Below the pieces are notes generated by a model that saw nothing but the letters and a program-made list of their open reading frames with translations, ran no database searches and was not told where the DNA came from. A program made the position numbers and the translations under genes. Positions 1-64,000 of a stretch of 64,000 bases of DNA are shown here, one piece after another; the first letter of the stretch is position 1; each line of letters begins with the position of its first letter. Origin of the DNA: Roseateles sp. XES5 (lineage in GTDB: Bacteria > Pseudomonadota > Alphaproteobacteria > Rhizobiales > Rhizobiaceae); NCBI RefSeq assembly GCF_020535545.1, contig NZ_CP084752.1, positions 3,809,501 through 3,873,500 on the forward strand. The letters run 5' to 3'.

Positions 1-597
1 CGGCTTGGCCGCGTCGATCACGCGGCAGCGCAGGGGTTCGCGCTCGGCGATGTCGAGGAAAGCCTCGCGGCGCTTCTCGTGGGTCTCCAGTTCTTCCTTC
101 TCGAACCGGTCGGGCGCCTCGTTGGCGTCCAGTCCCGCGGCGCGCCGGCGGGCGCGCTCCAGACCGACGGCGGCGGGAAGATCGAAGATGACGGTACAGT
201 CCGGCACGACGCCGTTGATCGCCACGCGCTCCAGCGCCTCGACGAAGGCCGGCTCCAGATTGCCGGTGATGCCCTGGTAGACGCGCGAGGAATCCATGAA
301 GCGGTCGCACAGGACGATGGTTCCGGCCGACAGCGCCGGACGGATGACCTGTTCGACATGGTCGCTGCGCGCGGCGGCGAAAAGGGCGGCCTCCATGCGG
401 ATGCCGTAGGGCTCGGCCGCGCCGGAGAGGAGCACATGGCGCACGGCCTCGGCTCCCTTCGAGCCGCCGGGCTCGCGCGTCGTCAGAACGGTAAAGCCGC
501 GCGCCCGCAGGGCCTCGGCCAGAAGCCGGATCTGCGTCGACTTTCCGGCGCCTTCGCCGCCTTCAAATGTCACAAACAAACCGGGTGCGGCCGACAA
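1..597 (-). CDS. tmk: Thymidylate kinase, 3' end outside window
   Basis: Phosphorylates dTMP to dTDP in the cytosol for DNA synthesis. The minus-strand frame opens with a P-loop ([11 protein letters not shown]) about 9 residues in, followed by the DR motif in [14 protein letters not shown] and TREPGG, both characteristic of thymidylate kinase. About 199 codons are present; the C-terminus lies beyond base 1. I chose a TTG start at 597 because GGAAG sits 7 nt upstream and the protein then begins [14 protein letters not shown], as expected. GTG at 573 is an alternative. The next gene upstream is the dacA-like gene on the same strand, 128 bp away. Function is secure; the start is inferred. Confidence 0.93.
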
Positions 598-725
598 ATC
601 CCAACTTCCGTTATGCTGGCCGCCGCAGCGGCTCTTTCCAGGAAACCCGGCCGGGGCCGGCGAGTCAAATCACTACTAGCCGATGTTTCCGGCCGGCGAA
701 ATGCTTTTCGCCCCACCCTGCCCGG

Positions 726-1889
726 TCATATCCAGAAGAAGAACAGCTCGATCAGCGCATCGAGCGCGCGGGCGCGCAAGGTGCCCTCGCCCACCGTGCC
801 GGCCGTCTTGACCGGCACTTCGCGCAGCAGTTGCTTGTCGTTCCAGATCTTCAGCGTGCCCACCGCCTGCCCCGGCTGCACCGGTGCGCGCACCGGCCAG
901 GTGTAGACGACGCGCGCGACGAGGCGCTGCGAATTGTCCTTCGGCAGGAAGACATCCACATGTTCCCCCGCGACCAGCGGCACGGTGGAGGTATCGCCGC
1001 CATAGACGCTGGCGTCGGCGATGGTCTCGCCTTCCTTGAACAGCGTGCGCCGCTCGAAGGAGGACAGCGCCCATTCGATGATGCGGCGGGATTCCTCGAT
1101 GCGCACCTTGTCGTTTTCGAGGCCTCCCATGGCCAGCACCAGGTGCTTGCCGTCCCGGTTCACGCTGGCGACGATGGAGTAGCCGCCCTCCTCCGAAAAG
1201 CCCGTCACGAAGCCCGTGACGCCGATGTTCAGCGCCAGCAGCGGATTGCGATTGCGCTGCTTGATCTTGTTCCACTCGAATTCCGGTTCGAGATAGTAGC
1301 GCATCGCGTCGGGATAGGTCGTCTGCAGGTGCCGGGCGAGCGTCACCATCTCGCGCATCGTAACCTTGTTGGCGGGGTTCGGCAGGCCGGTGGCATTGGC
1401 GAAGGTGGATTTGACAAGACCAAGCGCGCGCGCCTCCCTGGTCATCCGCTCGGCGAAGGCCGCTTCGGAGCCGGCCATGCCCTCGGCCAGGATGATGCAG
1501 GCATCGTTGGCGAACTGCACCGTCACGCCGCGCACGAGATCTTCCACCCGCACCGAGGACTTCAGCGCCGCGAACATGGTGGAGGTGCGGGACGGCGCGC
1601 CGCCGGTCCGCCAGGCATATTCCGTGACGGGGTATTGCGTGTCGGGCGTGATTTCGCCGGCGGCGAGCGCCTTGAACACCGTGGCGGCCGTCATCAGCTT
1701 GGCAAGCGAGGCGGCGGGCACCGCATCGTCCTCGCCCCGTGCGAACAGCACCGTGCCGGTCTCCGCCTCGATCAGGTAGACCTGCTTCGCCTTGACGTCG
1801 AAACCCGCCTGCGGCGCGGCCGACTGGGCATGCGCAACGGCGAAAAGGGAAAAAAGGAAGAGAAGGCTGGCGGCTAGGCGGACAGGCAT
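726..1889 (-). CDS. D-alanyl-D-alanine carboxypeptidase family protein (DacA-like) with degenerate motifs
   Basis: Peptidase S11 (PBP5-type) protein of 387 aa that would trim the terminal D-Ala of peptidoglycan stem peptides in the periplasm. The start at 1889 gives a clean signal peptide (residues 1-20, cleavage near AHA-Q). The SxxK nucleophile motif is present (S61-L-A-K64). The second motif reads F126-A-N instead of SxN and the third V228-T-G instead of KTG. The C-terminal PBP5-like domain runs from about residue 280 to the end. Family identity is clear, but two of three catalytic motifs are altered, so activity is doubtful. An in-frame extension to 1985 is only read-through of an upstream repeat. 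It lies downstream of rlpA on the same strand. Confidence 0.85.
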   Translation of the reverse strand: MPVRLAASLLFLFSLFAVAHAQSAAPQAGFDVKAKQVYLIEAETGTVLFARGEDDAVPAASLAKLMTAATVFKALAAGEITPDTQYPVTEYAWRTGGAPSRTSTMFAALKSSVRVEDLVRGVTVQFANDACIILAEGMAGSEAAFAERMTREARALGLVKSTFANATGLPNPANKVTMREMVTLARHLQTTYPDAMRYYLEPEFEWNKIKQRNRNPLLALNIGVTGFVTGFSEEGGYSIVASVNRDGKHLVLAMGGLENDKVRIEESRRIIEWALSSFERRTLFKEGETIADASVYGGDTSTVPLVAGEHVDVFLPKDNSQRLVARVVYTWPVRAPVQPGQAVGTLKIWNDKQLLREVPVKTAGTVGEGTLRARALDALIELFFFWI

Positions 1890-1930
1890 GGCGACTCCGG
1901 TTGCCGCACACTCCCACAGCGGGGACCATT

Positions 1931-2010
1931 GCGCAAACAGCTTTGCGCGCAGACAAATGCGCAAACAGCTTTGCGCGGGGACCAATACCCATAGGCAAAC
2001 AGCCTTGCGC
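1931..2010. repeat. Three short palindromic repeats between rlpA and dacA-like gene
   Basis: The 18-nt sequence GCGCAAACAGCTTTGCGC occurs exactly at 1931-1948 and 1959-1976; a degenerate third copy (aggcaaacagccttgcgc) lies at 1993-2010. Each perfect copy is an inverted repeat with 7-bp arms around CAGC. A GGGGACCA motif also precedes copy 1 and follows copy 2. The block lies 40-120 bp upstream of the dacA-like start and directly downstream of rlpA, so it may act as operator, attenuator or mRNA stabiliser. No name can be given. Confidence 0.75.
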
Positions 2011-2029
2011 GGGCCGAACGGCCCGCCCG

Positions 2030-3031
2030 TCAGCCGGCGTTGCCGGCAAGGTCCGAAAGCGGCGTCAGCTTGCCGTCGAGGGTCAGGATGGCATCGAAGG
2101 CGCCGGCCGCATCGCGCACCCGCTCGTCCGCATAGGCGGCGGCATAGCTCGGATCGGCGGAAAGCTGCGGAACGAAATTCGGCCGCTCCATCGGCAGCGG
2201 GCCGATCTCCGGCAACTGAACGAACTGTGCGTCCATCGCCTGGAAGGCATCCGTCGTCGGCTGGGTCTTGGCAAGCGCCGTCATGGTGCTCTCGGCGGGA
2301 ACCTTGAGTACGTTGTCTTCCGCGCCGACGCCCGGCAGCGCGTTGCTGTCGGCCGAGGCCACCATCACGCCGGTCGCGATCTGGCCGCCCGGATCGACCG
2401 CCGGCACGCGCGAGCCCTTGGTGACGTAGGACGCCATCAGATAGGGCATGTCGTTGCCCTCGAGCGGCGCCTTGCCGACATATTGCACGCGCACCTTGGC
2501 CGTGCCGGTGCGCTTCATGTCGAGAAGATCAGCGGTCTTGGAGGACACGTCGATCACGCGTCCCTCATGGAACGGGCCACGGTCGTTGACGCGCACGACG
2601 ACCGACGTGCCGTTTTCCATATTGGTGACGCGCGCATAGCTCGGCAGCGGGAAGGTCGGATGCGCGGCGGACAGATGATACTTGTCGTAGACTTCGCCAT
2701 TGGCCGTGCGGCGGCCATGGAAGGCGGAGCCGTACCAGGAGGCAAGGCCGGTCTTGTTGTAGCCGGGCTCTTCCTTCGGCAGGTACCACTTGCCGCGAAC
2801 CTGATAGGCCTTGCCGAGCTGGTAGCGTCCGCCACCCTTCGGCACGAACTGGCCCTCCTCCACAACGCGCGGACTTGCCTTCACGCCATATTCGGTTTCG
2901 GAGAAGAACTCCTTGCTGCGGACTTTCTTCTTGGGGGCGGATGTCGTCGTCGCGCAGGCCGCGAGGCCCGCGCAAACCAGCGGAATAGCCAGCAACCTCA
3001 GGCCCATGCCGAACCGGGTCGCATTCTTCAT
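2030..3031 (-). CDS. rlpA: Septal ring lytic transglycosylase RlpA family lipoprotein
   Basis: Outer-membrane lipoprotein of 333 aa. The RlpA family cleaves denuded glycan strands or associates with the division site. The start at 3031 puts a lipoprotein signal at the N-terminus with lipobox L23-A-A-C26. The double-psi beta-barrel core follows (GLASWYG, then HGRRTANGE and NDRGPF). No SPOR domain is recognisable in the C-terminal third, which is low complexity and may be variable. It lies upstream of the dacA-like gene on the same strand; pairing of rlpA with a dacA-like gene and tmk is the usual rhizobial order. An upstream in-frame start (3079) would disrupt the signal sequence. Confidence 0.9.
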   Translation of the reverse strand: MKNATRFGMGLRLLAIPLVCAGLAACATTTSAPKKKVRSKEFFSETEYGVKASPRVVEEGQFVPKGGGRYQLGKAYQVRGKWYLPKEEPGYNKTGLASWYGSAFHGRRTANGEVYDKYHLSAAHPTFPLPSYARVTNMENGTSVVVRVNDRGPFHEGRVIDVSSKTADLLDMKRTGTAKVRVQYVGKAPLEGNDMPYLMASYVTKGSRVPAVDPGGQIATGVMVASADSNALPGVGAEDNVLKVPAESTMTALAKTQPTTDAFQAMDAQFVQLPEIGPLPMERPNFVPQLSADPSYAAAYADERVRDAAGAFDAILTLDGKLTPLSDLAGNAG

Positions 3032-3270
3032 AGAGATTTTGTGTCCCACGCCGCTATTGTCCCCGACGGTCCCAGCCAACTGCCTTGCCCCTGCAAGTCG
3101 GCCGTCAATGCCACTCAGTAAATAACAGTGCGTTAATCATGCCAACAAGATGGCGAAATTGCGAGTAGACGGCCTGCCCGGGGCCAGGTTCGATGATTTA
3201 TGGTTTCCGGTTGGTTAAGACGCCCGCCGCAAACCCGGCGGGCGCGACCGGCGCGAAAGCGGCTTTCGCG

Positions 3271-3486
3271 TCAGGAGGCCTCGGCCTGCAGCACGTCGAA
3301 AATCCGGTCCGGATCATGCACGCCATGGCGATAAAGCGTGATGATCGAGCGGGCCAGCGAGCGGGCCTTCGCATCGTCGAGGCGGGGACTGTCGGATACC
3401 GTCAGCCGCGTGAACACGCCTTTCAGGATCTCGAGATCCTGCGGTTCGAACATGCCGATATGCGTGGGGTCTCGAAGCACATCCAT
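3271..3486 (-). CDS. Small conserved hypothetical protein (71 aa)
   Basis: Soluble, charged 71-aa protein beginning MDVLRDPTHIGMFEPQDL. It is preceded by a strong ribosome site (GGGGAGG, 5 nt upstream), which decides the start at 3486 over the longer frame reaching 3630. No signal peptide, membrane segment or known motif is seen; helices are predicted by eye around LARSIITLYRHGV. It stands alone between rlpA and the divergently transcribed acyltransferase gene. Proteins like this occur in other rhizobia, to my recollection, without assigned function. Confidence 0.7.
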   Translation of the reverse strand: MDVLRDPTHIGMFEPQDLEILKGVFTRLTVSDSPRLDDAKARSLARSIITLYRHGVHDPDRIFDVLQAEAS

Positions 3487-3698
3487 TGCTGCCTCCCCTT
3501 GTTCGCATCCAGCCGGCATCATTGCTTTCGGGTGCAGGCGGATTCTAGGGGCACAATGCGTCAGCAACAAGTCGGGAAAAGTTGTAGCCGGGCGTTGCCG
3601 GCCGGCACACCGGGATGGGTGCATTAACACTATAGTAACGATCCGTTTTACTTCCGCGCTGAGGTGTGAAAATCCTTTCCCGACCCCGGGGAGCGAGC

Positions 3699-4754
3699 AT
3701 GAGCGCCACCGAAACCGATGAAATCCATGGCATTCAGGTGCTGCGCGGCATCGCGGCGCTGGCCGTGGTCGTTCATCATGCCCTTGAAATGTCCAACGGA
3801 AGCCCGGGCCGGTTCAGCCCCGACTGGCTGACCACCAGCGGCGCCGTCGGCGTCGACATCTTCTTCGTGATCAGCGGCTTCATCATGCTGCACACCGCCT
3901 TCCGGCCGTCGCGCCCGCCGCTGACCCCGGCAGCATTCCTCAAGCGCCGGTTCCTGCGCATCTATCCGTTCTACTGGCTCTGCCTCATCGCCATGAGCGC
4001 CGTCTTCTTCCTGGGCTTCATGAAGAGCCATTCGATCAGCGGCGGCAAGATCGTGCAATCCGCCCTGCTGCTGCCGAACGATCCGCTCATCAACGTGTCC
4101 TGGACCCTCAGCTACGAGGTCTTCTTCTATCTCCTCTTCGCCGCCTCGCTGCTTTCCGCGTCAAGGACGATGACCGCCCTTCTGTCGATTGCGGCCATCG
4201 CCCTGGCGCTCGGCGCAGGCGCGCTGGCCGGCGTCCCCTTCCTCGCCAATCCCGTGATGCTCGAATTTTCCTTCGGCATCGCCCTTGCCCTCCTCGCCCC
4301 GAGGATCCCACAGGGCCGCGCCGTCCTTATCTTCGGCGCCATCGCGGCGGCCGCCGCGCTGTTCGCGCCGCTGGCGATCCCGTCCGTCTCGACGGCGGGC
4401 CTCGACGGCTGGGCGCGGGTTTTGGCCTGGGGCCTTCCCGCAACGGCCATCGTTGCCGCAAGCCTTTCCATGCGCCGCCCGACCGGCCTTGCCGGACGCG
4501 GCATGCTCCTCCTCGGCGACGCCTCCTATGCCCTCTATCTCACCCACATTTTCGGCATGATCGCCTATGGCTGGCTCCTCAAGACCACCGCCCTCGGCGG
4601 CCTGCACCAGCTTCTTCCGGTAATCGCCGTCTCCCTGCTCTGCACCGCCGGCGGCATAGTGGCCCACCTTCTCGTCGAGGCGCCGCTCAACAGATACTTG
4701 AAGGGACAGCCTGTCTTCCGCAAATCCGAGGGGGCCTTGTCGGCGCGGGGATGA
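3699..4754 (+). CDS. Acyltransferase family 3 (OafA/ExoZ-type) membrane protein
   Basis: Inner-membrane O-acyltransferase of 351 aa, which would transfer acetyl or other acyl groups to surface polysaccharide or another periplasmic acceptor. N-terminal IQVLRGIAALAVVVHH carries the typical R and catalytic H residues; VGVDIFFVISGFIM and RRFLRIYPFYW are hallmark segments of the family. About ten hydrophobic segments span the protein. ATG at 3699 is preceded by GGGGAGC; a GTG at 3666 is in frame but lacks such a site. ExoZ of rhizobia is similar in size, but no exo genes are nearby, so the substrate is unknown. Confidence 0.88.
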   Translation: MSATETDEIHGIQVLRGIAALAVVVHHALEMSNGSPGRFSPDWLTTSGAVGVDIFFVISGFIMLHTAFRPSRPPLTPAAFLKRRFLRIYPFYWLCLIAMSAVFFLGFMKSHSISGGKIVQSALLLPNDPLINVSWTLSYEVFFYLLFAASLLSASRTMTALLSIAAIALALGAGALAGVPFLANPVMLEFSFGIALALLAPRIPQGRAVLIFGAIAAAAALFAPLAIPSVSTAGLDGWARVLAWGLPATAIVAASLSMRRPTGLAGRGMLLLGDASYALYLTHIFGMIAYGWLLKTTALGGLHQLLPVIAVSLLCTAGGIVAHLLVEAPLNRYLKGQPVFRKSEGALSARG

Positions 4755-4815
4755 AGAGGCCGCGCGGCACACGTTGACGGAACCGGCAAAGCTGCTAAAA
4801 AGCCGCACCGCCAGC

Positions 4816-4905
4816 GGAAGAGTGGCCGAGCGGTTTAAGGCACCGGTCTTGAAAACCGGCGTAGGCGAGAGTCTACCGTGGGTTCGAATCCCACCTCTTC
4901 CGCCA
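4816..4905 (+). tRNA. tRNA-Ser (anticodon UGA)
   Basis: The 90-nt cloverleaf has a 7-bp acceptor stem (GGAAGAG with CTCTTCC), an encoded CCA at 4903-4905, a long variable arm typical of class II tRNAs, and an anticodon stem CCGGT/ACCGG around loop CTTGAAA, giving UGA. It forms the left border of the low-GC island, a common integration site, although no repeat of its 3' end was found at the far side. Confidence 0.97.
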
Positions 4906-5303
4906 TATGCCGCCGAGTGCCGCGCAAATAGTCTAACTCAATCTTGATAAATATGCCCCTGCAATTCAGCTGCGCTTTGGGCAGGGTTTTACGCAACGTA
5001 GCATGTAGGTGGCGCCGGGTCATGAACACTGCTCAAACGCCATGACACTTTAGCTTCTGCTCGGACATGATTGAAATGGAGCCGGAAGCGGTCGTTTGTA
5101 ACCGTTTACGAGCTACACGACATTGCCTTGGTAGGCCCGGAGGGAGCGCCCACCATCGCTTAAAAGCCTTAGAAACCGGGCTTTCAGGGATGGCTAGGGG
5201 GACACGATGTCCCCCCTCTTATGTTGCCCAGTTACACACAACGCAAGCGTCGGCAAGGGCACTTGCTGTCATCAATTGTCAACCTGCCGCCATAGAGGCC
5301 GTC
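4906..5303. other. Gene-free stretch behind tRNA-Ser, with a strong hairpin
   Basis: No convincing gene in 398 bases. A stem GGGGGACA/TGTCCCCC lies at 5197-5215 with loop CGA; it is downstream of the 256-aa island gene and may end or stabilise its transcript, though no T-run follows on that strand. A weaker stem CCCTGC/GCAGGG followed by TTTT lies near 4965-4995 and could terminate the tRNA transcript. A plus-strand frame at 5067-5345 has no recognisable content. Confidence 0.5.
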
Positions 5304-6074
5304 TCAATCGTCGAACAAGTCTCTTGGACGAGGCGTAGGCGGTGACGGACCCTCTCGCCTGCGACGCTCAGCATCTTCCGCCATCTCTTTCAGCAAAATC
5401 TGACGGGCCAGTTCTCGCGACTGCAGGAAGATTTCGACAGCAACGTTCAACTCCTGATCACTAAGAAGATCGTAGTCCCCGCGTTGCCAGACCTCGGCCG
5501 CTCGCTTCAATTCAATTCCGTCATCGACCTTGGGAAAGAATAAGAACTCGGCAGGAGAGTTCTGGTAGTCCGTAAGCGACAGGAAGGCGTCTTCACAGAT
5601 CGTTACAAGAAGCCTGCGCTGAAAGTCAGTAAGATTTAGCTCACTCCAGCCACATACGAACAGCGGCACAAATCGCCCTTGTTCTCGAATTACACACAAC
5701 GGTGATACGGGGACTGCCACGTCCCTTGAGACACGAAACCATTCCTTGTCGAACTCGACAAAGTTATGTGTCGCATAACGACGACCTTCGTCATGATCAA
5801 AGAAGGATTTGACCAAATCTTCATTCTGCTTACGCCCAGCAGGAGCGCCCGAACGAGTTGCCACTGCGAGCGCGGTCTCCAAGTTTATACCAAGCTGGAT
5901 ACGATCCTTGATTGCAGTGTAACCAGACGAGTAGGTGAAACGAGGAGCCCCCTTTACAAAGGAGATAATTGATTTCGTTGTTCTAGGAACATCGTCTTGA
6001 ACGAAACGAACCCAGTTAGGTCCGGACGGTGGCCTGTCAAGCTTAGCAAGCAGCTTCAAATAATCGAATGCCAT
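5304..6074 (-). CDS. Unknown protein coupled to Panacea gene; candidate toxin (SocB-like?)
   Basis: 256-aa soluble protein with no signal peptide and no domain I can name. Its ATG shares one base with the stop of the upstream Panacea gene (TAATG), implying translational coupling. Known Panacea (DUF4065) antitoxins, including SocA of Caulobacter, are encoded beside their toxins, so this is the obvious partner candidate; SocB, the SocA-controlled toxin that binds the DNA sliding clamp, is of similar size. Visible features are a central aromatic core (FVCGWSELNLTDFQRRLLV), a charged C-terminal helix rich in E/R and a proline-rich tail ending RDLFDD, whose DLF loosely recalls a clamp-binding motif. 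Function is inferred from context alone. Confidence 0.6.
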   Translation of the reverse strand: MAFDYLKLLAKLDRPPSGPNWVRFVQDDVPRTTKSIISFVKGAPRFTYSSGYTAIKDRIQLGINLETALAVATRSGAPAGRKQNEDLVKSFFDHDEGRRYATHNFVEFDKEWFRVSRDVAVPVSPLCVIREQGRFVPLFVCGWSELNLTDFQRRLLVTICEDAFLSLTDYQNSPAEFLFFPKVDDGIELKRAAEVWQRGDYDLLSDQELNVAVEIFLQSRELARQILLKEMAEDAERRRREGPSPPTPRPRDLFDD

Positions 6075-6559
6075 TAGTGCTTTACCGTCCTTTCATACCA
6101 GCTTTTGATCGCCTCATCGGAAATTTTCATTGAAGCGTTCGTCTTCGTCTCGTGGTTCCATGTTTGATCCCATGGGCCGCCCTCAACGTGAGATTGGGCG
6201 ACTAGAGCACTCGGCGACATGGAAGCATATTTCCTAGCATGTTCCCGTAGAAACTCTTCTTCCTCTCGGGTGAAATGCCATTCTGCTCTTCTTTTTTGCC
6301 CTGTATCTGGGTCGAGGTATCTAGCTCTCCCAACTATAGGCGCATCACCAAACTGTTTGAACTCTCGGTACAGCTCTCGAAATACTGGACCATACGTCCA
6401 AGCTTCAATTTTTGCGGAAACTAAAGGACGTGAAAACGCAACCAGAAAGTCCGTATGCAAGAAATACACAATCTTGTTGATGTGCAGATTGGAGACATCC
6501 CTGCCGTCAATCTCCGCTACATCCAGGACGAAGTTAGCGACTGCGCGAACATCATACAT
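6074..6559 (-). CDS. Panacea (DUF4065 / SocA-type) domain protein, candidate antitoxin
   Basis: 161-aa soluble protein. The Panacea domain fills it: the helix LHINKIVYFLHTDFL and the diagnostic EAWTYGPVFRELYREF match the family, which contains promiscuous antitoxins and the ClpXP adaptor SocA. The C-terminal 50 residues are charged and may hold partner specificity. It overlaps the downstream 256-aa gene by one base and lies 65 bp behind the DUF2290 gene, all on the minus strand. Domain identity is secure from sequence; the antitoxin role is inferred from the family and gene order. Confidence 0.85.
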   Translation of the reverse strand: MYDVRAVANFVLDVAEIDGRDVSNLHINKIVYFLHTDFLVAFSRPLVSAKIEAWTYGPVFRELYREFKQFGDAPIVGRARYLDPDTGQKRRAEWHFTREEEEFLREHARKYASMSPSALVAQSHVEGGPWDQTWNHETKTNASMKISDEAIKSWYERTVKH

Positions 6560-6624
6560 AGCTCAAATTACTTCATTCTCTTTTTGTTCACAACCGTTTA
6601 ACTCATTGTCCCCAAGTTGGACGC

Positions 6625-7326
6625 TCAGCCAAATGAGAAAAGCATTGCCTCATCCTTTGTAAAGCGATCATCGGGCAGGATGCGGCAATCTAGTTTTGTC
6701 TCCGCAAGATACTTATCCGGCGACTGAGATTTACCGAATAGGGAGATCGCTGCATTCGAGAACCACGCTTCCGCATAGAATTGCCTTGCCACGAGCATCG
6801 TAAACGCAAGTGGTGTTAGAACGCGCTGGATAGCCCAGCGGTTTTCATCGTGATGCCCCAAGTGGAAATGCGAACACGGGTGGCTAAACTCTGCATATTG
6901 GTCTGGCGCATTTTCATACCGCAGAAGTGGTGGATGCTGGCTTTTGCGTAACTCTGAGACCTTAACTAGGTATTCTTCTAGCGTAAGAGCGCCTTCGTCC
7001 ACATAGATACGAAGCTCGTCAAGTTCGGCTATAGCGGCAGGTGATGCGCCTAAAAATGGGTTGGGATAGTAAGCATACCTAACTTGCGCTTCCTCTCTTA
7101 TACTGAATTGCAAGTAGGAGTAGTCTCGTAGCAATAGGTTGTAGTCTACGTTAGCCAAGCCGACGAGGTATATGCTCTCGTAGTTTGCAGCCGGATCGAA
7201 AACTGCCGATAGAAAATCTTCACTGGCCTTCATCGGCATGGGATTTGAGAATATCTCCCCCAATGACAAAGCCTTTAGCAGCTCCCAGCTTTTGGCAATG
7301 CCTGTGCGAACGTCGTCTTTATTCAC
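6625..7326 (-). CDS. DUF2290 domain protein
   Basis: 233-aa protein of unknown function. The C-terminal two thirds match my knowledge of DUF2290: acidic stretch, LLRYENAPDQYAEFSHPCSHFHLG, then an LTPLAF segment followed by aromatic helices. The conserved H-P-x-S-H-x-H-x-G string (around residues 148-156) looks like a metal or catalytic site, but this is a guess. It starts with GTG at 7326, overlapping the helicase stop by 8 bases, so the two are probably translated together and act together. Such helicase plus small-protein pairs are frequent in defence islands; no published role for this pair is known to me. Confidence 0.8.
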   Translation of the reverse strand: MNKDDVRTGIAKSWELLKALSLGEIFSNPMPMKASEDFLSAVFDPAANYESIYLVGLANVDYNLLLRDYSYLQFSIREEAQVRYAYYPNPFLGASPAAIAELDELRIYVDEGALTLEEYLVKVSELRKSQHPPLLRYENAPDQYAEFSHPCSHFHLGHHDENRWAIQRVLTPLAFTMLVARQFYAEAWFSNAAISLFGKSQSPDKYLAETKLDCRILPDDRFTKDEAMLFSFG

Positions 7327-9469
7327 CTTTCAGACCCATCGCTAATTCTTGATCGATCTCTTCATCCGAGTAGCCGGCGTCCATAAGGGTCCGAATGTAT
7401 TCTTCTCTTGCTGCTTTTGCCTTGGCTTGTTTACGGCTAAAGCCGCGCTGAATAGTTTCAACCTCGTTCAGGTCGGGCATCTTGAAAGTCATGAGGGGAG
7501 CATTTTTTTTGGCTGTGTTAAGCTCAGCAAAAAGGCTTTCCGCAAGCTTCCCAATTCCGCTAACACGTAACCATGCCTTCGAGCGGGTGAATGCTGTGAA
7601 AATCTTGTTGCGCCCTGAACGCGAGCGCCGCTCCACGGCATCAATCCCCACAGCAAAAACTGCAGCGGCTTCATTGCCCTTAGCCCTATAGACCGTCGAT
7701 AGAGTTACCTTGCCGACGATGGTGAAAGGAGGTTCATTGTAAGGGTCGGCTATAACGTTATTCGAGGAGATACCCGCCAATGCCAGGCTTTCGGCAATAT
7801 GCGAAAGGTATGACTTCGCATGACGGTCATCTAGTGAGATTACGACGATCTCTTCCGGTGTTAGCCCTCCTGCCAAGAAACGAAGGATGCTGGCAGTAAC
7901 CCATTCAATTTCATCACCCATGTCATCAGCAGCATGCCAGTCGATTAATGGGAACTCTGGCGTATCCGCTATTTGTACGGGACTGTTTGTATCTGGTCGT
8001 CTAATCCGCACCTCTTGACCGGTTTGAAGTTGTCCTGTCTCGACCTCGTAGCCAACATCCTGCCAATGATCTGCGCTCTCCAAGAGCTGTACAATGTTCC
8101 CGTAAACACCAAATCCTAGAGCGTGCGCCGAAACTAGTACATCTCGTTGATTTCTATAGCACTTGCTGAGTACTGCGTCATTGGTCGCCCCCGGAGGAAG
8201 ATGAGCGGATGATCGATCAAGGTCAACCAACGCTTGATCTTGCGCATCTACGCCGAATAACTCTTTCGGCTGGCGAATTTTCACGTTCATTATGTCCTGC
8301 AGCTCATCGTACGCCCAGATGATGCTTTTTCTGTCACGCTGGCCATGGGCCAACTGGTAGCAAAGCTTGTAGAACGATACCGGAAAATCCTGCCCTTCAT
8401 CGATCAACACGTGATCGTAGAACGGTTTAATAGCTGCCGTCTCGATGAGATTGGCGCATATAGCTTCGAATGGGCTTGTTCTCCCTCGCGCCATCGCTTG
8501 CGCTTCCGATAGGTTGAGTGGCCGTATCCCAACTCTCTTGCAAGCATCGGAATATACCCCCGGCAAAGAAGCACCACCCCATCCATGACGGATGTGGATG
8601 GTTTTCCAATCCGGATCGTTTTCTGAGTAGTGGCGGTAGAACTTAGTGATTAGGTTCTTGATTGTGGCTCTTAAGCTCTTCGTCAGAAATGTAATCAAAA
8701 TTCGTGCGGAAGGGTTGTTCAAGTGAAGGTGTGCTACCTTCATAGCCAGAATGACCGTCTTGCCCGACCCGGCCAACCCTCGAATACGGGCTGGTCCGCC
8801 GACATCGACCAGAGCAATGTGGCGTTGTTTCTGATCGAAGTTAGCGATCTCCGCCTCTAGTGCAGCCATAGCAACGGCTAGCGGTTGTTTTACAGGATCG
8901 TCAATCTGCCTCTTTACGGGCCTCGACAGCGCCTTAGCGCCCTCGACTACAGAGCGAACTTCGGAAACGGCTAATGCGCTTATCGCCTGCGCCCGCCACC
9001 CTTCTAGTAGACCAGCAAATTGGTCGTAACTCGAGCACGTTCCGCTTTCTAAGTCTGCCGTAGATGCGGTTGCCTTCTGTCCATTTGACGTATCGAATAT
9101 TAATGGATGTACATCGATAATCGCTTTGGTACGGCTAATCCGTAGTTCTCTGCTCCGAATTATTCGTGAATACAAATTGCTGCAAAAGTCGTTCAGGCCA
9201 CGATCTATATCTTCAACACTTTCCTTAGACCGTACGAATAAAGTATCATCGATAAATCGTATTGCCGTAAAACCATGCTCTGGTGAAAACAGCAGAATAT
9301 CCGGCCTCGTAGTCTCGGTCTCGTAATCAACGTACGCGGGGAAGTCGTAGTACAGTACGCCAGCATCCACGTGCAGGTTCTTTTGATTGTTACGGACGTA
9401 GTCGATGAAGCCCCGTGAAATAGGGTCGCTGTGATACCGGTCGGTCGTAACTACAATATCTAATGCCAT
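7319..9469 (-). CDS. UvrD/Rep-like superfamily 1 DNA helicase with degenerate nuclease-like N-terminus
   Basis: 716-aa ATP-dependent helicase. Walker A GLAGSGKT is at residues 231-238, Walker B/motif II LIDEGQD near 355-361, a motif V-like YRAKGNEA near 609 and motif VI-like FTRSKAWLRVSG near 645, all SF1A features. The first 120 residues carry RPDILLFSPEHGF, which resembles the strand layout of NERD/PD-(D/E)xK nucleases, but the expected E-x-K is replaced by AIRFID. ATG at 9469 is preceded by AGGG at 7 nt. It is the first gene of the four-gene island operon. Base composition (near 48% GC by eye) differs from both flanks, which suggests transfer. Confidence 0.85.
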   Translation of the reverse strand: MALDIVVTTDRYHSDPISRGFIDYVRNNQKNLHVDAGVLYYDFPAYVDYETETTRPDILLFSPEHGFTAIRFIDDTLFVRSKESVEDIDRGLNDFCSNLYSRIIRSRELRISRTKAIIDVHPLIFDTSNGQKATASTADLESGTCSSYDQFAGLLEGWRAQAISALAVSEVRSVVEGAKALSRPVKRQIDDPVKQPLAVAMAALEAEIANFDQKQRHIALVDVGGPARIRGLAGSGKTVILAMKVAHLHLNNPSARILITFLTKSLRATIKNLITKFYRHYSENDPDWKTIHIRHGWGGASLPGVYSDACKRVGIRPLNLSEAQAMARGRTSPFEAICANLIETAAIKPFYDHVLIDEGQDFPVSFYKLCYQLAHGQRDRKSIIWAYDELQDIMNVKIRQPKELFGVDAQDQALVDLDRSSAHLPPGATNDAVLSKCYRNQRDVLVSAHALGFGVYGNIVQLLESADHWQDVGYEVETGQLQTGQEVRIRRPDTNSPVQIADTPEFPLIDWHAADDMGDEIEWVTASILRFLAGGLTPEEIVVISLDDRHAKSYLSHIAESLALAGISSNNVIADPYNEPPFTIVGKVTLSTVYRAKGNEAAAVFAVGIDAVERRSRSGRNKIFTAFTRSKAWLRVSGIGKLAESLFAELNTAKKNAPLMTFKMPDLNEVETIQRGFSRKQAKAKAAREEYIRTLMDAGYSDEEIDQELAMGLKGE

Positions 9470-10119
9470 AAACGGACCCTACATACATTTCTCGCGCGGC
9501 CGCGCATTGAGGTCAGCGGCGACGCTACATTAATTACCAGATAAGTTCCCTACCCCAGAACCAGAAATTTTTACGAGGGGGTATTCAAGTCGCTTAGTGC
9601 AGCGGCTTCCCCCCATAGGGCGTCATTGTCTGGCGGCTTGTTATGTTCTGGCAATTCGTAGGATTTTCCCTTCCCAGCTTTCAACGCGGCGGAACGGACA
9701 TAAGGTGGGGTACTGGGGCTCGTCGCAGGGGTATATCTTTGCGGACATTGTTTGTTGCGGCATTTGACGTCCGCAAGGCACGAATTTAGTGAACGGACAT
9801 TCAATCCAACGGACAACACCCTCTTGGTCACCCGTTGTTCATCAAGCCCGCGGATACCTCGCCACTTCTGTAGATACAGTTCTCACAGCCATGCCGCCGG
9901 CCCTGCCACTCCCCCTGCTTTCCATTCGTATAACTTCGGCATTTTACTCTTTATATCAATGGAAATGTGGCTGCCCGAACGGAAGACTTGCGGTTTGCAC
10001 TGAGAGCGAACGGGACCCGCTTACGTCTGAGTAGCGCTTAAATGGTGCGATAAGCGGGGATTTCGATAGAACCGATGTAATTCTACCACGCCTTGTAATT
10101 TTCGCTCCACAACGCTCTT
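9470..10119. other. 650-bp gene-poor right end of the island
   Basis: No supported gene. It contains the likely promoter region of the helicase operon, a GC-rich palindrome around 9491-9505, and from 9690 to 9830 at least five scattered copies of CGGACA or its complement TGTCCG/GTCCGC. An 86-codon frame on the minus strand (9571-9831) has unusual composition and no recognisable content, so it is not called. No integrase and no repeat of the tRNA-Ser 3' end was found. High GC coding sequence resumes at about 10,120. Confidence 0.5.
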
Positions 10120-11097
10120 ATGCCACGGGAGCAATACGGGGTTACCGTCACGACAATGCGCGATTCCAAGACCGGTCGGGAGCCGCGGCCGAGCCCGTTT
10201 TCTTCGAGCCAGCCGACCTTCGAGCACATCATCACGGGCATCGACGAGAGCTTTCTCTGGCGGCTCGATGATTATCCCTGGGAGCGCAATGTCTGGAACT
10301 TCCATCCGGAGTTCGAGATCCACCTCATCCGCAAGGGCGCGGGTGTCGCGTTCGTCGGCGATTATATCGGCGCCTTCTCGGCGACCTATCTCACCGTCAT
10401 CGGCAGCGACCTGCCGCATGACTGGGTAACGATGACGGCGCCGGGCGAGGTCATCGAAGGGCGGGATATCGTGCTGCAGTTCCACCCGGACCGGATCCGC
10501 GAGGCCATGCGGCTGCTGCCGGAATTCGCGGAACTCGAGGACTTCTTTGCCCGCGCCCAGCGCGGCCTCGTGTTCACCGGCGAGACCTTGGAGAAAGGCG
10601 CGGCGCTGGTCGAAGGCATGGGCGCGCAAAAGGGTGTCGCCCGCCTCACCCTCTTCCTGCAGCTCCTCCATCTGCTTGCCAGTTCCACGGAGTATGAGGT
10701 TCTGTCCTCGCCGGAATATTCGCCGAAGCTCGATGCCGAAACGCTCGATGCGCTCCAGCGCGCGCTCGTCTTCATCTATCGCAACTTCTCGACGGACATT
10801 CGCCTCGCCGATGTCGCAGAGCTTGCCGGCATGAGCGAAAGCGCGTTCTCCCGGTTCTTCAAGAAGAACACCGGCAACACCTTCACCGACCATGTCAACA
10901 AGCTGCGCATCTGGCAGGCCTGCAAGCTTCTGGCCGAAAGCGACATGCCGATCACGGATATCTGCTTCGAGGTCGGCTATCTCAACATTTCCAACTTCAA
11001 TCGCACCTTCCTGCGCCAGCACCGCATGACGCCGTCGGCCTACCGGCGGCTGGCGCCGCATCGCCGGTCCATGCGGGACGACCCCGCGCGCCGATGA
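10120..11097 (+). CDS. AraC family transcriptional regulator
   Basis: 325-aa regulator. The N-terminal 150 residues look like a cupin-type sensor (FHPEFEIHLIRKGAG, then IGSDLPHDW). The C-terminal 100 residues hold two helix-turn-helix units: IRLADVAELAGMSESAFSRFFKK and ITDICFEVGYLNISNFNRTF, ending with the TPSAYRR signature. It stands immediately upstream of, and in line with, a sugar/polyol ABC operon starting at 11,299 and is probably its activator, with the transported compound as likely effector. ATG at 10120 is used, but ATG at 10156 is equally possible; neither has a strong ribosome site. Confidence 0.88.
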   Translation: MPREQYGVTVTTMRDSKTGREPRPSPFSSSQPTFEHIITGIDESFLWRLDDYPWERNVWNFHPEFEIHLIRKGAGVAFVGDYIGAFSATYLTVIGSDLPHDWVTMTAPGEVIEGRDIVLQFHPDRIREAMRLLPEFAELEDFFARAQRGLVFTGETLEKGAALVEGMGAQKGVARLTLFLQLLHLLASSTEYEVLSSPEYSPKLDAETLDALQRALVFIYRNFSTDIRLADVAELAGMSESAFSRFFKKNTGNTFTDHVNKLRIWQACKLLAESDMPITDICFEVGYLNISNFNRTFLRQHRMTPSAYRRLAPHRRSMRDDPARR

Positions 11098-11298
11098 AAC
11101 CTTGCGCATCTTTTGCGCCTTTTCTGCATTGCAGCATTCAATTGCGCATTAAAGTACAGGTTCGCTGCATCACGCGCGCTAGTTCCCCCGGTTTCCTCCG
11201 CTAGTATCAGCATTAGCGAAGATGTTCGCTGACAGATCGGCGCCAGCGCGAGGAGGTCGCGTCGCGCCGACCAACGGATCCTTGAGGGAGGTTCATCC

Positions 11299-12576
11299 AT
11301 GACATCCGTGAAGACGCTCGCTTCGAGCATTGCCTACGCATGCCTTCTTGCCAGCTCCGTCTCGTCAATTGCGCTGGCCGCCGAGTGCTCCGGCACGATC
11401 CGCGTCCTTGCCCAGCCGCGCGACGGCCTGACGCTTCTGGAAAGCCACAAGGACGAGTTTGCGAAACTGTCCGGCGGCGCATCCTTCGAGATCGACTATC
11501 TCAACGAGAACGACCGGCGCGCCAAGACCAAGGCGGACGCCTCCACAATCGGCAAGTACAATGTCTATTATGTCGACGAGGCGAATGTGGCGCTCTTCGC
11601 CTCCTCCGCCTGGATCGCTCCCCTGCTCGACTATTATCCGAGCGAATACGACTATGCGGACTTCGATCCCGGCCGCCAGAAGGTCGCGACCTATGACGGC
11701 AAGGTGTGGTTCGCGCCGGTCACCGGCGGCGGCGACCTCATGGTCTATCGCAAGGACCTTCTGGACGCTGCCGGCATCACGCCGCCGAAGACGCTCGACG
11801 AGCTGAAGGCCGCCGTCGAGAAACTGCACCAGCCGGACAAGGGCGTCTATGGCATCGCGCTGCGCGGCCAGCGCGGCTCGGGCGCAAACGTCTGGCGCTG
11901 GATGCCCTATTTCAAGGGCTTCGGCGGCGAATGGTTCGATGGCGACACGCCGACATTCAACAGCGAGGCGGCCGTCAAGGCGACGCAGACCTATCTCGAT
12001 CTCTTCAAATATTCCGCGCCCGGCACACAGACCGGCAGCTGGGATGAATCGACCGGCGCGTTCCTTTCCGGCCAGGTGGCGATCCTGATCGAATCGACGC
12101 CGCTCGCTGGCCTTGCGATCGATCCGAAGACATCGCAGGTCGTCGGCAAGGTCGGCTACCTGCCGCCGCCGACGCCGCTGACCGGCGGCGGTTACGGCCA
12201 TGGCCTCGCCATCGGCGCCAAGGCCAACCCGGACGATGCCTCCAAGGCCTGCGCGGGTCTCTTCATCGCCTGGGCAACCTCGAAGGAAAACGAAGAGCGG
12301 CGCCTGGAAGCCAACCAGTTCGGCGAACTCAACCGCACGAGCATCATGGCAAGCGAGGCCTTCGCCAAGCTCTATGGCCCGGATCTCGGCCAGGCGCTGG
12401 CCGAAACCGGCAAGGTCACCGCGGTCAATTTCTGGCAGAGCGCGCTCTGGCCGGATCTCGGCGATCGCTGGGGCATCATCCTGGAAGAGCTGATCACCGG
12501 TTCGCGCTCCGACATCAAGGAGGGTCTCGCCGAACTCGAAGGCTTCGCCAAGGACCTCGTCGCCCGCAGCCAGTAA
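11299..12576 (+). CDS. Sugar/polyol ABC transporter, periplasmic substrate-binding protein
   Basis: 425-aa family 1 (MalE-like) solute-binding protein. A signal peptide covers about residues 1-29, with cleavage near ALAA-E. The pattern GVYGIALRGQRGSGANVWRWMPY and the late FIAWATSKENEERR region are typical of binding proteins for polyols and related sugars in rhizobia. A GAGGGAGG ribosome site precedes ATG at 11299. It is followed by two permease genes, a dehydrogenase and an ATPase, a full import-and-oxidise operon. The ligand is not determined; association with a sorbitol/xylitol-type dehydrogenase favours a sugar alcohol. Confidence 0.92.
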   Translation: MTSVKTLASSIAYACLLASSVSSIALAAECSGTIRVLAQPRDGLTLLESHKDEFAKLSGGASFEIDYLNENDRRAKTKADASTIGKYNVYYVDEANVALFASSAWIAPLLDYYPSEYDYADFDPGRQKVATYDGKVWFAPVTGGGDLMVYRKDLLDAAGITPPKTLDELKAAVEKLHQPDKGVYGIALRGQRGSGANVWRWMPYFKGFGGEWFDGDTPTFNSEAAVKATQTYLDLFKYSAPGTQTGSWDESTGAFLSGQVAILIESTPLAGLAIDPKTSQVVGKVGYLPPPTPLTGGGYGHGLAIGAKANPDDASKACAGLFIAWATSKENEERRLEANQFGELNRTSIMASEAFAKLYGPDLGQALAETGKVTAVNFWQSALWPDLGDRWGIILEELITGSRSDIKEGLAELEGFAKDLVARSQ

Positions 12577-12642
12577 GCCTTTGAGCCGCGCGGCCGCTTT
12601 CGCCTCCCGAGACGGCGGCCGCGCGATGCCGAGGAAAGAGCC

Positions 12643-13506
12643 ATGACATCAAGAACCCGCCTGCCCGCCGTCTTCCTGGCGCCGCCGCTTGCCATCCTCG
12701 CGGTGCTCGCCTTCGTGCCGACGGCCTATGCCATCTACATTTCCTTCCGCAACCGCGAGCTCAGCCGTCCCGATGGCGGCTTCGTCGGCCTTGCGAACTA
12801 TATCGACCTCTTCTCCGACCGCCGCTTCATCAATGCGGTCGGCGTGTCGCTGACCTGGGAAGTCGTGACGGTGACGCTGACGCTGCTGGTCGCGGTGGTG
12901 CTCGGCATCCTGCTTTTCGAATTCGCCTCGATGCGCCAGCGAGCGGTGTTGACGCTGATCTTCCTGACGCCGGTCATCCTGCCGCGCGTCTCGGCCGCCT
13001 TCGTCTGGAAGTTCGCCTTCCACCCGCTCTACGGCATCATCACCTACCCCTACAAGATGATCACCGGCCAGCCGCTCGACGTGCTGTCGAGCCCCACGAC
13101 GGCGCTGATGACCGTCGCGCTGGTCGATGTCTGGCAATGGGGCCTGTTCTTCGCGGTGATCGTGCTGAAGCTGCTCGAAACCCTGCCGCCGCAGCCCTTC
13201 GAGGCGGCGCGGCTCGATCATGCGCGCTCCTGGCAGGTCTATGCCTATGTCGCGCTTCCCATGCTGAAGGCGCCGCTCATCTCGCTCACCTTCATCAAGA
13301 TGATCGAATCCCTGCGCGCCTTCGACCTCATCTACGTCATGACGCGCGGCGGTCCCGGCATCGCAACGGAAACGCTCGACATGTACGCCTTCTCGCAAGG
13401 CTTCATCGAGTCCGGCCGCATCTCCTATGCCTCCAGCATGGCGGTGCTCATGATGCTGGCCACCACCGTCATCTTCACCGTGATCTGGAAGAGGGTGAAG
13501 CCATGA
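12643..13506 (+). CDS. Sugar/polyol ABC transporter permease 1 (MalF/UgpA-type)
   Basis: 287-aa inner-membrane permease with about six transmembrane segments and the cytoplasmic coupling loop [22 protein letters not shown] (EAA motif, around residues 187-208) that contacts the ATPase. The first segment begins within 15 residues of the start. ATG at 12643 follows GAGGAAAG. Its end overlaps the next permease gene by four bases (ATGA), so the two permeases are translationally coupled and form the heterodimeric channel of this importer. Confidence 0.93.
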
Positions 13507-14315
13507 GCCTCTCGCGCATTCTCGGCAAGTCCGTCCTCTATCTTGCGGCCTTTTCGGCGGTTTTCCCCATGGTCTGGACGGCGATCAACGCCTTCAAGAA
13601 CCGGGTGGATATCGTCACCCCTACCCCGCTCTTCCTCTTCACGCCGACACTCGACAACTTCGCCTATGTGCTGGGGCGGGACAGCGTCGCGGCCGGCCTT
13701 ATCAACTCGCTGATCGCGGCCGGCGGCTCGGTGCTGATCGGGGCGCTGCTCGGCCTGCCGGCCGCCTATGCCATCGCGCGCTATCCGAACCGGTGGTCCG
13801 CCGATATCCAGTTCTTCGTGCTGTCGCTGCGTTTCCTGCCGCCGGTGGCGGTGGCGATACCGCTGATGGTGATCTGGCTCGATCTCGGCTTCTACGACAC
13901 GCGGATATCGCTGGTCGTGACCTATACCCTCCTGACGCTTGCCACCGTCATCTGGCTTGGCGTGCCGGCCTTCGCCCGGGTGCCGAAGGAGGTGGAGGAA
14001 GCGGCGCGCGTCGATGGCTACGGCCCCTATGCGGTGTTCCTGCGCATCGCCCTGCCCGTCGCCTCGCGCTCGCTCATCGGCGCCGTCGCCTTCGCCTTCG
14101 TGCTGGTCTGGAACGAGTTCCTGATCGCGCTGATGCTGACGACCTCGGATGCCAAGACGCTGCCGATCGTCGCTTCGGAACTCACCCAGCTCGGCCGCGA
14201 TGTGCCCTGGGGCATCCTGAATGCCTCCGTGGTGCTGCTTTCCATTCCGCCGCTCCTGCTCATCGGCATCCTGAGCGGCCTTCTCAACAACGCGTTCCGG
14301 CGCAAGAGCAATTGA
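13503..14315 (+). CDS. Sugar/polyol ABC transporter permease 2 (MalG/UgpE-type)
   Basis: 270-aa inner-membrane permease, second half of the translocation channel. It has six hydrophobic segments and the EAA loop [21 protein letters not shown] near residues 160-180. The true start is ATG at 13503 overlapping the previous stop; an apparent longer frame from 13137 is only read-through. The stop overlaps the start of the dehydrogenase gene by one base (TGATG), so the operon is tightly packed. Confidence 0.93.
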
Positions 14316-15376
14316 TGACAGGACATTCTCCCATGCAAGCCTTGGTACTCGAGAAAAAGGGCGTTCTGGCCCTGCGTGACATCGACCTCCCGCTTTCGGT
14401 CGGGCCTGACGATGTGAAGATCGCCGTTCACACGGTAGGCGTCTGCGGCAGCGACGTGCACTACTATACGCACGGCGCCATCGGCGCCTATGTGGTGCAC
14501 GAACCCATGGTGCTCGGCCACGAGGCGGCCGGCACCGTCGTCGAAATCGGCGCCAATGTCCGCTCGCTCAAGATCGGCGACCGGGTCTGCATGGAGCCGG
14601 GCATTCCCGATCTCTCCTCGCGCGCCTCGAAGCTCGGCCTCTACAATGTCGATCCGGCCGTGCGCTTCTGGGCGACGCCGCCGGTGCACGGGGTTCTCGC
14701 CCCCTATGCGGTGCACCCCGCCGCCTTCACCTATAGTCTGCCGGACACCGTGTCCTTCGCGGAAGGCGCGATGGTCGAGCCCTTCGCCATCGGCATGCAG
14801 GCGGCCACGCGGGCGCGCATCGTGCCGGGCGATGTCGCCGCCGTCATCGGCGCGGGCCCGATCGGCATCATGGTGGCGCTCGCCGCGCGGGCCGCCGGCT
14901 GCAGCCGGGTGCTCATTTCCGATTTTTCGGCCGAAAAACTGCAAATTGCCGCGGCCTATGCCGGCATCGAGCCGGTAAACCTCACCGAGACGACCTTTGC
15001 CGCCGCCGTCCTCAAGGCAACGGCGGACTGGGGCGCCGACGTGGTCTTCGAAGCGAGCGGCAGCGCCAAGGCCTTCGATCACCTTTTCGATCTGGTGCGG
15101 CCCGGCGGCGCCGTCGTGCTGGTCGGCCTGCCGGTCGATGCGGTGCGCTTCGACGTGCCCGGCGCGATCTCCAAGGAGGTCCGTGTCGAAACCGTCTTCC
15201 GTTATGCCAATGTCTTCGATCGCGCGCTCGAACTCATCGCCTCCGGCAAGGTCGACCTGAAACCCTTGATCACCGGCACCTATGCCTTCGACGAGAGCGT
15301 CGCCGCCTTCGAACGGGCCGCCGAAGCAAGGCCTACCGACGTGAAGCTGCAAATCCGCGTGCAGGGGGAGAACTGA
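14315..15376 (+). CDS. Zinc-dependent polyol dehydrogenase (xylitol/sorbitol dehydrogenase-like)
   Basis: 353-aa medium-chain dehydrogenase oxidising a sugar alcohol with NAD(P). Catalytic zinc ligands are visible: C44 (VCGSDVH), H69-E70 (GHEAAG) and the later EPFA glutamate. The Rossmann motif is GAGPIG. The structural-zinc lobe is altered: [19 protein letters not shown] carries none of the usual four cysteines, as I recall is common in rhizobial xylitol dehydrogenases. The start at 14315 overlaps the permease stop; a second ATG at 14333 is possible. Encoded within the transporter operon, it probably acts on the imported substrate. The exact polyol is unknown. Confidence 0.88.
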
Positions 15377-15378
15377 GC

Positions 15379-16476
15379 ATGGCGAACATCATCTGCGCCC
15401 ATGTCGACAAGGCCTATGGCGCCGTCAATGTCATCCGGGATTTCAACCTCGAAATCGAGGACCACGAATTCGTCGTCTTCCTCGGGCCGTCGGGCTGCGG
15501 GAAATCGACGCTGCTGCGCATGATTGCCGGGCTGGAGGAGATATCGGGCGGCGAAGTCTCCATTGCCGGGCGCACCGTCAACGATCTGGAGCCGCGCGAT
15601 CGCGGCGTCGCGATGGTTTTCCAGAACTATGCGCTCTATCCGCACATGACGATCTACGACAACATCGCCTTCGGCCTCCGGCGCATGAAGGTCGAGGCGT
15701 CCGAGATCGACCGGCGCATCAAGACCGTCGCCGCGACGCTCGGGCTGGAGCCCTACCTTGCCCGCAAGCCGACCGAGCTTTCGGGCGGCCAGCAGCAGCG
15801 CGTGGCAATTGCCCGCGCCATGATCAAGACGCCGCGCGTCTTCCTCTTCGACGAGCCGCTGTCCAATCTCGACGCCAAGCTGCGCAACCATATGCGCGTC
15901 GAGATCGCCCGCCTGCACCAGAGCCTCAAGACCACGACGATCTATGTCACGCACGACCAGCTCGAAGCCATGACGCTGGCCGATCGTATCGTCCTGATGA
16001 AGGGCGGTGCGATCGAGCAGGTCGGCACGCCCGCGGAAATCTACGAACGCCCGCGTACGCTCTTCGTCGCCGGCTTCATCGGCACGCCGAACATGAATTT
16101 TCTCGACGTGACGGCGCGCTCCGACGGCGAGACCTGGCTTCTCGAAGGGGACGGCCAGCGCTTCCGGGTCGGCCGCGCGCGGTTCGCCATCGAAGACGGG
16201 CAGGCCCTGACCCTCGGCATCCGCCCGTCCTCCCTGTCCGTGGCGGCAAGCCCGGAAGATCGGGAAAACACGCTCTGCGGCCTCGCCGATCTCATCGAGT
16301 TCCACGGCGACAACGCCCTCGTGTCCTTCCGGGTCGGCGACAGGGAGATCGGCGCCCTCGTGCCGGCGACCGGCCAACCCGCGCGCGGTGCGGCGGTCGC
16401 TTTCTCCGCCAGCGAAGACAACCTGCATCTCTTCGACCGGACGACAGGTCTTTCGGTGTTGAGACATCGATCCTGA
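15379..16476 (+). CDS. Sugar/polyol ABC transporter ATP-binding protein (UgpC/MalK-type)
   Basis: 365-aa ATPase energising the importer. Walker [10 protein letters not shown] (residues 36-44), signature LSGGQQQR, Walker [17 protein letters not shown] and H-loop VTHDQ are intact. The C-terminal 120 residues form the TOBE regulatory domain. ATG at 15379 begins three bases after the dehydrogenase stop with GGGGGAG upstream. It is the last gene of the operon, followed by an intrinsic terminator at 16517-16538. Confidence 0.93.
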
Positions 16477-16516
16477 CGGCGGTCCGGACCGGCCATTCCG
16501 CGCCAATTGCAAAGCC

Positions 16517-16538
16517 CCTCCCGATTCCTGTCGGGAGG
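16517..16538. terminator. Terminator between ABC operon and convergent small gene
   Basis: Stem CCTCCCGA/TCGGGAGG (8 bp) with a 6-nt loop, followed by ATTT on the plus strand. It lies 40 bp beyond the ATPase stop and just beyond the stop of the convergent minus-strand gene, so it can serve both. Confidence 0.75.
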
Positions 16539-16548
16539 ATTTGCATCG

Positions 16549-16884
16549 TCAAGGCGCGTTTCCCGGACGAAGGGGAGACAGCGAGATCGACTGCGCGTCC
16601 AGACGCTCTCCCTGCTTCACCAGCAGCGCGGTCCAGGTCTGGCCGGCGGCGGTTCCCACGAAACACCCGTCGGCCGATCTGCGCAGGGACACGCCCGCCT
16701 TGCCCAGCACCGGTTCGAGCCAGTGAGCCGCCTCAGCCGATGGCACTGAAATCTTGAACGCCAATGCACGATCGGGTCGATGCGCCGCGAGATAGGCCCG
16801 GATCGTGGTCGACCCTGCCCCATGCGGCGCGTTGACCGTGGCGCAGACCATGTTCGCTTCGTCAGGCTCGTCGATTGCAGACAT
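16549..16884 (-). CDS. Hypothetical protein (111 aa)
   Basis: Soluble 111-aa protein of unknown function. The start at 16884 (MSAIDEPDEANMVCATVNA) has GGAAGGAA upstream and is preferred over the longer frame to 16929. No signal peptide, transmembrane helix or catalytic motif is recognisable; a WLEPVL amphipathic stretch and a beta-rich C-terminus are all that can be described. It is convergent with the polyol ABC operon and lies alone, some 270 bp from the MFS gene, in a stretch where I see nothing else. Confidence 0.55.
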   Translation of the reverse strand: MSAIDEPDEANMVCATVNAPHGAGSTTIRAYLAAHRPDRALAFKISVPSAEAAHWLEPVLGKAGVSLRRSADGCFVGTAAGQTWTALLVKQGERLDAQSISLSPLRPGNAP

Positions 16885-17153
16885 TCCATTCCTTCCCGGG
16901 GCCTGTGCCTCTTCCCAACCGGCCTGCATGCCTTTGGCGCACGGTCGGCGCGAAACCTCCCGACGGAATTGGCCTCCGTGGGCCGGTTCACACTCAGCTT
17001 CGCATGTATGGCGACCGTAGCGAAGCGAGGAAGCGTCAACAACGGGGATGACAGCGACTGGCGCGGCCAGCGGGGCATGCCGCCTTCCCCCAACGATCCC
17101 GTCGATCTCGCCGAACCATCAGGCCGCCGGCAACGTCTGCCTCTTCCAGGGCG

Positions 17154-18644
17154 TCAGTGCGCGTTCGCGAGCGTCTGGCCCCGCAGGGAAACGAAGACGA
17201 CGATGGCCAGCAAGGCGATGATGAGCGCCACCGACATCAACACGGTTCCGTGTGCATCGACGAATGCCAACCGGGCTGCCTCGGCAATCTTGGAGCCGAG
17301 GTCGCCACCGACGGCGTTCGCGGCGGTCATCGCTTCGCCGATGGAGTTCGCGGCATTTTCCGTCGCGCCCGCAGGCGCAACGAAAGAATGCCGGTAGATG
17401 GAGTTCACGAGAACACCGAAGATCGTGATGCCGAGGCCGCCGCCAAGCTCGTAGCCCACGCTTTCAAGCGCGCCGGCCGCTCCCGCCTTCTCCTCGGACA
17501 CGCTTCCCATGATGGCAATGGACGAGGCAAGCAGCCCGACGCCGAGGGCGAAGCCAAGGCCGGCCAGCACGGCGGGAACGACCAACCCGGGGTTCTTGAA
17601 GTCGGCGAAGGCGAGCGCCACCAGCGAAGCAGAGGACACGGCCATCGACAGCGACGCCACGGGACGCAGCCCGAACCACGTGGCGAGCTTGCCGCCGACC
17701 GGGCCACCGACGGCGGCGGCGGCAACCAGCGGCAGCATGAACAGGCCCGCCTCGAGCGGCGTCTTGCCGAGAACGAACTGCAGCTCCTGTGCAAGCACGA
17801 GTTCGAACCCTGCGAGCGATCCGTTGGCGACGAAGGCCATGAGGAAGCCTACGGCTATCGCCGGCTTCGTGCAGAGGGAGAGGTCCAGCATCGGCGCCTT
17901 GGACGATACCTGCATCCTTGCGAACCAGACGAGCAGGACGGCGCCCGCCGAGAGGGCCGCCAGGGACTGGGTGTTCAGTCCGCTCTTCACGCCCGTCTTG
18001 ATGCCATAGACCGTGAGCATGAGGCCGGCGATGACGATCAGCGCCTGTCCCGGTTTCCAGGTTGCCGCGGAATTTCCCGGACGCCTGGGGATCAGAACCC
18101 AGACCATCGGGACGACGATCATCATGATGGGGACGTTGACGAGGAAGACCGATCCCCACCAGAAGTGCTCCAGAAGAAGACCGCCCGCCAGCGGCCCGAC
18201 CGCCGCGCCCGCCATCCCGACAACACTCCACGCGCCAAGAGCTGTCGCCCGTTCGGCGTCGTCCTCGAATGCCTGGCGGATCACGGCGAGCACGCAGGGC
18301 ATGATCATCGCCGAGCCGATGCCGAGCATCGCGCGAGCGGCGATCAGCATGACGGCGGACGTCGAAAATGCGGCGGCGACGGACGCCACCATGAAGATGC
18401 CGAGGCCGACAAGAAGCAGGCGGCGGCATCCGAGCTTGTCCGCAAGCGTTCCCATCGGAACCAGCAGGCCGGCCATGACCAGCGGATAGACGTCGATGAT
18501 CCACAGGACCTCGGTTCCCGATGCGCCAAGAGCAAGCGTCAGCGACGGGATGGCGATGTGGAGGATGGTCATGTCCACGACGACGGGAACGAATGCCATC
18601 ATTACGGCGGCGAGAACAAGCCAGCGGCTGGGCGTATGCATCAT
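17154..18644 (-). CDS. MFS drug efflux transporter, DHA2 family (14 TM)
   Basis: 496-aa proton-driven multidrug exporter of the inner membrane. About fourteen hydrophobic segments and the early motif VVVDMTILHIAIPSL plus LADKLGCRRLLLVG (motif A) place it in DHA2, similar to SmvA/QacA-type pumps for cationic compounds. It is divergent from a TetR gene, and the 107-bp gap carries paired palindromes; the classical arrangement is repression of the pump until a drug binds the TetR protein. Tandem ATGs at 18644 and 18641 are both possible starts. The actual substrate is not predictable. Confidence 0.9.
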   Translation of the reverse strand: MMHTPSRWLVLAAVMMAFVPVVVDMTILHIAIPSLTLALGASGTEVLWIIDVYPLVMAGLLVPMGTLADKLGCRRLLLVGLGIFMVASVAAAFSTSAVMLIAARAMLGIGSAMIMPCVLAVIRQAFEDDAERATALGAWSVVGMAGAAVGPLAGGLLLEHFWWGSVFLVNVPIMMIVVPMVWVLIPRRPGNSAATWKPGQALIVIAGLMLTVYGIKTGVKSGLNTQSLAALSAGAVLLVWFARMQVSSKAPMLDLSLCTKPAIAVGFLMAFVANGSLAGFELVLAQELQFVLGKTPLEAGLFMLPLVAAAAVGGPVGGKLATWFGLRPVASLSMAVSSASLVALAFADFKNPGLVVPAVLAGLGFALGVGLLASSIAIMGSVSEEKAGAAGALESVGYELGGGLGITIFGVLVNSIYRHSFVAPAGATENAANSIGEAMTAANAVGGDLGSKIAEAARLAFVDAHGTVLMSVALIIALLAIVVFVSLRGQTLANAH

Positions 18645-18656
18645 GTCACGAATTAC

Positions 18657-18697
18657 TGAACGATCGTTTATTTATTGCGTAAATATACGATCGTTCA
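18657..18697. promoter_or_regulatory. Paired operator sites between MFS and TetR genes
   Basis: TGAACGATCGT at 18657-18667 and its exact complement ACGATCGTTCA at 18687-18697 form an 11-bp inverted repeat; each arm itself contains the palindrome ACGATCGT. AT-rich sequence lies between. Position in the divergent intergenic region makes it the probable TetR binding site controlling both genes. Confidence 0.8.
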
Positions 18698-18751
18698 TAT
18701 AGTTTGCAAGCCGGACAGGGACAGAACATGGGGCCCTGACAAGGAAATGAA

Positions 18752-19306
18752 ATGGCCAGACCGCGCAAGACAACGAATGACGATATCCTCGATGCAGCCG
18801 AAAGGGTGGTCGCGCGCCTCGGGGCGGCGGGCCTTTCGATCGACGCCGTCGCGAAGGAGGCCGGCGTCAGCAAAGCGATGGTCGTCTACGATCACAAATC
18901 CAAGAGCGCGCTTCTGGAGGCCCTGGTCGATCGCCGCGTGAAGGCGGATATGGCCTATGTCGATCAATGCGTGGCCAATGCCGCCGATACGCCGCATCCC
19001 GAACTTTTTGGCCGCATCGCCTCGGCCGAAAAGAAGCTCGACGAAATCGACAAGGCCGTCGCGGTCACCGTCAGCGCCTCCATGTCGAACGACGACGGGC
19101 TGCAACGCATCATGCGCGCGTGGACCGATCTGGACTTGAAAGCGATGGCCTCCGGCCAGCGGCCAAGAGCGGCCTTGATGGCGTATCTGGCGCTGATGGG
19201 GTTCTACAGCACGGAACTGTTCGGGTTCCATTCGTGGTCCGACAGGGAACGCCGGGAGATCCTCGACGGATTGCGTTCCGTGTACCTGTCCTTTGCAGAC
19301 ATGTGA
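18752..19306 (+). CDS. TetR family transcriptional regulator
   Basis: 184-aa repressor. Residues 1-60 form the TetR helix-turn-helix domain (ILDAAERVVARLGAAGLSIDAVAKEAGVSKAMVVYDHKSK); the rest is the ligand-binding, dimerising domain with the TetR_C-like aromatic MGFYSTELFGF. It is divergent from the MFS efflux gene and probably represses it and itself through the inverted repeats at 18657-18697. ATG at 18752 follows a weak AAGGAAATGAA site. Confidence 0.9.
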   Translation: MARPRKTTNDDILDAAERVVARLGAAGLSIDAVAKEAGVSKAMVVYDHKSKSALLEALVDRRVKADMAYVDQCVANAADTPHPELFGRIASAEKKLDEIDKAVAVTVSASMSNDDGLQRIMRAWTDLDLKAMASGQRPRAALMAYLALMGFYSTELFGFHSWSDRERREILDGLRSVYLSFADM

Positions 19307-19380
19307 CCGTCCACGAACGCTCCGCCAGCGTTGCCAGAGCATCCGACGCCGAAGCGATCCCGCTCCGGTTGGAAACGCCC

Positions 19381-19448
19381 TAAATTCTTTTGTTTTCGTT
19401 TGTCTTTTCGGGAAAATCAGTTCCCACTTTTCCCTGACAAACTCTAGA
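19381..19448. repeat. 68-nt intergenic repeat, copy A
   Basis: Sixty-five of 68 bases match copy B at 54875-54942. Inside is a stem GGGAA/TTCCC (19410-19425 region) and the alternative 7-bp stem GGGAAAA/TTTTCCC. It lies between the convergent TetR and Lrp genes. The final TCTAGA provides the TAG stop (19444-19446) of the minus-strand Lrp gene. The left side (19334-19380) is a decayed version of the hairpin present in copy B. Confidence 0.9.
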
Positions 19449-19899
19449 TCTTGGGAAAGACCGTCGACTTCTTCACGGTTCCGTAGGCGAAACTGGTGTC
19501 GATCGCCGCGACACCTTCGATGGCGTGAAGCTGCTGGCGGACGAAGGCTTCGTACTCCTTGAGGCTCCCGACGATGACGCGCAAGAGATAGTCGACCTCT
19601 CCCGTCATCACATAACAGTCCTGGATCTCGTCGATGGCGCGCACCCGTCGCTCGAAAGTGGCGATGGCCTGCTCGGAGTGCCGCTCGAGCCGGATGCGGA
19701 CGAAGGCGGTGATCGGAAGCCCGTACATCTCCTCGTCGACGATCGCTGTATAACCCTTGATCACGCCGCTTTCCTCAAGCTGCCGCAGGCGTCGCAGACA
19801 GGGCGAAGGCGACAGGGCGACCTGTTCGGAGAGTTCCTGATTTGAGAGGCGGCCGTCCTTCTGCAGCGACCAGATAATCTGCCGATCCTTGTCGTCCAT
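19444..19899 (-). CDS. Lrp/AsnC family transcriptional regulator
   Basis: 151-aa regulator. N-terminal helix-turn-helix (DRQIIWSLQKDGRLSNQELSEQVALSPSPCLRRLRQLEESGVI) and C-terminal RAM effector domain (from about residue 65, with YVMTGEVDYLLRV) are complete. It is divergent from an EamA exporter gene; Lrp-type proteins often control such amino acid exporters, so the exporter is the likely target, with an amino acid as effector. The stop codon lies inside the intergenic repeat copy A. Confidence 0.92.
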   Translation of the reverse strand: MDDKDRQIIWSLQKDGRLSNQELSEQVALSPSPCLRRLRQLEESGVIKGYTAIVDEEMYGLPITAFVRIRLERHSEQAIATFERRVRAIDEIQDCYVMTGEVDYLLRVIVGSLKEYEAFVRQQLHAIEGVAAIDTSFAYGTVKKSTVFPKI

Positions 19900-20008
19900 G
19901 ATCTCCTCGTGGCAGATTCTGCCAAAGATGCCCTGTTTTGAGGTCAGGTTAGCACGATACTGCCCTTTGAACAGGTGTAATTTGACGTCAGATTCATTGG
20001 GGCGTCAC

Positions 20009-20956
20009 ATGACCGATACATCCGCTGGACTTTACCCGTCGGCCCGCTGGCACGACTCTTCCGTTACAGGCTATGTCGTCCTGGCGGTGGTGGTGTTGAT
20101 CTGGGCGGGTTTCGCCCTGACCATGCGCGCGATCGGCATGTCGCCGCTGGCGACCGCCGATGTCGCCCTCATTCGGTTCGCCGTTCCCGCGCTTGCACTG
20201 CTGCCCTTGATACCGGGCCGCCTCGATGCCATCCGCAAGGCGGACCGGCGGGCGGTTTTGCTCGTGCTGGCGGGCGGCGTGCCCTTCTATTTCATCGCCT
20301 CGGAAGGCGCCCGGCTGACATCCGCGGCCTATGTCGGGGCGCTCATCCCCGGCACCACGCCGCTGGCCGTGGCGGCCATCGGTTTCCTGTTCCTCGGACG
20401 GAAGGTGCCGCGCCGGGTGCTTTGGCCGCTCGGCCTGATCCTTCTCGGCGTTATCTGCCTTCTAGGCGGTCAATGGCGCGCCGTGACGTCCGATACCCTG
20501 GTCGGCGTTGCAACCCTTCTTCTCGCCAGTGTCGTCTGGGCCGCCTATACGCTCGGCCTGCGCAGGACCGGTCTCGACGCCATATCGAACGCAATCCTTC
20601 TGTCGGTGGGATCGCTGATCGTCATGGTGATCGCCATGGCCTGCGGGGCTTTCCAGACGAATCTGGGCGACTTCAGCCTTCAGGATGCCTTGCCCTTCGC
20701 CATCGTGCAGGGTGTTGGCACGGGGCTCGTCTCGACGATGGGATATGCCTTCGCGATATCCCGTCTGGGCGCGGCGAAGAGCGCCGCCATCGGTTCGCTG
20801 TCTCCGGGCCTGACCTCGCTCCTCGCCATTCCGCTTCTCGGAGAACCGCTTTCCCCCGTTACGGCGGCGGCGATCGTGCTGATGACGATGGGTGTCATCG
20901 CGGTCAACCGGAACGCCGGGACGGAAACCCCGCGCCTTCGGACCGGGAAGCCGTAA
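20009..20956 (+). CDS. EamA/DMT family transporter
   Basis: 315-aa inner-membrane protein with ten hydrophobic segments arranged as two EamA repeats of five helices (first around residues 20-145, second 160-300), typical of drug/metabolite exporters such as RhtA-like amino acid exporters. The start at 20009 is preceded by GGGGCG and is preferred to an in-frame ATG at 19889 that lies inside the divergent Lrp gene. The shared promoter region with the Lrp-type regulator suggests control by it. The substrate is unknown. Confidence 0.88.
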   Translation: MTDTSAGLYPSARWHDSSVTGYVVLAVVVLIWAGFALTMRAIGMSPLATADVALIRFAVPALALLPLIPGRLDAIRKADRRAVLLVLAGGVPFYFIASEGARLTSAAYVGALIPGTTPLAVAAIGFLFLGRKVPRRVLWPLGLILLGVICLLGGQWRAVTSDTLVGVATLLLASVVWAAYTLGLRRTGLDAISNAILLSVGSLIVMVIAMACGAFQTNLGDFSLQDALPFAIVQGVGTGLVSTMGYAFAISRLGAAKSAAIGSLSPGLTSLLAIPLLGEPLSPVTAAAIVLMTMGVIAVNRNAGTETPRLRTGKP

Positions 20957-21114
20957 GCGGTCCAAAGGCGACAAAGTCGCAGCCGCGTGCGGTCGGCAAC
21001 GCCGATTGGCACCAAAGTTTCCGGTGCCCTTCGAGCGAACGGTACGGTTCCGTACATGGACTTTGTCCCCGTCTGACGTGAAACTCGACCGGTGTGCATT
21101 GCAAGGGGACCGAG

Positions 21115-21264
21115 GTGCATCAGCGCGAAATCGAACGGTTGATCGAAATAGCAACGAAGCTTGCAGACCAGGACGGACGGCCGTTCCTGGTCTATCTTCT
21201 GCAGATGGTGTTGCTGGAAAATCGGGAAAGCCCCGGGGCGATGGACACACGAAAGCTCAATTGA
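21115..21264 (+). CDS. Small protein (49 aa), probable
   Basis: 49-codon frame starting with GTG, preceded by AAGGGGA at about 6 nt. The product starts MHQREIERLIEIATKLAD and continues with an amphipathic FLVYLLQMVLLEN helix, charged and regular enough to look like a real small protein. I recall similar short proteins in rhizobial genomes but cannot prove homology. It sits alone between the EamA exporter and a GST gene, with nothing else visible in 20957-21114 or 21265-21422. Confidence 0.55.
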   Translation: MHQREIERLIEIATKLADQDGRPFLVYLLQMVLLENRESPGAMDTRKLN

Positions 21265-21422
21265 GCGGTAGCCTTGTTCGGTTGCCTGCGCCCTAAGTGG
21301 ACCATACGCGCTGCCAAGAAATGCGCCGGCCGGCCGATACGGCATGCTAGAGTACGACCACCGGCCCTGCCCTTTTGTCGCCGGGCCTCGGCAGTGCGCC
21401 GCGCCAACAGGAACTGGACAGC

Positions 21423-22058
21423 ATGAGCGAACCGATCGTCTGGACCTATGACTGGGTGCCCAAGGGGCCACGCGGCTTCGTGCGCGACATGCGGTTGCGC
21501 TGGGCCTGCGAGGAGGCCGGCTTTGTCTATAGCGTGCGAACGGTGCCCTTCGACGACCGCGGCCCCGCGCATCTGGCGCTGCAACCCTTCGGTCAGGTGC
21601 CGTTTCTGAGCGATGGCGCGCTCACCCTGTTCGAAAGCGGTGCGGGCCTGCTGCATCTGGCGCGGAAAAGCGAAACGCTGATGCCCCGCGATCCCCTCGG
21701 CGAGGCCGAAACGCTGCAATGGACGATCGCCGCGCTCAACTCCGTCGAGATGGTGTCCGTGCCCTGGTGGTTCCTGGAGGTGACGGGCGCCAAGGACAAC
21801 CACCTCACCGGCTGGCTGGAAAGCCGCCTCGAGCATATGGAGCGCGTTCTCGGGGAGCGGCAATGGCTTGCGGGCGGACGGTTCACGGTGGCGGACCTGC
21901 TGATGGCCGATGTGCTGCGCGTGCCGAAAATCCGCGCCTTCGGCGCGCGCCCCGCGACGGAGGCCTATGTGGCGCGGATCACCGAGCGCCCGGCCTTCCT
22001 GAAAGCCCGGGACGACCAGATGGCGCATTTCGCAGCGGCGGACGCGCAGCGCGGCTAG
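21423..22058 (+). CDS. Glutathione S-transferase family protein
   Basis: 211-aa cytosolic protein. The N-terminal thioredoxin-like half contains the cis-proline segment FGQVPFLSDGALTLFESGAGLLHL (glutathione binding, residues 58-81); the C-terminal half is the all-helical domain with QWLAGGRFTVADLLMADVL, the conserved N-capping box. ATG at 21423 gives the usual family length. Probable role is glutathione conjugation or reduction of an unknown compound. Just downstream starts the candidate sRNA. Confidence 0.88.
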   Translation: MSEPIVWTYDWVPKGPRGFVRDMRLRWACEEAGFVYSVRTVPFDDRGPAHLALQPFGQVPFLSDGALTLFESGAGLLHLARKSETLMPRDPLGEAETLQWTIAALNSVEMVSVPWWFLEVTGAKDNHLTGWLESRLEHMERVLGERQWLAGGRFTVADLLMADVLRVPKIRAFGARPATEAYVARITERPAFLKARDDQMAHFAAADAQRG

Positions 22059-22106
22059 CCCTTTCGGGCGCGCCGCCAAACGAAATGCACGATCTGCCGC
22101 CCTGCC

Positions 22107-22135
22107 CTTGATTTGAACACAATGGCCTCCTATAT
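22107..22135 (+). promoter_or_regulatory. Sigma70-type promoter of candidate sRNA
   Basis: CTTGAT (22107-22112), exactly 17 nt spacer, CTATAT (22130-22135): nearly identical to the rhizobial housekeeping consensus CTTGAC-N17-CTATAT. It predicts transcription from about 22142, into a region without a long reading frame. Confidence 0.75.
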
Positions 22136-22141
22136 CACGCC

Positions 22142-22283
22142 CATCGGCATTGCTAAGGAGCGCTGGAAAGCTTCTGCCGCTCGCAACTGCCGCCATCGCC
22201 TGCTGCTTTTGACCACGGATGTACTGGCACGGGTGAACAGGTGATGATGAGGAAGGTCGGTGCGTTTTCGCCCCGGCCTTTTT
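22142..22283 (+). ncRNA. Candidate intergenic small RNA (~142 nt)
   Basis: The segment is bounded by a near-consensus promoter ending at 22135 and a strong intrinsic terminator: stem AGGTCGGTGCG/CGCCCCGGCCT around TTTT (22253-22278) followed by a T6 run (22278-22283). No reading frame of note with a ribosome site lies inside, and the next gene starts 70 bp later with its own ribosome site, so a stand-alone trans-acting sRNA is the simplest reading; a leader RNA for the 70-aa gene is the alternative. I cannot assign it to one of the known alphaproteobacterial (alpha-r) families from memory. Confidence 0.6.
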
Positions 22284-22353
22284 TGTTGCCCGGAACAATC
22301 CGCCGGCCGTTCCGGTTTCGGTTTCATCCCGTTTCACCACTGGGGAGGCCACC

Positions 22354-22566
22354 ATGGAACGCACGCCGACAGCGCAGCTTGCCGCAGACTATCTCCGTCT
22401 CGGCGGCGGACGGCTTGCCAAGATCGACGACAACCAGCTCAGCACCCGCACGTGGGAACACGAAAGCCCCGCAGCCGAGGCCTTCTGGAACGCGCATATC
22501 GCCCCGCTCGACGAAAAGACGCGCGACGAGGTGATCTCGCACCTGCCGACCATCAACACCGTCTGA
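22354..22566 (+). CDS. Small hypothetical protein (70 aa)
   Basis: Soluble 70-aa protein (MERTPTAQLAADYLRLGG...), preceded by a strong GGGGAGG site at 5 nt. Charged, helix-rich, no known motif and no signal peptide. It follows the terminator of the candidate sRNA and precedes a DUF992 gene. Codon use matches its neighbours, which supports coding. Confidence 0.65.
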   Translation: MERTPTAQLAADYLRLGGGRLAKIDDNQLSTRTWEHESPAAEAFWNAHIAPLDEKTRDEVISHLPTINTV

Positions 22567-22735
22567 TGCCTCCCCTGTTGCGGGGATGTTTCGCAGGCCG
22601 TTTTTGCCGGCATCTACCTGTGCGGCGACACGCGAGCGCCCACACTCCGCCACGATCTTCGCCATGAGATGACCTGCGGCCGGGAACCAATGCACCGGAT
22701 TCGCCATTATCGTGCCAGCTAGAAGGAGTGCACAA

Positions 22736-23260
22736 ATGAACAAGAAGCTTGGAAGCGTCCTGGTGTTGACCCTCGCGCAGGCTCTCGCAACGACGGCTGG
22801 CGCAGCGGATATGGTCATCCGGGACGAAGCGCCGGTCTATGTCGACCGCGGCGCGCGTGACGGGGTGAAGATCGGCATGCTGACCTGCGAGGTCGGGGGC
22901 GGCGTCGGCTATGTGCTCGGCTCGGCCAAGAGCGTCGATTGCGTCTTCAGCGCAACCAATGGCGAGCGCGACGCCTATACCGGCGTCATCCGCAAGATGG
23001 GCGTGGACCTCGGCTTCACGACGCAGGGCCGTATCGTCTGGGCGGTCTTCGCGCCGACGGCCGGCTACCATCAGGGTTCGCTCGGCGGCCTCTACCAGGG
23101 CGCGACGGCGGAGGCGACGGTCGGCGTCGGTATCGGCACCAACCTCCTGATCGGCGGCACCTCCGGCTCGATCCACCTGCAGACGGTGAGCATCAGCGGC
23201 CAGATCGGCCTCAACCTCGCGGCCACCGGCACGTCGGTGACATTGACGCCCGCGGGCTGA
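22736..23260 (+). CDS. DUF992 domain protein, exported
   Basis: 174-aa periplasmic protein of unknown function. A signal peptide covers residues 1-23 (cleavage after AGA). The mature part matches DUF992: IGMLTCEVGGGVGYVLGSAKSVDCVF, with a conserved Cys pair, and a C-terminal glycine-rich beta region ending in LTPAG. AGAAGGAG precedes ATG at 22736. DUF992 proteins are common, often duplicated, in Rhizobiales. It is followed by a UUCG-loop terminator. Confidence 0.88.
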   Translation: MNKKLGSVLVLTLAQALATTAGAADMVIRDEAPVYVDRGARDGVKIGMLTCEVGGGVGYVLGSAKSVDCVFSATNGERDAYTGVIRKMGVDLGFTTQGRIVWAVFAPTAGYHQGSLGGLYQGATAEATVGVGIGTNLLIGGTSGSIHLQTVSISGQIGLNLAATGTSVTLTPAG

Positions 23261-23268
23261 CACTTTTT

Positions 23269-23290
23269 ACGGGCGGCTTCGGCCGCCCGT
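23269..23290 (+). terminator. UUCG-tetraloop terminator after DUF992 gene
   Basis: Stem ACGGGCGGC/GCCGCCCGT of 9 bp closed by a C(TTCG)G tetraloop and followed by TTTG; 8 bp beyond the DUF992 stop. Confidence 0.85.
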
Positions 23291-23338
23291 TTGCTATTGT
23301 GCGTTTTGCGGTAGACTGTGTTCCGGAGGAGTTCGCCC

Positions 23339-23614
23339 ATGATCCGTCTCGTTCCACCGTTTCTCGCCGCACTTTTGCTGAGCGGCTGCGTTGCCGGCGG
23401 CACGGTCAGCGATGGCCCGGGCATTGCCCCCATTCCCGGCAGCATCACCTATGGCGGCCAGCCGCGCACGAAGCTGCGCAAGGCGCCGGTGGGCAGCACC
23501 TTCGATCATGTCTTCCAGGACAATCTCGGCCGGCGCGTGGTGGAAACCTATCGCATCCAGCCGGACCGCTCGCTTCTTTTGATCCACCGGCGCGTGCGAA
23601 TCGAATACTTCTGA
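23339..23614 (+). CDS. Small lipoprotein (91 aa)
   Basis: 91-aa predicted lipoprotein: MIRLVPPFLAALLLSGCVAG has a hydrophobic core and lipobox L-S-G-C with the lipid-modified Cys at residue 17. The mature part is basic with the motif VGSTFDHVFQDNLGRRVVETY. CCGGAGGAG lies upstream of ATG at 23339; the in-frame GTG-region start at 23318 is not needed. Function unknown; likely outer-membrane anchored. Confidence 0.75.
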   Translation: MIRLVPPFLAALLLSGCVAGGTVSDGPGIAPIPGSITYGGQPRTKLRKAPVGSTFDHVFQDNLGRRVVETYRIQPDRSLLLIHRRVRIEYF

Positions 23615-23638
23615 GGCGTCAGACCAATGGAGGCAACC

Positions 23639-23986
23639 ATGCTGGAAAGCACCGACATCGAACTTGAAGACGAACGGCTGAAACAGCTCGACCTTCTGGC
23701 CGAAGAGCGCGCCATGAAGCCGCCGGCGCTGCTGGCGCATTATGCCTCGGGATCCTTCGGCTTCCATGAGGCCGTGCACACCGCCTCCATCGTGCTCGAC
23801 CTCGTCGACGACCAGTTGCTGCACCATCCGGCGATTGCCGGAAACAGCGAATGGTTCCGGCTGGCGGCACGCGCCAGCGAAGCCCTCTTCAATCTCTACC
23901 AGTCGATGGGCGCGGCCCAGCTTGCGACGCACGGAGCGGATGAAGGCAAGCGGCCGGAAGAGCTGAACGCCAGCAACGACGACTGA
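23639..23986 (+). CDS. Hypothetical protein (115 aa)
   Basis: Soluble helical protein with two notable features: the segment FHEAVHTASIVLDLVDDQLLHHPAI, and the later WFRLAARASEALFNLYQSMGA; no domain can be named. ATG at 23639 is chosen because TGGAGG lies 5 nt upstream; ATG at 23627 is the alternative (119 aa). It begins 24 bp after the lipoprotein gene and may be co-transcribed with it. Confidence 0.65.
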   Translation: MLESTDIELEDERLKQLDLLAEERAMKPPALLAHYASGSFGFHEAVHTASIVLDLVDDQLLHHPAIAGNSEWFRLAARASEALFNLYQSMGAAQLATHGADEGKRPEELNASNDD

Positions 23987-24018
23987 CCTTCCGCTTGAAA
24001 GAACCTTGGCGCGACGGG

Positions 24019-24759
24019 TTATTTCCCGTCGCGCAGCGCCTGCACGACGCGCTCGCGGCCGACCTTGATGACATTTTCCATGGCGCGCCGCGCGCCGTCC
24101 TCGTCGCGCCGGTCGATTTCCTCGACGATGCGGATATGGGTGGCGGCAACATCCCCCGTCTTGCCCCTGTCGGCGGGCGAGGACAGCTTGAAGGCGCCCA
24201 CCAGCGCCGCCTCGATCAGGCTGCCGACGGTGCGCAGGAACGGATTGCGCGAGGCTTCCAGCACCGAGAGATGGAATTTCAGGTCCGCGACCGCCAGCGA
24301 TTCGGCCGTGTGCTCCGCATCGCCCATGGCAACGGCGAGCCGCATCATCTGGCTGATATCGGCTTCCGTGGCATGGCGCGCGGCGAGCGCTGCGGCATGC
24401 GGCTCGAAGGCGAGCCGCACTTCGGACAGATGCAGCAGGAAATCCTCGTTGATGCCGACGGCGAAATACCAGGTGAGGATATCGCTGTCGAAGAGGTTCC
24501 ACTGGGTGTTCGGCGTCACGCGGGTGCCGATGCGCGCGCGCGGCACGACGAGGCCCTTGGCGGCAAGCGTCTTCATCGCCTCGCGCAGCACGGTGCGGGA
24601 AACCTTGAAGCGGGCGGCAAGCTCCGCGTCGCCCGGCAGCGTGGCGCCCACGGGATACTCGCCCGCGATGATCGCCCGGCCCAGCTCGTTGACGACCTGC
24701 GCATGACTGGTGCGCGTGTTCATCCCGCTGATGACCGTCTCAAGCAGACCCTTGCGCAA
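24019..24759 (-). CDS. GntR family (FadR subfamily) transcriptional regulator
   Basis: 246-aa regulator. The N-terminal winged helix includes GAIIAGEYPVGATLPGDAELAARFKVSRTVLREAM-type sequence; the C-terminal FCD ligand domain (residues 95-235) has the metal-binding-type histidines in AALAARHATEAD, LKFHLSVLEAS and ATHIRIVEEI. It resembles regulators of sugar-acid catabolism. I place the start at a TTG (24759), read MRKGLLETVISGMNTR, since GGAGGGG lies 7 nt upstream; ATG at 24723 is less likely. It stands directly behind the BMP-family transporter operon, separated by a terminator, and might regulate it. Confidence 0.88.
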   Translation of the reverse strand: MRKGLLETVISGMNTRTSHAQVVNELGRAIIAGEYPVGATLPGDAELAARFKVSRTVLREAMKTLAAKGLVVPRARIGTRVTPNTQWNLFDSDILTWYFAVGINEDFLLHLSEVRLAFEPHAAALAARHATEADISQMMRLAVAMGDAEHTAESLAVADLKFHLSVLEASRNPFLRTVGSLIEAALVGAFKLSSPADRGKTGDVAATHIRIVEEIDRRDEDGARRAMENVIKVGRERVVQALRDGK

Positions 24760-24875
24760 AAATCGTCCCCTCCTCCGGTCCGAAGCACTCCTTCTGCAGC
24801 GAACCATCCCGCAGGTATAAAGCGCCCCGCCGATTCCGCAAAGGATGTTCCTGTCGCATCCCCATGGGACACACG

Positions 24876-24904
24876 AAAAAGGCGTCTCTTGCGAGACGCC
24901 TTTT
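24876..24904. terminator. Bidirectional intrinsic terminator behind BMP transporter operon
   Basis: Perfect 8-bp stem GGCGTCTC/GAGACGCC with TTGC loop (24881-24900), flanked by AAAAA on the left and TTTT on the right, so it works on both strands. It ends the minus-strand BMP transporter operon 23 bp after the last stop. Confidence 0.9.
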
Positions 24905-24926
24905 CCTTTCATTCGTGCGTTGCCGC

Positions 24927-25997
24927 TTACTGCGGCAGCTTGTCGTCGACGCCGGCGACGTAGAAGTTCATGCCGAGCAGCGTGCCGTCATCCGAAACGG
25001 CGCCGGCTGCCAGCCAGTCCGAACCGTCCTGCTTCTTCACCGGGCCGGTGAAGGGGTGCAGCTCGCCCGAACGGATCTTGGCTTCCACCTCTTCGGCCGC
25101 CTTCTTCACGTCGTCGGGCATGTTGGTGTAGGGCGCCATCGTCAGGATGCCGTCCTTCAGGCCGTCCCAGATCTGCTCCGACTTCCAGGTACCGTCGAGA
25201 ACCGCCTGCGTGCGCTTGATGTAATAGGCGCCCCAGGTGTCGACGATGGCGGTCAGCTGGGTGTTCGGGCCGGCGGCGATCATGTCCGAAGCCTGGCCGA
25301 AGGCGTGGATGCCACGCTCGGCGGCAACCTGCATCGGCGCCGTCGAGTCGGTGTGCTGCGTCAGGATGTCGACGCCCTGGTCGGCCAGCGCCTTGGCGGC
25401 GTCGGCTTCCTTGCCCGGATCGGCCCAGGTGTTGGCCCAGACGATCTTGACCTTGAAGTCCGGGTTGACGGACTGCGCGCCGAGCATGAAGGCGTTGATG
25501 CCCATCACGACTTCCGGGATCGGGAAGGAGGCGATGTAGCCGGCGACGCCCTTCTTGGACATCTTGGCGGCGATCACGCCCTGGATGTAACGTCCCTCAT
25601 AGAAGCGGGCATTGTAGGTGCCGACGTTTTCGGCGCTCTTGAAGCCGGTGGCGTGTTCGAACTTCACGTCCGGGAACTTCTGGGCGACCTTGATCGTCGC
25701 GTCCATGAAGCCGAAGGATGTGGTGAAGACGAGCGCGCAGCCCGAGCGCGCCATGCGCTCGACGGCGCGTTCGGCATCCGGGCCTTCCGGCACGTTTTCG
25801 AGGAAGGCGGTCTCGATCTTGTCGCCCATCGCCTTTTCGAGTTCCTGGCGGCCGCGGTCGTGGCCTTCCGAATAGCCGCCATCCGTCTTGGAGCCGACGT
25901 AGATAAAGCAGATTTTCGTCTTGTCCTGGGCGCTGGCGACGGCGGCAAAGCCGAGAACCGCGGCCGAGGTTGCGAGAGCGAGAATGATTTTCTTCAT
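24927..25997 (-). CDS. BMP family ABC transporter substrate-binding protein
   Basis: 356-aa periplasmic binding protein of the basic membrane protein (BmpA/TmpC) family, whose members bind purine nucleosides. A signal peptide spans residues 1-23 (ASA-Q). Family features include FIYVGSKTDGGYSEGHDRGRQELEKAMG, FGFMDATIKVAQKFPDVKFEHATG and GINAFMLGAQSVNPD. Last gene of the minus-strand operon ATPase-permease-permease-SBP, 48 bp behind permease 2. The set probably imports nucleosides; the precise ligand is not shown by sequence. Confidence 0.9.
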   Translation of the reverse strand: MKKIILALATSAAVLGFAAVASAQDKTKICFIYVGSKTDGGYSEGHDRGRQELEKAMGDKIETAFLENVPEGPDAERAVERMARSGCALVFTTSFGFMDATIKVAQKFPDVKFEHATGFKSAENVGTYNARFYEGRYIQGVIAAKMSKKGVAGYIASFPIPEVVMGINAFMLGAQSVNPDFKVKIVWANTWADPGKEADAAKALADQGVDILTQHTDSTAPMQVAAERGIHAFGQASDMIAAGPNTQLTAIVDTWGAYYIKRTQAVLDGTWKSEQIWDGLKDGILTMAPYTNMPDDVKKAAEEVEAKIRSGELHPFTGPVKKQDGSDWLAAGAVSDDGTLLGMNFYVAGVDDKLPQ

Positions 25998-26045
25998 TTT
26001 ATCCTCTGTGGTTGGAGTGGTTGTGTCCCGTCTTCTTGTTCTTCA

Positions 26046-26966
26046 TCACCGATCGGGCACGAACGGCTTGCCGAGCGAGGCAGGCGTGTTGATCAGCGTC
26101 ATGCGTCGATTGTGCGATATCAGAATGAGTACGATAACAGTGGCGGCATAGGGAAGAGCCGACAGGAATTGCGACGGAATGCCGATGCCGAAGGCCTGGG
26201 CGTGCAGCTGGCTGATCGACACCGCGCCGAAGAGATAACCGCCGAGCAGCACCCGCCACGGCCGCCAGGAGGCGAAGACGACGAGCGCCAGCGCGATCCA
26301 GCCGCGCCCGGCCGACATGTTCTCCACCCATTGCGGGGTATAGACGAGCGAAAGCTGCGCGCCGGCAAGGCCCGCGCAGGCGCCGCCGAACATCACGGCG
26401 AGGTAGCGCGTGCGGATGACATGGATGCCGAGCGCGTGGGCGGAGGCATGGTTGTCGCCGATGGCGCGGATTTTCAGACCCGTGCGGCTCTTGAACAGGA
26501 ACCAGTTGACGCCGATGACCAGCGCGATCGACAGGTAGAAGATGATGTCCTGCCGGAAGAGCAGCGGGCCGAGGAAGGGAATATCGGCGAGGACGGGGAT
26601 TTCGATGGGCTGGAGCTTCGCGCCGGACATGCCGACATAGGGCTCGCCGATCTGGCCGGACACGCCGAGGCCGAGAATGGTCAGCGCAAGGCCGGTCGCC
26701 ACCTGGTTGGCGACGAGCGTCAGCGTCAGGAAGCCGAAGAGCAGCGAGAACAGCGCGCCGCCGACGATGCCGGCGAGGATGCCGATATAGGGCGAGCCGG
26801 TGACCTGGGTGGCGGCGAAGGCGATGGCCGCGCCCATGACCATCATGCCTTCCACGCCGAGATTGAGCACGCCGGTGCGTTCGGTGACGAGCTCGCCGAT
26901 GGAGGCGAGCACCAGCGGCGTTGCTGCGGTGATGACCGTCAGGAGGATTGCTTCGATCATGCCCAT
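26046..26966 (-). CDS. Nucleoside-type ABC transporter permease 2
   Basis: 306-aa inner-membrane permease of the BPD_transp_2 (branched-chain/ribose type) family with around nine hydrophobic helices. Family signatures: PLVLASIGELVTERTGVLNLGVEGMMVMGA near the N-terminus, and GDNHASAHALGI, the coupling loop. The start ATG at 26966 shares a base with the stop of permease 1 (TGATG). Forms the channel with permease 1. Confidence 0.9.
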   Translation of the reverse strand: MGMIEAILLTVITAATPLVLASIGELVTERTGVLNLGVEGMMVMGAAIAFAATQVTGSPYIGILAGIVGGALFSLLFGFLTLTLVANQVATGLALTILGLGVSGQIGEPYVGMSGAKLQPIEIPVLADIPFLGPLLFRQDIIFYLSIALVIGVNWFLFKSRTGLKIRAIGDNHASAHALGIHVIRTRYLAVMFGGACAGLAGAQLSLVYTPQWVENMSAGRGWIALALVVFASWRPWRVLLGGYLFGAVSISQLHAQAFGIGIPSQFLSALPYAATVIVLILISHNRRMTLINTPASLGKPFVPDR

Positions 26967-28060
26967 CAGTGCGCTCCGCCTTCGCTGGACCGGCCGAGGC
27001 GGGAGAAGACCAGCCGGATCTTGTATTGGATGAGCGTGTCGCAGGAGAGCACGAAGAACAGCAGCAGCCCCTGGAAGACACGCGTGACCTTGTCGGAGAC
27101 GCTGAGCGTCAGCTGCACCGCCTCGCCGCCGACATAGGTCAGCGCCAGGAAGAGGCCCGCCGCGATGATGCTCAGCGGATTGAGGCGGCCGAGGAAGGCG
27201 ACGATGATCGCGGTGAAGCCATAGCCGGGCGAAATGATCGGCTGCAGCTTGCCGATGGTGCCGCTGACCTCGGAAATGCCGGCAAGACCGGCGAGCGCGC
27301 CGGACAGCAGCAGCGAAAACCAGATCATGCGCTTGGAGGAGAAGCCGGCAAAGCGCCCTGCCCGCTCCGACTGGCCGAGCACGGTGATCTCGAAGCCCTT
27401 CAGCGTGTAGCGCATCATGATCCACAGGCCGATGGCGGCGATGACGGCGAAGGCGAAGCCGAGATTGGCCCGTCCCGAGGAAACGAGCTCGGGCAGGATC
27501 GCTTCCGGCGCGAAGTCGCGCGTTACGGGGAAGTTGTAGGCATCCGGGCTGCGCCAGGGGCCGCGCACCAGCCAGTCGAGGAAGAGCTGGGCGATATAGA
27601 CCAGCATCAGGCTCGTCAGGATTTCGTTGGTGTTCATATGCGCCTTGAGGAAGGCGGGAATGGCGGCATAAAGCGCGCCGCCGATCATGCCGAAGATCAG
27701 CATCAGCGGAAGGACGAGCGAGGAATGCCAGTCGTGGAAGACGACGGGCACGATGGCGCCGGCAATGGCGCCGGCGATGAACTGGCCTTCGGCGCCGATG
27801 TTCCAGTTGTTGGACCGGTAGCAGACGGAGAGGCCCACGGCGATCAGGATCAGCGGCGCGGCCTTGATGGCGATCTCGTGCAGCGACCAGACATCGAGCA
27901 GCGGCTCGATGAAGAAGCTGTAGAGCGCCGAGCCCGGGCTCTTGCCGAGCAGCGCGAACATGATGCCGCCGGCAATGACGGTAAGGCCCAGCGCCAGGAA
28001 CGGCGACAGCAGCGAGAAGAACGTGGACGGATTGGCGCGTTTTTCCAGTTCAATGCGCAT
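26966..28060 (-). CDS. Nucleoside-type ABC transporter permease 1
   Basis: 364-aa inner-membrane permease of the same family as its neighbour. It contains VCYRSNNWNIGAEGQFIAGA and the coupling-loop region FEITVLGQSERAGRFAGFS. About nine to ten transmembrane helices. Its ATG at 28060 lies inside the end of the ATPase gene (11-base overlap), and its stop overlaps the next permease start, indicating coupled synthesis of the complex. Confidence 0.9.
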   Translation of the reverse strand: MRIELEKRANPSTFFSLLSPFLALGLTVIAGGIMFALLGKSPGSALYSFFIEPLLDVWSLHEIAIKAAPLILIAVGLSVCYRSNNWNIGAEGQFIAGAIAGAIVPVVFHDWHSSLVLPLMLIFGMIGGALYAAIPAFLKAHMNTNEILTSLMLVYIAQLFLDWLVRGPWRSPDAYNFPVTRDFAPEAILPELVSSGRANLGFAFAVIAAIGLWIMMRYTLKGFEITVLGQSERAGRFAGFSSKRMIWFSLLLSGALAGLAGISEVSGTIGKLQPIISPGYGFTAIIVAFLGRLNPLSIIAAGLFLALTYVGGEAVQLTLSVSDKVTRVFQGLLLFFVLSCDTLIQYKIRLVFSRLGRSSEGGAH

Positions 28061-29624
28061 GAGCCGCCTCCTCGCCTTCGGTCTTGCCGTACATGCCGCC
28101 CATCAGGAGGCCGATCTTCTCGCGTGTCAGGTCGCGCGCGGGATAGGCGTCGGACAGCCGCCCCTCGCTGATGACGGCGATTTCCGTCGCCACCTCGAAG
28201 ATTTCGTCGAGGTCCTGGCTGACGACCAGCACGGCCGAGCCGGCCTTGGCAAGGTCCACCAGCGCCTGGCGGATGCGGCTTGCCGCGCCGGCATCGACGC
28301 CCCAGGTCGGCTGGTTGACGATCAGCACGGCCGGCTGGCGATCCAGCTCGCGGCCGACGATATATTTCTGCAGGTTGCCGCCGGAGAGCGAACCGGCGGC
28401 CGGGTCCTCGCCGCTCTTGCGCACGTCCATGTTTTCGGAAATGCGCTTCGAGGCGATGCGCACGACGGCATGGCGGATGATGCCGAGCACGCCGCCGGAC
28501 AGGAACGTCTTGCGGTCCGACTGGTTGCGCGCCAGGACGAGATTGTCGGAGAGCGGAAGGCCGGGCACCGCCGCATGGCCATGGCGCTCCTCCGGCACGA
28601 AACCCGCGCCCATCAGGCGGCGGGCGGTGATGCCGAGATTGCCGGCCGCCTTGCCGCGCACGAAGACGGCGGACGCATCCGCCACCGGATATTCGCCCGA
28701 CAGCGCGTCGAACAGCTCACCCTGGCCGTTGCCCGCGACGCCGGCAATCGCCAGCACCTCGCCGCCCCGCACCTTCAGACAGACATTCTTCAGCGCGACG
28801 GCGAAGGGCGTCCTTGCGGGAACGCTCAGATGGCGCGCTTCCAGCAGCACCTCGCCCTTGGTGTTCGTACCGGCCGCGCTCACCGAAGCGACGTCGCTGC
28901 CGACCATCATGCGGGCGAGCGAGGCCGGCGTTTCCTTGCGCGGATCGCAGGCGCCGGTGACCTTGCCGTGACGCAGCACCGTGGCGCGGTCGCAGATGCG
29001 CTGCACCTCTTCCAGCCGGTGGCTGATATAGAGAACCGAGCGGCCCTCGGCCTTCAGCTTGGCGAGCGTCTCGAACAGCCGGTCCGCCTCCTGCGGCGTC
29101 AGCACCGAGGTCGGCTCGTCGAGGATGATGAGTTCGGGGTTCTGCAGCAGCGCGCGCACGATCTCGATGCGCTGGCGCTCGCCGACCGACAGATCCGCGA
29201 CATGGGCGTTCGGATCGAGCGGCAGGCCGTAGAGGTGGGAAAGGCGCGAGGCCTCTTCCGCCACCTTGGAAAGCGAAATGCCGGGGCTCAGCGACAGGGC
29301 GATGTTCTCGGCCACCGTCAGCGCTTCGAAGAGCGAAAAGTGCTGGAAGACCATGCCGATGCCGAGCCGGCGCGCGGCGCCCGGGCTGGAAATGCGGACG
29401 GATTCGCCCTTCCACAGGATATCGCCGCTCGTCGGGGCCAGAACGCCGTAGATGATCTTCATCAGCGTGGACTTGCCCGCGCCGTTCTCGCCCAGCACGG
29501 CGTGGATCTGGCCCGGCTGGATATCGAGGTCGATGCCGTTGCAGGCGGCAAACGTACCGAAAAGTTTTGTCAGGCTGCGGACAGCCAGCAACGGACTGCC
29601 CCCGGGTGCTCCAACGGCTGACAC
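28050..29624 (-). CDS. Nucleoside-type ABC transporter ATP-binding protein (two domains)
   Basis: 524-aa ATPase with two nucleotide-binding domains. Domain 1 is complete: GENGAGKST (Walker A, about residue 45), VGERQR (signature variant) and LIILDEPTSVLTP. Domain 2 has the degenerate P-loop GVAGNGQGE and signature LSGGNLQK, as usual in sugar/nucleoside importers of this class. The start is GTG at 29624 with AGGGGG upstream. First gene of the operon; 45 bp separate it from the quinone oxidoreductase gene upstream on the same strand. Confidence 0.92.
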   Translation of the reverse strand: MSAVGAPGGSPLLAVRSLTKLFGTFAACNGIDLDIQPGQIHAVLGENGAGKSTLMKIIYGVLAPTSGDILWKGESVRISSPGAARRLGIGMVFQHFSLFEALTVAENIALSLSPGISLSKVAEEASRLSHLYGLPLDPNAHVADLSVGERQRIEIVRALLQNPELIILDEPTSVLTPQEADRLFETLAKLKAEGRSVLYISHRLEEVQRICDRATVLRHGKVTGACDPRKETPASLARMMVGSDVASVSAAGTNTKGEVLLEARHLSVPARTPFAVALKNVCLKVRGGEVLAIAGVAGNGQGELFDALSGEYPVADASAVFVRGKAAGNLGITARRLMGAGFVPEERHGHAAVPGLPLSDNLVLARNQSDRKTFLSGGVLGIIRHAVVRIASKRISENMDVRKSGEDPAAGSLSGGNLQKYIVGRELDRQPAVLIVNQPTWGVDAGAASRIRQALVDLAKAGSAVLVVSQDLDEIFEVATEIAVISEGRLSDAYPARDLTREKIGLLMGGMYGKTEGEEAAHAH

Positions 29625-29668
29625 TCTGCCCCCTCTCGTCTCATGCCCCGGCGCCCCTTGGGGGCTTG

Positions 29669-30640
29669 TCAGGGGATGAGCAATGTCGTTCCACTTGTTT
29701 TTCTTGTTTCCAGATCCGTGTGCGCGCGCCCCGCATCCGCCAACGGATAAGTCTGATGAATATTGATACGCACTTTGTTGCTTTGCACAACATCAAAGAG
29801 CGAGTTTGCACATGCATCGAGTGCGTCGCGCGTCGCGATATAGGCGAAGAGCGTCGGGCGCGTCGCGTAGAGCGATCCCTTCTGCGACAGCAGGCCCATG
29901 TTGAAGGCCTCGACGGGACCGGAGGAATTGCCGAAGCTGACGAAGAGCCCGCGCGGCTTCAGGCAATCCAGCGACTTGGGGAACGTATCCTTGCCGACGG
30001 AATCGTAGACGACGTCGACGCCCTTTCCGTTGGTCAGGTCCCGCACCCGCGCGACAAAGTCTTCCTTGCCGTAGTCGATGACATGGTCGTAGCCGTTGGC
30101 GAGCGCGAGATCGATCTTCGCCTGCGAGCCCGCGGTGCCGATGACCGTCGCGCCCAGGGCCTTCGCCCACTGGCCGGCAATGAGGCCGACGCCGCCGGCA
30201 GCCGCATGGAACAGGATCACGCTGCCCGGCTTCACCGGATAGGTCTGGAGCAGCAGGTATTGCGCCGTCATGCCCTTCAGCATCATGGCCGCCGCCGTTT
30301 CCAGCGAAATGCCGTCCGGCACCTTGACCAGATGTTTCGTCGCGACATTGCGTTCGGCCGCATAGGCGCCGTCGGCCGAGGCATAGGCGACGCGGTCGCC
30401 GATGGCGAAATCCGTGACGCCCTCGCCGAGCGCCGTGACCGTGCCCGCTCCTTCCTTGCCGGGGATGAAGGGCGGATCGGCCTTGTAGAGCCCGGTGCGG
30501 AAATAGACGTCGATGAAATTGAGGCCCACGGCGGCCTGCCGGATCTGCACCTCGCCCGGACCCGGCGCATTCAGCGGCACGTCCTCGAGCTTCAGAACTT
30601 CCGGCCCGCCGAGACTGCGGACGACGATCGCCTTGGTCAT
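29669..30640 (-). CDS. Quinone oxidoreductase (zinc-independent MDR)
   Basis: 323-aa NADPH-dependent quinone reductase of the QorA type. N-terminal GroES-like domain (VGLNFIDVYFRTGLY, FIPGKEGAGTV) lacks zinc ligands; the Rossmann domain has AAAGGVG and the quinone reductase/zeta-crystallin signature region. It ends with HTDLETRKTSGTTLL, typical of the family. The start at 30640 (MTKAIVVRSLGG) is chosen over an in-frame upstream extension. It lies 78 bp downstream of pcs on the same strand. Confidence 0.9.
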   Translation of the reverse strand: MTKAIVVRSLGGPEVLKLEDVPLNAPGPGEVQIRQAAVGLNFIDVYFRTGLYKADPPFIPGKEGAGTVTALGEGVTDFAIGDRVAYASADGAYAAERNVATKHLVKVPDGISLETAAAMMLKGMTAQYLLLQTYPVKPGSVILFHAAAGGVGLIAGQWAKALGATVIGTAGSQAKIDLALANGYDHVIDYGKEDFVARVRDLTNGKGVDVVYDSVGKDTFPKSLDCLKPRGLFVSFGNSSGPVEAFNMGLLSQKGSLYATRPTLFAYIATRDALDACANSLFDVVQSNKVRINIHQTYPLADAGRAHTDLETRKTSGTTLLIP

Positions 30641-30718
30641 GTCATGCTCCGTTGTTCTGTTCTCTTGCTTGGTCGCATTGTCCGACACCGAGGCGATGCC
30701 GCTTCGGCTGGACATGCT

Positions 30719-31444
30719 CTACTTGCGGCCAAGATTCGGGAAGGCCTGCAGCACGGCGCCGATGCCGTAGAGATAGAGCCCCGTGCCGACGACGCCCCAG
30801 ACCACCCAGTCGGGCGTGTCGAAATGCAGGAGAAGCGCGTAGCCGCTGAGAGCCGCCCAGAGGAAGAAGATCGCAAGATTGACGGAGCGCAGCCGCTCGA
30901 CGCGCACCGGATGCAGGAAGTTGATCGGCATGAAGGTGAGGAAGACGGAGACGAAGACGATGATCGAGGCCGTCAATTCGCTCGGCTTGATCACGAAGAG
31001 CGTGAAGACCACCATGTTCCACACCACGGGGAAGCCGGAGAAGAAATATTCGTCGGTCTTCATGCCCATGTCGGCATAGTAGATGGCGCTCGACACCACG
31101 ATGGCGCCCGCCGCCACGAAGGACCAGGGCTCGCCGATCATGCCGCTCTGATAGAGTGCGAAGGCCGGAAGAAGCACATAGGTCACATAGTCGATGACGT
31201 TGTCGAGCGTATCGCCCGACCAGTTCGGCAGCACTTCCTTGACGCGCACCTTGCGCGCGATCGGCCCGTCGATGCCGTCGACCAGCAGCGCCAGGCCCAG
31301 CCACCAGAACATGTCCACGAAGCGGTGTTCGGCGGCGGCAACGACGCCGAGAAACGCGAGAAACGATCCGGATGCCGTCAGGATATGAACGGAAAAGGCG
31401 CGGATTTCCGCGTAGGGCACGCGCTTGTAGTTGAAGAACTTCAT
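30719..31444 (-). CDS. pcs: Phosphatidylcholine synthase
   Basis: 241-aa inner-membrane enzyme that condenses choline with CDP-diacylglycerol to phosphatidylcholine, a lipid of rhizobia. The CDP-alcohol phosphotransferase motif is visible as VDGIDGPIARKVRVKEVLPN followed by GDTLDNVIDY; downstream are the Pcs-like PEEYFFSG-type region (MKTDEYFFSGFPVVWN) and about seven to eight membrane helices. Length and the N-terminus MKFFNYKRVPYAEIRAFSVH agree with rhizobial Pcs. ATG at 31444; upstream frames are spurious. Confidence 0.92.
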   Translation of the reverse strand: MKFFNYKRVPYAEIRAFSVHILTASGSFLAFLGVVAAAEHRFVDMFWWLGLALLVDGIDGPIARKVRVKEVLPNWSGDTLDNVIDYVTYVLLPAFALYQSGMIGEPWSFVAAGAIVVSSAIYYADMGMKTDEYFFSGFPVVWNMVVFTLFVIKPSELTASIIVFVSVFLTFMPINFLHPVRVERLRSVNLAIFFLWAALSGYALLLHFDTPDWVVWGVVGTGLYLYGIGAVLQAFPNLGRK

Positions 31445-31687
31445 TGCCGTTCGCAGTCCATCCCTTGGGGCCTGTCCCGGCCGCGGCCGGATGTGCCCTC
31501 TTGTGCGGTCACTGCCGGTAATATGCATTGATTGCCCGGCATCGCCAGTGGAAATCGCCCCGCCGCCGGGTGGTTCCATGGCCTGCGCCGATTCATCCCA
31601 TGGAAATTGCCCCTTTGCGGGCCTAGTCTTGGCGCGATAGAAGCAGCGCAAATCTGTGGGAAACGCTTCCCGCCCCGGAGGTCGGTC

Positions 31688-32887
31688 ATGAGACAATTCG
31701 ATATCGCGGTCGTCGGCGCCGGACTTGCCGGCAGCCTCGCCGCCCTGGCGCTCGCCGAATCGGGCCGCAGCGTCGCGCTGATCGCGCCGCCGACACGCGC
31801 CAGCGACGGCCGCACGACCGCGCTCATGGACCAGTCCATCGCCTTCCTGAAGACCCTCGGCCTGTGGGACGACATCGCCCCGCACGCCGCGGCGCTGGAA
31901 ACCATGCAGATTCTCGACGGCACGTCCCGCCTGCTGCGCGCCCCGCCCGTCGCCTTCCGCGCCGGCGAAGTCGGCCTCGAGGCCTTCGGCTACAACATCC
32001 CCAATGCCCCGTTCCTGACCGTGCTCGATGCACGCATCGCCGCGTATCAGGGCATCGCGCGGCTGGAAAACGGCGTGACGGCCGCAACCACGTTCGAGGC
32101 CGGCGTCGAACTGGTGCTCGACACGGGCGAGCGCGTCACGGCCGGTCTCGTCGTAGGGGCGGACGGGCGCAAGTCGAAGATCCGCGACAGCGCCGGCATC
32201 GACGTGAAGACCTGGTCCTATCCGCAGGCCGCGCTTGTGCTCAACTTCACGCATGAACGCCCGCACGGCAACGCCTCCACCGAGTTCCACACCGAGAGCG
32301 GCCCCTTCACGCAGGTGCCCCTGCCCGGCCGTCGCTCCAGCCTCGTCTGGGTCCTGCCGCCGGCGGAGGCGGCGCGCCTGCGCGATCTCTCCACCTCCGA
32401 TCTCGGCCAGGCGGTCGAGGCGCGCATGCAGTCCATGCTCGGCAAGGTTTCCGTCGAGGGTGGCGCGCAAAGTTTTCCGCTGTCGGGCATGACGGCGGCG
32501 CGGTTCGGCAAGGGGCGCTTCGTGCTGGTCGGCGAGGCCGCGCATGCCTTCCCGCCCATCGGCGCGCAGGGCCTCAATCTCAGCCTGCGCGATATCATGG
32601 CGTTGCGGGAGGTTCTCTCCAGTGCAGAGCCGGCCACCGTCGGCGAACGCTTCGACCGCAAGCGGCAGGCGGATGTGCGCTCGCGCACGCTCAGCGTCGA
32701 CCTGCTCAACCGCTCGCTCCTGTCGGATTTCCTGCCCGTGCAGTTCCTGCGCTCGGCGGGCCTGCATCTGTTATCGGCGCTCGGGCCGTTGCGCGGCATC
32801 GTCATGCGCGAAGGCATCGAGCCGCTCGGCTCGCTCAAGGCCTTGCGCGACACGCTACGGGAACGGGTCGCCCGGAAGCAGGCCTGA
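31688..32887 (+). CDS. UbiH/UbiF/COQ6 family FAD-dependent monooxygenase
   Basis: 399-aa flavoprotein, probably a ring hydroxylase of ubiquinone biosynthesis. FAD motifs: GAGLAG near residue 10, the VVGADGRKSKIR region (DG motif) at about 155-166 and GEAAHAFPPIGAQGLNLSLRD near 285-305, the signature of ubiquinone hydroxylases. ATG at 31688 is used because the protein then begins MRQFDIAVVGAGLAG. The 3' end overlaps the convergent AEC transporter gene by 33 bases. Which ring position is hydroxylated cannot be told. Confidence 0.88.
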   Translation: MRQFDIAVVGAGLAGSLAALALAESGRSVALIAPPTRASDGRTTALMDQSIAFLKTLGLWDDIAPHAAALETMQILDGTSRLLRAPPVAFRAGEVGLEAFGYNIPNAPFLTVLDARIAAYQGIARLENGVTAATTFEAGVELVLDTGERVTAGLVVGADGRKSKIRDSAGIDVKTWSYPQAALVLNFTHERPHGNASTEFHTESGPFTQVPLPGRRSSLVWVLPPAEAARLRDLSTSDLGQAVEARMQSMLGKVSVEGGAQSFPLSGMTAARFGKGRFVLVGEAAHAFPPIGAQGLNLSLRDIMALREVLSSAEPATVGERFDRKRQADVRSRTLSVDLLNRSLLSDFLPVQFLRSAGLHLLSALGPLRGIVMREGIEPLGSLKALRDTLRERVARKQA

Positions 32888-33817
32888 CTTGATCAGGTAG
32901 AGCAGGACCGTCACCGTCGCGACCGACAGCACCGTGGTGATGAGGATGGTCGCCGAGGCCCGCTCCTGCCAGACGCCATATTGCTGGCCGATGACGAAGA
33001 CATTCGTCGCCGTCGGCAATGCGGCGAGCAGCACGGCTGTGAACACCCAGACCGGGTCGAAATTGCCGAAGAAGCCCAGCACCAGATACATGGTGACGGG
33101 CAGCAGCAGCAGCTTTGCCGGCACGATATAGCCGATTTCGACCGGCACCCGCTTCAACGGCCGAAGCGCGAGCGTGACCCCCATGGCAAAGAGCGCGCAG
33201 GGCGCCGCCGCCTGCGCGAGATAGTCGATCAGCCGCTGTAGCGGGAGCGGCGGTTCGAAGCCGGCAAAGGCGGCGACGAAACCGGCCGCCGTGGCGATGA
33301 TGAAGGGATGCGTCACGATCTTCTGCACGATGCCGCCGATCACCGCGATCATCGGCCGCTTCTCGCCGCCGGCCAGCGCCATCAGCGCCGGCGCCACCAT
33401 GAAGTGCAGCATGTTCTCGAAGCAGAAGACGAGTGCGACGGGCACCGCCGCCGGCTCACCGAAGGCGAGCAGGGCGAGCCCCGGCCCCATATAGCCGATA
33501 TTGCCATAGGCTGCTGCAAGCCCCTGGATCGTCGCCTCGCCGATGGTCGCGCGGCGAAGCCAGAGGCCAATCACGAAGATGAGGGTAAAGACGAGATAGG
33601 TCGCGCCGATATCGGCAAGGATGAAATCGACGCGCGTCAATTGCTCGATCGGCGTCTTCGCCACCAGCTTGAAGAACAGCGCCGGCAGCGCGATGTAGAT
33701 GATGAAGGTGTTGAGCCAGCCGAGCGCTTCCACCGGTTGCTTCGTGATGCGCGCGACCACGTAACCGAGGAAGATCATGCCGAAGAACGGCAGCACCAGT
33801 CCGATGATGTCCGCCAT
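32855..33817 (-). CDS. AEC family transporter (auxin efflux carrier/malonate type)
   Basis: 320-aa inner-membrane carrier with about ten hydrophobic segments. Family features: FFGMIFLGYVVAR at the N-terminus, the long loop-poor first half with LFFKLVAKTP, the central NIGYMGPGLALL, and the C-terminal PTATNVFVIGQQYG. Related carriers export auxin-like acids or take up malonate. It is convergent with the UbiH-type gene and overlaps its last 33 bases. ATG at 33817. Substrate unknown. Confidence 0.88.
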   Translation of the reverse strand: MADIIGLVLPFFGMIFLGYVVARITKQPVEALGWLNTFIIYIALPALFFKLVAKTPIEQLTRVDFILADIGATYLVFTLIFVIGLWLRRATIGEATIQGLAAAYGNIGYMGPGLALLAFGEPAAVPVALVFCFENMLHFMVAPALMALAGGEKRPMIAVIGGIVQKIVTHPFIIATAAGFVAAFAGFEPPLPLQRLIDYLAQAAAPCALFAMGVTLALRPLKRVPVEIGYIVPAKLLLLPVTMYLVLGFFGNFDPVWVFTAVLLAALPTATNVFVIGQQYGVWQERASATILITTVLSVATVTVLLYLIKSGLLPGDPFP

Positions 33818-33915
33818 GGGCTGAAGCCTGCTCCCGCCTGATCGGGCCGATGCCCTGGCATTCCCTTTGTCGCCGGATGCGACGCCGGAGCGGCGCCGCA
33901 CCGGCTCAGGATGCT

Positions 33916-34665
33916 CTAGCCGATTTGCGAGAGAATGGGAAACGTTTGCTGGAACCAGATGGCGACGGCGCTGATATAGCCGAAGATGAAGGCGAGGCCC
34001 GTCAGGATGAGCAGCACGCCCATCAGCTTTTCCACCGTACCGAGATGGCGGCGGAAGCGCACAAGGAAGCGCATGAAGGCGCCCGAAAAGCCGGCGGCGA
34101 TCCAGAACGGAACGGCAAGCCCCAGCGAGTAGACGGCCAGCAACGCGGCCCCGTCGCCCACCGTCTCGCGCGCGGCGGCAACGCCGAGGATCGCGCCGAG
34201 CACCGGGCCGATGCAGGGTGTCCAGCCGAAGGCGAAGGCGAGGCCCATGACATAGGCGCCGGAGGCCGTTGCCGGCTTGCCGCCGCCCTGGAAACGCGCT
34301 TCGCGTGCAAAGAGCCCGATGCGCAGGATGCCGAGGAAGTGCAGTCCCATGAGAATGATGATGACGCCGCCGATCTGCGCGAGCACATCGAGATGCCTGC
34401 GCAGCACCATGCCGATCGTCGAGGCCCCCGCGCCGAGCGCGATGAAGACCGTGGCGAAGCCGAGCGTGAAGAAGAATGCCGCCAAGAGCACCGCCCCCCG
34501 CGCATCCCGCCGCACCGCCACCGCCTCGTTGCCGCGGAACTGATCCACCGAAATGCCCGCCATGTAGCACAGATAGGGCGGCACGAGCGGCAGCACGCAG
34601 GGCGACAGGAACGACAGGGCGCCGGCAAGAAGCGCGCTCAACAGGGAAATATCGGCAATCGACAA
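33916..34665 (-). CDS. ccdA: Cytochrome c biogenesis protein CcdA
   Basis: 249-aa membrane protein that carries reducing power from cytosolic thioredoxin to periplasmic apocytochrome/CcmG-type thioredoxins. Six hydrophobic helices and the two conserved cysteines are seen in LSPCVLPLVPPY and WTPCIGPVLG. The start is a TTG at 34665 (MSIADISLLSALLAG), with GGAG 7 nt upstream; longer frames have no ribosome site. This is relevant to the cytochrome c gene at 39.7-43.0 kb, whose haem attachment needs reduced cysteines, but there is no genetic linkage. Confidence 0.9.
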   Translation of the reverse strand: MSIADISLLSALLAGALSFLSPCVLPLVPPYLCYMAGISVDQFRGNEAVAVRRDARGAVLLAAFFFTLGFATVFIALGAGASTIGMVLRRHLDVLAQIGGVIIILMGLHFLGILRIGLFAREARFQGGGKPATASGAYVMGLAFAFGWTPCIGPVLGAILGVAAARETVGDGAALLAVYSLGLAVPFWIAAGFSGAFMRFLVRFRRHLGTVEKLMGVLLILTGLAFIFGYISAVAIWFQQTFPILSQIG

Positions 34666-34939
34666 GGGGTTACTCCAGGACGACCGGAGGAAGCGATCGC
34701 GGCAGCCCGCCCGCATCTCCATTTGCGCCCTCAGATAGCCCCGCCTTCCCTCTCCTGCCAATCACCTTTTGGAGAACGCGGCGAAATGTCGTTGGGGGAA
34801 CATGGGAGAGCTCATCGCTCTACGTACCTCAGGGTGAAAATCTGGGAGAACCAAGAAATGACATTAATAGTGGATACGTCGGGGACGTAGACACTATTGT
34901 AGCTCGTCCACACAGACAGCTATGTGTAGCGAGAGAAAA

Positions 34940-35113
34940 ATGCGCCCAGGCATCAAATATATTGCAGCAGCAACTGGCTTTAGCTTCCTTGTCATCACCG
35001 GCATGATCGCTAAGGGACTGCTTGACGCCAACGACCATATTGATCGCTGTGATGACCAAACCTCAGGAAGGTACATTTTTGACAAGGAAGCGCGAGCTAT
35101 CGCGTGCAAATGA
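34940..35113 (+). CDS. Small membrane-anchored protein (57 aa), tentative
   Basis: 57-codon frame starting MRPGIKYIAAATGFSFLV, with one hydrophobic segment (residues 7-27) followed by a charged tail containing two cysteines. GAGAG lies just upstream of ATG at 34940. The region 34780-35340 is more AT-rich than its flanks. No homologue comes to mind; a short secreted or membrane protein is possible. It sits between ccdA and tRNA-Lys in otherwise empty sequence. Confidence 0.4.
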   Translation: MRPGIKYIAAATGFSFLVITGMIAKGLLDANDHIDRCDDQTSGRYIFDKEARAIACK

Positions 35114-35346
35114 TCGATGACCGGGAGCCGCGGGAATACAAGTTTTTATAGTATCGGCCGATCGTAGCCTTCGTCACCAACCGCTTACAGCAGTGCGAGA
35201 CAGGCTTTTTCCTGCGCTATATCTTGAGATCAAATGGTACCGGGAGCCGTCAGAAACGCCTGAAAATCCCTAGAGAACCAAGTAGTTTACGTTTAGCCTT
35301 GGATGAACGAGAAAGCGGCTAGGAATGATCCTAGCCCTTGAATTCG

Positions 35347-35422
35347 TGGTGAGCGCGCAGGGATTCGAACCCTGGACCTACTGATTAAAAGTCAGTTGCT
35401 CTACCGGCTGAGCTACGCGCTC
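35347..35422 (-). tRNA. tRNA-Lys (anticodon UUU)
   Basis: 76-nt cloverleaf on the minus strand. The acceptor stem is GAGCGCG/CGCGCTC, discriminator A, encoded CCA (35347-35349). The anticodon stem ACTGA/TCAGT encloses CTTTTAA, giving UUU. T-loop GGTTCGAATCC is normal. Confidence 0.97.
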
Positions 35423-35527
35423 CCAAGCGGGAAACCAAGCCCCGCGGAAGTGCGCGGAACATAGGCAGGAGGTTTGGTCCGGTCAACCCAGAAAATGCAT
35501 GGAAAAACAGCTTTTGCAAAGGCCTTC

Positions 35528-35561
35528 GGCCGCCCCGTCTCCCCAAGGAAACGCGGCGGCC
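35528..35561. terminator. Hairpin at end of caspase/cytochrome cluster
   Basis: Stem GGCCGCC/GGCGGCC with a 20-nt loop; TTTT follows on the plus strand. It lies 8 bp beyond the stop of the last caspase gene. No T-run on the minus strand, so it may stabilise or end the cluster transcript without being a classical terminator. Confidence 0.5.
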
Positions 35562-35568
35562 GTTTTGC

Positions 35569-37161
35569 TCAGTAGACCTGGTATTTCAACAGACCCAACG
35601 ACCAGTTCACGCTGCGGTTTTCGGTGTCGCGCGTCCAGGTCTGTTTCAGGGTGTCGGCGATCTCGGCGATGGTGGTGCGGGCGTCGAGTTCCTTGGTGAG
35701 GCCATAGTCGTTCGGCGCGACCTTGGTGAGATCGACGTCGTCGGCGACGACGATGGCGACAAGGACGTTCTCGCTCGGGCCGTCGGCCTCGAAATCGAAG
35801 CCGTAATAGTCGTCCGGGATGGTGAGCGGGGAATTCGCCGTCAGCGGCGTGATCTTCTTGGCCGCTTCGTTCGGGAAGATCTGCGTCGCCTTCCCGTCCT
35901 TGGCGACGTCGTAGAGGATGAGATGGCCGCTCGTCGTGCTCGTCACGGTGATGCGGAAGGAATCGCCGCTCTTCAGGTAGTCGGAGGATAGAGCCACCTT
36001 GACGTCGCCGGTCTGCGGCTTGCCGAGAATATCGCCCACGGCGTCGACCGGATCGGCCGCGACATAGGCGGTCTGCGCGGTGTTTTCGACCTTCACCTCT
36101 TCGACCTTGCCGTAGCTCGCGCTCTGGGTCTGCTGCTGGCTGTAATCCGGCGTCTGCTGCTGGGTGTCGCCACCCGTCTGCGGCTGCTGGTACTGCTGCG
36201 TCTGCTGGCCCGTGCCGGCGTCGGCGGGCGTGACGGCGCTGGCGCCGAGCAGGGCGTAATTGACCTCGAGCTGCGGGTCGAGACCCTGGCAGGCGCTCTG
36301 CGCCGCGCAATAGGTCTGCGACTGCTTCTTCACGAATTCCAGCAGCTCCGCATTGGAGACGATGCCGTTGCCGTTGCTGTCGGCGGCGGAAATCTCGTGG
36401 CCGTTGACATAGGAGAGCGTGAAAACGCCGTGGCGCTCTTCCGGCGGCAGGCGGGTATCGTCCCAGGCGACCTGGTAGGACGAGGCAGCGCTCCAGGCTT
36501 CGACGCCGTTCTGCTTGGCGATCTCCGGCTTGTCGACCACGGCGACATCGACGCGCAGGCCGCGCGTCTTCACCTGCTCCACGGGCTTGGCATGGGGACG
36601 CGGCAGGAAGCGCGCGCTTTCCATCGCCTCGCCCACCTGCGTGGAAAGCGAGCGCGAGATTGTGCCGGAATGGCAGGCGTCGATGACGATGGAGACGGCA
36701 CGGTCCTTCAGCTTGGCCAGCATCGCGTCGATGTCGTCGTCGAGAATGACATTCGTCCAGTCGCCGTCGCCAGCGGCGATGTCATAGGTCGAGAGCGCTT
36801 CATCGAGACCGTCCTCCTCGTCGCCGCTCACATCCTTCACCTGAAGGCCGTGGCCGGAGAAATAGATATAGACGCGGTCGCCGGGCTGCGTGCCGTTGAT
36901 CAGCCATTCGTCGATGCTGGCGAGAATGCCGGCGCGGGTCGCTTCCTTGTCGCGCAGCACGCGGATCGAATCGGCGGGGTAACCGAGCTTTTCCTTGAGG
37001 AACTTCTCGATCAGCGGCGCGTCGTTCTTCGGCCCTTCGAGGAACATCTTCTCCGGCAGCGAGGCATAGGTGCCGATGCCGATGACGAGGGCGCGGTCGG
37101 CGGCCTTCGCGCCCGAAAGAGCCGAAAGCGACAGCAGGAGGGCGGCGGCGTAACGGATCAT
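35569..37161 (-). CDS. Exported caspase-domain protease with DUF4384-like C-terminus
   Basis: 530-aa peptidase C14 (metacaspase-type) protein, probably periplasmic: signal peptide 1-20 (AKA). The catalytic dyad is visible as H104 in YFSGHG and C163 in DACHSG, with the acidic DEEDGLDE specificity loop near 114-122. An EF-hand-like loop DSNGNGIVSNAE lies at 261-272, suggesting calcium control as in metacaspases. A Gln-rich linker (315-350) leads to a DUF4384-like beta domain (about 385-475). The start overlaps the stop of the second caspase gene (TGATG). It is the last gene of the cluster cytochrome-OmpA-caspase-caspase. Substrate and trigger are unknown. Confidence 0.88.
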   Translation of the reverse strand: MIRYAAALLLSLSALSGAKAADRALVIGIGTYASLPEKMFLEGPKNDAPLIEKFLKEKLGYPADSIRVLRDKEATRAGILASIDEWLINGTQPGDRVYIYFSGHGLQVKDVSGDEEDGLDEALSTYDIAAGDGDWTNVILDDDIDAMLAKLKDRAVSIVIDACHSGTISRSLSTQVGEAMESARFLPRPHAKPVEQVKTRGLRVDVAVVDKPEIAKQNGVEAWSAASSYQVAWDDTRLPPEERHGVFTLSYVNGHEISAADSNGNGIVSNAELLEFVKKQSQTYCAAQSACQGLDPQLEVNYALLGASAVTPADAGTGQQTQQYQQPQTGGDTQQQTPDYSQQQTQSASYGKVEEVKVENTAQTAYVAADPVDAVGDILGKPQTGDVKVALSSDYLKSGDSFRITVTSTTSGHLILYDVAKDGKATQIFPNEAAKKITPLTANSPLTIPDDYYGFDFEADGPSENVLVAIVVADDVDLTKVAPNDYGLTKELDARTTIAEIADTLKQTWTRDTENRSVNWSLGLLKYQVY

Positions 37162-38756
37162 CAGAGCGTTTCCCGCGTGTAGAGAGGTTGAATGGCGACG
37201 CTCGCCTCCTTGCCGTCGAGGCGCGTCTTCAGCGCATCGAGCAGCGTCGCGGCGTTGACGTTGCGGTCGGACAGCACCGCGCCGATGGCATCGACCGGCT
37301 CGGTGGTCCAGATGGTGATGAGATGGTCGGCGCCGTAGGGCTTGACCACCTCGACATCGGTCAGCTTGAACTGCGAGCTGTTGGTCCCCGCCGCCTGCAT
37401 GTCGAGGAACTGCACTTCGCCCGTATTGGCGAGGTTGAAGACGAGCATGTTCGGATAGCGGCCGGGCGGTGCGTCGAAGCGCAGCCGGGTGCCGGCGGCG
37501 TAGATGTCCTTTGCCGGCGTCAGCGAGACGGAGCCGGGATTCTGGCTTGCCATGGCCTTCAGGAAATCGAGCAGGACGAATTTGTCCACCACGGCCTGAA
37601 TGCGGTCCTGACCGACATTTTCGGCGGCGACGTCGCCGTTCGGCGTGTAGAAGACGCCGCTCGCCACATCCCAGCGGAAGGGCGTGCCGGTGCCGTCTGC
37701 CCGGTCCGGCCGCGTGGCCTCGCCGTCGATCTGCAACGCGATCTTGCCGGTCCAGCCGAGATCGCTCGCCGGCTTGATCGCCTTGTCGGTCGCCGTGGTG
37801 CTGGCGGTATCGTTCGTCGTCGCTGTCCCGGCCGCCGTCCCTGTATCGGCTGTCGCGGTCTCGACCGGAATGCCGCGCGTCAGCCGCACGACCACTTCGC
37901 TCTCCGAGCGGGCGACCTGCGGCATGAAGTTCGGCACCTGCAACGCTTCGGACCGGTTCTTCACGTTGGAGAAGATGTAGTCTTCCAGCTCGATGCGCGT
38001 GATGATGCCGTCGCCGTCGCGGTCGGCGCTGCCCTCTACAGCCCGGGCGAAGCTCCAGCTCAGCGCGCCGCGCGGCTCGCCGTCGATGATGACCTCTGGC
38101 GTCGGCTGGCTTTCCAGCGAAGCGGCGAGCACCGTGACCTGCTTGAAGGCATTGTCCTTGAGGTTCGCGCCGTCGATCGCCTCCTGGGAGGGCGGCGCGA
38201 GCTTGACCTTGACGGCCGGCGCCAGCCGGCTCTTGCCCTTGATCGACCGGCTCATGCCGCCGGAAAAGCAGCTGTCTGACACGAAGAGCACATGCACGCC
38301 CTTGCCTTCGGCCTCGGCGAACCAGGCGTTCATCTCGTTGTCGACGATGATCTCGTTCGAGGTTTCCTGATAGCGGTTGCGGTCGAAGCCCGGCAGTTGC
38401 AGGAACTCGTCGAGCCCGTCCGCCTCGTCGCCGGCGATGAGTTCGGGCATCTGCGCGCCGTGGCCGGCATAGGTGAAGATGATCGTGTCGCCGGAGGCGG
38501 CTTCCGCCACCATGTCCGTCCAGGCCTTGCGGATATCGTCCTTGCGCGCCTGGTCGTTGGTGAACTTGACGACCTTGAAGCCGGCCGCGCTCATGGAGCG
38601 GTAGACGTCCTCCGCATCCCGGACCGCGCCGTCGAGGCTGACATCGTTCGGATACTGGTCGACGCCGACGACGAGCGCATAGGTCTGCGCCGCGAAAGCG
38701 GGAACGGGCAGCGCCACGGCAAGGGAAAGCGCGAGAAGCCGGGGAATTGCCTTCAT
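37161..38756 (-). CDS. Second exported caspase-domain protease
   Basis: 531-aa peptidase C14 protein with signal peptide 1-22 (AFA-A). Dyad: H99 in YAGHGAQ and C163 in SDSCFSGG; the DEADGLDE acidic loop matches its neighbour. An EF-hand-like loop DRDGDGIITRIEL lies at about 245-257. A Thr/Ala-rich linker (about 300-335) precedes a C-terminal beta domain of about 190 residues that could be a divergent DUF4384. It overlaps the OmpA-like gene upstream and the first caspase gene downstream by one base each, so all three are translated from one message. Sequence divergence from its neighbour implies an old duplication. Confidence 0.88.
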   Translation of the reverse strand: MKAIPRLLALSLAVALPVPAFAAQTYALVVGVDQYPNDVSLDGAVRDAEDVYRSMSAAGFKVVKFTNDQARKDDIRKAWTDMVAEAASGDTIIFTYAGHGAQMPELIAGDEADGLDEFLQLPGFDRNRYQETSNEIIVDNEMNAWFAEAEGKGVHVLFVSDSCFSGGMSRSIKGKSRLAPAVKVKLAPPSQEAIDGANLKDNAFKQVTVLAASLESQPTPEVIIDGEPRGALSWSFARAVEGSADRDGDGIITRIELEDYIFSNVKNRSEALQVPNFMPQVARSESEVVVRLTRGIPVETATADTGTAAGTATTNDTASTTATDKAIKPASDLGWTGKIALQIDGEATRPDRADGTGTPFRWDVASGVFYTPNGDVAAENVGQDRIQAVVDKFVLLDFLKAMASQNPGSVSLTPAKDIYAAGTRLRFDAPPGRYPNMLVFNLANTGEVQFLDMQAAGTNSSQFKLTDVEVVKPYGADHLITIWTTEPVDAIGAVLSDRNVNAATLLDALKTRLDGKEASVAIQPLYTRETL

Positions 38757-39649
38757 CAGTCGACGTCCACTTCCACCCGGCGGTTGAGCTGGTTCAGCGT
38801 CTCCGTGTCGTAGGCGCTGGCATCGTCCGGCTTGAAGGGTTCATCCTCGCCCTTGCCGATCGTGGTGATCGATCCGGCATAGCCGGCATTGGCGAGATAG
38901 ACCTTCAGCGTTTCGGCGCGGGCCAGCGAAAGCTTGTAGTTGGCGTCGGCCGAACCGACCGGGTCGGTGTGACCGATGAGCTTGATCGAGGCCGGCTTGA
39001 CCGACTTCAGGCATTCCCAGACGTCCTTTGCCGCCTCCATGCCTTCGGGCGTGAAATCGGCCGTGCCGAAGACATAGCGCACCGGCGTCGATTTCTTCTT
39101 GATCGACACGCCGCGGAAGGAGACCTTGCAGGGCCCGCGCAGGGCGAGCTTGACCGGGCGCGGCGCTGCCAGCCGCATTTCGCCGGCCAGCTTGTCGAGA
39201 CGCAGGATGTACTGTTCGTCCGGCGCCATCCAGTCCGGCGTCATCGTCTTGTTCGAGCCGTCTTCCAGCGCGATCTGGTAGAATTTCGCGGCGGCCTCGT
39301 ACTCCTTGCGCTCGCGGGCGAGATCGCCCAGCGCGTCGAAGACCTGCCAGGGGCCACCGTAATTGTCGCTGAGGGCTTCCAGCGCCTGCCGGTGGCTCGA
39401 AAGCTGGCCGCCATTGCCGACATCGGCCGCGATGTTGTTGAAGGCCGTGAGCGAGGCGATGCGACCGACGAGCGCGCGCTCGTCCGCCGTGCAATTCGCA
39501 GTCCCTGCCGTCGCGGCGAAGGATTTCGCCTGCTGTTCGTCGCCTGCGTTGAACGCCTCGGTGACGCCGGTCATGGCGTCGCAGGCCGCGGCGGCCGGTG
39601 CGGCGCCGGCCAGGACGAAGAGTGTCGCCGCTAAGGATCGCATCAACAT
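38756..39649 (-). CDS. OmpA-family peptidoglycan-binding protein
   Basis: 297-aa exported protein with a signal peptide of about 22 residues (MLMRSLAATLFVLAGAAPAA). Its C-terminal 110 residues form an OmpA/MotB domain: KPASIKLIGHTDPVGS, LSLARAETLKVYLANAGY and LNQLNRRVEVDV contain the conserved D and R that bind peptidoglycan. The middle region (YEAAAKFYQIALEDG) looks like one TPR-type repeat. It probably anchors the periplasmic complex to the cell wall. It is coupled by one base to the caspase gene. Alternative ATGs at 39667 and 39643 are possible. Confidence 0.88.
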   Translation of the reverse strand: MLMRSLAATLFVLAGAAPAAAACDAMTGVTEAFNAGDEQQAKSFAATAGTANCTADERALVGRIASLTAFNNIAADVGNGGQLSSHRQALEALSDNYGGPWQVFDALGDLARERKEYEAAAKFYQIALEDGSNKTMTPDWMAPDEQYILRLDKLAGEMRLAAPRPVKLALRGPCKVSFRGVSIKKKSTPVRYVFGTADFTPEGMEAAKDVWECLKSVKPASIKLIGHTDPVGSADANYKLSLARAETLKVYLANAGYAGSITTIGKGEDEPFKPDDASAYDTETLNQLNRRVEVDVD

Positions 39650-39681
39650 TGTCGGTTCAGCCCCCATAGTCCCAAAAGAAC

Positions 39682-39705
39682 GGCAGGGGCCCGAGAGCCC
39701 CTGCC
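39682..39705 (-). terminator. Strong hairpin between cytochrome and OmpA genes
   Basis: Stem GGCAGGGGC/GCCCCTGCC (9 bp) with a CCGAGA loop, followed on the minus strand by GTTCTTTTGG. It lies 8 bp after the cytochrome stop and 33 bp before the OmpA start, so it probably attenuates expression or protects the upstream message. Confidence 0.75.
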
Positions 39706-39712
39706 CTGTTCG

Positions 39713-42700
39713 TCACTTGATCTCGAACGTCACCATCTGGATGCCGCTCGCGCCGTTGCTCTGCTCGGCCTGCTTGGCGAGGTTGACGCTGAGGCCACGG
39801 GTCGCCGGCTGCTTCGAGCTCGCCACCAGTTCCTTGGCCTTTTCCGCCGTCAGCTTCTGGTCGCCGAGGCCGCCGATCTTGCACACGGCGATCATCGTTT
39901 CGCCGGCAGACGGCGAATCGAAGGTCAGGTTGCCGGTGCCCGGCTGCGGGATGAGGCGGCGCTCACCCGGGTTCAGCGTCGTGTTGCCGACCATCACGTC
40001 CGGGATGATCTCCACATTGCCAGTGTCCTCGACATAGACCACCTGCAGTTCGCAGGCATGGTTGGTGCTCAGCTCGAAGCTGAGATAGTCACCCACCTTG
40101 GCCGTGGTCGAAGGCACATGCAAGGCGAGTTTCACCTTGTCGGCCTGCGCCTTGTCGTCCTGCTTGTAGGCGGGAACGACATAGGCCGTGTTGGTCTGCG
40201 TCGCATACTGGTCCGTGCCGGAGGCCTGGCCCTGCGTCTGGCCCTGCTGCGTCTGGTCCGGCTGCTGGTAGGCCTGCTGGTCCTGCTTCTGCTCCGGCTG
40301 CTGGTATGCGGTGTTGTCGACCTTCGGCAGGACATAGCCATTGTTCGTGGCCGCCACCTCGGTGTTGACGCCGCGCTTCAGCGGACGCAGCTGCAGCAGC
40401 GGCTCCAGCATGAAGGCATACTGTTCTTCCACCTCGACGCGCGGAACCGTGGCGCCCGATTCGAGCGTCGCGACCCAGTCGATGCCAATGCGCAGGGCAT
40501 CGACGTCGGTCAGGCGGCGAATGTCGGAGGCGAACTCTTCCGGCGTCATGTCGAACTCGGAAGCAAGCTGCTCGAAGTTCAGCTCATCCTCGTACTTGTC
40601 GGCGAAGTAGGTGAAGATCTCCGCGCCGCCGGGTGCCTTGAGGCCCGTCTTGCCGCCGCCGGAGGTCGGTTCGGTGATGCCGAGGCGGTCGAGCGCGGCG
40701 ACGAAGCGGTCCGTGTCGCGCTTGTAGACCTCGTTCAGTTCTTCCTGCGGCACGTAGACCGCGAGCAACTCGTCCTGCTGGTCCTTGGAGAACAGCGTGG
40801 AGGTTTCGATATGCTCGCGCAGCTGGTCGCGCTTGGACAGGATGCCGTCGAAGTGGCAGTCGAAGCACGAACGGGCATTGACGATCTCGACACCCTTGCC
40901 GATCGGCCGCTTGCGGAAGGAGACGATCGTCGTCGGACCGACGTCGAGCTGGTCGCCCTTGTTGGTCGACAGATAGTAGCCCTGCATGCCGTTCGGGAGC
41001 GAGAAGATCATTTCGCCGCCGTCATGCTCGAAGGGGAGCAGGCCGGCCTTGAGACGAACGCCGTCGGGACCTGCCGGGAAGCGCTTGAGCACCTGGCGGC
41101 CGACATCGCCCGCAAAGTCGTAGGACTTCCAGTAGTAGCCGCCGAAGGGCATGTCGTGACGTTCGAGCATGCGGTTATGGTCGGAAACGCCCGAGGAACC
41201 GTCGGCAAAACCGGCGCGAACGATGCGGCGGCGTTCGATGTTCTGGTTGACGTTGACGCCGAAGCGGGTTTCCAGCTCGATGATGTTGGTCGGCAGCTTC
41301 ATGAGGCGGTTGTAGACCTTCGGCCGGGCACCGTTGCTCATGAACCAGTCGACGCGCATGATCGGAAGCTGGGTCTGGGTCGCCTTGGCGAGCGAATGCA
41401 GCTGCGCATCGCTTTCCGGATCGACACCATAGAAGTACTCGTTGATCAGGAAGTCGTAGTCTTCCTGGCTCCATTCGAGATCGCGCAGGTCGACGCGAAC
41501 GAGCAGGCCGTCCGAGCCTTCCACTTCCTCGGGCAGAACGAGTTCCGGACCGTAGGACAGCGAGTTCAGGAGCTTCTTGAAGCCGCCGGCGAGAACCTTC
41601 ATGCGCTTGAGGAAGGTCTCGTGCGTCTCGCAGCTCATCATGCCGTTATACTGGTCGCGATAGCTGAAGTAGCGCATGAACGGCTGGTCGTGCTCGTCGA
41701 CCTTGGAAATATCGCGTAGCGCGAGTTCCACGAAGTCGAGATATTTCAGCATCGGGCGGGCGCGCTCGGTCTTCGTCGCGGAGACCGCGGTCGGAATGGC
41801 CGACTGGCTCAGCGAGTTGATCCAGTCGGCAAGGCCCTGCACTTCGGCATCGGCGGGACGCTTGCCGAGCGGCATGCGACCACTGGTGACGGAGGTGTAG
41901 AGCAGCGACTTGGAGGCATCGCCCGGCGTCACGAAGGCAGCGTTGGCCGCGATCGAGGCAAGGTCGCCCGAGGGGAAGGAGCCCTGCGAGCTTTCGCCCG
42001 GGCCATGGCAGTTGCGGCAATATTTGCCGATGAAGGCATCCGCGGCCGAGGCGAGCTCGGCATTGCCGCCGCCCGCGCCGAGCGCGGTTTCGGCCGTCGC
42101 CTCGCTGCAAACCGGCGTGGGGCTGGTCTCGACCGGCGTCACCTTGACTTCACGATCCGAAAGGAAGGCGTACATCGCCTGCTTGTCCTCGTCGGAGAGC
42201 GCCGAGAGGCCGTGGGCGATGCGGCGCATGACCGGATCGGAGAGCGGCGAACCGGAAAGCTTCTTGCCGTCATCGATCAGGCCCTTGGTGAAGACCTCGA
42301 ATGAGGCAAGACCACTCATGCGGGCCTTGGTGATATCGGGCGCGACGGCGCCGGTCAGGCCCTTCTCGCCCTCATAGGCGCGCGCGAGGTCCAGGCCGTA
42401 GGTCGTGGTGCGCGGGGTGTGGCAATCGCCGCAGCCGCCGACATTTTCGACGAGGTAGCGGCCGCGTTCCATCTGCGTTTCCTCGCGCGGCTGGAAGGCC
42501 GGCACGGTGAAATGGCTGCGCTTCCAGAGCGTGATCGTCGTCTGGCGGCTGAAGGGGAAGGCAATCTCGTGTTCCTTCGAGGCGGCGTCCGACTGCGGCA
42601 GCGTCTCGATATAGGCTTTGATATCCAGTACGTCCTCCGGCTTCATGCCGCCATAGGAGGTGTAGGGCATGACCGGATAGAGATTGTCGCCGTCCTTCTT

Positions 42701-43045
42701 GAGGCCGACCATCACGGCGTTCAGGAAGTCCGCATTGGACCAGCCGCCGATGCCGTTCGGATGGGCGGAAATGTTCGGCGCGAAGAACTTGCCGATCGCG
42801 GTCTGCATTTCCATGCCGCCCGACAGCAGTTCGATATTGTCGCCGGAGCCATGGCAGGCGCCGCAGCCGGCGGCGCCGAACAGGACCTTGCCGTTTTCCG
42901 GGTCGCCCTTGTAGGTGCCGTAGGCATCCGAAGCGAACTGATCGATGGCGAATGCCCCGGCAGGACAGAAGACCGCCATGGCAAGGCCGAGCACGGCGGC
43001 AAAGCGCGTGCCCGGTCGGATGAATGATGTGCTGAACACGCGCAT
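39713..43045 (-). CDS. Periplasmic tetra-haem cytochrome c with Gln-rich linker and DUF4384-like domain
   Basis: 1110-aa exported protein. A signal peptide precedes about residue 33 (GAFA-I). Four CxxCH motifs bind covalent haem: 61-65, 205-209 and 343-347, in cytochrome-c domains with distal Met in PMPYTS-type or RMPLGK segments, and an isolated fourth at 727-731 (CFDCH) inside a large middle domain (440-900) of unknown fold. A Gln/Pro-rich linker (about 940-975) leads to a DUF4384-like beta domain (about 990-1090), matching that of the caspase at 35,569. The first two domains resemble diheme gluconate-dehydrogenase-type cytochromes. ATG at 43045 is preceded by GGGAA; the frame extends to 43105. 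It heads the cluster with OmpA and caspases. Confidence 0.88.
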   Translation of the reverse strand: MRVFSTSFIRPGTRFAAVLGLAMAVFCPAGAFAIDQFASDAYGTYKGDPENGKVLFGAAGCGACHGSGDNIELLSGGMEMQTAIGKFFAPNISAHPNGIGGWSNADFLNAVMVGLKKDGDNLYPVMPYTSYGGMKPEDVLDIKAYIETLPQSDAASKEHEIAFPFSRQTTITLWKRSHFTVPAFQPREETQMERGRYLVENVGGCGDCHTPRTTTYGLDLARAYEGEKGLTGAVAPDITKARMSGLASFEVFTKGLIDDGKKLSGSPLSDPVMRRIAHGLSALSDEDKQAMYAFLSDREVKVTPVETSPTPVCSEATAETALGAGGGNAELASAADAFIGKYCRNCHGPGESSQGSFPSGDLASIAANAAFVTPGDASKSLLYTSVTSGRMPLGKRPADAEVQGLADWINSLSQSAIPTAVSATKTERARPMLKYLDFVELALRDISKVDEHDQPFMRYFSYRDQYNGMMSCETHETFLKRMKVLAGGFKKLLNSLSYGPELVLPEEVEGSDGLLVRVDLRDLEWSQEDYDFLINEYFYGVDPESDAQLHSLAKATQTQLPIMRVDWFMSNGARPKVYNRLMKLPTNIIELETRFGVNVNQNIERRRIVRAGFADGSSGVSDHNRMLERHDMPFGGYYWKSYDFAGDVGRQVLKRFPAGPDGVRLKAGLLPFEHDGGEMIFSLPNGMQGYYLSTNKGDQLDVGPTTIVSFRKRPIGKGVEIVNARSCFDCHFDGILSKRDQLREHIETSTLFSKDQQDELLAVYVPQEELNEVYKRDTDRFVAALDRLGITEPTSGGGKTGLKAPGGAEIFTYFADKYEDELNFEQLASEFDMTPEEFASDIRRLTDVDALRIGIDWVATLESGATVPRVEVEEQYAFMLEPLLQLRPLKRGVNTEVAATNNGYVLPKVDNTAYQQPEQKQDQQAYQQPDQTQQGQTQGQASGTDQYATQTNTAYVVPAYKQDDKAQADKVKLALHVPSTTAKVGDYLSFELSTNHACELQVVYVEDTGNVEIIPDVMVGNTTLNPGERRLIPQPGTGNLTFDSPSAGETMIAVCKIGGLGDQKLTAEKAKELVASSKQPATRGLSVNLAKQAEQSNGASGIQMVTFEIK

Positions 43046-43148
43046 GGCTTGTTCCCTTCGCTCCAAGAGGCCGGCGCACCGGCTGGATAGTCGACTTTCA
43101 CACAATTCCGGATGAAGAACCGTTTTGCAGTTTCTTCGGGAACTGCTT

Positions 43149-44408
43149 TTACCGGAACTCGAAACGCTCGAACTCGACTCGCCGCGGGGCCTTGCCGAGT
43201 TCCTTCAATCCCTTTTCGATGGCCATCCGCAACGGCGGCGGGCCGCAGAACCACAGGTCGGCTTCCGCCGGATTCATGCTGGTGCCGGAGACGAGCTTCG
43301 AGGCGTCGAAGCGGCCGTCGGTTGCCGAGTTGTGCAGCACGAAGCTGAAGTTCTCGAGCTTTTCGGCCTGCGCGCGGAAGGTATCGAGGCCGATCGCCTC
43401 GGCACCGTCGCGCACGCAGTAGACCATGTGGATATCCTGCCCCTCGTCGCCTTTCAGCCGGCTCGCCATGGCGAGGAACGGCGTGACGCCGATGCCGCCG
43501 GCAAGCCAGATCTGCTTCTTGCCGCCGCGCTTGTGATTGAAATGGCCGTAGCCGCCTTCCAGCGTCAGCTCGTCGCCGACCGCCACGCCCTCGCGCAGCG
43601 CCTTGGTATAGTCGCCGAGCGGCTTGATGGCGAAGCGCACGGTGCCGTCGTCATCGATGCCCGCGATGGTGAAGGGATGCGGCTCGCGCAGGCCCGACTT
43701 GTCGACGCGGAAAAAGCCGAACTGGCCGGGCATCGCGTTGAGCTTGCGCCCCTTCGGCTTGCCCGTGATGATCGTCGCCCCGTCGTGGCGCACCACGTCG
43801 GCGACCTCGTATTTGCGCGTGCGCAGCCAGGGCAGAAGCTGGGTATAGGCGTAGCTGGCGATGCCGATCAGCGCGAAGAGGTTGAGATAGGTCGCCAGCA
43901 GCGCGGTGCCCTCGTAGGGGCGCTTGATGAACATCTGGTGGAAGGCGACCAGCACGAAGAGCAGGCCGATGAAACGGTGCGTGATGCGCCAGTACTGGTA
44001 GGGAATCTGGAAGCGCGTCTTGGGGATCACCTTCACCAGGCTGAAGATGAGCAGGAAGACGAAGCCGTAGAAGGCCCATTCGCCCGCGGTCTTGGCGAGC
44101 ACGTTGAGGCCGCTCGTCAGGGAAAGCCCCTGGAAGTCCGGCGCCACGAAATAGTGCACCAGGATAAGACAGAGCACGGCGATGCCGATCTTCCGGTGGA
44201 ACTGGTAGATTCGGTCGAGGCCGCCGAAGAGCTTCTCGATGAACGGCGGGCGCGTCGCCATGAACTGCGCGATGCCCATGGCGACGAAGGCCATGGACGA
44301 CGCCATCAGCGATAGCGTGGTGCCGAGATTGGTATGGCTGACGGCCGGTACGGCCAGCAGACCGGCGAAAACGATCAAGAGTGTCGCGACGATTGAACCC
44401 GCAGTCAA
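43149..44408 (-). CDS. Ferric-reductase/NADPH-oxidase-like flavocytochrome
   Basis: About 419-aa membrane protein. The N-terminal half has six transmembrane helices with paired haem-ligand histidines (FHRKIGIAVLCLILVHYF and THRFIGLLFVLVAFHQMF). The C-terminal half is an FAD/NAD(P)H reductase: HPFTIAG for FAD, GGIGVTPFLAMA for pyridine nucleotide, and a terminal FCGPPPLR. Electrons would pass from cytosolic NAD(P)H across the inner membrane. It stands just upstream of the tetra-haem cytochrome gene on the same strand, which is a plausible periplasmic acceptor. The start is uncertain: TTG at 44408 with GGGGG is preferred; ATG 44528 and 44609 give non-membrane-like N-termini. Confidence 0.85.
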   Translation of the reverse strand: MTAGSIVATLLIVFAGLLAVPAVSHTNLGTTLSLMASSMAFVAMGIAQFMATRPPFIEKLFGGLDRIYQFHRKIGIAVLCLILVHYFVAPDFQGLSLTSGLNVLAKTAGEWAFYGFVFLLIFSLVKVIPKTRFQIPYQYWRITHRFIGLLFVLVAFHQMFIKRPYEGTALLATYLNLFALIGIASYAYTQLLPWLRTRKYEVADVVRHDGATIITGKPKGRKLNAMPGQFGFFRVDKSGLREPHPFTIAGIDDDGTVRFAIKPLGDYTKALREGVAVGDELTLEGGYGHFNHKRGGKKQIWLAGGIGVTPFLAMASRLKGDEGQDIHMVYCVRDGAEAIGLDTFRAQAEKLENFSFVLHNSATDGRFDASKLVSGTSMNPAEADLWFCGPPPLRMAIEKGLKELGKAPRRVEFERFEFR

Positions 44409-44834
44409 CGTATGCCCCCACAAATGCAACTGGACGGTCCGAGCGTGGGCATGCTGGCAAGGCCCAAGACATTCGTCAACCGCAATCCTCCTATCGACGG
44501 GCAGCCCCACGGCTTTATTCGGGTGCATTTTCCGAAGGCGGAAAAAACTGCGGCAAAAGCCTAATATGGCAATGGAACGAGACACATAGAAATAGACGCG
44601 AAACGGCACACATCCCTTATCGCAGGTTGTCTCTCACCGCCCGTTTCTTCACGCTATGCGACGGTCGGCGCGCCGGCGCTCCTGCGCAAGCCGCCCACCC
44701 AGACACCTCGCCAAGGCCTTCAAAAGCAGGCAAATGGCCCTCCCGTCAGCCGCGCCATCGCCTCTGATATATCAGCCGGCTTGCCATCCGTTTTGCGACA
44801 TGGCAGCATGTGATATATCAACTGGACTTCTGGA
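44409..44834. other. Intergenic region with GntR operator candidates
   Basis: 426 bases between the divergent flavocytochrome and GntR genes; the in-frame extension of the flavocytochrome here is not protein-like. The right end holds two copies of the palindrome TGATATATCA (44765-44774 and 44811-44820), 46 bp apart. Nothing else is visible. Confidence 0.5.
44765..44820. promoter_or_regulatory. Two TGATATATCA palindromes, probable GntR operators
   Basis: Perfect 10-bp palindrome repeated at 44765-44774 and 44811-44820, immediately upstream of the GntR start (44835). Such sites fit autoregulation by a FadR-type GntR protein, and could also govern the divergent flavocytochrome gene. Confidence 0.7.
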
Positions 44835-45455
44835 ATGACGGAAACCGCGGCTTCGCAGGCCCACCTCGCCTATCTCACCCTCGAAGGGCTCATCGTCACG
44901 CTCAAGCTGAAACCCGGCTCGATGGTGACGGAACGCCAGCTGATCGACCTTGCGGGCCTTGGCCGCACGCCGGTGCGCGAGGCGATCCAGAAGCTCGAAT
45001 GGCAGGGCCTGATCGCCGTGCGCCCGCGTGCCGGCCTGCAGATCGCGGCGATTCGGCCGGAAGACCACGCCGAGGTGATGACGACGCGCCGGCAACTGGA
45101 GCCGCTGGCCGCCAGCCTCGTCGCCGACCATGCGGACGAGCGGCATCGTGAACAGCTCGTCGCCTGCGCGCAGACGATGACCGCCTGCTCCATCCGCTCC
45201 GACATGGAAGGTTTTCTGGCGGCTGACAAGGCGTTCGACGAGATTCTCGAAGAAGCCTGCCCGAACCGATTCCTGACCGCCGCCCTCGCCCCCTTGCAGA
45301 CCCATGCCCGCCGCCTGTGGTTCGCACGCGCCGACAACCGGCACATGGACCGCTCGGTGGACCTGCATGTGAAGGTCATCCGCGCCATCCGCAACGGCGA
45401 CGGCGCCGCCGCCGCGGGCGCGATGACGGATCTTCTCGACTATCTCTCGGGCTAA
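44835..45455 (+). CDS. GntR family (FCD domain) transcriptional regulator
   Basis: 206-aa regulator. Winged helix in residues 10-70 (LKPGSMVTERQLIDLAGLGRTPVREAIQKLEWQGL) and a C-terminal FCD domain with EEACPNRFLTAALAPLQTHARRLWF. It starts at ATG 44835, 15 bp behind the second TGATATATCA palindrome. It is divergent from the flavocytochrome/cytochrome cluster and so is a candidate regulator of that cluster; the downstream fpr gene is on the opposite strand. Ligand unknown. Confidence 0.88.
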   Translation: MTETAASQAHLAYLTLEGLIVTLKLKPGSMVTERQLIDLAGLGRTPVREAIQKLEWQGLIAVRPRAGLQIAAIRPEDHAEVMTTRRQLEPLAASLVADHADERHREQLVACAQTMTACSIRSDMEGFLAADKAFDEILEEACPNRFLTAALAPLQTHARRLWFARADNRHMDRSVDLHVKVIRAIRNGDGAAAAGAMTDLLDYLSG

Positions 45456-45462
45456 AAACGAA

Positions 45463-45486
45463 AAGGGCGGCCCGAAGACCGCCCCT
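45463..45486 (-). terminator. Terminator between GntR and fpr genes
   Basis: Stem GGGCGG/CCGCCC with 8-nt loop (45465-45484); followed on the minus strand by TTTTCG. It lies 24 bp beyond the fpr stop and beyond the GntR stop on the other strand, so it can end both. Confidence 0.8.
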
Positions 45487-45509
45487 TGCCGATGAGAATG
45501 CCCGTTCGC

Positions 45510-46322
45510 TCAGTCGACGAAGGCGCGTTCGATGACGAATTCGCCGGGCTTGTTGTTGGCGCCTTCCGTCAGGCCGGCCTGCTCCAGCAATACCTTGGTT
45601 TCCTTCAGCATGGCCGAGGAGCCGCAGATCATGCCGCGGTCGACCGCGGGGTCGAAGTGCGGCACGCCGAGATCGGCGAACATCTTGCCGTTGCGGATGA
45701 GGTCGGTGATGCGGCCCTGGAACGGATAGTCCTCGCGGGTGACCGTCGCATAGTGGCGCAGCTTGTTGCCGACGACTTCCGACAGGAATTCGTGGTTGCG
45801 AATCTCCTCGACGAGATCGAAACCATATTGCAGTTCGGAAACCTCGCGGCAGGTATGCGTGAGGATGACCTCGTCATACTTCTCGTAGGTCTCCGGGTCG
45901 CGGATGAGGCTCGCGAAGGGCGCGATGCCCGTGCCGGTGGAGAACATGTAGAGCCGCTTGCCGGGCGTCAGCGCGTCGAGCACCAGCGTGCCGGTCGGCT
46001 TCTTGCGCATCAGCACGGTGTCGCCCGCCTTGATCTGCTGGAGATGCGAGGTCAGCGGACCGTCCGGCACCTTGATCGAGAAGAACTCCAGTTCCTCGTC
46101 CCAGGCCGGGCTTGCGATCGAATAGGCGCGGTAGACCGGCTTCTCGCCGACCATCAGGCCGATCATCGCGAACTCGCCGGAACGGAAGCGGAAGCTTTCC
46201 GGGCGCGTCATGCGGAAGCGGAACAGGCGATCCGTATAGTGCTGTACGCTCGTCACCGTCTCGGCGAACACGCCGGCGGGTACGGATGCCACAAAGTCTT
46301 CGGTCTTGGCAGGTGCGTTCAT
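45510..46322 (-). CDS. fpr: Ferredoxin/flavodoxin-NADP+ reductase
   Basis: 270-aa FAD enzyme shuttling electrons between NADPH and ferredoxin or flavodoxin. FAD-binding RAYSIASP, NADP-binding GTGIAPFASLIRD and C-terminal VIERAFVD are as in bacterial subclass I Fpr. ATG at 46322 (MNAPAKTEDF) is the expected start. Located behind the sulfite-reductase operon, whose single-subunit CysI takes electrons from ferredoxin, so Fpr is a plausible supplier. An FNR/FixK-like box lies 150 bp upstream. Confidence 0.93.
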   Translation of the reverse strand: MNAPAKTEDFVASVPAGVFAETVTSVQHYTDRLFRFRMTRPESFRFRSGEFAMIGLMVGEKPVYRAYSIASPAWDEELEFFSIKVPDGPLTSHLQQIKAGDTVLMRKKPTGTLVLDALTPGKRLYMFSTGTGIAPFASLIRDPETYEKYDEVILTHTCREVSELQYGFDLVEEIRNHEFLSEVVGNKLRHYATVTREDYPFQGRITDLIRNGKMFADLGVPHFDPAVDRGMICGSSAMLKETKVLLEQAGLTEGANNKPGEFVIERAFVD

Positions 46323-46474
46323 TTCGGGATCGATCCTGGCTGCGTCGGAAAATCTTGACGATAGGCAGATATTACATGTTGAGCGGCAAAGGAAGGTATT
46401 CCGTTCCAATGCGCCGATTGGCCGCGCAATAGTTTGCCGCGCGTCTCTTTTCCCGCAAGCCGCAATGCGTGTCC

Positions 46475-46488
46475 TTGATCTGCCTCAA
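46475..46488. promoter_or_regulatory. FNR/FixK-like box upstream of fpr
   Basis: TTGATctgcCTCAA at 46475-46488 matches the anaerobox TTGAT-N4-ATCAA at 9 of 10 positions. It is about 155 bp upstream of the fpr start (minus strand), possibly linking fpr to oxygen control. A single near-match could be chance. Confidence 0.4.
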
Positions 46489-46531
46489 GACTGTCACGCA
46501 ATTGCGGCCTTTCGCCGGTCGGGCCCCGAAA

Positions 46532-47035
46532 TCAGGCCCGGCGGCGCCAGCTATAGGAACCCACATCCGTGGAGGCGCGGGCGGCCGGCTGGTAGTGGTT
46601 GTCGATGCCCGGCAGGCGGTTTTCCGCCAGTCGCTTCAGCGCCGTCGCATTGGTGACGGCGAAGCTGTCGATGCCACAGCGCAGCATCAGCGGGATCTGG
46701 TCGATCAGGACATCGCCGACCGCCCTCACCTCGCCCGTGAAATTGAGACGCGAGCGCAGCAGCGAGGCATGGCTGAAGGCGCGGCCGTCGTTGAAGGCCG
46801 GGAAGGCGACGGCGACCAGCGCGATGCGGTCGAGATGACCTTCCAGCCGGCGCACGTCGTCCGCCGGGTTGATCAGCACGCCGAGGCTGCTTTCGTCCGT
46901 CGCGGAAACGCGGGCAAGGAAATCCTCAAGGCCGAGAATGGCCTTCTCGTTCGAGCCTGCCTTGGTTTCCTCCGTCTCAAGGATCCACGGATCGTCCGAG
47001 ACAAAACCGGCTTCGTTCCAGATTTTCGTCATCAT
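46532..47035 (-). CDS. DUF934 domain protein, sulfite-assimilation operon
   Basis: 167-aa soluble protein of the DUF934 family, found beside cysI/cysH in proteobacteria; function is unestablished, perhaps electron transfer or assembly for sulfite reductase. Features include LGVLINPADDVRRLEGHLDRIALVAVAFPAFNDGRAFSHASLL and GEVRAVGDVLIDQIPLMLRCG, the conserved core. It begins 8 bp behind cysI with a GAGGAGAA site; ATG at 47035 or 47032. It ends in a GGGCC-type hairpin overlapping its stop. Confidence 0.88.
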   Translation of the reverse strand: MMTKIWNEAGFVSDDPWILETEETKAGSNEKAILGLEDFLARVSATDESSLGVLINPADDVRRLEGHLDRIALVAVAFPAFNDGRAFSHASLLRSRLNFTGEVRAVGDVLIDQIPLMLRCGIDSFAVTNATALKRLAENRLPGIDNHYQPAARASTDVGSYSWRRRA

Positions 47036-47043
47036 CGTTCTCC

Positions 47044-48717
47044 TCAGGCCGCCGCTGCCGCCTTGTCGCCGTAGAGCGCATCCTTGAAGGGCTGCGGCCC
47101 GACGCGGCGATAGGCGTCCAGGAAGATTTCCGAGGGATCGAGGCGAAGGCCGAGATAGGTATCGACGATGACCTCGATGGCGTCCGTCACCTTTTCCGGC
47201 TCGAAGCCGCGACCGATGATCTCGCCGATCGACGTGTTCTCGTCGCCGGAACCGCCGAGCGTGATCTGGTAGAGCTCTTCGCCCTTCTTCTCGACGCCGA
47301 GCAGGCCGATATGACCGACATGGTGGTGGCCGCAGGCATTGATGCAGCCGGAAATCTTGATCTTCAGTTCGCCGATCTCGGCCTGACGCTCGGGCGCGCC
47401 GAAACGGGTGGAGATTTCCTGCGCGACCGGGATCGAGCGGGCGTTGGCCAGGGCGCAGTAGTCCAGCCCGGGACAGGCGATGATATCGGTGATGAGGCCG
47501 GCATTGGCCGTCGCAAGGCCCGCCGCGACAAGACCGCGATAGACCGGCTCCAGATCGGCGAGCGCGACATGCGGCAGGATCAGGTTCTGCTCGTGGCTGA
47601 CGCGGATCTCGTCGAAGGCGTATTCCGCCGCGATATCGGCGACGGCCTCCATCTGCGTGTCGGTGGCATCGCCCGGGATGCCGCCGATCGGCTTCAGCGA
47701 GATCGTCACCATGCCGTAGTCGGGATGCTTGTGCGGCTGCACGTTCTGCTGCACCCAGCGTGCGAAGTCCGGATCGGCCTTCTTCCACTGCGCAAGGCTC
47801 GTCCAACCCTCGGCGCGGGGCGCCAGTTCCGGCGGCGCGAAGTAAGCGGTGATGGCGGCGATGTCCTGCTCGGGCAGTTTCAACTCACCATTCTTGAGGT
47901 CCGCAAACTCGACCTCCACCTGCCGCGCCAGTTCCTCCGCGCCGGTTTCATGTACGAGGATCTTGATGCGGGCCTTGTACATATTGTCGCGGCGGCCATA
48001 GCGGTTGTAGACGCGCACGATGGCTTCCAGATAGACCAGGATCTGGTTCCAGGGCAGGAAGTCGTGGATCACCTGGCCGGTGATGGGGGTGCGGCCCATG
48101 CCGCCGCCCACCAGCACCTGGAAACCCACCTCGCCCGCGGCGTTCTTCTTGAGTTGCAGGCCGATGTCGTGCCAGGCGATGGCCGCGCGGTCCTCGGCGG
48201 CGCCCGAGATGGCGATCTTGAACTTGCGCGGCAGGAAGGCGAACTCGGGGTGCAGGGTGCTCCACTGGCGCAGCACCTCGGCATAGGGCCGCGGGTCCAC
48301 GATCTCGTCGGGCGCCACGCCGGCCAGGCCGTCGGTGGTGATGTTGCGGATGCAGTTGCCGCTGGTCTGGATGCCGTGCATGTCCACCTCGGCCAGGGCG
48401 TCCATCACATCGGCGGCGTCCTTCAGCGGGATCCAGTTGTACTGCAGGTTCTGGCGGGTGGTGAAGTGGCCGTAGCCGCGGTCCCATTTACGGGCGATCT
48501 CGGCCAGGCGGCGCAGCTGGCGCGCGGACAGCACGCCGTAGGGCACGGCCACGCGCAGCATGGGGGCGTGGCGCTGCAGGTAGACGCCGTTCATCAGGCG
48601 CAGCGGCTTGAACGCATCCTCGGCCAGTTCACCGGAAAGCCGGCGGCTGACCTGATCGCGGAACTGCTCCACGCGGCCGGAGACAAAGGCGTGATCGAAT
48701 TCGTCGTAACGGTACAT
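47044..48717 (-). CDS. cysI: Nitrite/sulfite reductase, haemoprotein subunit (CysI type)
   Basis: 557-aa ferredoxin-type reductase giving sulfide from sulfite. Two nitrite/sulfite reductase half-domains are present; the 4Fe-4S/siroheme ligands are the cysteines of ACPGLDYCALAN and GCINACGHHHVGH; the active-site residues GHFTTRQNLQYNW and SGNCIRN are intact. It is the third gene of the operon cysG-DUF2849-cysI-DUF934. The internal stretch of about 47,990-48,600 has markedly different codon choice (Thr almost only ACC, Pro CCC, Val GTG) from the rest, as if replaced by recombination. Confidence 0.92.
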   Translation of the reverse strand: MYRYDEFDHAFVSGRVEQFRDQVSRRLSGELAEDAFKPLRLMNGVYLQRHAPMLRVAVPYGVLSARQLRRLAEIARKWDRGYGHFTTRQNLQYNWIPLKDAADVMDALAEVDMHGIQTSGNCIRNITTDGLAGVAPDEIVDPRPYAEVLRQWSTLHPEFAFLPRKFKIAISGAAEDRAAIAWHDIGLQLKKNAAGEVGFQVLVGGGMGRTPITGQVIHDFLPWNQILVYLEAIVRVYNRYGRRDNMYKARIKILVHETGAEELARQVEVEFADLKNGELKLPEQDIAAITAYFAPPELAPRAEGWTSLAQWKKADPDFARWVQQNVQPHKHPDYGMVTISLKPIGGIPGDATDTQMEAVADIAAEYAFDEIRVSHEQNLILPHVALADLEPVYRGLVAAGLATANAGLITDIIACPGLDYCALANARSIPVAQEISTRFGAPERQAEIGELKIKISGCINACGHHHVGHIGLLGVEKKGEELYQITLGGSGDENTSIGEIIGRGFEPEKVTDAIEVIVDTYLGLRLDPSEIFLDAYRRVGPQPFKDALYGDKAAAAA

Positions 48718-48726
48718 GCAAGATCC

Positions 48727-49035
48727 TCAGGCGGCCGTGGCGGCAAGGCCAGCATAGCCGGCGGCATAGGCAATGGAAGGGCCTTCGGCGCGGATGCGCT
48801 CGCGCATGCGCAGCGGCCGCAGCACGCCGTCGATCTCCTCGACCTCGACGACATTGACGTCCACCACCTTGTTGTCGGCAAAGGCCTGCTTGCCGGTGGC
48901 TTCCAGCGCCTCGACGGCTTCCTTGTGGCGGGCGACGAAGGCGGCCTGAAGCCGTTCGTTCCAGTTGCCGGCGGCGTCCAGCCAGACGGAAATGCCGTCG
49001 GAAAGGCGGTTGGCTGTCAGAACCTTGTCGGCCAT
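48727..49035 (-). CDS. DUF2849 domain protein
   Basis: 102-aa soluble protein of the DUF2849 family, a small protein regularly found between cysG and cysI in alphaproteobacteria. It begins MADKVLTANRLSDGISVWLD, whose GxxVWL pattern is characteristic. Its start lies one base beyond the cysG stop (49037), and it ends 9 bp before cysI, so the three genes form one operon. Role unknown, presumably in sulfite reduction. Confidence 0.88.
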   Translation of the reverse strand: MADKVLTANRLSDGISVWLDAAGNWNERLQAAFVARHKEAVEALEATGKQAFADNKVVDVNVVEVEEIDGVLRPLRMRERIRAEGPSIAYAAGYAGLAATAA

Positions 49036-49036
49036 C

Positions 49037-50476
49037 TCATGCTCCCAATGCTGCGGTGGCGCGAGCCGGCGCACGGGCGGCGAGCGGCTCGGAATGTTCA
49101 AAATTGGCGCCGGCGACGGCATCGCCGATGATCACCATGACGGGACCGTCCAGTTCGTCGCGGCTTTGAAGACCCGGCAGGTCCTTCAGCGTGCCGTGAA
49201 GCAGGCGCTTTTCGCGGCGGCTGGCATTTTCCACGACGGCGACGGTCGTTTCCGCCGGCAGGCCGGCTTCCATCAGCCGTGCGGCGACGGAGGCGGCGAC
49301 CGTGCGGCCCATATAGACGGCGACGGTGGCGCCGGAAATGGCAAGCCGCGCCCAGTCGGGCAGCACCGAGCCCGTCAGGTCGTGGCCGGTGGTGAAGACG
49401 AGCGAGGAGGCAACGCCGCGCAGCGTCAGCGGCAGTTCGAAATCGGCGGCGGCGGCGAAGGCGGAGGTGATACCCGGCACGACCTCGTAGGTGACGCCCG
49501 CCTGGCGGAGCGCGGCCATTTCCTCGCCGGCGCGGCCATAGACGAGCGGATCGCCGGACTTCAGGCGCACGACGCGCTTTCCGGCCTTTCCGAGCTCCAC
49601 CAGCAGGTCGTTGATCTCGTCCTGCGACTTGGAATGGCAGCCCTTGCGCTTGCCGACGGAAAGGCGCTCGGCATCGCGCCGGCCCATGTCGACGATGGCC
49701 TGCGGCACGAGCGCGTCGAAGACGATGACGTCGGCTTCCATCATGACGCGCTGGGCGCGCAGCGTCAGCAGGTCTTCTGCGCCCGGACCCGCGCCGACCA
49801 GCCAGACATGGCCGGCGGCCCGCCCTTGCGCGTTCAGCAGTGTGTTGGCGGCGCGGCGCGCCAGATCGATATCGCCGTTGTTGACGGCGTCGGCGACAGC
49901 GCCCTGGAAGAAGCGGCGCCAGAAGACGCGGCGCGTCACGCCGCGCGGCAGCACGCGGTCGACGGCCTCGCGGTAGCCGTTGGCAAGGCGCGCCAGCCGG
50001 CCGAGCGAGGGCGACAGGATCTGGTCGACCTGCGCGCGGATCATCTGCGCCAGCACCGGCCCTGCGCCTTCCGTACCGATGGCGACGGCGACCGGCGCGC
50101 GGTTGACGAGCGCCGGGGTGAAGAAGTCGCAATAGTCCGGCTGGTCGACGGCATTGACCGGGATGCGCAGGTCGCGCGCGGCCATGGAAATGGCGCGGTC
50201 GGCGGCGGCATCGCCGGTGGCGGCGAAGACGAGGGTCGCGTCGGCAATGGCCTCCTTCGAGAAGGGGGCGCGCACGAGGACGAGGTTCTTTTCAGTGATG
50301 AAGCGGGCGAAATCGGCGTCCGGCGCCTCGGCCAGCACGACGATCCGGGCGTCCGTGTTGAACAGCAGCCGCGCCTTGGCGAAGGCCTCGTCGCCCTCGC
50401 CCACGACCACGACCGTCCTGCCGCTGACGCGGAAGAAGGCGGGGAACGTCGAAAGCTTGTCCTGGGCTGCGCTCAT
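49037..50476 (-). CDS. cysG: Siroheme synthase (uroporphyrinogen-III C-methyltransferase / precorrin-2 oxidase and ferrochelatase)
   Basis: 479-aa bifunctional enzyme making the siroheme of CysI. The N-terminal Rossmann domain (FFRVSGRTVVVVGEGDEAFAKARLLF) is the dehydrogenase/ferrochelatase; the helical siroheme dimerisation domain follows around residues 115-200. The C-terminal half is the SAM-dependent methyltransferase with VGAGPGAEDLLTLRA, KRKGCHSKSQDEIN and VRLKSGDPLVYGRAGEE. ATG at 50476. First gene of the sulfite-assimilation operon, divergent from the nucleoside deaminase gene. Confidence 0.93.
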   Translation of the reverse strand: MSAAQDKLSTFPAFFRVSGRTVVVVGEGDEAFAKARLLFNTDARIVVLAEAPDADFARFITEKNLVLVRAPFSKEAIADATLVFAATGDAAADRAISMAARDLRIPVNAVDQPDYCDFFTPALVNRAPVAVAIGTEGAGPVLAQMIRAQVDQILSPSLGRLARLANGYREAVDRVLPRGVTRRVFWRRFFQGAVADAVNNGDIDLARRAANTLLNAQGRAAGHVWLVGAGPGAEDLLTLRAQRVMMEADVIVFDALVPQAIVDMGRRDAERLSVGKRKGCHSKSQDEINDLLVELGKAGKRVVRLKSGDPLVYGRAGEEMAALRQAGVTYEVVPGITSAFAAAADFELPLTLRGVASSLVFTTGHDLTGSVLPDWARLAISGATVAVYMGRTVAASVAARLMEAGLPAETTVAVVENASRREKRLLHGTLKDLPGLQSRDELDGPVMVIIGDAVAGANFEHSEPLAARAPARATAALGA

Positions 50477-50675
50477 GATCGGGTCCGGTTGAAGTGTGCG
50501 CACTATCGCGAAAATCCGCCAGAAACAAAAGAAACAGAAATTCCATTGGCCTTGGAGGGGCGTATTGTTTTGCTCCGGCGCCCGGCATTTTGAGCATAAG
50601 TCACCGGCCGCCCTTGCCTGCCCGCCACGGCGCCCGCTAAGGATTGCCGCACGACGCCGGATAAGGAATCCCGCC

Positions 50676-51263
50676 ATGGATGAGGCCGCTCTCGCCAAAC
50701 GTCTGCTCGACGTCATGGAATTCGACATCCTGCCGCTGACGCGCAAGGGCGTGGCTGATGGCAACAAGATTTTCGGCGCGGCCATCCTCAACAAGGCCGA
50801 CCTCTCGCTCGTGCTCGCCGAGACGAACAACGAGACGGAAAACCCGCTCTGGCATGGCGAGGTGCACACGCTGAAGCGCCTCTACGAGCGCGTGGAAAAG
50901 CCCAACACCAGGGATTACGTCTTCCTCTCGACGCACGAGCCCTGCTCGATGTGCCTTTCGGCCATCACCTGGGCCGGCTTCGACAATTTCTACTATTTCT
51001 TCAGCCATGAGGATTCGCGCGACAGCTTCGCCATTCCCCATGACCTGCGCATCCTGAAGGAAGTCTTCCGGCTCGATCCGGGCGGATATGCCAGGACGAA
51101 CGCCTTCTGGCGTTCCGCCGCCATCGCCGATCTCATCGCCACGACTGAGGATGCCGCCAAAGCGGGCCTGAAGAAACAGGACCGCGACATCCGCGCCGCC
51201 TATGACGCGCTGTCAGACGCCTACCAGTCCGGCAAGGCCGGCAATGCCATTCCATTGAACTGA
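50676..51263 (+). CDS. Nucleoside deaminase (cytidine/deoxycytidylate deaminase fold)
   Basis: 195-aa zinc enzyme deaminating a nucleoside, nucleotide or base. Zinc ligands and catalytic Glu lie in HGEVHTL (around residue 60-66) and PCSMC (around 89-93). ATG at 50676 starts MDEAALAKRLLDVMEF; the longer upstream frame is spurious. It precedes mazG by 7 bp in the same direction, and both act on nucleotides, which suggests a small nucleotide clean-up operon. The substrate is not evident. Confidence 0.85.
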   Translation: MDEAALAKRLLDVMEFDILPLTRKGVADGNKIFGAAILNKADLSLVLAETNNETENPLWHGEVHTLKRLYERVEKPNTRDYVFLSTHEPCSMCLSAITWAGFDNFYYFFSHEDSRDSFAIPHDLRILKEVFRLDPGGYARTNAFWRSAAIADLIATTEDAAKAGLKKQDRDIRAAYDALSDAYQSGKAGNAIPLN

Positions 51264-51270
51264 GGACCAC

Positions 51271-52104
51271 ATGGAGCCGAGCCGCGACATCGAACGCCTG
51301 ATCGACATCATGGCGGCCCTGCGCCAGCCGGAAACCGGTTGCCCGTGGGACATCGTGCAGACCTTCGAGACGATCAAACCCTATACGATCGAGGAAGCCT
51401 ACGAGGTCGCCGACGCCATCGAGCGCAACGACATGGACGACCTCTGCGAGGAACTGGGCGACCTCCTCCTGCAGGTGGTGTTCCATGCCCGCATGGCGGA
51501 GGAACGGGGCGACTTCGATTTCGGCAGCGTCGTCGAGGCCGTGACGCGCAAGATGATCCGGCGCCATCCGCATGTCTTCGCAAGATCCGATGCCGACACG
51601 CCCGCGGCGGTGAAGCTGCAATGGGACGAAATCAAGCAGGCGGAAAAGCGCGAGCGCAAGGAGCGCCGCGCCCGGCGCGGCCTGCCGGAGGATCCGCTGC
51701 GCGGCCATCTCGGTTCCGTGCAACGCTCCTTCCCGGCCCTCGTGGAGGCGCTGAAGTTGCAGGAGCGCGCGGCCAAGGTCGGGTTCGACTGGTCGGAGCC
51801 GGCGCCGATCCTCGACAAGATCGAGGAAGAGGTCGGCGAATTGCGGCAAGCCTTGCGCGACGGCGACCAGACGGCCGTCGCCGACGAACTCGGCGACCTG
51901 ATCTTCGCGCTGGTCAATATCGGCCGCCATGTCGGCGCCGATCCGGAAATGGCGCTGCGCGGCACCAACACCAAGTTCCGCAACCGCTTCTCCCATATCG
52001 AGGAGAGCCTTGCGGCGAATGGCGAAAGCCTGGAGGCGGCGACGCTGGAGCGCATGGAAGCGCTTTGGCAGGCGGCCAAGCAGATCGAACGGCAGTTGAA
52101 ATAG
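51271..52104 (+). CDS. mazG: Nucleoside triphosphate pyrophosphohydrolase MazG
   Basis: 277-aa cytosolic enzyme hydrolysing (d)NTPs to NMP and PPi for nucleotide pool cleansing. Both tandem MazG domains are present: domain 1 with ETGCPWD, EEAYEVADAI and CEELGDLLLQVVFHARM (metal-binding E-E-D pattern), and domain 2 with EEEVGELRQAL and DELGDLIFALVNIGRHVG. ATG at 51271 with TGAGGA upstream. Convergent with hflX across a bidirectional terminator. Confidence 0.93.
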   Translation: MEPSRDIERLIDIMAALRQPETGCPWDIVQTFETIKPYTIEEAYEVADAIERNDMDDLCEELGDLLLQVVFHARMAEERGDFDFGSVVEAVTRKMIRRHPHVFARSDADTPAAVKLQWDEIKQAEKRERKERRARRGLPEDPLRGHLGSVQRSFPALVEALKLQERAAKVGFDWSEPAPILDKIEEEVGELRQALRDGDQTAVADELGDLIFALVNIGRHVGADPEMALRGTNTKFRNRFSHIEESLAANGESLEAATLERMEALWQAAKQIERQLK

Positions 52105-52142
52105 GGGGAAATCTCCCCGGATTTGCCGGAAAGACGAGCAGA

Positions 52143-52162
52143 GGGGCGGACAAAACCGCCCC
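52143..52162. terminator. Bidirectional terminator between mazG and hflX
   Basis: Stem GGGGCGG/CCGCCCC with loop ACAAAA; located between the convergent stops of mazG (52104) and hflX (52168). There is no T-run of note on either side. Confidence 0.65.
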
Positions 52163-52167
52163 CGCCG

Positions 52168-53493
52168 TCAGCGCTCCCAGTCCTCACGCGCCGGCTTGCC
52201 GCCGATGCCGAGCTGCCGGTCGAGTTCCGCCGCTTCCGTTTCCGTCAGCCGCAGTTCCACGCGCACATTGCCGTCTTCCAGGTCCTCGCGTGCATCGACG
52301 ATGGAATGATCGTAGATCCACGGCAGAAGCTGCAGCTTCGTCACCGGCACGATGACGTCGCGGTCGACCAGCACGCCGGAAAGCCGCTGGTTGATCTCCC
52401 CGAGCAACGTGTCGACGCCCTCGCCCGAAATGGCCGAGACGGCGATGACGTTCGGCTGGCTCCCGGCCTTCTGCACGAGGGCATCGCGCGCCTCGGGCTC
52501 CAGCCGGTCGATCTTATTCCAGACTTCGAGAATGCGTTCCGCGCCGTCCTTCTCGTCGATGCCGAGATCGGCGAGGATGCGCAGCACGTCGGCCGACTGA
52601 GCGCCGTTGTCCGGATCGGACATGTCGCGCACATGCAGGATCAGGTCGGCTTCCAGCACCTCTTCCAGCGTCGCGCGGAAGGCGGCGACGAGGTGGGTCG
52701 GCAGGTCCGAGATGAAGCCCACGGTATCCGACAGGATGACGGTGCGGCCCTGCGGCAGCTTCATGCGGCGCAAGGTCGGATCGAGCGTGGCGAAGAGCAT
52801 GTCCTCGGCCAGAACCCCTGCCCCGGTGATGCGGTTGAACAGCGTCGACTTACCGGCATTGGTATAGCCGACCAGCGCCACGATCGGGTGCGGCACCTTC
52901 TTGCGCTTGGAGCGGTGAAGCTGGCGGGTGCGGCGCACCTGCTCCAGTTCGCGCTCCAGCTTGACGATCTTGTCCTGCAGCAGGCGGCGGTCGGCCTCGA
53001 TCTGCGTTTCGCCCGGACCGCCCATGAAGCCCGCGCCACCGCGCTGGCGTTCAAGGTGGGTCCAGCTTCTGACGAGACGACCGCGCTGGTAGTTGAGATG
53101 CGCAAGCTCGACCTGCAGCGTGCCTTCCTTGGTGGAGGCGCGGCGGCCGAAGATTTCGAGGATGAGGCCCGTGCGGTCGATGACCTTGGCGGCCCATTCC
53201 TTCTCGAGGTTGCGCTGCTGCACCGGTGTCAGCGGATGATCGACGATGACGAGGCCGGCATCGTGTTCGTCGAGCGCAGCCTTGATTTCCGCGATCTTGC
53301 CGGTGCCAAGCAGCGTGCCGGGCTTCGGCTGGCTGACGGTCACGACGGCCGCATGCGGGATAGTGAGGTCGATGGCGCGGGCAAGCCCGACGGCCTCTTC
53401 CAGGCGCGCCTCGTCGGAACGCGTGGCCGGCGCTGCCGGGTCGGGCTTCGTCCGCTGCGCCTTCAGCACCGGAACGATGACGACGGCGCGCAT
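52168..53493 (-). CDS. hflX: Ribosome-associated GTPase HflX
   Basis: At least 441-aa GTPase that splits stalled or heat-damaged ribosomes. The HflX N-domain (GTGKIAEIKAALDEHDAGLVIVDHPLTPVQQRNLE, later GPGETQIEADRRLLQDKI) is followed by the G domain: GYTNAGKSTLFN (G1), DTVGFISDLP (G3) and NKIDRL (G4). The start is uncertain. ATG 53493 gives MRAVVIVPVL but has a poor ribosome site; the frame stays open upstream toward an unusual start (e.g. ATT at about 53557, behind an AGGA) just after the hfq stop. It follows hfq on the same strand, the standard hfq-hflX order. Confidence 0.9.
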   Translation of the reverse strand: MRAVVIVPVLKAQRTKPDPAAPATRSDEARLEEAVGLARAIDLTIPHAAVVTVSQPKPGTLLGTGKIAEIKAALDEHDAGLVIVDHPLTPVQQRNLEKEWAAKVIDRTGLILEIFGRRASTKEGTLQVELAHLNYQRGRLVRSWTHLERQRGGAGFMGGPGETQIEADRRLLQDKIVKLERELEQVRRTRQLHRSKRKKVPHPIVALVGYTNAGKSTLFNRITGAGVLAEDMLFATLDPTLRRMKLPQGRTVILSDTVGFISDLPTHLVAAFRATLEEVLEADLILHVRDMSDPDNGAQSADVLRILADLGIDEKDGAERILEVWNKIDRLEPEARDALVQKAGSQPNVIAVSAISGEGVDTLLGEINQRLSGVLVDRDVIVPVTKLQLLPWIYDHSIVDAREDLEDGNVRVELRLTETEAAELDRQLGIGGKPAREDWER

Positions 53494-53569
53494 ATCGTCC
53501 CGGTGCTTTTCAGCCTCCGGAACGATAGAGTCCTTGCTTATATCGGTTTTTTTAATGTTCGTGGTCCTG

Positions 53570-53812
53570 TCAGGAGCCGCTTTCCTCGGTCTCGAACATC
53601 TGCAGCGGCTGGCCGGGCATGATGGTCGAGATCGCGTGCTTGTACACGAGCTGCGAGTGACCGTCGCGACGGAGCAGCACGCAGAAATTGTCGAAGGAGG
53701 TGACAACCCCGGTCAGCTTGACCCCGTTGATGAGAAAGATCGTCAGAGAAATCTTTTGCTTGCGAACGGTATTAAGAAAAAGATCCTGCAGGTTCTGAGA
53801 ACGTTCCGCCAT
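53570..53812 (-). CDS. hfq: RNA chaperone Hfq
   Basis: 80-aa Sm-like protein forming a hexamer that pairs sRNAs with mRNAs. Sm1 ([32 protein letters not shown]) and Sm2 ([11 protein letters not shown]) are intact, and the protein starts [14 protein letters not shown] as in rhizobia. ATG at 53812. Placed between dat and hflX. Relevant to the candidate sRNA at 22.1 kb. Confidence 0.97.
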
Positions 53813-53909
53813 GGCGCCGCTTCTTTCTGATTGCCGGCCCTTGAGACCGGTTGACTGAAAATAAATGCCCCCCGGCCCGGCAGAAACTCCCGGACCGCCG
53901 ATTTTGGTA

Positions 53910-54773
53910 TCAAATCGCGGTCTTCTCCGCAACGGCGAAAAAAGCATCCCTGAGTTTCTGCGCCGTCATGCCGGGATGACCGTTGGCGATCGTCTGACCG
54001 TCGATGGAAACCACCGGCAGGCAGATCGTCGTCGCCCCCGTAATGAAGACTTCCCGCGCTTCCAGCATCTCGGCGACGGAAAAGCGCCGTTCCTCGACCT
54101 TCACGCCGAGTCTTTCCGCGACATCCATCAGCGTGGTGCGCGTGATACCGCGCAGAATCGAATGATCGGCCGGGCGTGTGACAAGCGTTCCGGCCTTGTC
54201 GACGATCCACAGGTTCGTCGCGCCGCCTTCCGTGACGTTGCCATCCGCATCGACGAAGATCGCCTCCTGCGCCCCCGCTTCCTTCGCCTGCTGGCGGGCG
54301 AGAACGTTCGGCAGAAGGCCGACGGTCTTGATATCGACCCGGCCCCAGCGGTTGTCCGGCACGGTTGCCGCCCTGATGCCGGCGGCATATTTCGCCGCAT
54401 TCACCGCGGGGTTCAGCGATTTTGCCGTGACGACGAGCGCCGCGCGCACGTCCGGCGACGGGAAGACATGATCACGCCGCGCGACGCCGCGCGTCACCTG
54501 AAGATAGACCATGCCATTGACGACACGGTTGCGACTCAGGACCTCGCGCATGATGCCCACCAGCGCCGCGCGCGGCATCGGCGGACGGATGCGGATTTCA
54601 CCGAGCGAGCGGTCGAGGCGGTCGAGATGGCGCGTCAGGTCGACGATATGGCCCTGCTGTACCTGGCAGACCTCGTAGACCGCGTCGGCGAAGACGAAGC
54701 CGCGATCCTCGATGGAGACGGCGGCTTCGGCATGGCGGACATAGCGGCCGTTGACATAGGCAAAACGGGGCAT
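53910..54773 (-). CDS. dat: D-amino acid aminotransferase
   Basis: 287-aa PLP enzyme of fold type IV. The PLP lysine is in [14 protein letters not shown] (around residue 146); [22 protein letters not shown] contains the E binding the PLP ring nitrogen and the GxxxN phosphate region. [21 protein letters not shown] is the usual N-terminus. It likely interconverts D-alanine and D-glutamate for peptidoglycan; branched-chain aminotransferase activity cannot be ruled out. Gene order hfq-dat-trkA is typical of rhizobia. Confidence 0.9.
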
Positions 54774-54837
54774 GAAGGGTCCTGTGGTCGCGCCGTGCCG
54801 GATGCAGGGCCGGCCGCGCGGTTTGCTGGAGCTGTGC

Positions 54838-54942
54838 TAGAGCATGTCAGGTTCACATTGAACCAGGCATGCTCTAAATCCTTTTGTTTTCGTTTGTCTT
54901 TTCGGGAAAACCGGTTCCCACTTTTCCCTGACAAACTCTAGA
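54838..54942. repeat. Intergenic repeat, copy B, with hairpin
   Basis: The core 54875-54942 matches copy A at 19381-19448 at 65 of 68 bases. In addition, the left side forms TAGAGCATG/CATGCTCTA (54838-54846 with 54868-54876) enclosing GGTTCA/TGAACC. The final TCTAGA provides the stop codon of trkA (54938-54940), as copy A does for the Lrp gene. It probably acts as the transcription terminator of the trkA message. Confidence 0.92.
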
Positions 54943-56314
54943 AATACTGGATGCTGACGCGGAAAAGCTGTTCGACATGGCGAACGGAGGCCGCGGCGGC
55001 AAAGAGCACGACGCGGTCCTTCGCCTTGATCTTCGTGTTGCCGTCCGGCCGGATCACCGCCTTGTCGCGATAGATGGCGCCGACCCGGATGCCGGGCGGC
55101 AGCTCGATCTCGCGCAGCGGCTTGCCGACGAGCGGAGAGGTCTCCAGCGCCTCGGCCTCGATCACTTCGGCAGAACCCTTCTGCACGGCATAGACGGAGC
55201 GGATACGCCCCTTGCGCACATGCTGCAGGATACCGGAGATCGTCACGGCGCGCGGATTGATATGCGCGTCGATGCCGAGCGTCTTGGTGAAATCCTCATA
55301 GGCGGGATCGTTGATCAGCACGAGGTTCTGCTTGCAGCCGAGGCGCTTGGCCATGACGCTGCCGAGAATGTTGATCTGGTCGTTGTTGGTCAGCGAGACG
55401 ATCAGGTCGGCATCCTGGATATCGGCCTGGAGCAGCATCTTCTGGTCGAGCGCCGAACCATGCAGGACGACGGTGTTGCGCAGCTTCTCGGCCACCGCCA
55501 CGGCGCGCTCGCGGTCGCTCTCGATGATCTTCAGCCGGGTCTTGGGCTGGTAGTCCTCGATGGCCTTGGCGACGAAATAGCCGATATTGCCGCCGCCGGC
55601 GATGACGATGCGCGCCGCCTCCTGCTCCTCATGGCCGAAGAGCGCCAGCGTGCGGCGCACATGCCCCTTGTCGCAGACGACATAGGCGAGATCGCCCGAA
55701 TGCAGCTGGTCGGACGAATTCGGCACGAAGAGCTTGCCGTTGGAGAAGATGCCGGTGACGGTGGCGTTGAGGTCGGGGAAAAGCTCGCTCAACTGCTTCA
55801 GCGGCGTCTCGACGACCGGGCAATCCTCCATGCATTCGATGGCCACCATGACGATGCGGTCATCGGCGAAGCGCACGACATCCGTCGCGCCGGGGAAGGA
55901 GATGCGCCGCAGCACCATCTTGCCGACTTCCACCTCCGGCGAGATGGTGACGTCGATCGGCAGGTTCTCCCGCGAGAAGAGATCGGAATATTCCGGCGCC
56001 AGATAGTTCTGCGAGCGGATGCGGGCGATCTTGGTCGGCACGTTGAAGAGCGAATGGGCGACCTGGCAGGCAACCATGTTGATCTCGTCGAACAGGGTGA
56101 CGGCGATCAGCATGTCCGCCTGGTCCGCGCCGGCTTTCGCCAGCACCTCCGGATGCGCGCCATGGCCGACGATGCCGCTGACGTCGAGCGTCTCGGTGAT
56201 GGCGGCAATCAGCGAGGGCTGGTTGTCGATCACCGAAACGTCGTTGCCCTCTTCCGAGAGCCGTTCCGCGATACCGTAACCGACGCGGCCGGCGCCGCAG
56301 ATGATGACCTTCAT
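54938..56314 (-). CDS. trkA: Trk system potassium transport regulatory protein TrkA
   Basis: 458-aa cytosolic NAD(H)-binding subunit controlling Trk K+ uptake. Two RCK repeats are present: GAGRVGYGIAERL at the N-terminus and GGGNIGYFVAKAIEDY around residue 235, each a Rossmann dinucleotide site followed by a TrkA-C domain. The ntrX gene lies 31 bp upstream. The stop codon is inside the repeat copy B. Confidence 0.95.
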   Translation of the reverse strand: MKVIICGAGRVGYGIAERLSEEGNDVSVIDNQPSLIAAITETLDVSGIVGHGAHPEVLAKAGADQADMLIAVTLFDEINMVACQVAHSLFNVPTKIARIRSQNYLAPEYSDLFSRENLPIDVTISPEVEVGKMVLRRISFPGATDVVRFADDRIVMVAIECMEDCPVVETPLKQLSELFPDLNATVTGIFSNGKLFVPNSSDQLHSGDLAYVVCDKGHVRRTLALFGHEEQEAARIVIAGGGNIGYFVAKAIEDYQPKTRLKIIESDRERAVAVAEKLRNTVVLHGSALDQKMLLQADIQDADLIVSLTNNDQINILGSVMAKRLGCKQNLVLINDPAYEDFTKTLGIDAHINPRAVTISGILQHVRKGRIRSVYAVQKGSAEVIEAEALETSPLVGKPLREIELPPGIRVGAIYRDKAVIRPDGNTKIKAKDRVVLFAAAASVRHVEQLFRVSIQYF

Positions 56315-56344
56315 ATCGCCGAATCCCTCAAGTCCCTGAGGGCC

Positions 56345-57709
56345 TTATACGCCAAGCGACTTCAGTTTGCGATGGAGCGCCGAGCGCTCCATGCCGACGA
56401 ATTCCGCCGTGCGGGAGATGTTGCCGCCGAAGCGGTTGATCTGGGCGATGAGGTAGTCGCGCTCGAACATTTCACGCGCCTCGCGCAGCGGCAGCGTCAT
56501 GATGTGCTGGTCGCCCTGCGTCGAGATCTTCGGCAACATGTCGCCCACTTCCGTCGGCAGCATGTCGGCGGTGATCGGCGTATCGGGACCGTCGCTGCGC
56601 GCGAGAATCATCAAACGCTCGATATTGTTGCGCAGCTGGCGGATGTTGCCCGGCCAGTCGTGCGCCTGCAGCACGGCGAGCGCGTCGTCGCCGATCTTGC
56701 GCGACCGGATGCCCGCCTGCTCGCTGACCTGCCGCATGAACATGTCGACGAGGAAGGGAATGTCCTCGCGCCGCTCGGCCAGCGGCGGCACGCGCACCGG
56801 CACGACGGCGAGGCGATGATAGAGGTCCTCGCGGAAACCGCCCTCGGCGATCAGGCTTTCGAGATTGTAGGCGGTGGAGGAGATGATGCGCACATCGACC
56901 TTCACCCGCTTGGAGCCGCCGACGCGCTCGAACTGCTGGTCGACCAGCACGCGCAGGATCTTATTCTGCGTCTCGCGCGGCATTTCGCCGATCTCGTCGA
57001 GATAGAGGATGCCGCCATGGGCCTCTTCCAGCGCGCCGGTCCGCCGCGGCTGGCCGGGCGTGCCCTCCGTGCCGAACAGCGCGATCTCCATGCGTTCGGG
57101 CGTGATGGCGGCGGCGTTCAGCACCACGAAGGGGCCGTTGGCGCGGCTCGACTTGCGGTGGATCATGCGCGCCACCAGCTCCTTACCGGAGCCGGAGGGG
57201 CCGAGGATCATGATGCGGCTGTTGGTGGGCGAGACCTTTTCGATGGTCTGGCGAAGCTGCGACACGGCGACGGAGGTGCCGATCAACTCGGCCGGGTCGC
57301 CCGAACGCTTCTTCAGTTCCGTCACCTCGCGGCGCAGCTTGGAGTTTTCAAGCGCGCGCTCGGCGATCAGGATCAGCCGGTCGGCCTTGAAGGGCTTCTC
57401 GATGAAATCGTAGGCGCCGCGGCGGATCGCCGAGACGGCCGTCTCGATATTGCCGTGGCCGGAGATCATCACGACCGGCAGGTCGGGATGGCGGCTCTTG
57501 ATCTCGTCGAGCAGCGCAAGACCGTCGAGCTTGCTGCCCTGCATCCAGATGTCGAGAAAGACGAGACGCGGCACGCGGTCGCTGATGGCGGCCAGCGCGC
57601 TGTCGCTGTCATAGGCGGTGCGCGTCTCGTGCCCCTCGTCGGAAAGGATGCCGGAGACGATCTCGCGGATGTCTTCCTCGTCATCAACCACAAGAATGTC
57701 AGAGGCCAT
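56345..57709 (-). CDS. ntrX: Nitrogen response regulator NtrX
   Basis: 454-aa response regulator. N-terminal receiver domain with D52-type aspartate in LVFLDIWMQGSK, central AAA+ domain ([23 protein letters not shown]) and C-terminal Fis-type helix-turn-helix. The sigma54-contact loop GAFTGA is missing: the segment reads FGTEGTPGQPRRTGALEEA, as is typical of NtrX, so it probably works with the housekeeping polymerase. It overlaps ntrY by 11 bases. Confidence 0.95.
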   Translation of the reverse strand: MASDILVVDDEEDIREIVSGILSDEGHETRTAYDSDSALAAISDRVPRLVFLDIWMQGSKLDGLALLDEIKSRHPDLPVVMISGHGNIETAVSAIRRGAYDFIEKPFKADRLILIAERALENSKLRREVTELKKRSGDPAELIGTSVAVSQLRQTIEKVSPTNSRIMILGPSGSGKELVARMIHRKSSRANGPFVVLNAAAITPERMEIALFGTEGTPGQPRRTGALEEAHGGILYLDEIGEMPRETQNKILRVLVDQQFERVGGSKRVKVDVRIISSTAYNLESLIAEGGFREDLYHRLAVVPVRVPPLAERREDIPFLVDMFMRQVSEQAGIRSRKIGDDALAVLQAHDWPGNIRQLRNNIERLMILARSDGPDTPITADMLPTEVGDMLPKISTQGDQHIMTLPLREAREMFERDYLIAQINRFGGNISRTAEFVGMERSALHRKLKSLGV

Positions 57710-60062
57710 GGCTCATTTCCTTGCTCTTATTGTCCGCATCGACGGCCGCGGTTTCCTCGTAAGGCAGGATCACCCGGATCATTGCCCCGTGGCCGTTGTC
57801 GAAATCCGCGGGGGCGTCGTGCAATTCCAGCTGCCCGCCATGGTCTTCGATGATCTTCTTGACGATGGCGAGACCGAGGCCGGTGCCCTTCTCGCGCATG
57901 GTCATGTAGGGTTCGAGAATGCGATGCCGGTTCTCGGTCGGCAGGCCCTTGCCGTTGTCGATGACGTCGACGACGAAGCGGCGGCCCGCGTCGTCGGCGT
58001 TCGCCCGCACCATGATCTTGTGATCGGAGCGCGCGGCATCCGGCGGCAGCGCCTCGATGGCCTCCACCGCATTCTTGATGAGATTGCCGAAGGCCTGGCC
58101 GAGCATGCGCGCATCGAAGAGGCCGGTCAGCGCGACGTCGCCGAGATCCTTCTGGAAGGCGACGTGGTTGTTGCCCATTTCGCGCAGGAAGACGGCGTCC
58201 TTCAGGATGCCGCGCAGGTCCGAGCGCTCCTTCGTCGGCTTCGGCATGCGCGCGAAGGCGGAGAACTCGTCGACCATGCGGCCGATATCCTCCACCTGGC
58301 GCACGATCGTGTCGGTGCACTGGTCGAAGACCGCGCGGTCCTCCTGGTCGATCTGCTTGCCGTAGCGGCGGCGGATGCGCTCGGCGGAGAGCTGGATGGG
58401 CGTGAGCGGGTTCTTGATCTCGTGGGCCAGGCGGCGTGCCACCTCGCTCCAGGCCGCGGAGCGCTGGGCCGAGACCACCTCGGAGATGTCGTCGATGGTG
58501 ACGACGTAGGATTCCTGCGCATCCTTCGCCTCCTCGCGCGTCACCTGCACGTTCAGCGTCCGCTCCTTGCCGCCATGCATGATGTTGATCTGCTTGCGGT
58601 AGTCGTTGCGGTGGCGGGTGGAGCCTTCCGACAGAACCGCGGCAATTTCCGGCGCGACCTCCGCGAGCGGCCGGCCGAGCAGATCGCTGGTGTCGCGGCC
58701 GAGCAAGATTTCCGCCGAAAGGTTGGCGATGGTGATGCAGCCGTCGCCCTCGACGCCGATGACGGCGGCCGTGACGCCCGACAGCACCGCCTCGATGAAA
58801 CGGCGGCGATGGTCCACCTCGTCCTTGGCGTCGAGGATCTGGCCCTGCTGCGCCCGGATTTCGGCGATCATCTTGTTGAAGGTGCGCGAGAGATTGCCGA
58901 CGTCGCCATCGGCGACGCGCACGGGCACGGTCACGTCGAGATTGCCCGAGGCCACGCTGTCGGCCGCGCCGATGAGCTGGCGGATCGGCCTTACGATGCG
59001 GTCGGCGACCGCGATGGCGGTCCAGATCGCGGCCAAAAGCACGATCAGCGCGAAGCCGAGATAGAGCACGCCGAAGGCGATCTGCAGCGTGGTGCGCCCG
59101 GCCTCCAGCGCGCGGTACTCGGCCGTGTTCTCCTCCATCAGGCGCATGGAGCGCATGACTTCGGGATCGACCGTGCGGATCGTGTAGAGGAACGCATCCG
59201 GCACGTTCTCGAGCTTGATGATCGCGCCGACGAGATTGGTCGTGCCCGGCGGAATGAGGGTCGGCTGGCCGGCGGCCGATGCCTTCAGCGCATCCTCCGG
59301 CACCGGCGGCAGCGGATTTTCGGTCGGAATGCTGGCCTGCAGGATGGGAGAACCGTCGGCGCGCAGAAGGAACGCGCCGAGCATGCCGCGCCCGCGCGCC
59401 TGCCGCGTCATCAGTTCGATGAAACCGGTGCGGTCGAGGCTGTAGAGCTGGCGGTTGCGGTCGAGGTCGTTGGCCATCGAGGCCGTCTGGCCCTGAAGAT
59501 AGCTGGCGTTTTCCAGCACATAGGCCTGCGCCACGTTCAGCGAGGAGCTGACGATGGACTGGGTGCGGATGGAGAACCAGCGGTCGAGGCCGACATCGAG
59601 CGTGATGGAGGCGAAGATGGCGACCAGCACCGCCGGCGTGATCGCGACGATGGAGAAGAGCGCGACGATGCGCACATGCAGCCGGGCCGCCGCGCGGCCA
59701 CGGCTGCGGGCGCGCAGGAGCCTGAGGATTTCCCGGCCGATCAGGAACACCAGGCCGACGATGAAGATCGCGTTGATCGCCGCCGACGCGATGACGACAT
59801 TGGCTTCCGGCTTGATCGGCGTCAGGCCGAGCAGGATGAAGAGCGAGATGGTGGCGGCAACGAGCGCGCCGCCCGCCAGCAGCAGGCCGGGCAAGGCAAA
59901 GGAGGCGCGCCGGTCGGCGGTCGCCCCAACGTCCTGTCCTTCCGAGAGCAGGCCTTCGTCCTCGTTCATGCGCCGCATCGCTTCCCCGGCCGTGCATCCA
60001 GCGGATGCCGGCATTTCTGTCTTGTTTTCGGGATCGCCGACGGCGCGGAAAAGCGGCCGCAT
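57699..60062 (-). CDS. ntrY: Sensor histidine kinase NtrY
   Basis: 787-aa membrane sensor. Two to three N-terminal membrane segments (residues 55-145) and another near 325, with a periplasmic loop between, then HAMP (PIRQLIGAADSVASG), PAS and kinase domains. The phospho-histidine is in [20 protein letters not shown]1 and G2 boxes (NLIKNAVEAIE, DNGKGLP, GTGLGLAIVKK) are intact. Its partner ntrX follows with overlap. A later ATG near 59968 could be the true start since rhizobial NtrY is often shorter by some 30 residues. Confidence 0.94.
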   Translation of the reverse strand: MRPLFRAVGDPENKTEMPASAGCTAGEAMRRMNEDEGLLSEGQDVGATADRRASFALPGLLLAGGALVAATISLFILLGLTPIKPEANVVIASAAINAIFIVGLVFLIGREILRLLRARSRGRAAARLHVRIVALFSIVAITPAVLVAIFASITLDVGLDRWFSIRTQSIVSSSLNVAQAYVLENASYLQGQTASMANDLDRNRQLYSLDRTGFIELMTRQARGRGMLGAFLLRADGSPILQASIPTENPLPPVPEDALKASAAGQPTLIPPGTTNLVGAIIKLENVPDAFLYTIRTVDPEVMRSMRLMEENTAEYRALEAGRTTLQIAFGVLYLGFALIVLLAAIWTAIAVADRIVRPIRQLIGAADSVASGNLDVTVPVRVADGDVGNLSRTFNKMIAEIRAQQGQILDAKDEVDHRRRFIEAVLSGVTAAVIGVEGDGCITIANLSAEILLGRDTSDLLGRPLAEVAPEIAAVLSEGSTRHRNDYRKQINIMHGGKERTLNVQVTREEAKDAQESYVVTIDDISEVVSAQRSAAWSEVARRLAHEIKNPLTPIQLSAERIRRRYGKQIDQEDRAVFDQCTDTIVRQVEDIGRMVDEFSAFARMPKPTKERSDLRGILKDAVFLREMGNNHVAFQKDLGDVALTGLFDARMLGQAFGNLIKNAVEAIEALPPDAARSDHKIMVRANADDAGRRFVVDVIDNGKGLPTENRHRILEPYMTMREKGTGLGLAIVKKIIEDHGGQLELHDAPADFDNGHGAMIRVILPYEETAAVDADNKSKEMSHGL

Positions 60063-60171
60063 TGCATCCGCATTCCTGACGGTCAGGCGCGCGGACCTAT
60101 TCGGCCGCCAACCCCTCTGTTACCCTCAAGCAACAGAATGTGGCCAAAATGCAACGCCCCTTGCCGTAAAG

Positions 60172-61626
60172 TCAAGCAGAGCGGGAGCTTCTATAGACCG
60201 ATACACCCAGTTCGCGAATTTTCTTGCGCAGCGTGTTGCGGTTGAGACCGAGAAGATCGGCCGCCTTGATCTGGTTGCCGCGGGTGGCGGTAAGCGCGGC
60301 GAGGATCAGCGGATATTCCACTTCGGCCAGCACGCGCTCATAGAGCCCGGCCGGCGGCAGGCCATCGCCGAAGCCGGCGAAATACTGGCGCATGTTCTCC
60401 TCGACGGCCTGGGAGATCGACAGCGAGCCCGTGCGGGTCACCGTCTTCTCGATGGGGCTGTCGGGAATGTCGGCCCTCAGCTCCGTCTCGATGATCTCGC
60501 GGGTGATGACGTCCTGGGGATAGAGCGCGGTGAGGCGCCGCACGACGTTTTCCAGTTCGCGCACATTGCCCGGCCAGGGATGGGCCTTCATCAGTTCCAG
60601 CGCTTCCTGGTCGAAGCGCTTGGCGTCCAGCCCTTCCTTTTCCGCCTGCTGCACGAAGTGGCGCACGAGATCGGGAATGTCCTCGGCCCGGTCGCGCAGC
60701 GGCGGCAGGCGCAGCGGCACCACGTTGAGGCGATAATAGAGGTCTTCGCGGAACAGGCCCTGGTTGATCGACTGCTTCAGGTCCTTGTTGGTCGCCGCGA
60801 CGATGCGCACGTCCGTGCGGATCGGCGTGCGGCCGCCGACGGTGGTGTATTCGCCCTGCTGGAGCACGCGCAGCAAGCGGGTCTGCAGGTCCAGCGGCAT
60901 GTCGCCGATCTCGTCGAGGAAGAGCGTGCCGCCATCGGCCTGCTCGAAGCGGCCACGGCGCGTGGCCTGGGCGCCGGTGAAGGCGCCACGCTCATGGCCG
61001 AAGAGCTCGCTCTCCAGCAGGTCCTTGGGGATGGCCGCGGTGTTGATGGCCACAAAGGGACCGTCGGCGCGCGGGCTGTGCTTGTGCAGGGCGCGCGCCA
61101 CCAGCTCCTTGCCCGAACCGGATTCGCCGGTGATCAGCACCGTCAGGTCCGTCTGCATCAGGCGGGCGAGCACGCGGTAGATTTCCTGCATCGCCGCCGA
61201 GCGGCCGACCAGCGGCATGCCGTCCTGCGCGTCGTCCTCGGCATGGGCGGGCCTGCGCTTCGGCTCGGCGAGCGCACGGCCGATGATGGCGATCAGTTCG
61301 GTCAGATCGAAGGGCTTCGGCAGATAGTCGTAGGCGCCCTTTTCCGAGGCCTTGATCGCCGTCATGAAGGTGTTCTGCGCGCTCATCACAAGCACCGGCA
61401 GATCAGGCCGCGCCTTCTTGATGCGCGGCAGCAGGTCGAAGGCGTTTTCGTCCGGCATAACCACGTCGGTCACGACGATATCGCCCTCGCCGGCGGCGAT
61501 CCAGCGCCACAGGGTCGCTGCGTTGGAGGTGATGCGCACGTCATATCCCGCACGGCTGAGGGCCTGGTTGAGCACCGTGCGGATCGCGGCATCGTCATCG
61601 GCAACGAGGACTGTGGCGCCTGTCAT
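60172..61626 (-). CDS. ntrC: Nitrogen regulation response regulator NtrC
   Basis: 484-aa sigma54 activator. Receiver domain ([27 protein letters not shown]), AAA+ domain with Walker A GESGSGKE, intact GAFTGA ([10 protein letters not shown]) and FLDEIGDMP, and C-terminal Fis-type helix-turn-helix ([20 protein letters not shown]). ATG at 61626 shares a base with the ntrB stop (TGATG). Controls nitrogen assimilation genes in rhizobia. Confidence 0.96.
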
Positions 61627-62774
61627 CAAATCTGTCCTTTGGTCTTGGGAAAGTCGTCATCTTCGCTGACGCCGCGGGAGGCCGGCATCAGCACGCGGAA
61701 GGTTGTCCGATTGCCCTGGCTGTCGCATTCGACGATGCCGCCATGGCCGCCGATGATCTTGGCGACCAATGCGAGGCCGAGGCCGGAACCGTTGGTCTTT
61801 GTGGTGATGAAGGGATCGAAGAGATGCGGCAGGAGGTCGGCCGGAACGCCCGGGCCGTTGTCATGCACGCAGAATTCCAGCGGCAGCGAGATTTTCTCGC
61901 GCGTGCCGGCGACCGAAAGGCGGATGCCGGGCCGATAGGCGGTCGTCAGCTGAATCTCGCCGTCCGCCCGGTCACCGATCGCCTCGGCGGCGTTCTTGAT
62001 GAGGTTGAGGAAGACCTGCACGAGCTGGTCGCGGTTGGCATAGACCGGGGGCAGCGACGGGTCGTAGAGCTCGGAAATGCGGATGTTGCGGCCGAAGCCC
62101 GCCTTGGCGACCGCCTTCACATGGTCGAGCACCGCGTGAATGTTGAGCGGCACGCGGTCGACCGGCCGTTCGTCGGAAAAGACCTCCATGCGGTCGACCA
62201 GCGAGACGATTCGGTCCGTCTCCTCGCAGATGAGGCGCGTCAGCGCCCGGTCCTCGTCGGTGACGGCGGTTTCGAGAAGCTGCGCCGCGCCGCGAATGCC
62301 GGAGAGCGGGTTCTTGATTTCATGCGCCAGCATGGAGGCAAGGCCGGTGACGGACCGGGCCGCGCCGCGATGGGTGAGCTGGCGGTCGATCTTGTCCGCC
62401 ATGGACCGTTCCTGGATGACGACCACGACGGAGCCCGGCTCCGTGGTGGCGGGCGCGACATAGATATCGACCAGCTTTTCCGCGCCGAGCCGCGGGGAGC
62501 TGAGGTCCACCCGGTATTCGCTGACCGGCGCGCGGCGCTCGCGCACCTGGTCGATCAGCGTCAGCAGCGGGCTGCCGAAGGGGATGAAGGTCGAGACCTT
62601 GTGGCGGGAGAGATGGTTCGCGCTGGCGCCAAAGAAGGATTCTGCCTCCCAGTTGGCAAAGGCGATCAGGCCTTCGGCATCGACGAGGATCACGGGGTTC
62701 TGGATGGCGTTGAGCACGGCCAGCGCCAGGTCCGGCGCCTTGGCGACATTCTGGTCTGGGCCCTTGCCGGTCAT
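61626..62774 (-). CDS. ntrB: Nitrogen regulation sensor kinase NtrB
   Basis: 382-aa cytosolic histidine kinase that phosphorylates NtrC under nitrogen limitation and is controlled by PII. An N-terminal PAS domain ([29 protein letters not shown]), H-box [21 protein letters not shown] box [10 protein letters not shown] and [11 protein letters not shown] are visible. ATG at 62774 overlaps the dusB stop by four bases (ATGA). Confidence 0.96.
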
Positions 62775-63796
62775 GCCGCTTCTCCCAGCGTCGCCGTGCC
62801 GCCGGACAATAGCGCCGCGGCAAGGCGCCCGGCGACGAAATCGCTGTCGCGCGCCGTCATGATCTCCGCCTTGGCTGGCCCGGTGAAACCGGGGGCGAAG
62901 CGCTCCAGATACCAGCCGACATGTTTTCGCGCATGGCGAAGGCCCGCCTCGACGCCGTAGAAATCGAGCATCATGCGGTAATGCTCCACCGCGATCTCCG
63001 CGATCTGTTCGATGGCCGGATGCATGCAGGCGCCGCCCAGCACGGCCGGGTGCCACGGTCGCCCCTGCGCGGAACGGCCGACCATCACGGCATCGGCGCC
63101 GGAACGGCGCAGGATCTCTTCCGCGTCCTCGGGCGTATCCACGTCGCCATTGGCGACAAGCGGAATGGTCAGCACGTCGCGCACCGCGCGGATGGCGTCC
63201 CAGTCCGCCCTGCCCTCGTAGAACTGCATGCGCGTGCGCCCGTGCACGGTGATCATCGCCGCCCCGGCCGCCTCGGCGCGCGATGCGATATGCGGCGCAT
63301 TCAGCGAATCATGGTCCCAGCCGAGCCGCATCTTCACCGTCACCGGCACCTTCACGGCATTGACGGTCGCCTCGATGAGGCCGAGCGCATGATCGGGATC
63401 GCGCATCAGCGCGGAGCCGGAATAGCCGCCGATGACCTTCTTGGCCGGGCAGCCCATATTGATGTCGATGATCTGGGCGCCCTCGCCCTCGGCGATGCGC
63501 GCGGCCTCGGCCATCCAGTGCGCCTCGCGCCCCGCAAGCTGCACCATGTGCGGGCGGATGCCGCAATTGCGGATGCGCGACCAGCTTTCCCGCGCGTTCA
63601 GCGCCAGCTCGCGGCTCGCCACCATCTCCGTCACCACCAGTCCCGCGCCGAAACGCCAGGCGAGATCGCGGAACGGCAGGTCCGTGACGCCGGACATCGG
63701 CGCCAGAACCACCCGGTTCCGGAAGGTTTGACCGCCGATCGCCAAGGGCGCTGACAGGGTGGGAGGCGTCAAATGCTTATCTTTCAAGCAGGTCAT
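62771..63796 (-). CDS. dusB: tRNA-dihydrouridine synthase DusB (NifR3)
   Basis: 341-aa FMN enzyme reducing uridines in tRNA D-loops. The catalytic cysteine is in [34 protein letters not shown] and [13 protein letters not shown] complete the family pattern. The N-terminus reads [21 protein letters not shown]. First gene of the dusB-ntrB-ntrC unit, as in other rhizobia and Azospirillum, where it was named nifR3. Divergent from ispDF. Confidence 0.95.
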
Positions 63797-63941
63797 ATCG
63801 TTGCACTATTTTTAGACAGAGTTACCGTTCTTGCCAAGCCGCAATCGCGCACGGCCGCAATTTTCCGAACAGCGCTGGAATTGCGGCATCCTTCCGGCTA
63901 AACCACCTCAAAACGCTTTGAAACGGGAGCTGTGAAGCCGA

Positions 63942-64000
63942 ATGCAGGCGGAAAATGCACTATCCTGCGGTGTGGTGATCGTTGCCGCCGGGCGGGGCGA
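63942..64000 (+). CDS. Start of ispDF (2-C-methyl-D-erythritol 4-phosphate cytidylyltransferase), truncated by window end
   Basis: Only 19 complete codons are visible: MQAENALSCGVVIVAAGRG. The VVIVAAGRG string is the nucleotide-binding start of IspD. In rhizobia this enzyme is fused to IspF and is divergent from dusB, as here. GGGAG lies some 12 bp upstream of ATG at 63942. Function in the non-mevalonate isoprenoid pathway is inferred from the motif and gene order. Confidence 0.75.
   Translation, partial: MQAENALSCGVVIVAAGRG

Follow-up and report, generated by a model that had tools for sequence, protein, structure and literature searches.

What brings a NOX/FRE-like reductase, a large c-type cytochrome, an OmpA-domain protein and two caspase-fold proteases together in a single run of genes? 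This question is raised by a locus in the window, by which we mean the whole 64,000-nucleotide stretch of DNA that was analysed. The original prediction tied electron transport to OmpA and to caspase-fold proteases at the cell envelope, and this link proved to be real and conserved, the five-gene set being kept in Shinella, Ensifer and related soil bacteria. A literature search found no description of an oxidase, cytochrome, OmpA protein and metacaspase pair in combination. The role of bacterial metacaspases is largely unknown; here conserved gene order and repeated re-association connect one pair of them with a defined chain of electron transfer and with a wall-type OmpA protein.

Layout of the locus

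Five consecutive genes had been proposed on the minus strand, and all five open reading frames were found in place (Table 1). Where export is given, it was called from signal-peptide-like starts judged by inspection. The coordinates also bear out the one-base overlaps of the last three genes, with a single shared base at each of the junctions OmpA/CASB and CASB/CASA. Across relatives the median gap was 0 between OmpA and CASB (40 loci) and -1 between CASB and CASA (41 loci), some genomes being counted twice and start codons being picked by script.

Table 1. Features of the five-gene locus, in positions of the window
Feature	Position	Strand	Description
FRE	43149..44408	-	TTG start, 419 aa, NOX/FRE-like flavocytochrome b
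CYT	39713..43045	-	ATG start, 1110 aa, exported c-type cytochrome (signal-peptide-like start, by inspection)
OmpA-domain protein	38756..39667	-	303 aa, signal-peptide-like start, C-terminal OmpA domain
CASB	37161..38756	-	Exported metacaspase-type protease, signal-peptide-like start, dyad H99/C163, EF-hand-like loop 245-256
CASA	35569..37161	-	Exported metacaspase-type protease, signal-peptide-like start, dyad H104/C163, EF-hand-like loop 261-272, C-terminal DUF4384
Unnamed haem domain of CYT (residues 440-905)	40331..41728	-	
Conserved block upstream of FRE	44451..44523	-	GAATAAAGCC element and TTGACG/CAGCAT promoter-like pair, read by eye
GC-rich hairpin between CYT and OmpA	39682..39705	-	

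The GAATAAAGCC element is present in 11 of the 12 printed upstream regions of FRE and missing from that of Ensifer L074, and CGAATAAAGCCG occurs once genome-wide, at the 5' block of FRE. The TTGACG/CAGCAT pair was not reported by an automatic promoter scan of the region upstream of FRE. Similar hairpins lie in the printed CYT-OmpA spacers of Shinella, and other GC hairpins in L073, L075, L077 and L084; in 12 of 40 loci the spacer is just 6-13 bases long. Because of the hairpin in Shinella, the two halves of the locus may be separate transcripts.

The encoded proteins

FRE, in a longer 486-aa reading used for the Pfam search, scored above the cut-off for Ferric_reduct (PF01794), FAD_binding_8 (PF08022) and NAD_binding_1 (PF00175), and it matched the SpNOX structure 8qt6 with an E-value of 3.4e-40 across residues 26-418. 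The histidine pairs H71/H85 and H144/H157 are 100% conserved in 45 sequences and, given the SpNOX homology, are the likely haem ligands. By homology FRE is a NOX-like flavocytochrome with a ferric-reductase membrane domain and FAD and NAD(P)H domains. It resembles SpNOX (PDB 8qt6; PMC5676040) over nearly the full length, in both histidine pairs and in the FAD and NAD(P)H domains; unlike SpNOX, it is adjoined by a dedicated multihaem cytochrome gene. SpNOX in vitro reduces oxygen and, in part, cytochrome c directly, according to the accessible part of PMC5676040.

The four CxxCH motifs claimed for CYT were recovered at residues 61, 205, 343 and 727, although "tetra-haem cytochrome" describes the protein incompletely. 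It consists of a tri-haem module (~36-416), a separate haem domain with one CxxCH (~440-905), a low-confidence, probably disordered linker (~893-967) and a DUF4384-like domain (~968-1110). The first three c-type haem motifs lie inside one module, as in the tri-haem cytochrome c subunits of membrane-bound fructose, aldehyde and alcohol dehydrogenases (7w2j, 8gy3, 8gy2). Its operon neighbours are FRE and OmpA and a partner dehydrogenase subunit is absent from the operon, so we call CYT a homologue, not a member, of these subunits; unlike them, it has the haem domain and the DUF4384-like domain fused to it and a NOX-like enzyme adjoining it. In the window's protein the haem domain matched 0 Pfam families at E<=1 and no PDB sequence at E<=1. 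It carries many invariant polar residues and the conserved motifs SGVSDHNRM-ERH, GGYYWKSYDF, DGGEM-FSLPNG and RSC--CH (15 sequences). A search with this domain matched 462 proteins; a second search, with the haem domain plus the DUF4384 part as the query, matched 2003, some of which may lack the haem domain. A large cytochrome family is thereby revealed whose haem domain has no Pfam name. The DUF4384 (PF14326) score in CYT, 23.1 bits, falls below the Pfam cut-off of 27, and the C-terminal domains of CYT and CASA are related (hhalign E 4e-6, probability 87).

The OmpA protein matched PF00691 (E 4.8e-11), and GHTD, LS--RA and RRV are conserved in 40 sequences; we take residues of this type to be putative peptidoglycan binders.

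CASB matched PF00656 (E 4.3e-15), and CASA matched both PF00656 (E 1.2e-18) and PF14326 (E 6.7e-13, 49 bits). The predicted dyads H99/C163 (CASB) and H104/C163 (CASA) are intact and do not vary across the 17 (CASB) and 18 (CASA) sequences chosen for alignment, the window member included. D161, the aspartate of the DxC motif, is likewise invariant in both alignments, and presumably this acidic pocket residue gives both proteases their predicted Arg/Lys specificity. The caspase fold ascribed to them thus stands, while the name "caspases" gives way to metacaspase-type proteases by best match to solved structures, which for both is metacaspase-1, 4f6o (CASB E 3e-14, CASA E 3e-25). These matches cover p20, and a second CASB stretch scores 6 bits only. 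With Yca1 of yeast and metacaspase-1 of C. glabrata (4f6o, 7qp0) the two proteases share the p20 core, the His/Cys dyad, the DxC aspartate and the GDE-DG-D motif; unlike these, they are exported and have an EF-hand-like loop and a C-terminal domain, and their p10 segment is not clearly aligned. DUF4384 was absent from CASB in the Pfam search, and profile comparison did not find it there either, apart from weak sub-cut-off hits in two distant relatives. In CASA, all 18 sequences have Lys or Arg at the position of K381, on the edge of the DUF4384 domain, which suggests candidate self-processing at this residue.

Twenty-seven pairs, from loci chosen since the second member had DUF4384, were compared by motif patterns, not alignments. 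CASA and CASB formed separate clades, and the pair is an old paired duplication. CASB retained its active-site motifs in all 27 pairs and CASA in 19; the GHG/GHA-type or D-x-C motifs were missing from CASA in the other eight (L114, L116-L118, L125, L152-L154), so two active proteases are not general. The EF-hand-like loop pattern was present in 23/27 CASB and 23/27 CASA and missing from 4/27 of each, and it suggests putative calcium-type loops. Bacterial caspases had been described as usually cytosolic, a view at odds with the six of seven further caspase-domain proteins of this genome that have signal-peptide-like starts (internal starts being chosen in L002 and L006, and L007 not resolved); exported caspases are usual in this genome.

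Conservation and modular distribution

With CYT as the query, 35 loci were retrieved from named genomes. FRE adjoins CYT in all 35, and OmpA and two caspases follow in 32. Because these three genes lie 3' of CYT in 32 of 35 loci and the gap medians are 0 and -1, the five-gene linkage exceeds chance. Among the genus genomes CYT and CASB are both present in 19/21 and both absent from 2/21, and CYT at E<=1e-60 is found in every one of the 22 genomes of the family that have CASB at E<=1e-30; in G027 and G033 caspase matches were weaker and partial only. The reductase and GntR-type upstream neighbours are kept in many Shinella and Ensifer loci, and for this reason we infer vertical rather than mobile inheritance. 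The CYT haem domain matched 1 of 72,556 plasmid records.

The expected synteny across relatives, firm within the family, loosens outside it, where the CYT domain is missing from 20 of the 37 order genomes that hold a strong CASB relative; all 20 were inspected (L047-L049, L138-L154). Among 397 order genomes, the CYT domain occurs in 45 and CASB (E<=1e-40) in 37, and the two coincide in 17 genomes where 4.2 would be expected (Fisher p 1e-8, overstated as genomes share ancestry). Genes were called with our own HMMs on stop-to-stop frames, three candidates per genome being scored for CASB and four for the CYT domain; distant copies can escape the E-value limits and the loose first look, and the phylum sample covered the window's own phylum.

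Further CYT-domain places were sampled at 40 of 48, leaving out G404, G213, G367, G427, G416, G380 and the second copies in G149 and G072; the contigs of L104, L105, L115 and L124 were short or cut. A caspase lay in the same gene chain in 14 of the 40 and not in the other 26, and 19 had no caspase anywhere in the stretch. In first-look counts, available for 16 loci, 12 caspase genes, spread over 7 loci, were found near CYT where 0.66 would be expected. FRE was in the gene chain of 7/40 loci, with four-haem cytochromes only (7 of 14, versus 0 of 26 two-haem loci), a restriction that fits FRE feeding the tri-haem module. The set is modular: FRE-CYT can stand without the protease pair (L094, L097, L099-L101), CYT without FRE (L103-L109, L105 being cut at a contig end, and all 26 two-haem loci), and OmpA with paired proteases without the cytochrome. 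Two-haem CYT without FRE also lies beside OmpA and paired metacaspases, arranged in two orders (L111, L112; L114, L116-L118, L125), and CYT has re-associated with caspases of another motif class in L092, L095 and L158, and upstream in L050.

Possible coupling of electron flow and proteolysis

The locus suggests a link between electron flow and protein cutting at the cell envelope. Our preferred reading, to which we give a probability of about 0.4, is a peptidoglycan-anchored, calcium-dependent periplasmic proteolytic pair or complex that would be tuned by NAD(P)H-derived cytoplasmic electrons; both the coupling and its direction are what we infer from sequence. By homology, electrons from NAD(P)H would pass through FAD and the two b haems of FRE to the periplasmic face. 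The tri-haem module of CYT would accept them, and the haem domain would serve as sensor or enzyme. CYT and CASA may both dock to one shared partner through their related DUF4384 domains, with the OmpA protein keeping the assembly at the wall. The output would be the calcium-loaded metacaspase pair, cutting after Arg/Lys, and its switch would be the redox state or a product of the cytochrome. CASB would be the dedicated catalytic member and CASA the docking and regulatory member, active-looking in the window's family and with active-site motifs unrecognisable in some relatives. The redox-triggered protease first proposed is possible in this form, its direction being conjectural. The reported direct reduction of cytochrome c by SpNOX in vitro (PMC5676040, as far as accessible) was counted for the electron-tuned model. 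Counted against it were the loss of CASA motifs (8/27), the CYT loci without a caspase in the chain (26/40), FRE-CYT without the protease pair, the CASB genomes without CYT (20/37), the CYT-OmpA hairpin, the lack of DUF4384 in CASB, its sub-cut-off score in CYT and the loop pattern missing in 4/27 of each protease.

The locus could also reflect two independent envelope stress functions under shared regulation, with FRE-CYT as an electron-export or reductase half and OmpA-CASB-CASA as wall-surveillance proteases; the haem domain would then reduce a small substrate, e.g. peroxide or a metal, and colocation would mark the same stress response. Each half is found alone in other genomes, a hairpin separates them in Shinella, and the many invariant polar residues of the haem domain look enzyme-like. 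We hold this explanation to be somewhat unlikely, since two-haem CYT without FRE also stands beside OmpA and paired metacaspases in the two orders given above, and CASA and CYT have a domain type in common. Very unlikely, in our view, is the earlier alternative that the metacaspases mature or trim CYT, for instance by cutting the linker that precedes its DUF4384-like domain. The probable disorder of that linker would suit cleavage, but no linker column is Lys/Arg (both letters being used) in at least 90% of 48 sequences, in a scan that would miss a site shifting along the linker; K381 of CASA points to self-processing instead, and each partner is found without the other in the 26 and 20 cases counted above.

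A self-killing or defence module, in which the NOX-like enzyme makes superoxide and the metacaspases break down the envelope after injury, phage attack or rival contact, would account for the NOX-like character of FRE, for the match of a generic PADLOC caspase model to CASA and CASB, and for the caspase genes that lie close to genes for type VI or type IV secretion on two Azospirillum plasmids. It is nevertheless improbable: only two of the five proteins were matched, PADLOC names no further component and no known anti-phage system with a named PADLOC component set was found at the locus, the upstream neighbours point to vertical descent, and the single plasmid match likewise argues against it.

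A narrower form of the electron-tuned protease pair, in which the redox state of CYT directly gates the metacaspases, would make the alphaproteobacterial periplasm the site of a bacterial cytochrome c/caspase-fold switch; we consider this doubtful. If true, a functional tie between cytochrome c domains and caspase-fold proteases would exist outside animal apoptosis, with independent origin as the default view of any relation to the animal pathway. The alphaproteobacterial periplasm corresponds to the intermembrane space of mitochondria. As the soil bacteria with this set are relatives of rhizobia amenable to genetics, the metacaspase switch and its site of action are open to experiment.

Among published systems, OmpA was found in 14 of 217 metacaspase operons, multi-metacaspase operons occur in Alphaproteobacteria among others, and the function of 70 operons was left unknown (Asplund-Samuelsson et al. 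2012, PMC3501461, accessible part). The window's operon is like these in having OmpA and multiple metacaspases, but a NOX/FRE partner is not named in the accessible part of that paper (section 13), and the word "cytochrome" is absent from its main text. Alphaproteobacterial pseudo-orthocaspases carry trypsin and DUF4384 domains and Gln-Cys pseudo-dyads, as the accessible part of PMC6426788 describes. CASA resembles those of Rhizobiales in joining a caspase-fold domain to a C-terminal DUF4384; the window's proteases differ from them in that each has an intact dyad and their partner is a cytochrome. In L152-L154 the CASA-type members have no GH motif and may belong to the pseudo-orthocaspases. 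R. etli (L011) has a comparable gene cluster that includes a protease and a serpin.

Gene set and conservation in genus and family

Re-reading of the window bore out the five minus-strand genes at the positions predicted originally, in the 5' to 3' order FRE (a NOX/FRE-like flavocytochrome), CYT (a 1110-aa cytochrome), an OmpA-domain protein, CASB and CASA. The overlaps of OmpA with CASB and of CASB with CASA are indeed one base each. CYT, CASB and CASA are exported, and the latter two are caspase-fold proteases. The host genome is 5.8 Mb in size, and the nearest named relatives of CYT come from Shinella. The parts match known families, except for the CYT haem domain. Literature searches listed no system that unites a NOX-like enzyme with a cytochrome and metacaspases, and no named parent system for this gene set is known to us; the novelty concerns the combination, its mechanism remaining a proposal.

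Features of the gene cluster and its surroundings in the window
Feature	Position	Strand	Remark
GntR-type regulator and ferredoxin-NADP reductase-like gene	44835-46409	+ and -, respectively	upstream of operon; named by reading
FRE	43149-44408	-	
CYT	39713-43045	-	
OmpA-domain protein	38756-39667	-	
CASB	37161-38756	-	
CASA	35569-37161	-	
tRNA-Lys (TTT)	35347-35422	-	immediately downstream of CASA
CcdA-like membrane protein	33916-34761	-	about 800 bases downstream; named by reading, no family search
tRNA-like gene	27726-27822	+	odd four-base anticodon; ARAGORN

In a survey of 61 close genomes, each searched with CASB and with CYT, both proteins occurred together in 19 of the 21 genomes of the genus and neither in the other 2. 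Among 37 genomes of the family, CYT (E<=1e-60) was present in 23 and CASB (E<=1e-30) in 22, and all 22 CASB genomes also had CYT; the sole genome with CYT and without CASB is fragmented and 85% complete (G021). With CYT as the query, 35 loci were retrieved, all from named genomes. FRE adjoins CYT in every one, and OmpA and two caspases lie 3' of CYT in 32. Two of the remaining loci (L092, L095) have OmpA upstream and a different caspase immediately 3' of CYT, L092 with one more caspase before FRE; in L094, OmpA again lies upstream, with no caspase within 14 kb. Median intergenic distances were 0 bases for OmpA-CASB (40 loci) and -1 for CASB-CASA (41 loci). Split frames, from decay or sequencing error, were seen for FRE, OmpA and CASB in L096 and for CASB in L068.

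A block 5' of FRE, containing GAATAAAGCC and a TTGACG/CAGCAT-like pair, recurs in the printed loci of Shinella, in L073 from a Rhizobium and in L077 and L084 from Pararhizobium; an Ensifer locus (L074) retains TTGACG and is missing the GAATAAAGCC element. Because the genome contains this 12-base element just once, a private regulator for the operon is possible.

The protease pair and its export

A tree was built from 75 caspase domains: 27 pairs, picked because their second member carries DUF4384, together with 21 other caspases. The 27 CASA sequences all fell into one clade (support 0.988); the 27 CASB sequences formed a second, which also took in two outsiders (support 0.862). This is consistent with an old duplication whose copies were retained side by side. 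The GH and DxC motifs are both kept in CASB of all 27 pairs and in CASA of 19; an EF-like pattern occurs in 23 of 27 for each. As CASA lacks motifs in 8 of 27 pairs, the role of dedicated catalyst seems to lie with CASB, and CASA seems to be a docking or regulatory partner able to lose activity. Both proteases of the window look active, and the CASA proteins lacking a recognisable His or Cys motif, or both (L114, L116, L117, L118, L125, L152, L153, L154), are possible pseudo-protease subunits. Residue K381 of CASA, at the DUF4384 edge, is Lys or Arg in 18/18 sequences (14 Lys, 4 Arg) and is a possible self-processing site; a column scan of the CYT linker found no column conserved as Lys or Arg in this manner.

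The original prediction held that bacterial caspases are usually cytosolic, which does not fit this genome: at least 6 of its 7 other caspase-domain proteins have signal-peptide-like starts (internal starts being picked for L002 and L006), so caspase export is ordinary here. Among metacaspases lacking additional domains, Asplund-Samuelsson et al. counted 46 with one N-terminal helix, which may be a signal peptide; 14 of the 217 metacaspase operons in their study included OmpA (PMC3501461). The word cytochrome is absent from the main text of that paper. What is unusual about the window caspases is their partner rather than their location.

Re-association and modularity in the wider order

Among 397 genomes of the order, 45 contain the CYT haem domain, spread over 23 of 142 genera; a phylum sample of 398 genomes gave 3, own genome counted, all from one class. 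Of 48 further places with the domain, 40 were examined. The gene chain of CYT held a caspase in 14 (21 with one anywhere in the stretch) and none in 26, and OmpA in 17 (27 anywhere). FRE was present in 7, amounting to 7 of 14 loci with four-haem CYT and 0 of 26 with two-haem CYT. Two-haem CYT also occurs beside OmpA and the pair of metacaspase genes, in two gene orders (L111, L112 and L114, L116, L117, L118, L125). A Neorhizobium plasmid carries caspase-OmpA-FRE-CYT with a caspase of a different motif class, and L050 has a caspase of another class upstream and CASB downstream. Across 16 loci with genome caspase counts, first-look numbers give 12 caspase genes near CYT, in 7 loci, against 0.66 expected by chance. 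The FRE, CYT, OmpA and caspase partners therefore re-associate while order and caspase class vary, and this is stronger evidence of a functional link than a single conserved order.

Within genus and family the set is conserved, but further out it is modular. Of the 397 order genomes, 37 have CASB relatives (E<=1e-40); the CYT domain is present in 17 of these (4.2 expected) and missing from 20. In 12 of these 20, OmpA is followed by two caspases, the second with DUF4384 in 11; the other 8 have a lone caspase or other combinations. Because of these CYT-less genomes and the 26 CYT chains without a caspase, there seem to be an electron module (FRE-CYT) and a protease module (OmpA-CASB-CASA), which in this family share a single gene cluster. 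In Shinella, a GC hairpin lying between CYT and OmpA may be their seam.

Several further arrangements were observed. Single gene chains around the OmpA-metacaspase set contain six caspase genes in L138 and four in L135, and on two Azospirillum plasmids (L009, L010) type VI or type IV secretion genes lie close to CASB-type metacaspases. The R. etli plasmid p42e (L011, 6913-16698) encodes consecutively a DUF4384 protein, a caspase, a trypsin-like protease, a serpin and a kinase, placing proteases and an inhibitor side by side. One CYT relative (P0097) has an extra formylglycine-generating-enzyme domain (PF03781), fusions of which to archaeal orthocaspases have been reported (PMC6426788).

Proposed mechanism and alternatives

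The most economical reading, to which we give a probability of about 0.4, is that FRE electrons pass to CYT, which is linked to the metacaspase pair at the wall. FRE would deliver electrons to CYT, whose haem domain would sense or transform something at the wall, and the DUF4384 domains and OmpA would recruit the calcium-type metacaspase pair to CYT in a putative complex, control possibly running in one direction or the other. The electron step is plausible, because direct reduction of cytochrome c, under argon too, is reported for the homologous bacterial NADPH oxidase SpNOX (PMC5676040). Separate functions under common regulation are a somewhat unlikely explanation of the cluster; a death or defence module is improbable, and a role in cytochrome maturation, suggested originally, is more doubtful still.

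Among the neighbouring genes, the GntR-type and ferredoxin-NADP reductase-like genes are retained in many Shinella, Ensifer and Pararhizobium loci, and the CcdA-like gene, whose product could serve cytochrome maturation, in many Shinella loci. ARAGORN scans of 20 related loci placed a tRNA gene near the position of tRNA-Lys in 7, on either strand.
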